In this document: piece by piece, positions 1 through 64,000 of the stretch
Layout of the letters: every line of letters starts with the position of its first letter
How positions within the stretch are numbered: the first letter of the stretch is position 1
Origin: Erinaceus europaeus
Lineage: Eukaryota; Chordata; Mammalia; Eulipotyphla; Erinaceidae
Direction: 5' to 3'
Assembly (NCBI RefSeq): GCF_950295315.1
Contig: NW_026647662.1
Span: 1-64,000 of the forward strand
Length of the DNA: 64,000 nt
The notes under the pieces: generated by a model
What the model was told of the DNA's origin: nothing
What the model saw: only the letters and a program-made list of their open reading frames with translations
Databases searched by the model: none
Made by a program: the position numbers and the translations under genes

Positions 1-87
1 ATTCTTTGGAAGACTGAATACAAAAGCAAGTACCTTGTAACATAAAATAATACATATGAGTAGATTATTTCTAAGTGGCTATTTCTT

Positions 88-446
88 TTTTTTTTTTAAT
101 TTTCTTTTAACATTTTTTTTTCCTCCAGGGTTATTGCTGGGCTCTGTGCCTGCACCATGAATCCACCGCTCCTGGGGGCCATTTTTTCCCCCTTTTGTTG
201 CCCTTGTTGTAGTCTCATTGTGGTTATTATTATTACCATTGTTGATGTTGTTCATTATTGGATAGGAAAGAGAGAAATGGAGAGAGGAGGGGAAGACAGA
301 GGGGGGAGAGAAAGATAGACACCTGCAGACCTGCTTCACTGCCTGTGAAGCGACTCCCTGCAGGTGGGGAGCCGGGGGCTGGAACCGGGATCCTTATGAG
401 CTTTGCACCACGTGTGCTTAACCCACTGCACCACCGCCCGACGCCC
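88..446 (-). mobile_element. Class A long SINE
   Basis: Nearly full length and reversed: poly(T), then CTCCAGGGTTATTGCTGG, the CCTGCAGACCTGCTTCAC core and the tRNA-like head (box B complement GGAACCGGGATCC). Confidence 0.85.
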
Positions 447-641
447 TTAATATATTTTTATTTGCTTACTGGAAGAGACAGAGAGAAATCAAGAGGGGAG
501 GGTGAGCTAGAGAGAGGCACTTGCAGCACTGCTTCAGCACTCATTAAGTTTTCCCCCTGCAAGTGGTGACCGGGGGCTTCAACCCAGGTCCTTGGGCACT
601 GTAATATGTGTGTCAACCAGCTGCACCACTGCCCAGCCCCC
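447..641 (-). mobile_element. Class B SINE
   Basis: Reversed copy joined directly to the previous SINE; shows TTCCCCCTGCAAGTGG and ends CACCACTGCCCAGCCCCC. Confidence 0.8.
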
Positions 642-855
642 TAAACAGTTTTTTAAACTTATTTATTTGGGATAGAGGAAGAGAAATTGAGAGTGAAGAG
701 AGAGAGAGAAAAGACAGAGACACTGTTTCACTGGTCTTGCAGCTCCCCCCACACCCCCCACACCTGGTGGGGTCCCGGGACTTCAACCCAGGTCCTAGAA
801 CATGGTGACATGCAGACTCAGCCAAGTGCAGCACCACTCAACCACCCCTCCCCCA
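642..855 (-). mobile_element. Class B SINE, degenerate
   Basis: Third SINE in a row in this orientation, with a diverged middle (C-rich CCCCCCACACC) but a recognisable head complement CTTCAACCCAGGTCC. Confidence 0.65.
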
Positions 856-901
856 ACACAGACACACACAAGTAGTTATTTCTTAATAGAAATTAAAGTG
901 T

Positions 902-1114
902 GGGGCCCAGGTACACCTGGTACACCTGGTTGAGCGCACACATTACAGTGCACAAGGACCCAGGTTCAAGCCCACCTGCAGGGAGAAAATTTCACAAGTG
1001 GTGAAGCAGGTCTACTGTTGTCTCTCTGTCTCTTTCCCTCTAGTTTTCCCCCTCCTGTCTCAATTTCTCTGTCTCTATCTGAACATGAATACATACAAAT
1101 ATTACAAAAAAAAG
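902..1114 (+). mobile_element. Class B SINE
   Basis: Head GGGGCCCAGGTACACCTGG with a duplicated TACACCTGG, box B-like CAGGTTCAAGCCC, and an A-rich tail. Confidence 0.75.
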
Positions 1115-1144
1115 AAATTAAAGGGTGATCTAATTAACTCCTGG

Positions 1145-1331
1145 CAGGAAATAGATATATTTGATTGTAAAAATAACCAGTAGCAGGAAATAGATGTATT
1201 TGATATATAGAAATAGATATATTTGGAAATAGATATATTTGATATATCTATATAGATATATTTTATTTATATATTATAAATAACCAGTGGCAGGAAATAG
1301 ATATATTAGATTGTAAAAATAACCAGTAGCA
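1145..1331 (+). repeat. Local 41-bp direct repeat around AT-rich GATATA tract
   Basis: A 41-nt unit starting CAGGAAATAGATATATT occurs at 1145-1185 and again at 1291-1331 with one mismatch. Between them are partial copies and GATATA-rich sequence. Confidence 0.85.
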
Positions 1332-1410
1332 CTTTATGTTAGTATTTTTAAAGTCACTGTTCTTTGGGCATAAGATTTGTGATTCTCACTCCAGAATTAT
1401 CTGCTTCCAG

Positions 1411-1560
1411 ATAGAGCATCTTGAAAAAGAAACTGGTCTTCTACGACAATCAAAAGGATCAAATGTTGTTTTTAAAGGCATAGACTTACCCGATGGGATG
1501 GCACCGTCTAGTGCCAGTGTCATTAATTCTCAGAATGAGTATCTGATACATCTCTTACAG
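1411..1560 (+). CDS. CEP290: CEP290 exon 22 equivalent
   Basis: Fifty codons, phase 0 to 0, starting [13 protein letters not shown] and ending [12 protein letters not shown] (about human residues 740-789). The acceptor is TTCCAG and the donor GTACTG, which has C at +4 and T at +5 and so is weaker than consensus. The exon carries the conserved FKGIDLPDG segment, a short non-coiled stretch. It is the first CEP290 exon in the window; I see no exon in the 1,410 nt upstream. Confidence 0.96.
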
Positions 1561-1795
1561 GTACTGACTGAGAAGTTTTGTGAATAACAAATCATTGATA
1601 GATTGCCGCTTCATTTTGTTTCCTATCTGGTTCTCAAGTCTCAGAATATTAGCTCTGTGGTATATTTTAGTGGACGTTGGTGTTAGACTAACTGTTGGCT
1701 GCACTAAGATCATGTCAATACCTTGTTCACTTTCCTATCACTTATGGGAAATATACATTCAGTCAGTAAAATAACATCTACTACTATATAGTAGT

Positions 1796-1854
<59 letters not shown>

Positions 1855-4800
1855 CACGTTTGTTTTTTGCTGTTTGGAAAGACATCTCGATTGAAAATAG
1901 CTTGACAGTTTTTTTAGTGTGATTAGAATGCTTTATATGGTATAAAGATGAGAAAATGTTTTAGTCAAACTTTTTGTAAAAATATTTATTCCCTTGTGTT
2001 GCCCTTGTTGTGTTACTGTTATAGTTATTGTTGTTGTTATTGATGTCCTTGTTGGTTTGTTTTTTTTGTTTTTTATTTTTTAATATTTATTTTATTTATT
2101 TATTCATTCCCTTTTGTTGCCCTTGTTGTTTTATTGTTGTAGTCGTTGTTGGATAGGACAGAGAGAAATGGAGAGAGGAGGGGAAGACAGAGAGGAGGAG
2201 AGAAAGATAGACACCTGCAGACCTGCTTCACCGCCTGTGAAGCGACTCCCCTGCAGGTGGGGAGCCGGGGTTCGAACCAGGATCCTTATGCCGGTCCTTG
2301 TGCTTTGCGCCACCTGCGCTTAACCCGCTGCGCTACAGCCCGACTCCCTGATGTCCTTGTTGGATAGGACAGAGAGAAATGGAGAGAGGAAGGAAAGACA
2401 GAGAGGGAGAGAGAAAGACACCTGCAGACCTGCTTCACTGCTTGTGAAGCAACTCCCCTGCAGGTGGGGAGCAGAGGGCTTGAACTGGGATCCTTATGCC
2501 TGTCCTTGTGCTTTGTGCCACGTGCGCTTAACCCGCTGTGCTACTGCCCAACTTCCCAAACTGGTTTTTATCTGTTTTTTTTTTTCTTTTATACTTTGTA
2601 AATCATTAACTGATCTAATGACAGAGGTTTTTTTATACTTCATTTTCAGTATGAATGCCTGTAATATTATAAAAGTGTATGTGCAATCAGTGGAAATATG
2701 TTTTGATTATAAACATGGAAATTCCCTTCTCCGTGATCCACATGTGAATACTTGAGTTAGGATTATCAAATACTCATTTTCACATTTAGAATTTACATCC
2801 ATTAGCCTTTTCTGTATATTGGAATGCACATATCATCTAAGTCAGGCTGCAACTTATAGCCTGGGGGGCCAGGCAGTGACCAAGGACCCAGGCTCAAGCC
2901 CCTGGTCCCCATGTACAGGGGTGGAAGCTTCACAAGTGGTGACACAGGGCTGCAGGTGTCTCTCTGTCTCTTTCCTTCTCTATCTCCCCCTGCCCTCTCA
3001 ACTTCTCTCTGTCTCTATCCAATAATAAATAAATAATAATATCTAAAAAAAAAAGAAATTGGAACCTTAACTACTTACAGGAACACGACTTCACGTCTCA
3101 AATTATATCATTCTAGAATGTATAATTTTGGCACTCTGTGAATTCTTATCCTTCTGCACTAAAGCAACACTAGCAACAGGTAACATCATACGGCATTGTC
3201 AGGTTTCTTCAGAGTCATTTTCTTCATCTTTATATGTATGTGTGTGTTTGTACATATATGTATATTCCCATGTATATGTATGTGTATAAAGTTTGGAAAG
3301 AATTGTGATAGGTTAGACACCACCAACTGGGAGTGAAGCCATCTGTCCAAAGTAGTAAAGCAAATACTTAGTCCCGTGGCAGCACACCTGATCTCAGATT
3401 TTATTGTGCTTCCTTCCCTTTATGCATAGTCTTAGTCCGTGTGCAGAACCCAAGATGTATAGAATGTCATGGAAGTGATCTAGGCCACTTACAGATGTGG
3501 TGATTATTCTCTTTGTGATTTCCTCTAGCTTTGTCAGAATGTGAATTTAACCTTTGAATATAACTCTGCATTCTGATTTTTCCCCCCATTCTTATATTTA
3601 TAACCCAAAATTTTTTAGGAACTAGAATGTAAAGAGAAGAACTTGAAAAATTTAGAAGATTCTCTTGAAGACTATAACAGAAAATTTGCAGTAATTCGTC
3701 ATCAGCAAAGCTTATTATATAAAGAGTATCTAAGGTATTTGTATCAGCAAAACTTAAGTACATCTGTGCGTATTTTGTTCATTATGAAAATAACACTGAA
3801 AATCAGGTATTTTATTTTTATCTTTCCTCTTGACTCTTCCCCACTTTGTAACTTAGTTTCCTTATCCTCAAAAGTCCTTAGATAGTAAACCATTTTAATA
3901 TGGCTGTTAGGAAACTAAATGAAATATAAACAAAATGCTTAAATGTGAGCACTGGACAGATGTTGCTCCAGATATAAACACTTTGTGAATGTCAGTTGTT
4001 AGTATCATTGTTCATATATTTCCATAGCAGACTAGTGTTTCTCCTCTTCTCTCTGTGGTTTTATCTATAAGAATTGCATAGCTTTGTATCATTTTCTTTA
4101 GTTTGTAATTCAAATAGGTGACCGATGATAATTTAAGCACTAAGGGTTATTTTAACTGATCTAACAGGAAACCCAATGCTAACTTTTATAGTAGGCTGTA
4201 TTTAGGGGTGGTTAGTCTCTCCTATAGTGCTTATAGAACAGGTGCATCATTCAAGGAAGACAGAACCATCGCTGCTGAAGAAGAGGGACAGTTTTTTTTT
4301 TTTCCACATGTGTTTGAACTTTCAGATAAAAATTTTTCTCCAGATGCTCCTAGAAGCTGTGACTTACATCACATTAGCCAGAATTGGGTTAATGGATGAG
4401 CTATCCAGTTCATATCTCTAAATTTGAAATATTCAGTGGCAAGCAGAATGATGTTACTATAATTGACGATACCCAGCAGGTGGAATAGACAGAATATTTC
4501 TTGAGTTAGCACCCATGTTTCACAGACCTTCTTTTTTCGTACAATGCTTTGTTTTCTTGTTTATATTGTAAATAGATGGCAAGTGTTCAACACTCAAGTA
4601 TCAGAGCAAAGGCAGGCTTGATTTTCTGAATCTGATGATTTTACTAATCATTTTCTGTCTTTTATTTATTTATTTTTTTAAATATTTATTTTATTTATTC
4701 CCTTTTGTTGCCCTTGTTGTTTTATTGTTTTAGTTATTATTGTTGTTGTCGTTGTTGGATAGGACAGAGAGAAATGGAGAGAGGAGGGGAAGACAGAGAG

Positions 4801-7800
4801 GAGGAGAGAAAGACAGACACCTGCAGACCTGCTTCACCGCCTGTGAAGCGACTCCCCTGCAGGTGGGGAGCCGGGGTTCGAACCGGGATCCTTATGCCGG
4901 TCCTTGTACTTTGCGCCACCTGTGCTTAACCCGCTGCGCTACAGCCCGACTCCCCTCATTTTCTGTCTTTAGTAGATGTGTATAAGACTGAGCTCCAACT
5001 GTTGTCATGTAATAATCATAGAATGATGATCCATGGGATAATTTGATAAATTTCTTTTCTTTTTTTTTTCCTCTTTTATATTTATTTTCCCTTTTGTTGC
5101 CCTTGTTTTTCATTGTTGTAGTAGTTATTATTGATGTCGTTGTTGGATAGGACAGAGAGGGGGAGAGAAAGATAGACATCTGCAGACCTGCTTCACTGCC
5201 TGTGAAGTGACTCCCCTGTAGATGAGGAGTCGGGGGCTTGAACCAGGATCCTTATACCGGTCCTTGTGCTTTGTGCCACGTGCGCTTAACCCGTTGCACT
5301 ACCGTCCAACTCCCCTCCAATTTTTTTTTAATTATCTTTATTTATTGGATAGAGACAACCAGAAAATTAGTGCTGCATTTGTCTCTCCTTCTCTGTCCTT
5401 CTCAGGCGAAAATTTTTTATCTGAAAGTTCAAACTGGGGGAGATAGAGAAGGACGGGGAAGGAGAGACAACGGCAGCACTAATTCACCACTCACAAAGCT
5501 TTTCCCCTGCAGATGGGGACTGGGGGCTAGAACCTGGTTCCTTGCACATTGTGGCATCTGTGCTCAACCAGGTGTGCCACCACCCGGCCCCAAAGTAACT
5601 TCTTTATCTTACATTTATTAAATTAAAGGATGACTTCCAAGCAAAGTACTTTTACAATGAATTTTTTTTTCCATTTTTCTCCCAAATAACTACTGAGGAG
5701 TGGTTATGGTTTGCAATGCAGTTGTTAACATGTATACTATTTCTTCCTTTCCTTTATTTCTTCTTCTTTTTTTTTTTTTAAGTGAAGTATAAGGAATTTA
5801 TTCTTAAGTTTGAAAGAGTGAAAATAAGGCCAATACACAGACTTAGGCAGACAAAGACAAATCCTAGCTAGGAGATCCCAGGCCAGCGTGCCAATATGGC
5901 CCGTAGCTCTGAGATCTCAAGGTGTGGAACTCGTCTCCCTTTTAAAGGGAATGGGAGTGGGGACCTCAAGGGGGTCACATGAGTGCATACCTAGAATAAA
6001 CATTCAGAAACTACCACATGGCACCAGTAAGCAAGCAAGATTACAGCAGCGAAAATATGCGGGCTGTCCTATACAAGGTAGATGGGTTTCAGTATCTCTT
6101 CTATAAACATTCTTAATCAGAAACTCTCTGCTGTCCTTGGGTAGGGGAAAGGTGAAATTCCTTTAGTATCTGGTCCTCGAAAGGTTTGCTCTTAATCACT
6201 TAGCCTTCTATGGGAGGGTACTCTTAGATGAATCAATTATTGGGGACCTGGGGAATTTACTTCTTCACATTCCCTCCTCTTGTAACACTGAAGGACATCT
6301 GTCGGACTCCTCCTCAGGATGTCTGATTTTAATATATATTGTTGCTTCATGACCATTAGCTTTACACTATCCTCTGGGTTACAGATTTAACCAACCTGTT
6401 TAATACACATGGTCTGAAGATCAATAATGTTATTAGTATACAAATAGGACCTATGGCAGCTGTCACAAGTCTCGTCAGCCAAGGAAACCAATTAAACATG
6501 GTCTCATACCAATTCATTCCATTTTTCCTCTCTTCTTCTCTTTCTTTCTACTGTTCCTGAGGTGGGCCATGGTGTCTCTTATTATGCCTGAGCTATTAGC
6601 ATAGAAACCGCAAGTTCCTCTCAATGCAGTGCACAGTCTCTCTCATTTTAGAAACAGTAAATCTAGGCCCCTTCTATTTTGTAGGACCACCTCTGCAAGA
6701 GAGTTAAGAGATCTTGGTCGGGCGGTGGCGCAGCGGGTTAAGCACATGTGGCACAAAGCGCACAGACCGGCGTAAGGATCCCGGTTCAAGCCCCCAGCTC
6801 CCCACCAGGGGAGTCGCTTCACAGGCACAAAGCACAAGGACCAGCATAAGGTTCCCGGTTCGAGCCTCTGGCTCCCCACCTGCAGGGGAGTCACTTCACA
6901 GGAGATGAAGCAGGTCTGCAGGTGTCTATCTTTCTCTCCCCGTCTCTGTCTTCCTCTCCTCTCTTCATTTCTCTCTGTCCTATCCAACAACGAACAACAT
7001 CAACAATGCAATGATAATAACCACAATGAGGCTACAAAAACAAGGGCAACAAAAAGGGGGAAAAAATGGCCTCCAGGAGCGGTGGATTCACAGTGCAGGC
7101 ACCGAGCCCAGCAATAACCCTGGAGGAAAAAAAAAAGAGAGAGATCTTTCTAGTTGTGTTATACCAGTCTCTAAGGATCCCAGGTCTTGGTCAATGAGTT
7201 CTCCTAGCTTTGTACTGCGCTATCCTTAATTGATTTATACTTAGCCCCAGTTCCTCTTGCCCATCCTTTCCATCATATGCATATACTTGGAGTGAGATAT
7301 GAGTAAGTATACAGAAGGTTGATTGCTGGGGATCATTAACAACTGTGGTAATCAAACAGGCCATAATTTCATTTGTTTAGGCAAACCAAGCTCCTCTAGG
7401 AGCCACTAACATATAGACTATCTTCTATTATCAAAGGGTAAATCAAGCCACAAGAACTTGTAAACAGGGAATTTTCTATAGAATAATTTCTAGACATTAT
7501 ACAGGTCCCTCTTCCCTGTAAGCCCCCTAACATGAATCGAGGCTGTTGGCCCCATGCATAATATTCCCTCAGGACTTCACCTAGGGACTAGTTCTTAATC
7601 TGATCTATACTTTCCCCTATTTTTATCTTTCCTTCCTTCCTTCCTCCCTTCCTTCCTTCATTTCTTCCTTCCTTTCTTTCTTTAATTCATTCATTCATTC
7701 ATACAATTTTTTTGTCCACCAGGGTTATTACTAGTTCTTGTTAACAGCACTATGGACCCACCACTCCCAGTGACTTTTTTTTTTTTTGCTTTTTCCTTTC

Positions 7801-10800
7801 CTTTTCTTTTCTTTTTGTACTCACTAGGGCAGAGAGAAATTGAGAGAGTAAGGGAGATGGAGAGATACCTGCAGACCTGTGTCACCGCTTGTAAAGTGTC
7901 CCCACTACAGGTGGGGAGCAAGGGCTTGAATATCTCTGGTGTGTATATGCAAAACACTCACTGGTACTTAGGCCTTTTTCCATTAGTTTCTTTTACTGTC
8001 TGATACTGAGTAGCTATTGTAGCCGTTTTTTTTCTTATGAAAACTTAAAAATTTTGTAATCTAATGTTATCTTTTCCTCTAGTTGAGTGTGCCATTAAAT
8101 TCAATACATTATGCTTTCTGTTTTTTTTTTTTTTTTAAGTGAAAAAGAGACCTGGAAAACAGAATCTGAAACTCTGAAAGGAGAAAAGAAAAAGCTTGAG
8201 GATCAAATCCAACAAGATGCCATCAGAGTAAAAGAGTATAATGTAAGTAAAACACTTTTAAAACCAATCTGTGATGCTGTGTAAGCTAAGGTGGCCATAT
8301 TTATTCGTGCAAACTAATACATAACATAATGCGTATATGATAGGCATGATATCTAAGTTCCTAATGTGTCTTTTATGCAGAACTTGCTCAATGCCCTTCA
8401 GATGGACACAGAGGAAATGAAAAAATCACTTTCAGAAAATAGTAGGAAAATCACAGTCTTGCAAGTGAATGAAAAGTCACTCATAAGGCGGTACACTACG
8501 TTAGTAGAGATGGAGCGACAGCTTAGAAAGGAAAATGGGAAACAGAAGAATGAATTAATAGCGATGGAGGCTGAAGTCAGTGAAAAAATCGGACATTTGC
8601 AGAGATTTAAGGTACATGGGACTTTTTTTTTTTTCCCCTCAACTTTGGAAATTTTCAAATGTGAAAGAGAACAGTGAATGAAGCCCTGTAACCTGGATTA
8701 ATGGCTAACACTCTTGTCTGGCCATCATATTTTGGTTTTGGTTTTTGCCTCTAAGGTTATCTCTGGGGGGTCAGTGCTGGCACTACAGAGCCTGTCCCTG
8801 GCGGCCATCTTTTCCACTTTATTGGATAGAACAGAGAGAAATTGAGAGAAGAGGGGGAGAGAGAAAGGAAGAGAGAAAGAGGGATACTTGCAGACCTGCT
8901 TCACCTCTAGAGAAGCATCCCCTCTGCAGGTGAGGAGCTGGGAGCTCAAATCCAGATCCTTGTGTGGGTCCTTTTGCTTAATTCTGTGCTCTTTAACAGG
9001 GTTGCCACCTCCCGCCCCCTCGCCTCTCTTTTTGCAGGAGTATTTAAATTGTGGACATTTACCCCTTACATTTTAGTGTACATCACTCTTTTTTTTCACC
9101 TAATTACCACTTGAGGCTCTTTAACAAAATTGACATTAATTTTCATATATTAGTGTCCCTATATATCTATTTTTAAACTTTGTCTTCATTAGAACAATTA
9201 TTATTATTACTATTACTATTATTATTATTATTATCATCTTACCTCCAGGTGCCTGCAATACGAATCCACTGCTCCTGGAGGATATTTTTTTCCTCTTTTT
9301 GTTCCCCTTGTTGTTTTAGCATAGTTGTGGTTATTATTGTTACTGACTTCATCATTGTTGAATAGGGCTGAAAGAAATGAAGACAGAAAGGGAAGACGGG
9401 GGAGAAAAAGGTAGACACCTGCAGACCTGCTTCACCACTTGTGAAGCGACACACCTGCAGGTGGGGAGCTGGGGGCTTGAACCTGGATTTTCACGTCGGT
9501 CCTTGTGCTTCCAGCCACGTGTGCTTAACCCACTGCGATACCACCCGACCCCCTCCCTGTCTATTTTTTCCTTCTGAAAATTTCTGAAGAGTTATCTGGT
9601 TTTTTTTCTTCTTTAATTTTACATTTTACTTCTTCCTACATGTACTATGGTCAATAAAAACAAAGCTTTGAAAATCTTAGTCATATTCTGGTTCAACATT
9701 TCTGTCAAGTATGCTTTATAAATAGCATTTGTATTTTATCAGGAATCCTTTCCATTGCATCATTTTAAGGGATGGAATATCTGGGAGCACCATATTTTGT
9801 GGCTGAGTCCTGCACTCAGCTAGAGATAGCCACACCTCTGTATTATTAAGTTCTTTCGTTACTGTGATAGTTCAGTGGCATGCAAGTAACCAATTTTTCA
9901 TCAGTCATCCTAAAATCTCTAGCATCTGCTGATGATTGTTGTTGCCTGATTGATTATTTCATTAGGCATGCCACAATCATGCTTTCTAATGATATTGTTT
10001 TGAACATTTATCATATGATAGTACCAAATATTATTTTATTAAATAGAGAGCTTTTCTGTGACCATGGAAGAGACTCAGTAGAATGCCAAGTACTGTTTGT
10101 ATGAGGTCCTGAGTTCCATCCTTGGAAGCACATGCCAGAGTAATAATCTTGCTCTCTCATTAAGTAATTAAATGAATATGGATTTTTTTTCCTTTTGGCC
10201 TCCAGGGTTATCACTGGGGCTCAGTGCTCACATTACGTACAAATCAACTGCTACTGTAACCATTTTCTCGATTTTTTGAATAGGACAGAGAAAAGTTGAG
10301 AGGGATGGGGAAGATAAAGAGGGAGAAAGAAAGATAGCCACCTGCAGACCTGCTTCACTGCTTGTGAAGCGACTCCCATTGCAGGTTGGGAGCCAGGGAC
10401 TGGAATCCTTGCTTCTGGTCCTTGTACTTTTTTTTTTTTTAAGAATTTTTTTTCTTTCTCTCTTTATTTATAAAAAGGAAACACTGACAAAACCATAGGA
10501 TAAGAGGGTACAACTCCACACAGTTCCTACCACCAGAACTCCGTATCCCCTCCCCTCCCCTGATAGCTTTCCTATTCTTTAACCCTCTGGGAGTATGGAC
10601 CCAGGGTCATTGTGGGATGCAGAAGGTGGAAGGTCTGGCTTCTGTAATTGTTTCCCCGCTGAACATGGGCGTTGAATGGTTGATCCATACTCCCAGTCTG
10701 TCTCTCTCTTTCCCTAGTGGGGTGGGGCTTTGGGCAAGCGGAACTCCAGGACACATTGGTGGGGTTGTCTGTCCAGGGAAGTCTGGTCAGCATCATGCAC

Positions 10801-13800
10801 TTTTTCACTATGTGCGGTTTAACCTAGTGCACCACTGCCTGGCCCCAATATGTTTTTTTTTTTCTTTTCCTTTCCTTCCTTCCTTCCTTTCTTTCTTTTT
10901 TTTTTTTTTTTTTTTTATGATAAGCTTTCCCTTATTAACCCAGCCTTTTTAGTTACCTAAAATTACAGCTCATACTACAAAGGCAAGATAAAATGTCCGT
11001 TCATACCTTTTAGTGACCAGTTTTCACAATATAGAGCTGAATTCTGTTTCTACTCATTTCCCCTCCCAAGCTCCAGCCCCAGCCTTTTCTTAAGTATCAC
11101 TGTAGTAAGAGTCATTATTGTGTCTCAACTTTAGCCTGTGGGAACTTTTTTTAAAAGCTTAATCTGTTTTCTGGTTAAATGAGACATCCAATATTTATAT
11201 AATTCTTACCCAGACTTGGCATAAGCTGTTTCTCTAAATAGCTCTGCATCTTTTTTAGTAAGAAAGGCATTAAAAGCCAAAAATTTCTCTTGGAGTGGAA
11301 TAACTACTAGTTCCTTTAATGGCCAAGTTAGGAAGGCACTTGTATTTTTAGCCATGAGCTCATACTGTTATTCTTAATGTAAATTTGACACTATGGGCTA
11401 AGTAAACTGTATGAAGTATCACCAGTCTTTATTTGTACTTTCTTTTGTTCTTACATAGGAATCTTTTAAAAATAACATATCTAATATTTCAATAAGTGTC
11501 TTATCGTACCCTAATCTTACATTAACCTGAAAATAATAATCATGTGTTGATATTAAGAATAATAACAATGTTACCAGGTATAGTTTTGAATTTCTTTATA
11601 ATTCTCATTTTCTTTAGAATAATTCTCTACAGATATATAGTATAAGTAACAACACAAGTTATTTTAAAGAAATATTATTTATTAATAAATAGTTTTATTA
11701 TATGTTGTTTTAAATAAATTATTTATTTGTAAATATTTTAATCTTATGAAATTTAGACAACCCAAAGATTCTGAATGATATATTCATAATGGCATGATTT
11801 TATCAAATTAACTATATTTTATTTTGCTATGATAGGAGTTATAGTTTCCTTTTCCTTCTCTATCACCTCCTCCCCTCTCAATTCCTCTCTATTTCTATAT
11901 AATAATAAATCAATAAAGTAATTTCCTTTATTTTCATTATTGTATTCTAAGCATTAATTAGTGCAGTATTATTTTCTTACATGAGAATTTCATTTTTCAA
12001 AATGATTCTAAGTTCCTTTCAGTTAGATTGTCATCTCAAAAAGGGCTAGTGCAGACTGGTTCCCTAATGTAGAGACTTTGCAGAAAGGCCTTCATGCCTG
12101 AGGCACCAGAAGTTCAGGTTCAAACCCCAGTCCCACCAGAAGCCAGAGGTATGTCCCTCTGGTGTAGGAAGGAAGGGAGGGAGGGAGGGAGGGAGGGAGG
12201 GAGGAAGGGAAAGAAAAGAAAAGAAAAAAGAAATGAAAAGAGAAGGGGTATCCATGGAGCACCCAGATAAGCGCATAATACTGAGAGCAAGGACTCACAC
12301 AAGGCTCCCCACCTGCAGGAGGGAAGCTTTGCAGGTGGCGAAGCAGGTCTGCAGGTGTCTACCTCTATCTCCTCCTCCTCTTTCAGTTTCTCTCTATCCT
12401 GTCAAGTAAAATGGAAAAAAAAAAAAAAAAGGCCACCAGGAGCAGTGGATTCATGTGTAGGCACCAAGCCTTAACGATAACCCTGGAGGCAAAAAAAAAA
12501 AAACAAAAAAACAAGCCCTATACTAACTTTACTTTACTCACTGTACCCTTTTTCAATAGGAGATGGCTGTTTTCAAGATTACAGCTCTCCAAAAAGTTAT
12601 AGATAATAGTGTCTCTCTGTCTGAACTAGAACTAGCCAACAAACAATACAATGAACTGACAGCGAAGTACAGGGACATCTTGCAGAGAGATAATCTGCTT
12701 GTTCAAAGGACAAACAATTTGGAACACATAGAGGTAAGACTGATTAACCTTTACACCTTTGTAACATACGCTAGTCTTTGGTATTGGCTTAACAGATAGA
12801 TGGACAGTTCATCAAAACCTCATCCACAAAGTCCACGTGCATGATTCAACTGAACTAAAACATTTTTTTTTTCACTTAGAAAAAGTAACATGGATTGGTC
12901 AGGTTGCTATAGTCAAAACCACACAGTTATAAAGTATGTGTTACTTTTTATTATTATTATTATTATTGCCTCCAGAATTATTGCTGGGACTCAGTGCCTG
13001 CACTACGAATCCACTGCTCCTGAATTTTTTCCCTTTTGTTGGCTTTGTTGTTTATCGTTGTTATCATTATTATTGCTGTTGCTGTTGCTGTCGTTGTTGT
13101 TGGATAGGGCAGAGAGAAATGGAGAGAGATGGGGAAGACAGAGGGGGAGTGAAAGATAGACACCTGCAGATAGGCTTCATCACTTGTGAAGCGATCCCCA
13201 TGCAGGTGGGAAGCCAGGGGCTCCAACTGGGATTCTTACACTGGTCCTTGAGCTTCATGTCATGTGTGCTAAACCTACTGTGCTACCTACTGCCGGGCCC
13301 CCTTCCTTATTCTTAAATCAAGTATAATTATTCTCTCATGGTCTCTTGGAATGAATTTAGCTGAGTTTTATTTTTTCTATGAAAAACATTATATAAAATT
13401 CAGTAATGTCTTTTTTTTTTCTCTATGGTTATCACTGGGGCTTGGTGCTGGCACTGTGAATCCACTGCTCCTGGTGGACATTTTTTCTATTTTATCAGAT
13501 AGGACAGAGAGAAATTGAGAGGGGAGAGGGAAATAGGGAGAAAATGAGCCACCTATAAACCTGCTTCATCTGCGTCTCCCATGCAGATGGGTAGCAGGGG
13601 CTCAAACACAGATCCTTGTGTGGGTACTTGTACTTAGTACTGTGTGTGCTTAACCAGGTACGCCATCACCCAGCCCCCTGACAACGTCCTTTCTATGCTA
13701 CTTGTCTGAATTACAGTGTACAGTGACATTTATGCTTTCTTCAGTGTGAAAATGCATCTTTAAAGGAGCAAGTGGAGTCTATAAATAAAGAGCTGGAGAT

Positions 13801-16800
13801 TACTAAGGAAAAGCTTCATACTATTGAACAAGCCTGGGAGCAAGAAACTAGATTAGGTTGGTGTTATAACTCCAATAATATGAAATGATAAAATACTGTC
13901 AAAAGATAAGATTTTGTATAAGTTTCCATTCTTTACCAGGAGAACAGGCAATATTTTGATAAAAATGAGCTCTCTGATTAATGGGTTAATTTAGCAGGCA
14001 ATTGTTGAGTAATTCCTTTGCACTAAAGTATCTAACAAGATTTAGTTTTCATTTCTTAAGCTATATTTATTTCTATTGAAGTCATATAGCTTAAAAGTGA
14101 CTAATCTTTAGCAGTTCTGAAGCATTTCACAATAAAAACTGGTGATAATCTTGCTTTACCTGTCTCTTTATTACAGCTTCCCTGGCAGTGGAGTATAAAA
14201 GTGTCTCTCCTTCTCTCTTCCTGTCCTCTCTACCTCTTTCTGACTCTTCTTCCAAAATAGAAGAGTTGAGCAGCCACCTGGCTTCAGTGAAAACCCTGGT
14301 GGCAAAAAAGTAAAAAGAAAAAGAAAAGCTTTTCTTGGTTCTTGACATTTTTAAATCTTGGTTTTAAAAATACCACTTTTTTAATTCCAGAAAATTGATC
14401 AATGTTGGACTTTTGTACTCTGCCATCTAGGAAATCTCAAAGCACAAGAGCTTGTCCATCACGCAGTAGACCCTTGTGGTGCGCCTGTCTTCTTTATCTA
14501 AGATTAACACTAAGTAGTACGAAGACGTTTACGCTGTTTACAGATTGGTTTTAGTGCATTTTCTTTCCCTTCCCTTCATGGAGCTTAAGGTTACCTCAGG
14601 CTCAGGGTCATCTGAGTGACCTGATTCCACAGTAGATTGGCTAACTAGGATTTTAAGTTTTGCTCAGTCATCTGTTACTGCTTGTTCCTTGATCTGTGCT
14701 TGCTGTAGCTATTCTCAAACTGGATATTTAAAAATATACTCAGATAAAATAACAAGTACCTTAAAATGCTAAATCAGTCATCACAACACTCGTTTCCATC
14801 TAACACTCGTACCATGATTAGTCTGAAGTTCTATGGCTCAGACTTGTCAAACTAGAAAGACAGGGTATGTGTATGTTACTGGTGGTGTAAAAAACTATTT
14901 TACAAATTTAAAAAAAAAGTAGTATAGACGGGGCTGGGCGGTAGTGCAGCAGGTTAAGCGCACATGGCACAAAGTGCAAGGACCTAAGTGAGGATCCCAG
15001 TGCAAACCCCAGCTCCCCACCTGCAGGGGGGGTCACTTCACAAGCGATGAAGCAGGTCTGTAGGTGTCTATCTTTCTCTCTTCCTCTCTGTGTTCCCCTC
15101 CTCTCTTGATTTCTCTCTGTCCTATCCAACAACAACAGCTATAACAACAATAACAACCACAACAAGGGCAACAACAACAACAAAAAATAGTATAGACATA
15201 TGAACAGGGCGTAACAGAGCTAAGGGGGGAATCCCTTTCTGTCATAATGTAAAAAAGGTTCACGTGTTTCCAGGAAACATTTGTCTCTTTGTGTCTAAAA
15301 TATTGGAGATGTACTTTTGATATGAATGACATGACATTGATATAGTACTGTTGTATTTAGGGAATGAATCCAACATGGATAAGACAAAGAAATCAATAAC
15401 CAACAGTGAGATTGTTTCTATATCAAAAAAAATCACTATGCTGGAGATGAAGGAGTTAAATGAAAGGCAGCGGGCAGAGCATTCTCAAAAAATGTATGAA
15501 CACATGCGGACTTCATTCAAGCAAATGGAAGAACGTAATTTTGAGTTGGAAACCAAGTTTGCTGAGGTTTGACCTAATTTTTATAGTAGAGAATAAATAA
15601 GTTGTCCGGGAGGTGGCACAGTGGATAAAGCATTGGACTCGAAAGCATGAGGTCCCGAGTTCAATCCCCAGCAGCATATGTACCAGAGAGATGTCTGGTT
15701 CTCTCTCTCCTTCTATCTTTCTCATTAATAAATAAATAACATCTTAGAAAAAGAGAGAACCCCCTCTACGTCGTCCTCTGCCCTCATGTTCCAGGACCTG
15801 AACCTTCCCCCTCACCGCAGTCTTTTACTTTGGTTCTTCTTCTTCTTCTAGCGTTTGCCCTTCTTCTGTAGCCAGTCAACAGCGTCAGGTTGAGCCTGAT
15901 GTAAAGTTTCGAGACCTCCTTTGAATCTGGAGAGGTGGCAGTCATTGACTATGTGGGTCATAGTCTGTCTGGAGCCGCAGGGGCAGTTTGGGTCGTCTTT
16001 ACTTTGGTGCAATACACCAACTCCAGTCCAAGTCTTGCTTTGTGTATTCTTATTTTTCAACTTCTTTTTTTTTTATGAGTGATTTAATAATGATCGACAA
16101 GACTTTGGGATAAGAAGGGTACAATTCCATACAATTCCCACCACCAGAGTGTCAAGTCCCATCCCTTCCATTGGAAGGTTCCTATTGTTTATCCCTCTGG
16201 GAATATGAAGAGAGGGAGAATAAATAATAAGTCATGGTAGACAGTAGTGTCATAAAAGGTTTTTTGATTCTCTTATCTTACTAGCCCTTAGATACTTACT
16301 TGGGCTTTAATAGCTGAAATGGCTTCAAAGAAAACATACTTACATATTTCTATAAATAAATTTTTATTCCTCTCCATCATTATATAATTAGATTTAATGT
16401 ACAAAAAGATGTCAGTTTTCAGTAGGGGAATTGCCATCCTATTATTTGACATCTTCAGAGCTTCACCACTCCAGCTGACTACTTCAGGCTTTAGAAAGCC
16501 AGACAGGGAGGCAAAGAAAGAGAGTGAAATAGACCACAGCCCAAGACTTCTGAGTCAATGCTGTGGAGGCTGGGCTTGAACCTGGCTAATAAACATGACA
16601 CACCAGCAAACTATCTGAGTTATTTTGCCAACCCTCATTTAGTAATTATTTAATGTGTCTGTTACATACCAGACACAGGGGTGGGGCAGGGAGATTAACA
16701 GAAATGAATAGTAAGCTCTGCTTTTGGTGATATTATATTCTGATGGGAGGTTTTCAGCTTTTGATACAGTCAGAATTATTAAGTTGGCTGACCAAAAAAT

Positions 16801-18846
16801 AAATAGGTTATAAACAGTTCGCAATTTACAGTGACATAGCAGTCTTACATTTACTTTGAGAATTTGTATAGTTTTCAAAGAATATGTATCTTTTTCTTTC
16901 TCTTTTAGACTGAGTCATCTAGATACAACTGAAATAAAATGTAATGAATATACTATAATCAAACTAAGAATAACTGACTCCAATATTACTAGTTCATGCA
17001 TTGACTGAGATAAATAACTTTTGGTGAACTGGCATATAACCAGTTTCCATAATTTGATCCTGAATCTCTCCCTCCTTAATCCAGTCTTAGTACTTCATGC
17101 ATAAATCCAAACCTAAAAGTAAAGCAAAGAAGACTGAAGTACTCTATAACTTAAAAAACAAACTAACAAATCTTGACAAAAACGCCATTTCTGAGAAGTT
17201 TTCGTTACTTTCTCTTAGCTTACCAAAATCAATCTGGAAGCACAGAAAGTGGAACAGATGTTGAGAGACGAATTAGCTGGTAGTGTGAGCAAGGCGGTAA
17301 GCGACGCTGATCGGCAGCGGATTCTAGAATTAGAGAAGAATGAAATGGAGCTAAAAGTTGAAGTATCAAAGTAAGTGCGCGCAATCTTTTAGTCACCTGA
17401 CTAAAATGCGTCCGGTCTAATGTTCTTTAATAAAACTGAAATTAAAATGATCCAGGGTAATATCTTTAGTGGCAATCGGTATTGGCTTCTTTCCTTTTTT
17501 TTAGTTATATTTTATTTATATATCAGGTATTGAACCGATTCGGAAATTGAGGGGGAAGGGAAAGGTAGTGAGGGAGAGAGAGACAGACACCTGCAGCATG
17601 GCTTCATCTCTTGAGAAGTTTTCCCTCTGCAGGAGGGGGTTGGAGGATTGAACCCAGCTGGTACTGGTTTTTTTTTTTTTTTATGCTATATTATATAAAA
17701 TTGAAGATTATTATTTTAGACATTCTTAGAGGTTTTAATATGAGGACATTTGTTAGTCTCTCCTGACAGTATTTTTTTTTTCTTTACTGAGGATTAATGG
17801 TTTACAGTAACAGTAAAATACATGTGTAACATTTCTCAGTTTTCCACATAACAATTCAACCCTCTCTAGGTCACCCTCTGCCATTATGTTCCAGGACCTG
17901 AGCCTTCCCCAAAGTCTTTTACTTTGGTGTAATACACCAACACCAGTCCAAGTTTTGCTTTGTGTATTCTTATTTTTCAACTTTTTTTTTATGAGTGATT
18001 TAATAATGATTGACAAAACTGTGGGATAAGAGGGGTACAATTCCATACAGTTCCCACCACCAGAGTGCCAAATCCCACCCCTTCCATTGGAAGGTTCCCT
18101 ATTGTTTATCCCCCTGGGGATATGGATAAAGATCTCTATGGGGCCTAGAAGGTAGGAGGTCTGGCTTCTGTAATTACTTCTCCGCTGGACATGGCTGTTG
18201 ACAAGTTAATCCAGATCCCCAGACTTTCCCTAGTGGGGTAGGACTCTGGGGAGGTGAGGTTCCAGGACACATTGGTGAGGTCATTTGCCCAGAGAAGTCA
18301 GGTTGGCATCATGGTAGTACTTTTCAATTTTTGTCTGTGAGTGAGATCATCCCATATTCATCCTTCTCGCTTCCTGACTGATCTCACTTAACATGATTCC
18401 TTCAAGCTCCATCCAAGACAAGGTAAAGAAGGTGAAATCACCATTTTTAATAGCTGAGTAGTATCTCATTGTGTATATAACCTGACATTACATTTCATAA
18501 AAATAGTTCAGAAGATAATTTCCTGGCCTTTTGGCTAAGATCAAATGTAGTATCTGTTCTTATCAGTTTAAAGTAGTTAAGCTGACTTTGCTGAAGTACT
18601 CATGCAAAGTGAACATGCTGAAAATAAATGTCTTTCCAAGGCTCTAGAAATTGAAATTCTGGCTTTTACTTAGTAAATGTACCGACGGACTCCTATAATT
18701 TATCACTGTATAGATTAAGAGAGATTTCCGATATTGCTAAGAGACAAGTTGAAATTCTGAATGCACAGCAGCAGTCCAGAGAAAAAGAAGTAGAGTCTGT
18801 CAGAATGCAGTTGTTGGACTATCAGGTATGGATTACTGTCTTATTG

Positions 18847-18895
<49 letters not shown>

Positions 18896-20691
18896 TATGT
18901 ACATATATATCCTTTTCTTTTTTCTGCTGTCACATGAGATATCAGGTAACTTGATATTTGTTATCAGGGGTACATAGTATGGAATATCTTTTTCTCATTA
19001 ATTTTAAACCTGGATAGAAAAACTCTTTAATTTGAAATACTATTGACAAGTCAGTATTTAAATATCTTCAAGTGCATTGTGTTAGCAATTCATCAAAATT
19101 AGGACCCTGAAAAAAAACTCCTTTTCATAGCATTATTTTTTCTAATATTTAGATATACAGTTACATGGTCTGTAGTAGAGTTGGATCAGTCTTGTTATTT
19201 ACACATCATAGTAAAAAAAAAAAAAGTAATATTCCACCTGCAGGGGAGTCATTTCACAGGTGGTGAAGCAGGTCTGCAGGTGTCTGTCTTTCTCGACCCC
19301 CTCTTTCTTCCCCTCCTCTCTCCATTTCTCTCTGTCCTATCTAACAATGATGCTATCAATAACAACAACAATAACTACAGCAACAATAAAAAAATAACCA
19401 AGGCAACAAAAGGGAAAATAAGTATTTTAAAAAGTAATATTCCAGCAGCTACATAGGTAGATGCTGTATTGGATTTTGAATGTTTGATTCTATTTGTATG
19501 TACTTACGTAGTAATTTGTTAAGCAAGGTTAGATTTTTTTTTTTTTTTGTAGGAAATCGTGTACCATATCATTTCAGTTTTTATTCGGTAACTGAAACAT
19601 ATACTTACATGTACTGGAAAAACTTGAATCCCACTACAAATTGATGCGTCTTCTCTACTAGGCACAGTCAGATGAAAAGGCACTGATCGCCAAACTGCAC
19701 CAACACATCGTCTCTCTTCAAACTAGTGAAGCTACTGCTCTAGGGAAACTGGAGTCAGTGACATCTAAACTGCAAAAGACAGAGGTGTATAATCTGCGCT
19801 TAGAGCAGAAACTTGATGAGAAAGAACAAGCCCTCTATTATGCTCGTTTGGAGGGGAGAAACAGAGCAAAACACCTTCGCCAAACTATTCAGTCGCTGCG
19901 GAGACAGTTCAGCGGAGCTTTACCCTTGTCACAACAGGAGAAGTTCTCTAAAACAATGATTCAGTTACAAAACGACAAACTGCAGCTCATGCAGGAAATG
20001 AAGGGTGCTCAACAGGAACATAGAAATATGGAGAGCAAAACACTGGAGCTGGAAATGAAGCTGAAGGGGTTAGAGGAGTTGATAAGCACTTTAAAGGATG
20101 CCCGGGGAGCCCAAAAGGTAAAAAAAAAAAAGCATCTGATTTTAAATGCGCTATTTCTAAAACACCACCCAGTGGGTTTTAAGTTCTAGATATGTTCCCA
20201 TTTGAGGAAATGCTTCATGTGTAATAAAAAAAATAATAAGTTACAACTCATTGTTTCAGGTTTTAGAAATTCTAAGCAAGGTTCCATTAGAAATGCTTGA
20301 AGAGGGACTGGGTGGTGGTGCACCTGGTTGAGCGTACATGTTACAGTGCTAAAAGAACTGAGATGGAGCCCCCGGTCCCCACCTGCAAGGGTTTCCGAAA
20401 GCTTTGCAAGTGGTAAAGCAGGGCTGCAGGTGTCTCTCTTTGTCTCTCTTCCTGTTATCCACTTCCTTCTCAATTTCTGGCTGTCTCTATCCACTAAATA
20501 AATAAAGATAAAAAAAAAACCTTTTAAAAAAGAGAAATGCTTGAAGAGCCTTGATCTAGGAAAGCTTGTATATACTAGGACTTGGGAACTAGCATAGTGA
20601 TTTATTTATGCAACAGATTTTAATGCTTGATGCTGAGAGATCCATAATTTAATCCCCACTACCACTATAAACCAGAGTAGAGTGTTCTATT

Positions 20692-20722
<31 letters not shown>

Positions 20723-23700
20723 TGTCGTTTTCGACGGGTTATGTTGTTTTTGCCGGGCTGGCTTCACCAGTGGATAACAGACGACCAGGGACTCATGGTT
20801 GAGCTGTAGGCAGTATCTCTTTATTCATGCAGGACACAGCACAATCTAAGACGAGCTAAGTTAAACTCAAAGTACAGTACTGTAAAACTCACAATGCTGT
20901 CTTTATATATACTTGCCAAGTAAGGTGGAAACAGGATGTGACATAGAGAGGGTAGAGAGAAAAGTGACTGGTGAAAATCAGAGTGTGACAAAGAGGGGGC
21001 AGAGCAGGCAAGAATCCTATCACTGAACCACAAATGCCCTGGAGGGAGGGTGGAACTTGTTAACAGTGGTTATGTAAATAGAATGAAGTGGTTATGTAAA
21101 TAGAATAGTGTTAAGCAGGGGGGATTGAAACCAAATGAAACAGAAGGGGTCTCATGCATACCAACATATATATATATATATATATAAAATTATCCTTAAC
21201 ATTCTAGTGCTTACGAGTTGAAGTCTACTCTTCATGGTTAATCATTTGCCAAAGTTATTTATAAACTGTAGGCCCATATGACCTTTTAATGTTAATTTTG
21301 TTTCTACCTGCTTTTGCAAGTGACTAAATTAAAAATAAGTTTCTTGCATTTAAATTAAAGTTTTTGGGTTGGAAATTTTTTAATTTCCATTTTTTTAAAT
21401 TCCTTACCCTTTTTTTTTTTAAAAAAATTATTTATAAAAAGGAAACATTGATAAACCATAGGATAAAAGGGGTATAACTCCACACAATTCCCACCACCAG
21501 AACTCTGTATCCCATCCCCTCCCTTGATAGCTTTCCTATTCTTTATCCTTCTAGGAGTATGGACCTAAGGGCATTGTGGGATGCAGAAGGTAGAAGGTCT
21601 GGCTTCTGTAATTGCTTCCCTGCTGAACATGGGCATTGACAGGTCAATTCATACTCCCAGCCTGTCTCTCTCTTTCCCTAGTGGGGAAGGGCTCTGGGGA
21701 AGTGGAGCTCCAGGACACATTGGTGGGGTCATCTGTTCAGGGAAGCCTGGTCAGCATCCTGATGGCATCTGGAACCTGGTGGTTGACAAGAGAGTTAACA
21801 TACAAAGTCAAACAAATTGTTGACCAGCCATGGACCTAAAGGCTGGAATACTGCAGTTGAAGTGTTGGGGGGTCCTCCATTTTAGGTAGATAGCTAGTAG
21901 GCATATTTTAGTTAAATTCCAAAGGGCCTGTGGCTATACTAGTTTTTCTTTTCTTTTTCTTTTTTTCCTTGAGCCTAAACTCTGATATGCAGGTGGATCT
22001 AAGTTATTGTTTGGGGAGATGATGTCATGGCTGGAAAAAGGACCAGAAAGCTGGATCAGGGAAGTGATCTGGGGCCCATATTCAGCTTAGGAGCCTATGT
22101 GACCTCTGCATCCCTCTAGATCTGAGCTCCCATTCTGTGGTCATGAGTAGGAACATTCCAAGCTGTCCCAATATGGACCCATCTTCCTCAGGTGTAGCAT
22201 AGAGTGTATTATGTTGTCCATCTCTACCATTGATCCAAGTTGAGGGCAAGGTCCTATGGGGACCCACAAAGGGGTCTATTGTCTTGTTCCTGATAGAAAT
22301 GACCGGTAACAATGGAGAGTCTGTAAATTAGGGCAAAATATATACCTGAAAGCAAAAATACACAATCGTCTGTAGTGAGTCAGTATAAAGTTCATAATGA
22401 AATAGTGTCTGTGTAGACTTAGATACCCTCCTCATCTACTTCCTGTTACAGTTCTCTCACTCACTCCAAAGCTAACCTTATCAAAGCAAGGACTGCAAAA
22501 GCTGAAGAGGGCAAGAGACTGACATACTTTAACGATGACTCTTTAGTCACTGTCAGGCCACCCCATCAGCTGGGGCCCTATTCATTTGGGGAGTCTTGAG
22601 ATTCCTAAACAGACATTATGGGCCTAGACCTTGAATAAATCCCTCTCTCCATTGTTACCAAATTTCCATTTTGAAAGCTAATAAGTCAGCGTATCAATTT
22701 CAAAGTTAGTACAGCAAATATATAGAAGTAAGTAAAGTTAATGTTACTGATGTCCTTTACAGGATAATCTGAAGGACATTTTATGTTGATATCCTACATA
22801 TTCTTGGAAAAAAATAACCTATAGAAATTTTAAACAGACTTTGCCAGATAGCTAAGTCAAGGAACATTTTACATCTTTCATTATAGGAAGTTCATTAATT
22901 TACATTAAAAGTAGTGGTGAGATGCTTATACAGTACATGTGTTTCCAATCTGTAGGTGATCAACTGGCATATGAAAATAGAAGAGCTTCGTCTTCAAGAG
23001 CTTAAATTAAATAGAGAATTGGTGAAGGATAAAGAAGAAATGAAATACCTGAATAATATAATTTCTGAATATGAGCATACAATCAGCAGTCTGGAAGAAG
23101 AAATTGTCCAGCAGAGCAAGGTTTCATTTTGAACTTATTTCAGAGTATTCGCTAACATGTTTAAAACATGCCAGTCTGGTATGACTTACTCCATTATACC
23201 TTTTAAGTACGGCACTTATTATTGTTTTCAATTTCATTCCCATTTTTCTGAACTAGGCTTCAAAGTACATAGTCACTAATATAGTTGTAGTGACAGTTCT
23301 GAAAGGAGCCTTCTGTAACACATTTATCTGGTCATTGAGGTTTTATCTCAGTCTTCGTTACATACGTTTTTCACAGCTCAGGGTTTCCCTGAGTATGAAA
23401 GAGGCAGCTTGGTATAGAATGAAGTACGTACACTTTACTGCTTCAGACCTCAGTGGAAATCCCTTGCCAAATCAATCCGAGCCAGCTACCGCCACCCAAA
23501 TAAACCCTACCGTCAAACTATTCTGGGTGGAAATCATTGGACTCGGTTTTCCTTTTTCAGTGCGTAGCACCCTTTCACATATTAAATCCTGGTTGACTGT
23601 CCTCCCTCTCGGTTGTATATAACTCTCAGGGGGAAGGTGATTCGGTTCCATACACTGCTTTGATTGCATTGTCTGACCCAGTGGTTTGCACATAGTACAA

Positions 23701-23962
23701 GCCATGATTATCGTTTGAATTGATAGGTGGCAGGGTGAATGAAGAAGCATATGGATAGAAATCCTAACTTCATATCTGCCAGTCTTTGTGGTCTTAGGCG
23801 ACTTGCTTCATTTCTCTGATCTTTTTTTTTTTCCCATAAAATAAGACAAATAATGACCTTAAAGGGCTGTTGCACAAATAATATAAGAAAAAAGTATATA
23901 TATATATATATGCCTGGTAAGTGTATCTATGTATGTTTGACAGAAACTATGTGTGTGCTTCT

Positions 23963-24022
<60 letters not shown>

Positions 24023-27000
24023 GGAGAGGGAGAAGGAGAGGGAGAGAGAGAGGAGAAAGAAGAGGAAGAGGAAGGGAAAAAACACTTGTAGCTTTGGTAT
24101 CATATAGCTAAGGTCTTATGCATGCACACTTTCACTACTCTGGGCCAATTTTTCATTCAAATACAGAGATGGAGAAAAAGGTAGAGATAGTGCCAATAGT
24201 ACTGGAGGTCTTTCTAGTGCCATGACCTACTGTATGGTGCCTGGGCTGGAACCTGGACTGTGGGCGCAGCAAGGCCCATGTCCAACCCCTAGAGCTCTCT
24301 CCAACCCCAGCATAAACATTCTTTTTTTCAGTTTCATGAAGAAAGACAAATGGCCTGGGATCAAAGGGAAGTTGAACTGGAACGACAACTAGATATTTTT
24401 GACCGGCAGCAAAACGAAATACTAAACGCAGCACAAAAGGTAAAAATGATAAATTCTGCTTCCTACGTAGAATTCAGGCCTACCCAGCAGAAATAGCTTC
24501 CAAAGACAGGCAGGGTTTTAATTGATGTTATCTTTTCATAGTTTAGTTACAGGTGGTGGTGGGGGCTAACCATGTTTTGTCACATAATTATTACAATTGT
24601 TCTCAATGCTGCAATAGCTTTATTTTTTTTTTTAATTTTTAAATGATGTTTCTTAATAGTTTGAAGAGGCTACAGGATCAATGCCAGACCCAAGTTTGCC
24701 CCTTCCAAATCAACTGGAGATTGCGCTGAGAAAAATCAAGGAGAATATTCGAATAATCCTAGAAACCAGGGCAACCTGTCAAACACTAGGAGAGGTGATT
24801 AAAAGAATGTCCATTTCCCTCAGTGTTCTGTTGTGAAGTTTGCTTTGCGATATTTTTCATGTGTGTAAAGCGTAGAATGTTAAGTGCATGACTAATCCCA
24901 CTCTCTTTTTCTCCTCTCCCATGTGTCTGCTCACCAATAAAGAGCTTACTGCTATTGTTGATGTGAATTCAGTATCTTTCCTTTTATTCACTCCTGGTTA
25001 TTTCTTTAGACACTCAGCCTTGATAATGAACATCAGAGGATGACAAAAGATAATTTGATTGTAGTTTCATGAGAAATACTTGACCTTGTCTTGTTTGATC
25101 AGGAATTGCATACATCTTTTAAATACATGTTGAGGCGATTTGGATTTTTAAAAATATTTTATTTATTTTTCTCTTTTGTTGTCCTTGTTATTTTTCATTG
25201 TTGTTGTAGTTATTATTGTTATTGATGTTGTAGTTGTTAGATAGGACAGAGAGAAATGGAGAGAAGAGGGGAAGACAGAGAGAAAGATAGACACCTGCAG
25301 ACCTGCTTCACCACCTGTGAAGCGACTCCCCTTCAGGTGGGGAGCCGGGGGCTTGAACCGGGATCCTTACGCCTGTCCTTGCGCTTAGTGCCATGTGTGC
25401 TTAACCCACTGCACTACTGTTCGACTCCTGGATTTTTTTTTTTTTTTTAAGGAATTCTAAGATGTCACTTATGTGAAATGCCAATGAGTTACTTGATTTA
25501 AAATATCTGCCATAATATTTTATGTGAAACTTTCTTCCTGTATTTATTTATTTAATGAACTATAGATTTTACAATCATGATTCATTGAATTGGGTCATGA
25601 AAGTCCCAATTTTTAGATTCTGCTGGTTTTTATGGATTCTATTTTGGTAGTATTATAGTTAATGAATTGAAATAAAATTAATGATTTATTAGATGTTCTT
25701 TCTAAGTCTAGCACTAATGGACATTTCTAGTTCAAATGCTGTAAGATATAAGTGAAATAATTCTCTTAATGGGGTTTCTGATATGTGATAATCTTATAAG
25801 TAAATAAAATGTTGTGTAGATAATTGTGCTATCACATAGCCATGCAGTCAATTGAAGAATATCATTTGACTGTCATAGTAATATAAAAAACAATGTGAAA
25901 CCTGTGGGGTTTTTTTGTTTGTTTGTTTGTTTTGCTTATAACTAACCTGACTAAAATTCAGATGAAGTAATTTTTAAAAGCAGAAGTCCACATGCTTTAA
26001 TGATCTATTGTAATTTGATCATTGCAGAAGCTAAAAGAAAAAGAATCTGCTTTACGGTTAGCAGAGCAAAATATTCTGTCAAGAGACAAAGTAATCAATG
26101 AGCTAAGATTTCGATTGCCAGCCACTGCAGAACGGGAAAAACTGATAGCAGAGCTTGGCAGAAAAGAAGCAGAGCCCAAATCCCAACACACTTTGAAAGT
26201 TGCTCACCAGACCATTGCAAACATGCAGGCAAGGTTAAATCACAAGGAAGAAGTATTAAAGAAGTATCAACGGCTTCTTGAAAAAGCCAGAGAGGTAATT
26301 TTATTATAGTAGGTTACATTAAGCTCTTTTATCTACTACTATGCTTTGTAGTCCAGTTGTCAAAGATTATTTTGCCCTGAAGTCTGTTAGTTCATTTCAT
26401 GCCTTCAAAGGATTCTCTTTAGGAATTGTTACTATCACGAGATTGGATTAAAGGTCTATGAGTAAAACTGGCAGTTTGTGTAGGTGTGTCTGTCTCGTAT
26501 GATACGATGTAGAATAGACAGTGATGGCTGTCTGGAACTTTGTAGAGGGAATCTAGCATTTAAAAAACTTCTAGAAAAAAATGACTATTGATAATAAATT
26601 ATAGTCTAAAAGTAGACTTGTTGCTTTGAACATATGCTAGAGGGAAATGGACAAAGGTATAAGCATATCCCTGCATTTATTGCTCCTTCCCTGTCTTTAG
26701 GGATTATAGAAGATTAAAGATAAAACAAATCTTTAGGATATATGTAGGATAATTTATTAGAACCCCAATTTAACATACTATTTTGATTTGCTGTAAAATA
26801 GGAGCAAAGAGAAATCGTGAAGAAACATGAGGAAGATCTTCAAGTCCTTCACCAGAAATTAGAACTGCAAGCTGATAGTTCACTCGACAAATTCAAACAG
26901 ACAGCTTGGGTAAGATCCTAGGAGCTTTGCTTTGTTTTGACACCAACCACACAGTTGAAAATTTAGCCCTTCTTCTCCTTCTCCCTCCCCTCCCCCTCCT

Positions 27001-30000
27001 CCTCCTCCTCCTCCTCCTTCTTCTTCTCTTTCTCCCCCTCCTCCTTCTCTGCCTCCTCCTCCTCCTTCTCCTCCTTCTCCTTCCCCTTCCCCTTCCCCTT
27101 CTCCTTTTTTTTCTTTTTCTTCAGAGTTGGTACTGTCTTTCCTTTATTAAAGCATATCTAAAAACATAGCTCCAGTCATGATTTTCTCCATCCACACTCT
27201 TCAGTAATTCACTGTCCCTTAAAAAAGGTTCTTTCTGCTTTTTAGCCATTTATTCAAAGCTTTCTATGATCTGACCTGATCTCTATCTCTCTATCTCTGC
27301 CTTTGTCTCTGTCTCTCTCTCTCTCTCTTTTTTTCCCTGTCAGAGTTTCACTGGGGTTTCACTCCTGTGTGATTACACAGCTCCTGGGAGGCTGCTTGCT
27401 TGTTTTCCCAGATAGACGGTGAGAGACAGAGAGGAAGAGGAGAGACTCCCCAGTATCACTTCACCTCTAATAAAGCATTCTCCTGCACATAGTGCTCCCA
27501 TAGTGATCCCTAGCCAGGGATCTGAACCTGGGTCTTCACATTTTGCAAAGTGTGCCGTCTGGTGGATGAGCTACCTTCCGTGCCCTGACCTCAGTTTTAT
27601 TTGCCCATTTCAATGATTCAGTTCAGACTTCCCTTCTTTGAATGTTATCTTTTGTAGGTATGAATTGACCTGTATTTTGCCTTTACTGTACAGACCTTGA
27701 ACATGCTCAAGCCTAAGTTCACTAATTCCATTAGTATTTATCCATTTTCCCTCCACTATACACAGACAGTTTGCTAGATACTAGAAGTATAAAGAATAAG
27801 GTCTGGGAGTCAGGCAGTAGTGCAGCAGGTTAAGCACAGGTGTGCAAAGCACAAGGACTGGTTGGAGCCCCTGGCTGTCCACCTGCAGGGGAGTTGCTTC
27901 ACAGGCGGTGAAGCAGGTCTGCAGGTGTCTATCTTTCTCTTTCCCCTCTCTGTCTTCTTCTCCTCTCTCCATTTCTCTCTGTCCTATCCAACAATGATGA
28001 CATCAACAACAATAATAACTAAAAACAAGGGCAACAAAAGGGAATAAATAAATATTAAAAAAAAAAAAGAATAAGGGGAGTCGGGCGGTGGCGCAGTGGG
28101 TTAAGCGCATGTGGTGCAAAGCACAGGGACCGGCATAAGGATCCCGGTTCGAGCCCCCGGCTCCCCACCTGCAGGTCAGTCGCTTCACGGGCGGTGAAGC
28201 AGGTCTGCAGGTGTCTATCTTTCTCTCCCCTCTCTCTCTGTCTTCCCCTCCTCTCTCCATTTCTCTCTTTCCTATCCAACAACAAAGCAACGTCAACAAT
28301 GGCAATAATAATAACCGCAACGAGGCTGCAACAACTAGGGCAACAAAAAGGGGGAAAAATGGCCTCCAGGAGCAGTGGATTCATGGTGCAGGCACCGAGC
28401 CCAGCAATAACCCTGGAGGAAAAAAAATAAATAAGGTCTATGGTTTCTGCCCTTAAACTTCCATTGCCTATTAAATAATGCATTTCCAAAACAAGATCAG
28501 AAGAGAAAACAGTAAGCAGAAACTGGACTGGAGTTGGTGTATTGCACCAAAGTAAAGGACTTTGGGGTGGGTTGGGGGGGGAGGAGAGTCCAGGTTCCGG
28601 AAAAGGATGACAGAGGACCTAATGGGGGTTGTGTTGTTATGTGGAAAACTGAGAAATGTTATGCATGTGCAAACTATTGTATTCACTGTCTAATGTAAAA
28701 TAGTAATCCCCCAACAAAGGGAAAAAGTAAATAAATAAATAGTGAACTTCAGAGTTGAGATGATTTTTGATCATTTGAGTAACCAAATTAAAATCATGGA
28801 ATAAACCTGCTGCTGATTCATATTTCATAGGACTTACTAAAACAATCGCCTACTCCGGTTCCTACCAACAAACATTTTATTCGCCTGGCTGAGATGGAAC
28901 AGACAGTAGCAGAACAAGATGACTCTCTCTCCTCACTTTTGATGAAACTAAAAAAAGTATCTCAAGAGTTGGAGAGACAAAAAGAAATCACTCAATTGAA
29001 GATTAAAGAGTTTGAGAACGTCAAACTGCGGTAAGTCAGCCGTAGACATGGAAGACTAGGCAAACAGTCATCAAGGTGTAGTGCACTTAAACATGAACAC
29101 TTGCCCTGGTCTGTGCTAGTCTAAAATCTCTGTGTCTACTATCTTATTCTTATTCTCAGGCTGACATAGGATAGAGATGTTTACTCTCCCCTTTTTTCAG
29201 GGGAGAGTAAATGAGGCCACAAGAAGTGCTGTGGTTTACCTAGAAGGAGTTAAAGCCATAATCTGAATCGCATTATTCTAACTTGAGGCAACTCACCTTC
29301 TTGCTTAATTTTACTTATTTTTATTGTTTCAGATTTATATTGCCTGGTTGTTTTGTTGTTTTTTTTAAATTTTTTTAAATCTTTATTTATTTTGAATAGA
29401 CACAGAGAGAAATTGTGAGAGGAAGGGGAAATAGTGTGGGAGAGAGACAGAGAGACACCTGTAGACCTGCTTCACCACTCATGAAGCCTTCCCCCTGCAG
29501 ATGGGGACCAGAGGCTTGAACCCAGAGCCTTGTGCACTGTAATGTGTACGCTTAACCAGGTGCGCCACCACCTGGCCCCTATATTGCCTGTTTTTTTTTT
29601 AATTTTTTTATTAAAATTGATTTATTGTTGGATAGAGACAGAGGAATTGAGAAGGGAGAAGGAGAGAGAGATAGACACCTGCAGCACTGCTTCACCGCAC
29701 ATGAAGCTTTCCCCCTGCAGGTGGGGACCAAGGGCTTGAACCTCAAATTCATACTGTTAAGCTTCTGTTTTGTTATATATAAAATGGAAATGGCAGTACT
29801 CACCCTACTTCTTTTAGGGTGGTTAGGGTGAAAATCAAGGGATTCTGTATAATGAAAATAATCTGAAAATTACAAAGTAATCCTAAGTAAATATCAAACA
29901 TTTGCCTACCTACCTTAAGTTTCTAGCAATGCCGTAGAGATAATGCATAGTTTATGAGTAAAGATTTTCTTGTTTTTAACAGCTAAAGTGACCCTAGATT

Positions 30001-33000
30001 TGTCAATGGCATTCTTTGTATTACAGATTTAAATCAAAACTTAATCAATTCACAGAATCTAGATTTTAAGCCTAAAATATGTCTATAGGTATACATTTTA
30101 TAATCACTATTGAGAAGCCCCTTTCTATAAGGATGTCTTATATTGGGCGGGGGGGGGGGGGAGGGGGAGAAGGAGGAAGGAAGAAAGAATGAAGAAGATT
30201 GCATTGTTTGACTTAAAATTCTTTTAAAGATTTTATTTATTTATTATTTATTCATGAGAAAGGAGGAGAGAAAAAAAGAATCAGACATCACTCTGGTACG
30301 TGCACTACCTGGGATTGAACTAATGACCTCATGCTCAAGAGTCCAGTGCTTTATCCACTGTGCTACTGACCTATAATTCTATTCTGGCTCTGCAGTCTTT
30401 ACTAGAATCTTTAATTTTCATCTAAGCTGAAACTGACAAAAGTAACACAATTACCTCATATAGATAGTATCTACTTCTATAGATATAAATACAGGTGTAG
30501 AGATAAGTGACTTTGAGATCATACGCACATTAATAACACGGGGTCTCTGAAAGTTTCTATTTTGTCTTTGCAACTTGTCTACAGAAGAATGGTTCCACTG
30601 AAATTATTCTGTTCTCTCCGTTCCTCTGGGAACATATAGTAATATCTACTAACACTTTTTTTTTTCAGTTGTCAAATTTACTGACATATTGTAGATTAAG
30701 AAAAAAATAAAAACAGGAATGCTGCTAAGCATCTCTCCGTATCTCCTTCTCCCCCTCTATCTCTTCCTCCCCTATTAATTTCTCTCTGTCTCTATCCAAT
30801 AATAAATAAATAAAAGTAGTATGTAAAAAAGATAATACAATCACATCTTGTATGAAGCTTAATATTGAAAGTGCTGTTTTGTTCATTTTATTTCTTTTAA
30901 AAAATTATCATTATCTTTATTTATTTATTGCATAGAGACAACCAGAAATCAAGAAGAGGGGGAGATGGAGAGGAACAGAGACAGAGAGACACCTGTAGCC
31001 CTGCTTCACCACTTGTGAAGGTTTCCCCCTGCAGGTGGGGACTGGGGGCTCAAACCTGACTACTTGCACACTGTAACATGTGCTCTCAACCAGGTGCACC
31101 ACCACCCGGCCCCTCATTTTATTTCTTACTGGTCTAGATCCTCAAAGTTATTTGATGCAATCATTGCCAGACAGATACTGGAAAAGTATATTTCCTACTT
31201 GGTGTACAAATAGTTAAATGTAAAAAATAAAATGACTCTGGGCTTTTGATCAGAGTTTGGATTTTTTTAAAGGATGATTACATATATATAAATGTATGTT
31301 TATGTTGAGCTCTATAATCCGACATACGTATTATTAGGCTCCAGGAGAATCATGCAGATGAAGTGAAAAAAATAAAAGCAGAAGTAGAGGATTTAAGGTG
31401 TCTTCTGGCCCAGTCACAAAAGGAATCACAGAGCTTTAAATCTGAACTCCAGGCTCAAAAAGAAGCAAACTCCAGAGCTCCAACAACCACAATGAGAAAT
31501 TTAGTAGAAAGACTAAAGAACCAATTAGCCTTGAAAGACAAACAACAGAAAGTAAGTAATTAACAAAAAACTTACCAACATGGGCCTGGGCAGCGGCACA
31601 CCTGGTTGAGCGCACATGTTGCCGTGCGCAAGGACCCAGGTTTGAGCCCTCTGGTCCCCACCTGCAGGGGGAAAGCTTTGCGAGTGGTGAAGCAGTGCTG
31701 CAGGTGTCTCTCTGTTTTTCTCCCTCTCTATCACCCCCTTCCCTCTCGATTTCTGGCTGTCTGACTCTATCCAATAAATAAATAAAGATACAAAAAAAAA
31801 ATTTAAAAATTCTCAACATTTAGGAAAAATACATGGTAGAGTGCTTTTAGAGATAGTTTTTAGGTGTCATTGTATTATTTGACTTACTGAGTCTTTCTAT
31901 GTATCTCATATGTGATTTACTAATTTTTTTTTAAATGTTGCTTTTTTTATACTAGTTCTTGAAATTTATGGACAAATTCTAAGTGTTTTCTAATCTTGTG
32001 ACTTACCTACTTATATTTAATTGATTTCTTATGGAAAACTTGAATCTTTGAGACACGTCTCTTGATTTAAATCAGGGATCGCTCATTGTTACCAAGATTT
32101 TGGTCTCTCACACTTAACTTGAAAAGAATTAGTATGATTACAACAGGAAATTCATTTGAAAAGTACAGATGAAAGTCAATTGATGAAAGTACAAAGCATC
32201 TTTATTTTTCATATTTTGCATTGCTCATATAAAATATCAAAATTCTCTTATAAAATATATATGTCTATAATTTTTAGGCACTTAGTCGAGCACTTTTAGA
32301 ACTCCGGACAGAAATGACAGAAGCGGCTGAACAACATATTATTTCCGTGACTTCTCAGAAAGAGGCAAACCTCAATGTCCAACAGTTGGTTGATCGGCAG
32401 ACTAAACAACTAAAGGTGAACATGTGCAAGTCCGTAATTCAGCAGAGTTGAGCTTCCAGTGATTCTCCTTGGTAGAGAATTCACTTTAGTTAACAATAGC
32501 TGTGATAGTCAATAGGAACTTCATTCTCCAGAATTCTTGGTGAATATCTATACATACAGAAGTACATATCTATACACATTTTGCAAACTATAAGTATCCT
32601 GATGGTATTCCTGTACTAGTTAATATCTTGGGGGTGGGGGTAGATAGCATAATGGTTATGCAAAGAGACTCCATAATGGTTATGCCTGAGGTGCCAAAGT
32701 CCCACGTTCAGTCCCCCACACCACCATAAACCAGAGCTGAGCAGTGCTCTGGTAAAAAAAACAAAAAAAAACCCTAAATGACATCTTAGAAATGAACATT
32801 ACCTACCTCCTTAGATCTCACTTCCCCCCCCCCAAGTTTTATTTTACATTTGATTAAAACTACATTGTTTTACATTATTGAGGTGGGGGTGGGGGTTCAG
32901 TGGGGTATAGCAGAACTGTGAACACTCAGTTTCTTTTTTTATTTTATTTTATATCATCTTTATTTATTTATTGGATAGAGACAGCCAGAAATCGAGAGGG

Positions 33001-36000
33001 AAGTGGGAGATAGAGAGAAAGAGAGGCAGAGAGACACCTGCAGCCCTGCTTCACCACTCGTGAAGCTTTCCCCCCTGCAGGTGGGGACAGGGGACTCAAA
33101 CCTGGGTCCTTGCGCATTGTAACATATGCTTTCAACCAGGTGCGCCACCACCCGACCCCAACACTCAATTTCTCTTCTCCCATGATCCCTGTAGAACACT
33201 CGTCCCCAGCTTCAGTGTTTCTTCCACCATAATGCACCAGGACTGCAAATCTCTACCATCTCCTTCCCCGTGTCTTGCTTTGGTGCGATGCACCACATTC
33301 AGTCCAGTTTTCACTTTATGTTCCCTTCCCCCCATGTTTTTCCATGTTCACATTTTTTAAAATTTTTAAACTTTTTTATTAGTAGTAGTAAGTTAATAAT
33401 GATTAGCAAGATTGTGGGCTAATAAATGGGTTATTTTTTGTTTGTTTTTTATTCACTTTTATTTATTTATTTATAAAAAGGACACATTAACTAAACCATA
33501 GGATAAGAGGGGCACAACTCCACACAGTTCCCATCACCAGAACTCTGTATCCCATCCCCTCCTTTGATAGCTTTCCTATTCTTTATCCCTCTAGGAGTAT
33601 GGATCTAAAGGCATTGTAGGATACAGAAGGTGGAAGGTCTGGCTTCTGTAATTGCTTCCCCGCTGAACATGAGCATTGACAGGTCAATTCATACTCCCAG
33701 CCTGCCTGTCTCTTTCTGCCTGTCTTAGAAGGGTTCAGGGAAGTGGAGCTCCAGGACATATTGGTGGGGTTGTCTGTTCAGGGAAGTCTGGTAGGATCCT
33801 GTTAGCATCTGGAACCTGGTGGCTGAAAAGAGAGTTAACATACAAATCCAAATTGTTAAGCAATCATGAACCTAAAGGCTGGAATAGTGCAGATGAAGAA
33901 TTGGGGGGGGAGTCTCCATTTTGTAGATAGCTAGTAGGCATATTTTAGTTATATTTCAAAGGGCCTGTGGCTATACTAGTGTTTTTTTTTTTTTCTTTTT
34001 TCCCCTGAGCCTGAAATCTGATATGCAGGCAGATCCAAGTTATTGTCCCACGTTATTTATTTATTTAATAATGAAGGACAAGACCATAGGATAAGAGGGG
34101 TACAACTACACACCATTCCCACCACCAGAACTCTGTATCCCATCCCCTCCCCTCATGGCTTCCCTAGTCTTTATCTCTCTGGGAGCATGGACCCAGATCA
34201 TTGTGGGATGTAGAAGGTGGAAGGTCTGGCTTCTGTAACTGCTTCTCAGCTGGACATGGGTGTGGGCAGGTGGATCCATATTCCCAGCCTGTCTCTCTCT
34301 TTCCTTAGTGGGGTGGGGTTCCAGGACACATTGGTGAGGTCATCTGCCCAGTGAAGTCAGGTTGGTGTCATGGTAGCATCTGCAACTTGTTGCCTAAAAT
34401 AGTATGTTTTCTCTTTCTGTCCTTGTTTCATAAGTTCCCCCTATAAGTGAGATCAACCAGTATTTGTCCTCTTTTTGGCTTATCTCACTTAATGTGATTT
34501 CTTTAACTCCCCATGTATATGAGGCAAAGGGGATCACTTCGTTTTTAACAGCTGAGTTATATTCCCTTGTGTAAATATGACACTCATTTGTTGTAGAATT
34601 TATATTCCTATTTCAAGAGGTAAGTTAGGTATATAAAGTTTTGTTGTGTTTTACTTTACTTGTCCTACTAGAATTTTGATCTCCTTGCTGCTAGTTCATC
34701 ATCTAAGTAAACTTTCTTTTTATCCCTACAAAAACATGGAAATCGTAGTTCTAGACTACCTGTTTTTTGTTTGTTTGTAGTTTTGACAGTTTGGGCAAAC
34801 TATTTGAATATCTGAGATTTTATGTGTCTGTCTTACTTTTTTTTTCTTATCTAATCAGAGAGGCTTGGAAGTTTTTATATTTTTGTCAAAACTTGTATAC
34901 TTTGTAATGACTTCCAAACTTCTTTTTTTATTTTTTATTTTTTTCACTCCAGGGTTATTGCTGGGCTCGGTGCCTGCACCATGAATCCACCGCTCCTGGA
35001 GGCCATTTTTCCCCCTCCATCCAACAACAAACAACATTAACAGTGGCAATAACGATGACCACAACAAGGCTAAAACAACAAGGGCAACAAAAAGGGGGGG
35101 GGGAAATGGAGGTCAGAGAGAAATGGAGAGAGGAGGGGAAGACAGAGAGGGGGAAGAGAAAGATAGACACCTGCAGACCTGCTTTACTGCCTGTGAAGCG
35201 ACTCCCCTGCAGGTGGGGAGCCGGGGGCTTGAACTGGGATCCTTACGCCGGTCCCTGCGCTTTGCGCCACATGCACTTAACCCACTGCGCCACCGCCTGA
35301 CCCGGACTTCCAAACTTCTTTATTGTTTCATACAGTATCTTCTGAGAGAAAAGTCTGCTTTTGTATTTTTATTTTACTTGTAATTTCAGTTTCTTCTTTC
35401 GATTTGCTCATTTATTGTTACATGCCCTTTACTAACACTCCACTGAAGTTTAGTCCAGCAGACAAGACTGGATTTCAAGTATTTCTCATCATATCTACTA
35501 AGATTATGAATACGCCCTCACTAGGTCCCTAAAGTAAATCAAAATATAAATAGGAATGGCTTCTCGTTAATGTCTTCTTAAACACTTTCCTGCTTGCCTA
35601 CCACATCTTCCTGAATTCCTCACAATCCTTAGCAACTTCTCAAGAACAGTTTTTCTTCTAACTGCATTATAGTACTATTATTTGTATAATATTATTAATG
35701 ATACTTCTTTTGGTCTATAAAAGTCTATTCGACACCAAAGGATATTAAGCACCAGCACTGCTCTCACTGTCAGTATTTAAAGACAGCTTGCAACTCGTTT
35801 TCTGGTGATTTCTATATACTGTCAAGTTTTGATTTACCTTTTACATCTGGTCTTTACAAAGTACCATAGAGACTACTTGAAATTCTGAGATTTTTGTCTC
35901 CTACTACTTTTATGCATCAACATCTAAAACATTGCTGTATACATTGATATATATATATGTATATATGTATGTCTCTTTAATTTATTCAGCCACAATGAAA

Positions 36001-37789
36001 CTTCTGCTTATTTGGTAACATTTTATCTGGGAGTCTGTGGAAGTTCAATTGCTTTAGATGGTTCTTACCTTTTTTGTTTGCTTTTCCCCTCAAAGTTGAT
36101 TTTGTCTACTTGAGACAAATTGATGTAATCTGTTGTTCTTTTTTGTTTGTTTGTTTTGTTTTCCTGTGCATTTCAATTATTTTTAGAGAACCTTTCTTTT
36201 TAGTAGTATTCATGGCACACTTTCTGGTTGGCTTGCTTCTATCATTGATAATCTGGTCAATCATAAATTAAACATTTCTTTATCTCATACTAGTTACAAA
36301 TTGAAGATTTAAGTGAAAATCTTTCAAAATTGAAAGAAGCTCTCAAAACAAGTAAAAGCAGAGAAAACACCCTAACTGATAATTTAAACGAATTAACCAG
36401 TGAACTGCAAAAGAAACACAAGGCCTATAATAAAATGCTTAAAGAGAAGGATGGAATTGATCAAGAGAATGATGAACTGAAAAAGCAGATTAAAAGACTA
36501 ACAAGTGGATTCCAGGTAATCTTATATTTAATTGTGATCATATCTTTGATGTGTAGCATATAGGTAGTTGTCTGCTCACACTTTTCAGTTTGATTTTTGT
36601 TGATAGTAGCTTTCAAATTACTTTGATTAGTATAACTAAACCTATTTGGTTTTTAGTTCCAGAGTAACAAGTCTTACAATTATGTAGAAGCAGGTACCAT
36701 GCCATAGTTATACATCAGTAGTGTCATTTAGAAAGTCAGGTTGTAGATAATTATAACTGGAATACATACTGAATATTTTGTTTGGTCCTTTTTTTTTTTT
36801 TTTTTAAAGATTTTATTTATTTATGAGGAAGACAGGAGGAGAGAGAAAGAACCAGACATCACTCTGGCACATGTGCTGTCAAGGATCGACCTTGGAACCT
36901 CATGCTTAAGAGTCCAAAGCTTGACCACTGCGCCACCTCCCAGACCATGCTTTTTTTTTTTTTTACTTATAAAAATTAATTTTATTTCTCAGGGCAAACC
37001 TCTGATAGAGAACAGACAAAGTGTAATTGAAGAACTCCAAAAGAAAATTAAAAATCTCGAAAGCCAACTGAAAAGAAAGGTGGATGAAGCAGATGCAAAG
37101 CCTGTGAAAGAAAAGGTATGTGAAGAGACAAATTGATTAATATGTTTAAAGTAGAGTCAAGATAACGGGAAATAATTGGTGAACAGGTAACATACTGCAT
37201 TAATCTGAAGACCCACTAAAGTACTACCAGGTAACATAGAGACATAAATCTCAGACCCGGGCCTGCCCTGTAGGAATGTGTAAGCCCACCAGAAGAGGTC
37301 TTATAATGTGACTCTTACTCAGGAGTTACCAATTCATCTCCCTACAATCTTCCTGATATTATCTCCAAGTTCTCTTCATGCTTTACATAGCCAATATCTC
37401 TATCCCCAATGCAATGATACACCAAGATTAGTGCTTTTGACTTATAGAGAAAAGGCTGGGAGTTGTGTTTTTTTTTTATATATATTTATTTATTTTCCCT
37501 TTTGTTGTCCTTGTTGTTTTTTATTGTTGTTGTAGTTATTATTGTTGTTGTTATTGATGTTGTCGTTGTTAGGACAGAGAGAAATGGAGAGAGGAGGGCA
37601 AGACAGAGGGGGAGAGAAAGACAACTGCAGACCTGCTTCACCGCCTGTGAAACAACCTCCCTCCCCACCCCCCGCTGTAGGTGGGGAGCCAGGGACTTGA
37701 ACCAGGGTCCTTACGCTGGTCCCTGCGCTTCGCGCTATGTGCACTTAACCCACTGCGCTACCGCTTGACTCCCCTGGCTGGGAGTTTTT

Positions 37790-37821
<32 letters not shown>

Positions 37822-40800
37822 TATTTTTTTATTGGGGAATTAATGTTTTACATTCAACAGTAAGTACAGTAGTTTGTACATGCATAACATTCCCCAGATT
37901 CCCATATAACAATACAAACCCCACTAGGTCCTCTGAATCCTTCTTGGACCTGTATTCTCCCCACCCACCCACCCACCCCAGTCTTTTACTTTGGTGCAAT
38001 ATGCCAATTCCATTTCAGGTTCTACTTGTGTTTTCTCTTCTGATCTTGTTTTTCAACTTCTGCCTGAGAGTGAGATCATCCCATATTCATCCTTCTGTTT
38101 CTGACTTATTTCACTCAACATGATTTTTTTCAAGGTCCATCCAAGATCGGCTGAAAACGGTGAAGTTTTCACCGATCGGCTGGGGGTTTTTAATCTACCT
38201 TGACCAAAATGTGTTTATAACACTTTTAAATTTCAGTAAATTCACTATAATAAAGTCATTTAGAACTGTCTTGGTGTTATCCTGGGGAGGTAGGGAAATG
38301 TATGTATCCCCTGACGACAAAAACAACCATCTTACTGTAAGTCAGTATTTTCTCAGTTGTGTGACTAGAACAATCATGTGGTAAAATGTAGATCACAAAC
38401 ATAAATGTTAACTACATGCAGTAGGATAATTGAAAGTTGTACCGTTCGCCAGCTGTCCTTTATTACAGAGACTTCCCTTGAGCACTTGAATCTCAGTAGT
38501 AACAAGCCGTAACACCTCTCCCTCAGAAATGTCTTCCTCCCAGCCCCTGCTTGCTTGTGTTTTGTAGCACTCATCACCAGCTGACAAACTACAGCTTACA
38601 TTTTCTCCCCTGTATTTTGTTCTTTTCCCCCTAATCTAACCACCCACCCACCCACCCACCCAACTAGATTGGAATGTGCATAAAGATAGTTTGTTTTTGA
38701 GGGGAGGAGGGGCTGGTTTATACATTGCTCCTAGGGCCTACTTAGAAAATGGCACATGGGTAGAAATAAATAACAATAAATAAATAATAAATAAATACCT
38801 TTTGAGGGAGCTGGGCGCACATGGCGCAAAGTGCAAGGGCGGGCTCAAGGATCCTGATTCGAGCCCCCGGCTCCTCACCTGCAGGGGAGTCGCTTCACAG
38901 GCGGTGAAGCAGGTCTGCAGGTGTCTGTCTTTCTTTCCATCTCTCCGTCTTCCCCTCCTCTCTCCATTTCTCTCTGTCCTATCCAACAACGATGACATAT
39001 AACACCAGCAATAATAACTACAACAACAATAAAAAACAAGGGCAACAAAAGGGAAAATAAATAAATACCTTTTGAATAAAACGAGTGAACTACACTGAAG
39101 ATTTGAAGTAGCTCTGACGCTAGGATATTGCTGTGCGATGACAGAATTGGGCTAGTCATTTGTGTAAGTATATTCTTTGTTAGAAGCTTGGTTTCATCAT
39201 GATCATCTGTATTAGAATCTTCATTTGAAGACACTTTGAGGGGCTGGACTGGTGCACTCGGGTAAGTGCACACATTACAGTACACAGGGATTTGGGTTCA
39301 AGCCCCCTGTCCCCACCATCAGGGAAAAAGCTTCACAGGCAGTGAAGCAGAAGCTGCAGACGTCTCTGTCTCTTTCCCTCTTTATCTCCCTTCCCTCTAA
39401 ATGTCTCTGTCCTATCACATAAGTAAATCAAGTTTTGTTTTTTTTAAAAGAGAGATCCAAGTTAAAAATAATAGTAATAATAAAGACACTTTGAGGGAAG
39501 GCCTGGAAGATGGCACAGTGCATAAATCATTGGACCCCCAAGCATGAGGTTCCAAGTTCAGCCCCCGGCAGCACATGTACCATAATGATACTCTGGTTCT
39601 CTTTGTCTCTTTCCTCATCTCCATCTCACTAATAAATTAAGCCTTTTTAAAAGAAAATCCTTGAAGGTATTAACATTATTACACATGACGTCTGTTCCCT
39701 AGAATTTCATCTGCCCAGTTGTAAACTATAACGTCCTGAACTAAATGGCATTTTCGCTAATAGTTTGACATGCCCAAAGATTCTAACAACTGCATAACAA
39801 AATAAACCTTTTTATAATCTAGCAATGACTTGTTTTACCATAGTTTCAGTACATTGTTATTATTAACCTTAAGTTTCAGTAAATTATTACTCTTCAAATA
39901 AAAACGGTTGGGGAGTCAGGTGGTAGTGCAGCAGCGCAAAGTACAAGGACGGGCATGAGGACCTCAGTTCGAACCCCGACTCCCCACCTGCAGGGGAGTC
40001 GCTTCACAGGCGGTGAAGCAGGCCTGCAGGTGTCTATCTTTCTCTCCCTCTCTCTGTCTTCCCCTCCTCTCTCCATTTCTCTCTGTCCTATCCAACAATG
40101 ATGGCATCAATAACAACAATAATAATAACTACAACAATAAAACTACAAGGCAACAATAGGGAATAAATAAATATTAAAAATAAATAAATAAAAACAAAAA
40201 CTGTTGGTAATTTTCATCTTCCTTTTGTATTGTTTACAGAGTGGAAAAGAAGAATTAATAAGATGGGAAGAGGGTAAAAAATGGCAAAGCAAAATAGAGG
40301 GGATTCGAAACAAATTAAAAGAGAAAGAGGGGGAAGTATATATCCTAACCAAGCAACTGAGTACTTTGAAGGATCTTTTTGCCAAGTAAGTTTAAAGTTA
40401 ATAAAACACCTAGTTAACTATGTGTAGTCTTTACCTGATTTGTAAGTTACATGTTTTTTTTTTTGATAATTCTTGATAACATGGGACATTTTCTAATTTT
40501 ATTGTCTACTACCCAGAGAACTGAACTCTACTTTTAAAATATTTGTATTGTAAAGTAAGTATTTAACATATCTTAAAATTCATAATAGCTACAGTTTTCT
40601 ACTATTTTAAAATAAGGCGGCCCATGGAAAACTCAGAATGACCTAACTCCTTTGTACATTGCTCTTGTAATTAGTAGGCTGTAGTTTGATAGATTGAACA
40701 AACTAGTCAGTGGTTTTGTTCATGACTCTGTAAAATTCCACAGAGCTGATAAAGAGAAACTCACCTTGCAAAGGAAACTAAAAACAACAGGCATGACTGT

Positions 40801-41725
40801 CGACCAGGTTATGGGGCTGCGAGCTCTAGAGACAGAGAAGGAGTTGGAGGAATTGAAAAAGAGAAATTTTGACTTAGAAAATGACATATCGCAAATGAGG
40901 TAAGCCACTACGTGAAAGTGTACTCGTTGTTACAAGGCCAGAATGCTGGCTGGCCCGTGGAGGTGACATGATCAATGTGGGTTATTTGAAACTTAAATTC
41001 TGTTGATTATATATTTTTAATGTGAGTTATTTCTAGTTCCATTTATGTCACATATATTGGATTCTCTTCTTGAAGTCTTGAACATTATATTTGGAGATGC
41101 CAGAGTTTGATTAAATTCTATGGAGAATTAAGAATTTGTATCAAGCATTTGGTCCAGTTAATTTTTAGACCAAAATAGGTCTGGTCTCTAAGTTGCAGGC
41201 TCTTTTCTATGGGCTATATTCATTATCAGTTCTGTTTTTCAAGTCTCTATTAGTATTCATTAGATCTCCCGCATGTCTGTTCTTCCCAATTGATAAGCCT
41301 GGGCTGTCTTCTGTTATCTCCCCTTTCAGGTCCTTTGATATTCAGAACAGAATTATATCAATACATGCACAGTTCAAGAGGGAGCCTAGAAAGTCCTCTT
41401 CTAGGACTTACTTGATAGTTTTGTTTCCCTTAGGGCTGCTGCTTGAATCCTATCTGGAATTTTAATTATTCTGTTTAGTCGTGAATGTGTCTGTGGCCTA
41501 GCAAGCAACAGGAAAGCAGAAAGTGGACTGGGGAAGGACCAGCAATGCTGTGTTCACCCCAGCCTTTCAGCTATCACAGCTCTACCAGATGGATAAGGCC
41601 TTACCCCCTAATTTTTTTAGTTTCTGTGGATTCCCCCCTGCTGTCTCTCCACTATTTGCCATGGGCTAGTTCGAGGGTTGGGAATGGCACACGAAAAGAG
41701 AAAGAAGAGAGAGAGAGAGAGAGAG

Positions 41726-41791
<66 letters not shown>

Positions 41792-44439
41792 CTATTCCTG
41801 TATTTTCTGTGTTATAAATCTGCTTTCTCCTTATGTGAGCTGTAACTATAGGGCTCCCTTGGAGTTTTCTCCCTCTGTGCTTCTACTCAGCATCATGTTT
41901 CATGTTTCAAGAATGTTGTGTTTAGGCCAAGAAATACCAGAGGAAAAGAAAACTAAATGAACTACCTTTGTTAAATCCCACAGAGCTGATAAACTGAAAC
42001 TTACTTTGCATAAGTAACTAAAAACAACTGGCATCACTTGCTAATCCTTGAAATTCTCTCCCTCCCTCCAACACCCTTATAGAGACAGAGAAGTGGAGAA
42101 GGGGAGGGAAGTAATGAGAGAGAGGGTAAAAAAAAAAAAAAAAAAAAAAAGGTTAAGGGAGAAGGAAGAAGGTAGACAGGGAGGGAGAGACACTTGCAAC
42201 TTTGATCCGCCACTTGTGAAATTGCCCACTGCGTGTGAGGATCAGAGAGAGAGCAAAGAGTCTAGGGCCAAGAAGAAAGCTCACTTGGGAGACTGCCCAT
42301 TTCAAGTATGGCTCCCACCACCCCAAGGGAAGCTCTGCCTCAGTCAAGGTAGAATAGTAAAACTACTGAGCAATTCAGCCGAATCCATGTGCTGTGTCTC
42401 ATTATGGAGGGCCTTGAAGGTCACACAGACTTGTAGACTTGATGGAACAGATTGTTACTGCAGAAGCCATTTTAAATCTTTAAGCTTCCCAGAAACACGT
42501 GGAATTAGTATGTGATATCTGAACACTAGTGGGTGTTTTCATTCAACCATCTTACTTGATTGGATATAAACAGATTCATGCTTTTAAAATAGGAATTGGT
42601 ATTTCTGTTAATGTAACTTGTTAACTCAAGGCCGAAAGGATCCCTGCACTGGATTTTCTGTGGTGGAAGTTTCATAATATAAATAGACATGCCCTAACTT
42701 AACTTTGTGAAGTTTGTAGCATTTAAAGTAACCACTGTGGTAGTAAATACATTACACATTTGTCTTTCTTATCTGCATTGTAATGCAGTAACATAGTGAA
42801 AAGTTCACTTGATACTTGCTATTTGTAGAACTCACCAAGCCCTGCCCCGAGATTCTGTTATAGAAGATTTACATTTACAAAATAGATACCTCCAGGAGAA
42901 ACTTCACTCTCTTGAAAAGCAGATTTCAAAGGCTACATTTTCTAGGCCTTCAGTAAGTATACATCTTCTTCTTTTTCTTTTTAAATTTTCTTTCTTTTTT
43001 ATTTTATTCCCTTTTGTTGCCCCTGTTGTTTTTTTATTGTTGTAGTTATTGTTGTTGTTATTGATGTCATTGTTGTTGGATAGGACAGAGAGAAATAGAG
43101 AGGGGAGGGTAAGACAGAGAGGGGGAGAGAAAGACAGACCCCTGCACACCTGCTTCACCGCCTGTGAAGCGACTCCCCTACAGGTGGGGAGCCGGGGGCT
43201 CGAACTGGGATCCTTACGCTGTTCCTTGCCCTTTGCGCCACGTGCGCTTAACCAACGCTGTGCTACCGCCCCACTCCCATTTTCTTCTTTTTCATCCCTC
43301 CATTGTTAAGGACTAAGGGTCACATCCATTTTCACCTGCACCTAGTCAAAGCCCTTAGGTTCCTCTCATTCATATCAATGCAGTAAGTTCAACTTTTCCT
43401 TTTAGTGTGAACTACTATGTGCTAACTTTAATACACCTTTCCCATTAACAGTAAACTTACATAAGGCTTGACATGAAACCTTACTACAAATGATTTCTAG
43501 AGAACTGAACTGTACTTTTATAAATGTTGCTATGGTGAGAACATAGAATTAGATAAAAGAATGTTACGGCATTATTTTTTATCAGCATGCGTGCTGTTTC
43601 TGTTTCCTATTATAAAGACATTAGGATAGAACTGTTGCGTCCTTTTAAAACACTGTGTATATTTTTGTTAACTTTTTTTCATCTTCTCATGCTTCATCTC
43701 TTTCTTTTGCTTTAAGCAAAAACTGTTAAGTGACACGGCTACGCTTTCTACCCTTGCTACCAGCGCTGATACATACAGGTTTAATATGTTTCACAAAAAG
43801 AGCATTTTACACAGGAACCAAAAATCACTTGACATGTTCAGAATTAAAAGTAGGAAGGAGTTAGATGTCAGGGACAATTTTTCTTCTCAGGTACCCAGAA
43901 ATAGTCTACAGTGTTACACTTATGGAGAAAAGCATAAAGCAAAAGGTAGCGTAGCTCCTTCTGAGTTAAATAAACCTGAAGAAATATCCAGCTCGAAGTC
44001 AAGTCCATGTAGGTCAAGCAGCAGCCCCTCAGCAGGTGTTAACACTAATTTTGAAAATGAACCAGACTCTGAAGTTTCTAAAGTTGAGGAAATGAATCAG
44101 CACTGCTGTGGAAAGCAGGAGAAGGGAGTGAATGAGCTAGACAAGAATGAGAAAGGCACGGGACATGTCGCTGAAGACGTGAGCCACAGCAACCACAAGG
44201 ATCCAGAAGACTCTCAGACCGTCCGTGACTGCGCCCCAGCTGCTGTGAATCCCTGGGCCGAGCAAGGTGCTCAGGCATACTCAGCAGCGGATGGCCCAGG
44301 CCAGCCAAGAAATGAATCGCCCCAGGTTTGAGCACAAAGTGGTTCTTGATGTCTTTGCGAGCTGAGTTTTTCAATAGCAAGTAGCATGTCTATATAGTGT
44401 AGATGGAAACAATCATGTAGGATTTAATATATATATATA

Positions 44440-44473
<34 letters not shown>

Positions 44474-47400
44474 CATGTAGATGTATTCATATGTATATAA
44501 ATGCAGCGCAGCTGTTAAAAATGGAAGTCATCTCCTCCGCCACATCTTGAATGGACCCGAAAGTATCGTGTTGAGTGAGCTAAGCCAGAAAGAGAAGGGC
44601 TTACACTGGATGATCTGACGGGCAGTAAGGAAAAACATAAGGTTATACTAAGACTAGGTGAGACAGATTGCACCAAAGACTCTGGGGAAAGGGTAGAGGG
44701 GCTGGAGTGCATGATGATGGTAAAGAGCCCAGGTTGGGGGCAGAAAGTGTCTTGCAGACCTACCTGTAGTGGGGAGATGAAAGGCTGTTTCCGTGTGTTG
44801 ACAGCTGTGCTGTCACAACCATTAACACCCAAGTGGAAATAATAAAAGGACGATAAAAGACACACACAGAGAGAGAGAGAGGAAAAACACAAAGTAAAAC
44901 ACGGACTGGGTTTGGTCTATTGCACCAGAGCATGAGACTCTGAGAACAGAGGGGTAGGGAGTGGGGCTGGGAGTCTATGGGGTCCTGGAGTGTGTTGGAG
45001 AATGCCAGTCCCTGTGTAGGCACCAGATGCTGGGCTAGCTTCATGGGTGTGAGACAGACAACCAGGGACTCATGTCTGAGCTGGGAAGCCATGCTGGCTT
45101 TATTCATCTGCATTTATACTCTCCAGGAATGAAGTGGTAGGGTGTAAAAACAGGGTGTGACTAGGAGAGGGGGCGGAGCGAAAAGAGAGTTGGACAATAA
45201 CAAATAGAAGACATGTCAGAGATGTTTGTTTTGCCTCAGAGAGTTTTGTTGATAATTCAGCGTGCTCTAAAAATCTCCCTGTATGGAAAACTACACTGTA
45301 GTGAATGTCACCAATTATTGTTAAAGATGCTATTTGGGGGGGTGAGGTGTGATGGTGGTAGTAGCTGTGGCGCACCTGGTTGAGCGCACGTTACAATGAG
45401 CAAGAACCCAGGTTCGAGCTCTGGGTCCCCACCTGCAGAGGGAAAGCTTTGCGAGTGGTGAAGCAGGGCTCTGTCTTTCCCCCTCTCTATCACCCCATTC
45501 CCTCTCAATTTCTGGCTATCTCTATCTAATAAATAAATAAAGATAATAAAAATAATTTTTATTAAAGAGATGCCATCTGGGACCCTAGTGTACAAGGCAA
45601 GCCATGTGTCATACCAAATGTTTTTGTGGTTATTGACTAATCATTGATTTACAGGACTACATAGGTTTCAGAAGTCTAGTTTCACGTCAGCTCACCATCA
45701 AAGTTCCATTACCATTCTCCACTGTCAGATTGAGCCCTTCTGGCTTTTTCTTACACCATGTGTTTTCCCTCCCCCTGTGTTAGCTACCATCTTATTCTCA
45801 TTCTGTTTTGTTTTGTTACTATTCTTGCATTGTTTCTGCATGTCCCACATGAATAAAACCATTCAAATTTGCCTGTCTCTTTCTGGCTTATTTCACTTAG
45901 CATAATCACCCTGAGTCCAACCCATATTGTTGGAACAATTAAGGTTTCATTTCTAGAGTTGACTAGTATTCCTTTGAGTATATACACCACATCTTTGTTG
46001 CCCAGTCATTTGTTGATGGGCATGTAGATTGATCTCCTGTCTTAATTGTTGTGTAAATAGTGCAGCAGTGAACATAGGGGTGGATGGACATTTGAAAACT
46101 AGTGTTTTTAATATTCTAATTCAGACCACTGTATTTGCTGTTTCTTATATGCACTGTAAAAAACTATTACCTTTTCTTTTTCAAGTTTTCTATTTTAAGA
46201 TTGATCTTGCTTTTCTCTAATGCTTTTCTGTCACTTTCTCCTCTTCCCTTTTAACATATGTAGTGTTTCCAAATCCAGTATGTTTTCCATGACTTCTACT
46301 ATTGGAGCATACTTCTTTTTCTAACTTTTTCTTTCTTTCTGAAGACTTCAGGAATAGAGTCAGAAGATCATTATCAAAAAGAACAAGAGCTTCAGAGGGA
46401 AAACTTGAAGTTGTCATCTGAAAATATAGAACTAAAATTTCAGCTTGAGCAAGCAAATAAAGATTTACCAAGACTAAAGGTAAGCTTAATGTTATTATGA
46501 TCTTTTTGAAAAACCTAGCATCTAAACCCGCCCCCTTGGTGGTTATGTTTACCATATACTTAAGAAAAAGTCAAAAAGAAGACTAAATCAAAAATAAACC
46601 TATGGGATTACATCAAATTAAAAAGCTTCTGCACAGCAGAAGAAGCCATCACCCGGGAGCCAGGTGGTAACACAGTGGGCTAAGCGCAGGTGGCGCAAAG
46701 CGCAAGGACCAGCGTAAGGATTCTGGTTCAAGCCCCCAGCTCTCCACCTGCAGGGGAGTCGCTTCACAGGCGGTGAGGCAGGTCTGCAGGTGTCTGTCTT
46801 TCTTTCCCCCTCTCTGTCTTCCCCTCCTCTCTCCATTTCTCTCTGTCCTGTCCAACAACGATGACAACAATAAAACAACAAAGGCAACAAAAGGGAATAA
46901 ATAAATATTAAAAAAAAAGAAACCATCACCCAAACAAAGAGACCTCCACAGAATGGGAGATCTTTACATGCCATACATCAGACAAGAAGCTAATAACCGA
47001 AATATATAAAGAACTCACTGAACTTAGCAACAAGAAAACAAATGACCCCATCCAAAAATGGGGAGAGAGGTAAACAGAATAGTCTCCATAACAGAGATCT
47101 AAACGGCCAATAAACACATAAAAAAAGGGGGCCAGGTGATGGTGTACCTGATTGAGTGCACACACTGCGATGCGCAAGGACCCGGGTTCAAGTCCCTGGT
47201 CTCCACCTACAGGGGGAAAGCTTCACAAGTGGTGAAGCAGGGCTACAGGTGTCTCTCTGTCTCTCTCCCTCTCTATTTCCCCTTTCCCTCTAGATTTCTG
47301 GCTGTCTCTATCGACTAAATAAATAAAAATAAAAAAACACATGAGAAAATACTCCAAGTTGTCAGAGAAATGCAAATAAACACAACAATGAGATACCAAA

Positions 47401-48812
47401 AATAAAAAAAGTTAAAAACTCATATTCATAAAATATCATGGTAGTGTTATACTTTTTTTTTTTTTTTTTTTTGCTTCCAGGGTTATTATTGGGTCATGGT
47501 GCCTGTGCTATAAATCTGTTGTTCTTGGTGGCCATCATCCCCTCCTCCCATTTTATTGGTTAGGACAGAGAGAAATTGAGAGGAGGGGAAAATAGAGCAG
47601 GGAAGCAGACTTGCTTCACTGCTTGTGAAATGAATCCCCCCACCACAGGTGAGGAACCGGGGGCTTGAACCTGTATCTTTGTGCAGGTCCTCATGTTTCA
47701 AGCTATATGCACTTACCCCAGTGCGCTACCACCCAGCCCCCTATATTTCCTTTTTCTTTTTTTTTAATATTTATTTTCCCCTTTGTTGCCCTTGTTTTTT
47801 ATTGTTGTAGTTATTATTGTTGTTGTTATTGATGTCATTGTTAGATAGGACAGAGAGAAATGGAGAGAGGAGGGGAAGACAGAAGGGGAGAGAAAGATAG
47901 ACACCTGCAGACCTGCTTCACCACCTGTGAAGCGACTCCCCTGCAAGTGGCAAGCCAGGGGCTGGAACCGGGATCCTTATGTTGGTCCTTGAGCTTCGCA
48001 CCACATGCACTTAACCCACTGTGCTACCGCCCGACCCCCCGCCCCATATTTTCTACATGTATTCATTTAACAGTTACTTGTTGAGAAGTTAATTTTGTGT
48101 TGGGAAAGCTGATAGATACACAAGTCTATCTGTAGCCTGTCATCAGTTGCCTGTGTGCGTAGAGAAAACATGCTTGGTATAAAGAGTGTTGGTGCTTCTG
48201 TTGGTTGGGGTGTGTGAGGTAGCTATTTAAAAATATAGATTTTCTGGAGTTGGGCGGTAGCGCAGTGGGTTAAGCGCAGGTGGCGCAAAGCTTAAGGACC
48301 GGCTTAATGATCCCGGTTTGAGCCCCCGGCTGGCTCCCCACCTGCAGGGGAGTCGCTTCACAGGAGGTGAAGCAGGTCTGCAGGTGTCTATCTTTCTCTC
48401 CCCCTCTCTGTCTTCCCCTCCTCTCTCCATTTCTCTCTGTCCTATCCAACAATAATGACATCAATAATAACTACAACAATAAAACAACAAGGGCAACAAA
48501 AAAGGGAATAAATATAAAAAAATTTAAAATATATATATAGATTTTCTTGATAAAATGATAATTTTAGGGGCCAGGCAGTGGTGCACCTAGTTGAACACAC
48601 ATTACTATGCTCAAGGGCCTGGTCCTGTGCAGGGCAGGTGAATTTCATGAGCTGTGATGCAGGTCTGCAGGTGTCTCTTGTTTTTTCCTTTTCCAATCTC
48701 AATTTCTCTCTGTCCTAGCTAATATAAAAAAGAAAGAAAAGAAAAAAGGGGCCACCAAGAACAGTGGATTAGTTGTGTAGGCACCGAATCCCAGTGATAA
48801 GCCTTGTGGCAA

Positions 48813-48850
<38 letters not shown>

Positions 48851-51800
48851 AACTAGGAAAAGGTAGTGAGAGGTGTCAAAGTAGCAAAGTAATTTCAGAC
48901 AGTAGAAACAGTATCCTGAAGCAAGAGGATGGTTGGCGTTTCTCATTAACAACTGTCACATGGAATATTAGCAAGTTCCGAATCCCACTGATGACATCAT
49001 TAAGCGCTGTCCTGCTTCTCATCAGAATTTTTGCACATAGCCCAGTTTTCTACATATATATATGGTGAGTAAAGAAGTTCATATGTAATTTATAAAAGAA
49101 AAAGAAAAACTTCACATGTTCATGTTCACATGTTATGGATCACTGAGTTTAAAACTCAAAACTCTGAAGTCAAATGTATACCATATACTAAGACAATCGT
49201 GTGGAAAATACTTCTGGAAAGTCAAACCAGGGATGCACTTATTGGTGGAGTGCATTTTGTGTGTTTGAGGTCCTAGGTTCCAACCCTGGCTCCCCCCCAA
49301 AAAAAAGAAAAAAAAAAAGCACAAGATACTCTTGTACGTATACACTTAGAGGCCTCAGTTCAGTATCCTTGATGTGAAGATTGACCGTGCAAGGTGCTAA
49401 TAGTGCTACTTCAGGTCAGTGTTTGCCTCTTCTCATCAGTGATCATCTCACTGTGTTGAGTGGTTACACATTTGCTTTCACCTTTTAGAATCAAGTAAGA
49501 GATCTGAAGGAAATGTGCGAATTTCTTAAGAAAGAAAAAGCAGAAGTTGAATGGAAGCTTGGCCATGTGAGAGGGGTAAGCACGTGAAATTATTTGCTTT
49601 GGTTTCACAAGTGATAAGCGGGTGGTTAATAAATGTCATTGTAGTACTTAGATGTCTCTACTAGTACCTCCAGTTTCAGTTTTTCTTTTGGATGCATTCT
49701 TAGTATAACAGTACAGAGTTTTTTGGGGTTTTTTTTTTTCTGTTTTTAGTTATTTTATTATTATGTCACACCTGACATACTCTGGCTCTCCCCCCCCCCA
49801 TTGCATGTTCCTCCACATTTTGTAAACATTCTACATTTGGGATTATTCCTTTTTATCTTTTGAGTCATCTACTGAATGCTCCCTGGTCCAATTGTAACAT
49901 TTTGAAATCAGTTTTTGATATCTGCAGCAAACTTATACTTCTCTTCTACTGTGATTTTCGTATTAGCTTTTTGCAGTGAAGAAATACTGCTAATGAGGAC
50001 AAGGACAAATTTAAGCCCTTGTTTATCCCATCTTGATGAATGACACAAAGCAGAAATAATCAGAATGTAAGAATTTAAGACATGATTTTCAAAACCTGAT
50101 GCATTTGGTGAAAAATATCATTGCTAGTATAATGCATGTGGGGATATGCCTTTCTGACAGCAATTGTTTTCACGAATAAAATTCATATGTTAATTTGACA
50201 GCTTGTGTCTAAGGTAACTATGAAATTATATGTTATCTATTTTGGAGCTATTTATTTCAGAGTATGAATATAGGCTAAAATACAAGTTTTACTGAACTAT
50301 TCTAAAGCAGCTAAATTGACTAGTGTCCGATCTCTTAATAATTTTACCAGTTTTTCATGTCTTTCATATATATATATATATTACAGAAACATAACTTTTT
50401 TAATTTATTTTTTCTTTCTCTTTTTTTTTTTTTTTTTGACTCCAGGGTTATTGCCGGGGCTCCGTGCCTGCACCATGAATCCACTGCTCCTGGAGACCAT
50501 TTTTTCCCCTTTTGTTGTCCTTGTTGTTGTTATTATTATTGTTGTTGTTGTTGCTGTTGTTGCATAGGACAGAGAGAAATGGACAGAGAGGGGGAAGAGA
50601 AAGACACCTGCAGACCTGCTTCACGGCCTGTGAAGCGACTCCCCTGCAGGTGGGGAGCCGGGGGCCCAAATCATAGGGATCCTTACGCTGGTCCTTGTGC
50701 TTTATGCCACATGTGCTTAACCCGCTGCGCTGCTGCCCAGCTCCCACGTAATTTTTTTTTATAATTTTTAAAAAGTATTTATTTATTCTCTTTTGTTGTC
50801 CTAGTTGTTTCTTGTTGTAGTTATTATTGTTGTTGTCATTGTTAGGACAGAAATGGAGAGAGGAGGGTAAGACAGAGAGGGGGAGAGAAAGACAGACACC
50901 TGCAGACCTGCTTCACCACCTGTGAAGTGACTCCCCTGCAGGTGGGGAGACAGGGACTCGAACTGGGATCCTTATGCCGGTCCTTGCGCTTTGCGCCACA
51001 TGCACTTAACCTGCTGCGCTGCCGCCTGGCTCCCACGTATTTTTTTTTTTTTTTAAGTGTTTTGGTCATAATGGGGACTTCACCACACCAGGTCATTTTT
51101 TAAAAAATTTTTTTAAGATAGGAAGACAGACAGAGCTAGAGAGAAGAAAGGCAACACACCATCAGTGCTTCCTTCAGTGCCGTGCGACAGGGTTGAACTG
51201 GCACTGCCTTGCCAGCCCCAGAAACAGAATCTCTAGCTCATAATTTTTCTTAGCTAAAACTGTCCCTGTTATGCTGCAGCCTGAATTTGACAACTCTGGA
51301 GCTGTTTCAAGATAGTTTTTCTTCTGTGGATTTTTCTTCTTCTTTGATTCCATATAATGCGAATATGTGACGGAGAATAATGTTAGCTAAATGACATATT
51401 TAGGTCTTTAGGCTTTATTCATTTGGAATAGCATCAAGACTGTTTAAACTGTTATTCATTAGCAACATGCCTTTTTAAAAGAATAGCAAATCTGTGACTT
51501 ATTTTTCTTATAAAGTGAGAATCACTGTTCTTTTTACAGTGTCATATAACAAACCAAAGTAACGCAAGCTTAAAATTCATATGTTAGCAATCAACAATGA
51601 GTATAACAGTGAGCCTGTTGCATTATTGGTACTTTACATTATACTTTAAAAACATGCAGTTCAAGTAAATATTTACATGTCCTTTTGTAGTCTGGAAGAA
51701 GTGGAAAGACAATTCCAGAACTAGAAAAAACTATCGGTTTAATGAAAAAAGTCGTTGAAAAAGTCCAAAGGGAAAATGAACAACTGAAAAAAGCCTCAGG

Positions 51801-54800
51801 GATACTGACCACTGAAAAAATGACCAATCTTGAGCTAGAAAATGAAAAGTTGAAGGTAATTTTTTAATGTGATTATTTTTTGTTATTATCTTACTATTGT
51901 AGGTTTTATGGGAAAAAATATACTCATACCATATAAAATAGCTTTAATGTATACATGAATTTTATTCTTACAGAATTTATTATAAATAAGACCGGGAATA
52001 CTTGGAATAGTCTGCATGCTCATTATTACTTTAAGACCAACAATCCTCACTCTGATAGCATAAAATAATTTGCACTGTGTATTTTTTAAAAATACAGATG
52101 CTGGGAGTCGGGCGGTAGTGCAGCAGGTTAAAAGTAGGTGGGGCAAAGCACAGGACCTGCAAAAGGATCCCGGTTCGAGGCCCCGGCTCCCCACCTGCAG
52201 GAGAGTCGCTTCACAGGAGGTGAAAAACAACAAGGGCAACAATAGGGAAAAGAAATTAAAAAAAAACTTTAAAGAAATAAAGTAATACAGATGCATACCT
52301 CCCCAATCCTGAGATTTTTTAGAATGTTTCTTTTTTATATATTTATTTCCTTTTTGTTGCTCTTTTATTGTTGTGGTTATTGTTGTTGTTACTGATGTTG
52401 TCATTGTTGAATAGGACAGAGAGAAATGGAGAGAGGAGGGGAAGACCGAGACGGGGAGAGAAAGACAGACACCTGCAGACCTGCTTCACCGCCTGTGAAG
52501 CGACTCCCCTGCAGGTGGGGAGCCGGGGCCTCGAACCGGGATCCTTATGCCGGTCCTTGTGCTTAGCGCCACATGCACTTAACCCACTGTGTTACCACCC
52601 GACCCCTTTTTAGAACATTTCATTTTCTAATCTAGATCTAGTTGAATGATTTCTATTGTGGGATTCAATGATTTTTTTTTTTTAAAGTCATTAGTTCATA
52701 TAGCCAGCGCTGAGAGTCTGCTTTAGACGCAGGGAGATTTTCACTGTAATCCTATCAAATAAGGTCTCAAAAACTACTTTGATTCTTATGTGTTGATAAG
52801 ACTGTCTTCTTTATGTTGATAATTATTCCTATTACTACCAGGCTGAATTAGAAAAACTTAAAATTCATCTTGGACGTCAGTTGAGCATGCACTATGAATC
52901 CAAGACCAAAGGCACAGAGAAAATTGTCGCTGAGAATGAAAGGCTTCGGAAAGAACTTAAAAAGGTCTGGCTTTCTTTACTAGTAGCTCATAAGTACCTT
53001 TATTTTTACAAATGCATCTTGGAAAAACATAAATGCAAAAACGATGAGTGTCTATTCAACGTAGAGAGGATTTTAAAATTGTGTTTTATGCCTTTTTAAA
53101 AATTATTTTTTAATGTTTTATTTATTAATGAGGAACATAGAAGGAGAGAAAAAGAACCAAGCATCACCCTGGTACATGTGCGCCGGGGACTGAACTCAGG
53201 TCCTTATGCTTGAGATTCCGATGCTTTATCCACTGCACCACCTCCCGAACCACTTAATTTTTTTTATATTTATTTATTTTCCGTTTTGTTGCCCTTGTTG
53301 TTTTTCATCGTTGTAGTAGTTATTATTGTTGTTGTTATTACTGTTGTTAAATAGGACAGAAAGAAATGGAGAGGGGAGGGCAAGACAGAGGGGGAGAGAA
53401 AGATAGACACCTGCAGACCTGTTTCACCGCCTGTGAAGCGACTCCCCTGCGAGTGGGGATCCTGACTGGAAACTGGGATCCTTCTGCAGGTCCTTGAGCT
53501 TTGTGCCACGTGCGCTTAACCCGCTGCACTACCGCCTGACTCCCCTTATGCTTTCTTTCACCATGAAATTCACTGAAAGTAAAATAAATTTAGAAGCAGT
53601 ATGCTGTAGAAGATATGCGGGCAACTTTCAAAGCCTGGTCCTGTTATTAAATGGGTTGTGAAAAATGGGCCGAGCAAGCAACCCCTGTCCATCCCTTCTC
53701 ATCTGTAATACTGGGAGTAGTAGCTTGTCCATCCCTTCTCATCTGTAATACTGGGAGTAGTAGCTTGTCCATCCCTTCTCATCTGTAATACTGGGAGTAG
53801 TAGCTTGTCCATCCCTTCTCATCTGTAATACTGGGAGTAGTAGCTTGTCCATCCCTTCTCATCTGTAATACTGGGAGTAGTAGCTTGTCCATCCCTTCTC
53901 ATCTGTAATACTGGGAGTAGTAGCTTGTCCATCCCTTCTCATCTGTAATACTGGGAGTAGTAGATGTTGAGTAAGTAGCTCAACGGATAGATTATAGGAT
54001 TCCATGCCTTCTGATTTGACCCCTAGCCCAGCATCTGATCACAGTGACGCTTATCTACCTCTGTCTGTCTCTCTCTCATGGGAAACTCTCTGCATGTGGC
54101 TCCCACAAAACCTTTAAAAATGGGATCAATAACCTTATTTCACACATCTGTGGTGGTGTGTCACGTATTTCTTCCCATGATTTAGAACACCTACACTGCC
54201 CTAATAATTATTTGAAAGTACTCTGCTAAATAATCAGTAAGACTTTTTTTTTTCTTTTCTGCTTAAATGACAAAATATATTTCCTGCCTCTAGGGAGACA
54301 GCTATTAGTTACATGGTTGATGATCCAGTGAACATGTCAAAGTTTAATATTTTTAAACTAATTTGAATCGTAATATATTGTGGGTGTGAGACTGTCCTTT
54401 CAAAGTGAATGTCTGATAATAACCTGTGATAGGCACATATAGATTTTTATACTTGTAACTAGATCTCGGAAGAAGTAGGAAAGCAGGCATCTTTTAAATT
54501 TTGAAGACATAGATACTATCAAGTTATTCCAAAAATACTGCACACAAAGATGGCAGTTAAAGTAACCAGTGAAGTAACATGCTCGCCAATGTATTTCTCT
54601 AAAATAATTTACAAGATGATGTTTTAGTTAGTCTGATCATTTTGCTATAGAGTAAGAGAAATGTGGGGTTTGTAGTTGAACTTTAATGAGCATTTAGAAC
54701 TTTGGGTTCTATTTTTCATCTTATTTATAGTGCTGATTTTGCATGTGGAAAAGCAGTCTTTTCTTTTTTTTTTTTTTCCTCCAGGGTTATTGCTGGGCTT

Positions 54801-57800
54801 GGTGCCTGCACCATGAATCCACCGCTCCTGGAGGCCATTTTTCCCCCCTTTTTGTTGCCCTAGTTGTTGCAGCCTCGTTGCGGTTATTATTGCCATTGTT
54901 GACATTGCTTTGTTGTTGGATAGTACAGAGAGAAATGGAGAGAGGAGGGGAAGACAGAGAGAGAGGGGAGAGAAAGATAAGACACCTGCAGACCTGCTTC
55001 ACCACCCGTGAAGCAACTCCCCTGCAGGTGGGGAGCCAGGGACTCGAACGGGGATCCTTACGCCGGTCCCTGCGCTTTGCGTCACGTGCGCTTAACCCAC
55101 TGCGCCACTGCCCGACTCCCAAAAAGCAGTATTTTCTTATCTTATACGAGTCATCTCTTAATACAGGAAACTGAAGCTGCAGAGAAGTTGCGAATCTCAA
55201 AGAATAATTTAGAGATACTAAATGAGAAGATGACAGTTCAACTGGAAGAGACTGGGAAGAGACTGCAGTTTGCCGAAAGTAGAGGTCCACAGCTGGAAGG
55301 TGCCGACAGCAAGAGCTGGAAATCGATAGTTGTCACAAGGTAGAAAGAGTTTAAAATTTTCAGAAAATGTGATCAGTTCTAATTCTTCCACTGTAATTTT
55401 AAATGAATATGGGACTATTCTGATGAACTTTGGGGCTCTTTTCTGATAAAACTGTTGGATGTGATAATTTTTCTGTTGCATACAAGAGTATGTTTTTCTC
55501 CTTAAAACATTTAAACCAGGAGCAGGAAAGGAACGAGGATGCTGTCAGTCATGAGCCTGGACTGATGGTGCCAGGTTCATCCTGGGCAGTGCTCTTCCTG
55601 TTACCCTTCAGCCTAATCACTTCATTTTCTGCCTCTGCTATCAGCCAGGCACAAGGTAGCTACCGTGTGTCTTGTCTTCTACTGGATCTGAACTCTGTGC
55701 AGTTTTGTGTTGGGTTGCATCACGGGGGAGAGAGAAGAGACCAGGAATTTGTGGCGGAGCAGAATGCAAATCTTTATTCACGAGGACGCCCCAGAGTTGA
55801 GTGCGAGCGGTTTAGGCCACGTAGAGCTAGCAAAATGGCCGCCTTCCACTATACCCTACAGCCCTTCTCCAGGTCGGGTTGCAGAAGAGAGAAGAGCAAA
55901 GAGAGCGAAAGCAGAAGCAGGAGAGGCTTTTATGGGAGGATTCCGGAAGTGGCAAGTCTGGATGGGATTGGCTAGGAAAGGGGGTGGAGAGAGGCAAAGG
56001 GCATGATGGGAAGGTGGAAGTGTCCTTAGCAACTGTTGCAATGGTTTTAACTGAATTTGCAATACCCTGAGGGGATAACATGGTGGAGATCTGTAAATAA
56101 TGCTTGCATGGAAATACAGTGCTTTGTGGGCCCTGCCATTGTTCGACCACATCTGCACAATTTCCCAGCAGTTTTGTAGTTACATCATAGGCAGCTTGCT
56201 CTCAGATATTCCAGACAGATGGATTCAGTGATGGCTTCAGTTTCTGATTGGCCTCTTTCTCTGTTGTTTGTTTTTTGTTTTTTTTTTCTCTTACCCCATG
56301 AGCCTTTATTACAAATCCATGTGGTTCCTGTCTGTGAAACTTAAATTTTTTGTGGCTACTAGAGAGGCAGTGAAGGTTCACAAGTTAACATTCATGTTCA
56401 TGGCCACTGTCACTAGCAGTGTTTCACCATGATTATGAGGAAACCGTATGAGACTCCGGTGCTGGGGCTGGACAGTGGCTCACCCAGTAAAACGTGTTAC
56501 CATGTGCAAGGACTCTGTTCAAGGCCCTGATCCTCATCTGTAGGGAAGAGCTTCACAAGTGGTATAGCACTGCTGCAGTTGCTGCTTCTGCTTTTCTCTC
56601 TTTCCCACCCCATATCTCCCTGTCTCATCCTTTATCAAAATGAAAGGGGAAAAAATGGTCACTAAGAATGGTGGTGTCATGTTACAGGCAGTGAGCCCCA
56701 GCAAGAATGCTGGTCAGACACACACAAACACACACACACACTGAGAGAGGTAGAAAGAGAGGGAGGGAGGGAGGCCCAGGAGGGGAAAAGAGGGAGGGAG
56801 GGAGAGAGAGAGAGAGAGAGGGAGAGAATAGAGACTTCAGTGTCATTCTTCTTTTAGGCTAAGCACCTGCTTCAAGGAGTATAAAGAATTTAACAATGTG
56901 GGGAGTTGGGCGGTAGCACAGCAGGTTAAGTGCACATGGCACAAAGCGCAAGGACCTGCATAAAGATCCTGGTTCGAGCCCCCGGCTCCCCGCCTAAAGA
57001 GGAGTCACTTCACAGGCAGTGAAGAAGGTCTGCAGGTGTCTATCTGTCCTATCCAACAACGACATCAATAACAATAAAACAACAAGAGCAATAAAAGGGA
57101 ATAAATAAATATTAAAAAACAGAATATAAAAATGTGGTCCAGACTAAGTCTTCTCTGACTAATCTCATACAAAATTGTATTCCCTTTACCTCTTTTGGCC
57201 CCATTTCAACAGATAAACTCATCTTTATTCTTATTTTCGTAGAATGTCTTATGTCCATCCAACCCGTTGTTTTTTTTTTTTTTTTCTTCTGATGTCAATG
57301 GCTACATCTGCCCTACCTGCTATCTATCGCAAATGGACACGGGTGGATGACAGTCACTGTGATAGGAGCCTTAGCACCAAGACTATAGCTATTTCCCTAG
57401 TGAACCTACTGCCCTGTACTTGACTCCCTATCAGCCAAGTCTAAGAAGAAGAGAGGTTGGATTGTACAGAGCAACACAGGTGACCAAGAAATGACACTTC
57501 CGGGAGTCGGGCTGTAGTGCAGCGGGTTAAGCGCAGGTGGCGCAAAACCAAGGACCGGCATAAGGATCCTGGTTCGAACCCCGGCTCCCCACCTGCAGGG
57601 GAGTCGCTTCACAGGCGGTGAAGCAGGTCTGCAGGTGTCTATCTTTCTCTCCTCCTCTCTGTCTTCCCCTCCTCTCTCCATTTCTCTCTGTCCTATCCAA
57701 CAACAACTACAACAATAAAACAACAAGGGCAACAAAAGGGAATAAATAAATAAAATAAATATTAAAAAAAAAAATACACAGACCCCCATAACAATACAGA

Positions 57801-58009
57801 TATCCTTTAAAAAAAAAAAAAAAAAAGAAATGACACTTCCTGGAGAAGTATCATTGGTTTCTGCCCTGACAGTACTCAGAATCCCTTCCTGTTTCTGGCC
57901 CACTCTCAGTCCTGCAGAAGGCTAGTGTTATGATTGGGAAAACAACTAAACCCTCTATTTTAATTGACCTCTAATTCAGGAATGGCTGCTCCTTGATCCC
58001 TCCTTTATG

Positions 58010-58062
<53 letters not shown>

Positions 58063-61000
58063 TGTATATGTATATATATATATCATAAAGAATTGATTAT
58101 AAGCAGTATAAAAGAATCATAATTATTTGGATACCACAAAAGCATCAAAGAACTTTTTCAGCTATGAAAAGAGGGCTGGGGAGATAGCATGGTGGTTATG
58201 CAAAGAGGTTCATGCTTGAGGCACCAAAAGCCCCAGGTTCAATCCCTAGCACCACCATAAACCAGGTTAAGAAAATTACGGGCAAGATACCATGGCTCCA
58301 AGCTTCCCCCAGAGTTGTAATACTCCCATGTGGTGTGCTGGGGGCACAAACCTGGTTCACATGCATAGCAAAGCAGCCACCCTTCCCAGGTAAGCTAGAA
58401 CGAGGAAGGCAGCGAGATTACCCTCTGTCATATGATTGAACCCAGGACAAAAAAGGCTTGCACTCTTGCTACTGAGCCATCTTTCTGGCCTCCTATTTTT
58501 TCTTTTTTTATATATTTATTTTCCCTCTTGCTGCCGCCTTTTTTATTATTGTTGTAGTTATTATTGTTGTCATTGTTAGATAGGACAGAGAGAAATGGAG
58601 AGAGGAGGGCAAGACAGAGAGGGGGAGAGAAAGATAGTCACCTGCAGACCTGCTTCACTGCCTGTGAAGTGACTCCTCTGCAGGTGTGGAGCCAGGGGCT
58701 GCGTTACTGCCCGACTTCCTGGCCTCCAGCTCTCAATGCAGTGATTTGAACTGGCTTCTTACATGAGCAAGAGAAATGATTTTCCATACCAATTTTTTCC
58801 CTTTAAATTTTTAGAATGTATGAAACAAAACTGAAAGAATTGCAAAGTGATATTGCCAAAAAAACCCAGAGCCTAACTGATCTTAAACAGCTTGTGAAAG
58901 AATCAAGAGAGAGGGAACAAAAAGCTAAGAAATACACCGAGGACCTCCAGCAACAGGTGAGTGAGTGATAGCAGTTTCCTTGACGTGGTGACACGTTATC
59001 TCCCCAAGTTCCTGCTCAGTTTTGTCTTATCCATTCTCCTCCTACTGAGCCCATCTGTGGGAGTTGAACCCCTCAGCCATTTGTGTAGACCAGAAAACCT
59101 GCATTCATCATCGATCATTGGTTCCAATCTCCCTCTTACTTCCCATCTTTTCCATCATTAAATCTTATCAGCTGTTGTCCAAATCTACTCCGTATTTGCT
59201 TGCCGACATCTCACCTCCTCCACACTTGTAGTCTAATCCAAGCTATTATCTCATTTCTAAAGTATCATAATTACTCCTATTTCCATTCTTGCCTTGGTTT
59301 ACCTTCCCTGACCTATATTCCATATAGTTGCCCATCATTTGAAAACATAAAACGGGATTTGGGCGGTAGCACAGTGGGTTAAGCACAAGTGGCGCAAAGC
59401 ACAAGGACCGGCATAAGGATCCTGGTTCGAGCCCCCAGCTCCCCACCTGCTGGGGAGTCGCTTCACAGGTGGTGAAACAGGTCTGCAGGTGTCTCTCTTT
59501 CTCTCCCCCTCTGTCTTCCTCTCTTCTCTCCATTTCTGTCTGTCCTGTGCAACAATGATGACATCAATAACAACAATAATAACTACAACAATAAAACAAG
59601 GGCAACAAAAGGGAACAATAAAAAAAAAACCACATAAAACAGATTATAACCGTCCCATTCTTAGAATCTTCCAACTGTTACCCAGCACCACTGGAAGAAA
59701 AACCTAAACTTTTTTTTTCATATCCTATAAGGACTCTAAGGACCTACATGGTGTAGTTTCTGATTCCTTTAAAAAATTTTTTAAATTTTATTTAGTATTG
59801 GATAGAGAAATTGAGGGGAAGATAAAGGGAGAAACAAGAGACACCTGTAGCTTTCCCCCTGCAGGGCTTGAACTCAGGTCCTTGTGCAGTGTAGTGTGTG
59901 TGCACTAAACCAAGTGTGCCACTGCCTGGTCCCTCTGGTTCCCTCTATCCTTATCTTTTTTTTTCCTAATATTTATTTATTCCCTTTTCTTGCCTTTTTT
60001 TTTAAAAATTGTTGTAGTAGCTGTTGTTATTGATGTCGTTGTTGGAAAGGACAGAGAGAAATGGAGAGAGGAGGGGAAGACAGAGAGGGGGAGCGAAAGA
60101 TGAGACACCTGCAGACCTGCTTCACTGCCTGTGAAGTGACTTCCCTGCACTGGGGAGCCGGGGGCTCGAACCGGGATCCCTACATCGGTTCTTGTACTTT
60201 GCACCACGTGAGCTTAACCTGCTGTGCTACTGCCCACCTCCCCCCTCTATCCTTATCTTTAATGCAACAGTAACTATTCAATAAATAATTGTGGAATGGT
60301 CACTGAATAGAATGCCACAGAAATGTGCTCATCGGTGGCCAGGGAGATAGTATAATGAAGAACAAAAAAAAAGAAAGAAAGAAAGAAAAGAATGTTATGC
60401 CTCAGGCCGCCAAGTCCAATCTCAGCACCACTATAAGACAGCTGAACAGTGTTCTGGTCCATCTCTTTGTATCTTCTCATGAAAATAAAAATATTTTTTA
60501 AAAAGAAAGGAAGAAGTGTGCTCATTGTACTTTTGAAAATGTTTTGCTTTATTGAAAAATACATATACTTGACTTAATTCTTTGTCAAATTTTGCATTCT
60601 TATATTTCATTGTGCCCAAAGATTGAGATTCTCAAGCACGTTCCTGAAGGTGTTGAAACAGAGCAAGGCCTTCAACGGGAGTTTCAAATTCTTAGGTACA
60701 TTGTATTTACATTATTACTATTTTCTTTAAAAAAAAAAAAAAGAAAGAAAAACTTTTTTATCTAACTAGGTTTACTATACTAGAAACTAGGATTTTCAAT
60801 TTTGCTGCCTTTGTTTATCCTTCTAATACCAATTTCAATTTTGCTATCTTTCTTTGTTTTAACCTAATACCAATCACTTAATAGCACAGATTGTCTTAAA
60901 CCTCTAGCCTCTTATAGGCAAATATTATTTAAAAAAAAAAGAAAAAAAATGAAGAGATTCCAGGATTCTGTGTAGCATATCTCTTATGAGGCTCTCTCAA

Positions 61001-61402
61001 CAGAAAAACTACTCTTGAAAACTGTATCAAGCCAGGTTTTAAGAAAAACAAGGAATTTTAGCTTCATGATTTCTGTTTAAGAATGGTAGCATTACAGTCA
61101 TGAAGATAAAAATAATAATACTTACATTTTTAAATATCAGCAAATATTGGAGCTCAATTTGTTAAGAGCTGTCAGTATTTTAACAGTTATCATTTTGTTC
61201 TAGATTAGCTAACAGTCAACTGGAAAAAGAAAAAGCAGACTTAATCCATCAGGTAGAAGTTTACAAGGACCTAAGTAGAGGTGAAGACACTATTCCTGGT
61301 AACGTATCTTTCCATATATATTCCATGGGTACAGTTTCTTCAGGTTTTGCTAGTTTGTATCTGCCTTGTTTACTTACAAGTTCCTATTATTGAGTTATTT
61401 CA

Positions 61403-61448
<46 letters not shown>

Positions 61449-62821: not shown

Positions 62822-62933
62822 GTAATATTTATATCCAACTAGTTTTTTAAAAATGACTTGGTATTTTAAGTTCTGTGAAAAAAAGGATTGTGACTGTTTT
62901 TATGATCATCATCTATTGGATTCAAGTATTTAT

Positions 62934-63362
62934 GAGGGGCATGGAGGTGGCACACCTGGTAGAGTGCACACGTTACCATGCAGAGACCAGGGTGCAAGCC
63001 ACCAGCCCCTATCTGCAGGGAGAAGCTTAAGTGGTGGGCTGTACTACGGGTGTCACTTTCTCCAGAGAGAAATTGAGAGGGGAGGGGAAGAGAGAGAGGG
63101 AGAAAGACAAGACTCCTGCAGACCTGCCTAACCTCTTGTGAAGCTTCCCTCCTGCAGGTGGGGAGCGGGAGGCTCAAACTGGGATCCTTGCCTGGGTCCT
63201 TATGCTTCATACTGTGTGCGCCTATTAAGCCACTGCACCACTGCCTGCCCCCTTTATTTCTCTTTGTTTCTATAACAAAGGAAAGAGAAAAGGCATCTAG
63301 GAATGGTGTAGTCACGCAGGCACCAAATTCCAATGGTATCTTTGATGGCAAAAAAAAAAATT
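62934..63362 (+). mobile_element. SINE (plus) split by a reversed SINE
   Basis: Head at 62934-63062 (GGTGGCACACCTGGTAGAGT); 3' part at 63253-63362 (TAGGAATGGTGTAGTC, GGCAAAAA). Confidence 0.65.
63063..63252 (-). mobile_element. Class A SINE nested in the previous
   Basis: Reversed; AGAGAGAAATTGAGAGGGG, CTGCAGACCTGCCTAAC, ending CACCACTGCCTGCCCC. Confidence 0.7.
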
Positions 63363-64000
63363 AAGTGATTATCATAAGGAGTCCTGAGTTTTATATACTT
63401 ATTATTCGATCTTGATACTGAGAAGTTCATTATATTTATATAGCCATGTCAAAATACTCATTAAACAAGAGCTGCCAAAACATAAAACAAAAGGAATTAA
63501 GGAGTGGATCAATTTTGTCACAAATATAACTCGATATTTTTTTAATATTTAAGTTGCCTTGGAAACTGCCTTTTTAAATTTCCTTTTTAAATTCCTTTTA
63601 GGACTGTTCCCTTAAAAAAAAAAAAGGGAAAGAGACCTGCTACACTTTTGCTCTTTAAGGATCTGTATGTAAATAGAGCAGAATATGAATAATAATTACT
63701 TGCTGTTCTAATGGTCAATCAAGAGTCAACTGCCCTGTGTCAGATGTCTAATTCTTAGCAGAAAAAATGCTGTAGTTTCTCTGATCATACATATATTCAC
63801 ATTTATGTGACCATGATTTATTCAGTAAAAATTAGGTAATGCAAAGAAAATATAAATGAAGCCTCAAAGATTCCTAACCAAAATAACATCAGTGATGTAA
63901 ACAGTCTGTTTAATTGGCTAGAAGATTAAATCCCCACTGCCATTACTAATTTAAGAGCAGATAAATTTGAGTCAAAGCCTCAGTTATAACTTAAAGAACA
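63363..64000. other. Intron 53, unique sequence
   Basis: No exon 54 coding sequence, repeat or other gene seen up to the window end. Confidence 0.55.

Follow-up and report, generated by a model that had tools for sequence, protein, structure and literature searches.

A predicted optional exon in hedgehog CEP290 intron 44 corresponds to an old exon in the CEP290 models of other amniotes

Introduction

The ciliary gene RPGR contains a long, low-complexity optional exon, ORF15, which gives rise to an alternative form of the protein. Within CEP290 itself, both a very short optional exon and a pathological extra exon are known. The former is a photoreceptor-specific Cep290 microexon of at most 30 nt, the inclusion of which is promoted by Musashi 1, and mice without it display no visual defect (PMC4991804, PMC9509328). 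The latter, LCA10 pseudoexon X, lies in intron 26 of the gene; it is mutation-born and carries a stop (PMC7917623). RPGR ORF15 has been named as a retina-specific exon (PMC11450717).

Here we describe a 609-nt candidate exon in intron 44 of hedgehog CEP290. It shares with the photoreceptor microexon the status of an optional exon of the same gene, but the microexon is too short to be the hedgehog exon, as it does not exceed 30 nt. The likeness to RPGR ORF15 lies in a ciliary gene having a long optional exon, although in protein models the CEP290 exon also splices onward, and it is not a repeat. As with pseudoexon X, an extra exon lies in a CEP290 intron, but the hedgehog exon is conserved and open; a mutation-born pseudoexon was ruled out by the conserved reading frame in homologues. 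By far the nearest counterparts are predicted long CEP290 isoforms and the UniProt isoform Q9TU23-2, in which a homologous segment occupies the same junction of the same gene, in the same phase and with the same ends. The hedgehog copy differs from these in being limited to the first AG of a tandem acceptor, and no listed hedgehog model includes it. In the retrieved portions of the open-licence literature searched, we found no description of an exon in CEP290 intron 44, and the match to "intron 44" concerned ABCA4, not CEP290; the exon is thus apparently unremarked in print.

Results

The window, i.e. the whole 64,000-nucleotide stretch of hedgehog DNA that was analysed, has as its longest listed stop-to-stop frame the interval 43672-44331, comprising 219 sense codons followed by TGA; the runner-up has 199 codons (51886-52485, minus strand). 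The remaining five frames across 43717-44325 contain 7 to 25 stops. CEP290 exons were mapped using as a guide an approximate human CEP290 protein sequence, 2480 letters in length (PMC6658666 gives 2479 residues for the human protein). This located 30 plus-strand exons, with a stop-free joined translation of 1607 residues, of which a block of 1505 residues is identical to the hedgehog model P0077 (1532 aa). P0077, the sole hedgehog model among the matches listed (120 of 678), skips the 203-codon exon. Exon 44 (human-equivalent number; 42829-42952, plus strand) ends in phase 0 at TCA/GTAAGT, exon 45 (46345-46479, plus strand) begins in phase 0, and both are identical to P0077.

Between them, on the same strand, 43717-44325 forms an open exon of 609 nt, or 203 codons, running from phase 0 to phase 0. 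It is preceded by a 3' splice site region (43668-43716, plus strand) with TTAAC at 43668-43672 and a pyrimidine tract free of AG until the final TTTAAG, which ends at 43716. CAG/GTTTGA at 44323-44331 closes the exon, placing the 5' splice site GTTTGA at 44326-44331 (plus strand), where reading through gives one Val and a stop; exon 28 has a GAG/GTTTGA donor at 15567. The preliminary description had reported the frame, both sets of splice motifs with a stop just past the donor, the hexamer shared with exon 28, and an exon of 203 codons fitting between two phase-0 exons, and all of these were reproduced by recomputation and exon mapping.

A first protein search with the encoded segment returned a single homologue, P0002, with 50% identity over the whole segment, ends included, and a two-sequence profile search returned 19 homologous proteins (E 7e-140 to 9e-29). 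We also performed a flank search, in which a CEP290-sized query combined exons 44 and 45 with the exon as it occurs in vaquita; it matched 678 proteins, of which 120 were listed. Among these 120, the segment is carried by 63, with 45 splicing it into exon 45 (30 in full, 15 in part) and 18 ending within it (17, plus P0057, in which exon 44 was unparsed and which ends in NEASQV), while 14 have 2 to 18 residues at the junction and 43 skip the exon. The exon-bearing rows (P0021-P0084 minus P0077) represent 47 species, 42 mammals and 5 reptiles, and nearly all are predicted models. Across 31 extracted rows the segment always begins directly after exon 44, and cassette rows end in Q before exon 45; placental segments mostly open with NLLC or QNLLC. 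Dog XP_022258964.1 (2685 aa) exemplifies the full cassette; long isoforms are also predicted in donkey (isoform X3), camel, cats, seals and bats, and a segment lies at the same exon 44/45 junction in koala, opossum, turtles and lizards.

As judged from these alignments, the hedgehog segment matches placental CEP290 models in sequence, place, phase and both ends, and marsupial and reptile models too in place, phase and ends. We put at roughly 0.85 the probability that 43717-44325 is orthologous to an old optional CEP290 exon, which the hedgehog would still use. The exon is real, old and most likely optional, new for the listed hedgehog model and already present in the predicted isoforms of many species. 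The proposal of an optional in-phase CEP290 exon, either cassette or terminal, is borne out by the models of other amniotes, which display both forms at this junction, and the suggested comparison of the 203 residues with predicted CEP290 isoforms found matches in many species. The label "undescribed" was wrong for databases, as these isoforms and Q9TU23-2 hold the exon, and applies only to the listed hedgehog model and the open-licence literature searched.

Pairwise identity between the hedgehog exon and 24 placental rows is 45-60%, with 5 to 7 gaps, all of which preserve the frame (z 37 to 60). Identity falls to 29-30% for koala and opossum (z 15 and 9) and to 20-27% for five reptile rows, whose scores (z -0.5 to 2.0) are not significant alone. 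Koala and dog score z 10.8 and 9.3 against the flatback turtle, and since place, phase and ends are the same, homology of the reptile exon is probable. In a tree of the exon, bats cluster and carnivores cluster, with hedgehog falling outside the remaining placentals. When the hedgehog exon was left to drift neutrally in simulation to 47-56% identity, by substitutions without indels, a mean of 4.8 to 5.9 stops arose, with 0.5 to 1.25% of 400 runs remaining stop-free. An open frame across so many lineages argues for constraint, though protein collections keep open frames and so flatter conservation. The share of identical plus similar residues is approximately what drift alone yields, suggesting that constraint on the letters is light.

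Structure prediction gave the segment a mean pLDDT of 45.4, with no residue reaching 70. Serine makes up 13.8% of residues, and net charge is +8 over residues 1-100 and -11 over the remainder; the preliminary description of a Ser- and acid-rich insert thus stands for serine, with acid richness confined to the second half. The exon encodes a fast-evolving, Ser-rich insert that is predicted to be disordered, and light constraint would fit such a segment. Predicted disorder is also consistent with the suggested interruption of the coiled coil, within which the insert may act as a flexible spacer. No Pfam family matched the segment at E up to 10, and nucleotide orthologues were sought in viral_contigs and genome_contigs, which yielded no relative.

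Recognition of the TTTAAG acceptor and the CAG/GTTTGA donor would splice the exon between exons 44 and 45, so that about 200 flexible, Ser-rich, charged residues would interrupt the coiled coil around human position 2045 (an approximate figure, taken from the preliminary description). Skipping it would yield the usual CEP290 protein. Were the donor left unused, one Val and a stop would follow, giving CEP290 without everything encoded from exon 45 on; the stop of this terminal form is already present within the donor GTTTGA, and no other is required. The first AATAAA past the stop (44841-44846, plus strand) is a possible poly(A) signal for it, though it may occur there by chance.

The terminal form recurs in protein models, raising the question of whether the exon is exclusively an alternative last exon, with a private tail ending QV and an incidental GT. 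In keeping with this, 13 of the 18 listed terminal models end in V or L exactly at the donor (P0039, P0047, P0056, P0075 and P0076 end elsewhere), the terminal models include cow (Q9TU23-2, here P0050), sheep, muntjac, Pteropus and Molossus, and 13 of the 19 profile-search frames stop right after V at the exon end. Cattle models have L after the exon, so that the GT donor is gone, and the frame is nonetheless kept; in the listed Bos rows, Q9TU23-2 included, the exon in its full length is always terminal. We nevertheless consider an exclusively terminal exon unlikely: the 30 listed full cassettes join exon 45 in frame, Q before the donor is retained in the profile homologues amid variable preceding residues, as CAG/GT would give, and P0014 has kept QV and lost the stop. 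Dromedary models are found in both used forms (P0023 spliced, P0043 terminal), and yak P0058 joins part of the segment to exon 45.

Models also differ in where the segment begins. Jaguarundi has both starts (P0026 QNLL, P0031 NLL), and QNLL and NLL starts would imply a tandem acceptor, AAGCAG, in other species. The hedgehog reads AAGCAA, having lost the second AG, so only the first acceptor site is left. In cats, seals and vesper bats (P0059-P0068, P0070, P0071), models with an internal acceptor keep 72 or 75 residues; an in-frame CAG/GAG in hedgehog matches its position, which by alignment suggests a candidate short exon form at 44119-44325 (plus strand). Splice sites were scored with a matrix built from CEP290's own mapped sites, with left-out true sites for comparison. 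The exon's acceptor scores 2.13, exceeding just 4 of the 29 true acceptors left out and being matched by 18.5% of the other AG sites (n = 4512), and therefore looks weak; its donor scores 6.24, exceeding 9 of the 30 true donors left out and being matched by 3.2% of the other GT sites (n = 3413).

The low acceptor score and the lost second AG would suit a relic, i.e. an exon real elsewhere and no longer included in hedgehog, as would its omission from P0077 and the lack of any shrew or mole among the listed 120 of 678 proteins (rodents and elephant are likewise not among them). The hedgehog exon rate is also mildly raised, at 1.32 times that predicted from the flanks, which is no proof of relaxation, as its bootstrap interval (0.99 to 1.71) touches 1. 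Against a relic stand the frame, phase, codon length and both splice dinucleotides, all of which are intact, and the gaps relative to other placentals, all of which preserve the frame; we regard a relic as slightly less probable still than an exclusively terminal exon.

Two records name the segment as a separate protein: the "uncharacterized" vaquita and sea otter proteins among the profile matches (P0003 and P0009; LOC116760169 and LOC111142076). An independent gene nested in the intron is nonetheless highly improbable. Many profile-search homologues read through a similar pyrimidine tract (...FFCFKQ), and the vaquita, sea otter and several other records start inside the tract, continue across the acceptor and end one residue beyond the exon, suggesting that the two LOC records are unspliced readings of the exon, not genes. 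There is no conserved start codon, with records beginning at different Met codons inside the tract, and CEP290 models join the segment to exon 44. A repeat or retrocopy was ruled out, as the exon DNA has one match, itself, in the 2.72 Gb hedgehog assembly, and the next best match of the exon as protein has E 0.37.

Of 60 simulated Markov sequences (order 2, 64 kb each), 2 contained a stop-free run of at least 219 codons, so that the length of the frame is mildly unusual and alone weak evidence; nor do the splice scores decide the question of chance, with the donor middling and the acceptor low. The earlier argument that a chance frame was improbable therefore gains nothing decisive from length or splice sites and holds by homology: dozens of species have homologues that span the full length and share its ends, which makes the probability of a chance frame negligible.

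Primate models present a much shorter version of this junction. In the four listed human models (P0091-P0094) the exon 44/45 junction holds QNQ, and Aotus models have QNQ, NQ or an 18-residue form. Short forms of 2 to 18 residues, ending QNQ, NQ or QNV, occur in the monkey models P0086, P0087, P0095-P0098, P0100, P0101 and P0106, and in P0085 (cow). Two marmoset models open with QNQVCDRTMF and terminate 82 residues on, with letters unlike those of other species. The residues of the short forms resemble the first codons of the long exon, which seems to have shrunk to a microexon; the simplest reading of the sequences is that primates retain the acceptor and splice from a donor three codons further on. 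That the listed human models keep at most three codons may be a reason why the exon went unremarked.

Discussion

Beyond orthology, we tentatively propose, as a reading with rather less than even odds, that the exon forms an amniote-old three-way switch, in which CEP290 is left as usual by skipping, acquires about 200 disordered residues or is truncated, and that this switch has shrunk to a microexon of two or three codons in some primates, human included. Under such a switch, the shrinkage in human would explain why CEP290 work centred on human and mouse did not meet it. The ends of CEP290 reportedly restrain its binding to microtubules and membranes (work attributed to Drivas, 2013). A truncated CEP290 without the part encoded from exon 45 could, if the switch exists, bind differently at the cilium. 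If many mammals make the insert or the form ending after exon 44, dog, cat and farm-animal models would differ from human in their isoforms, and the human QNQ models would gain an evolutionary explanation. We found no measurements of insert-bearing or exon-44-ending CEP290 isoforms in the open-licence literature searched.

Additional features of the collected models were observed. P0020 is a 142-residue protein with an exon-like start followed by a match to PF00239, a resolvase-type family, and is probably a chimeric contig. Some CEP290 models have, within their first third, another optional stretch, about 230 to 290 residues long (P0074, opossum; also, judged by length before exon 44, P0039, P0044, P0076, P0126 and P0129), and the matching human place lies before the window start. 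Seven residues like KRLKKKN also differ between models (P0022 and P0079 versus P0030 and P0074), with KKKNEQL in 34 and RRENEQL in 73 of the 120 listed rows; this stretch would correspond to a 21-nt microexon, perhaps the photoreceptor one.
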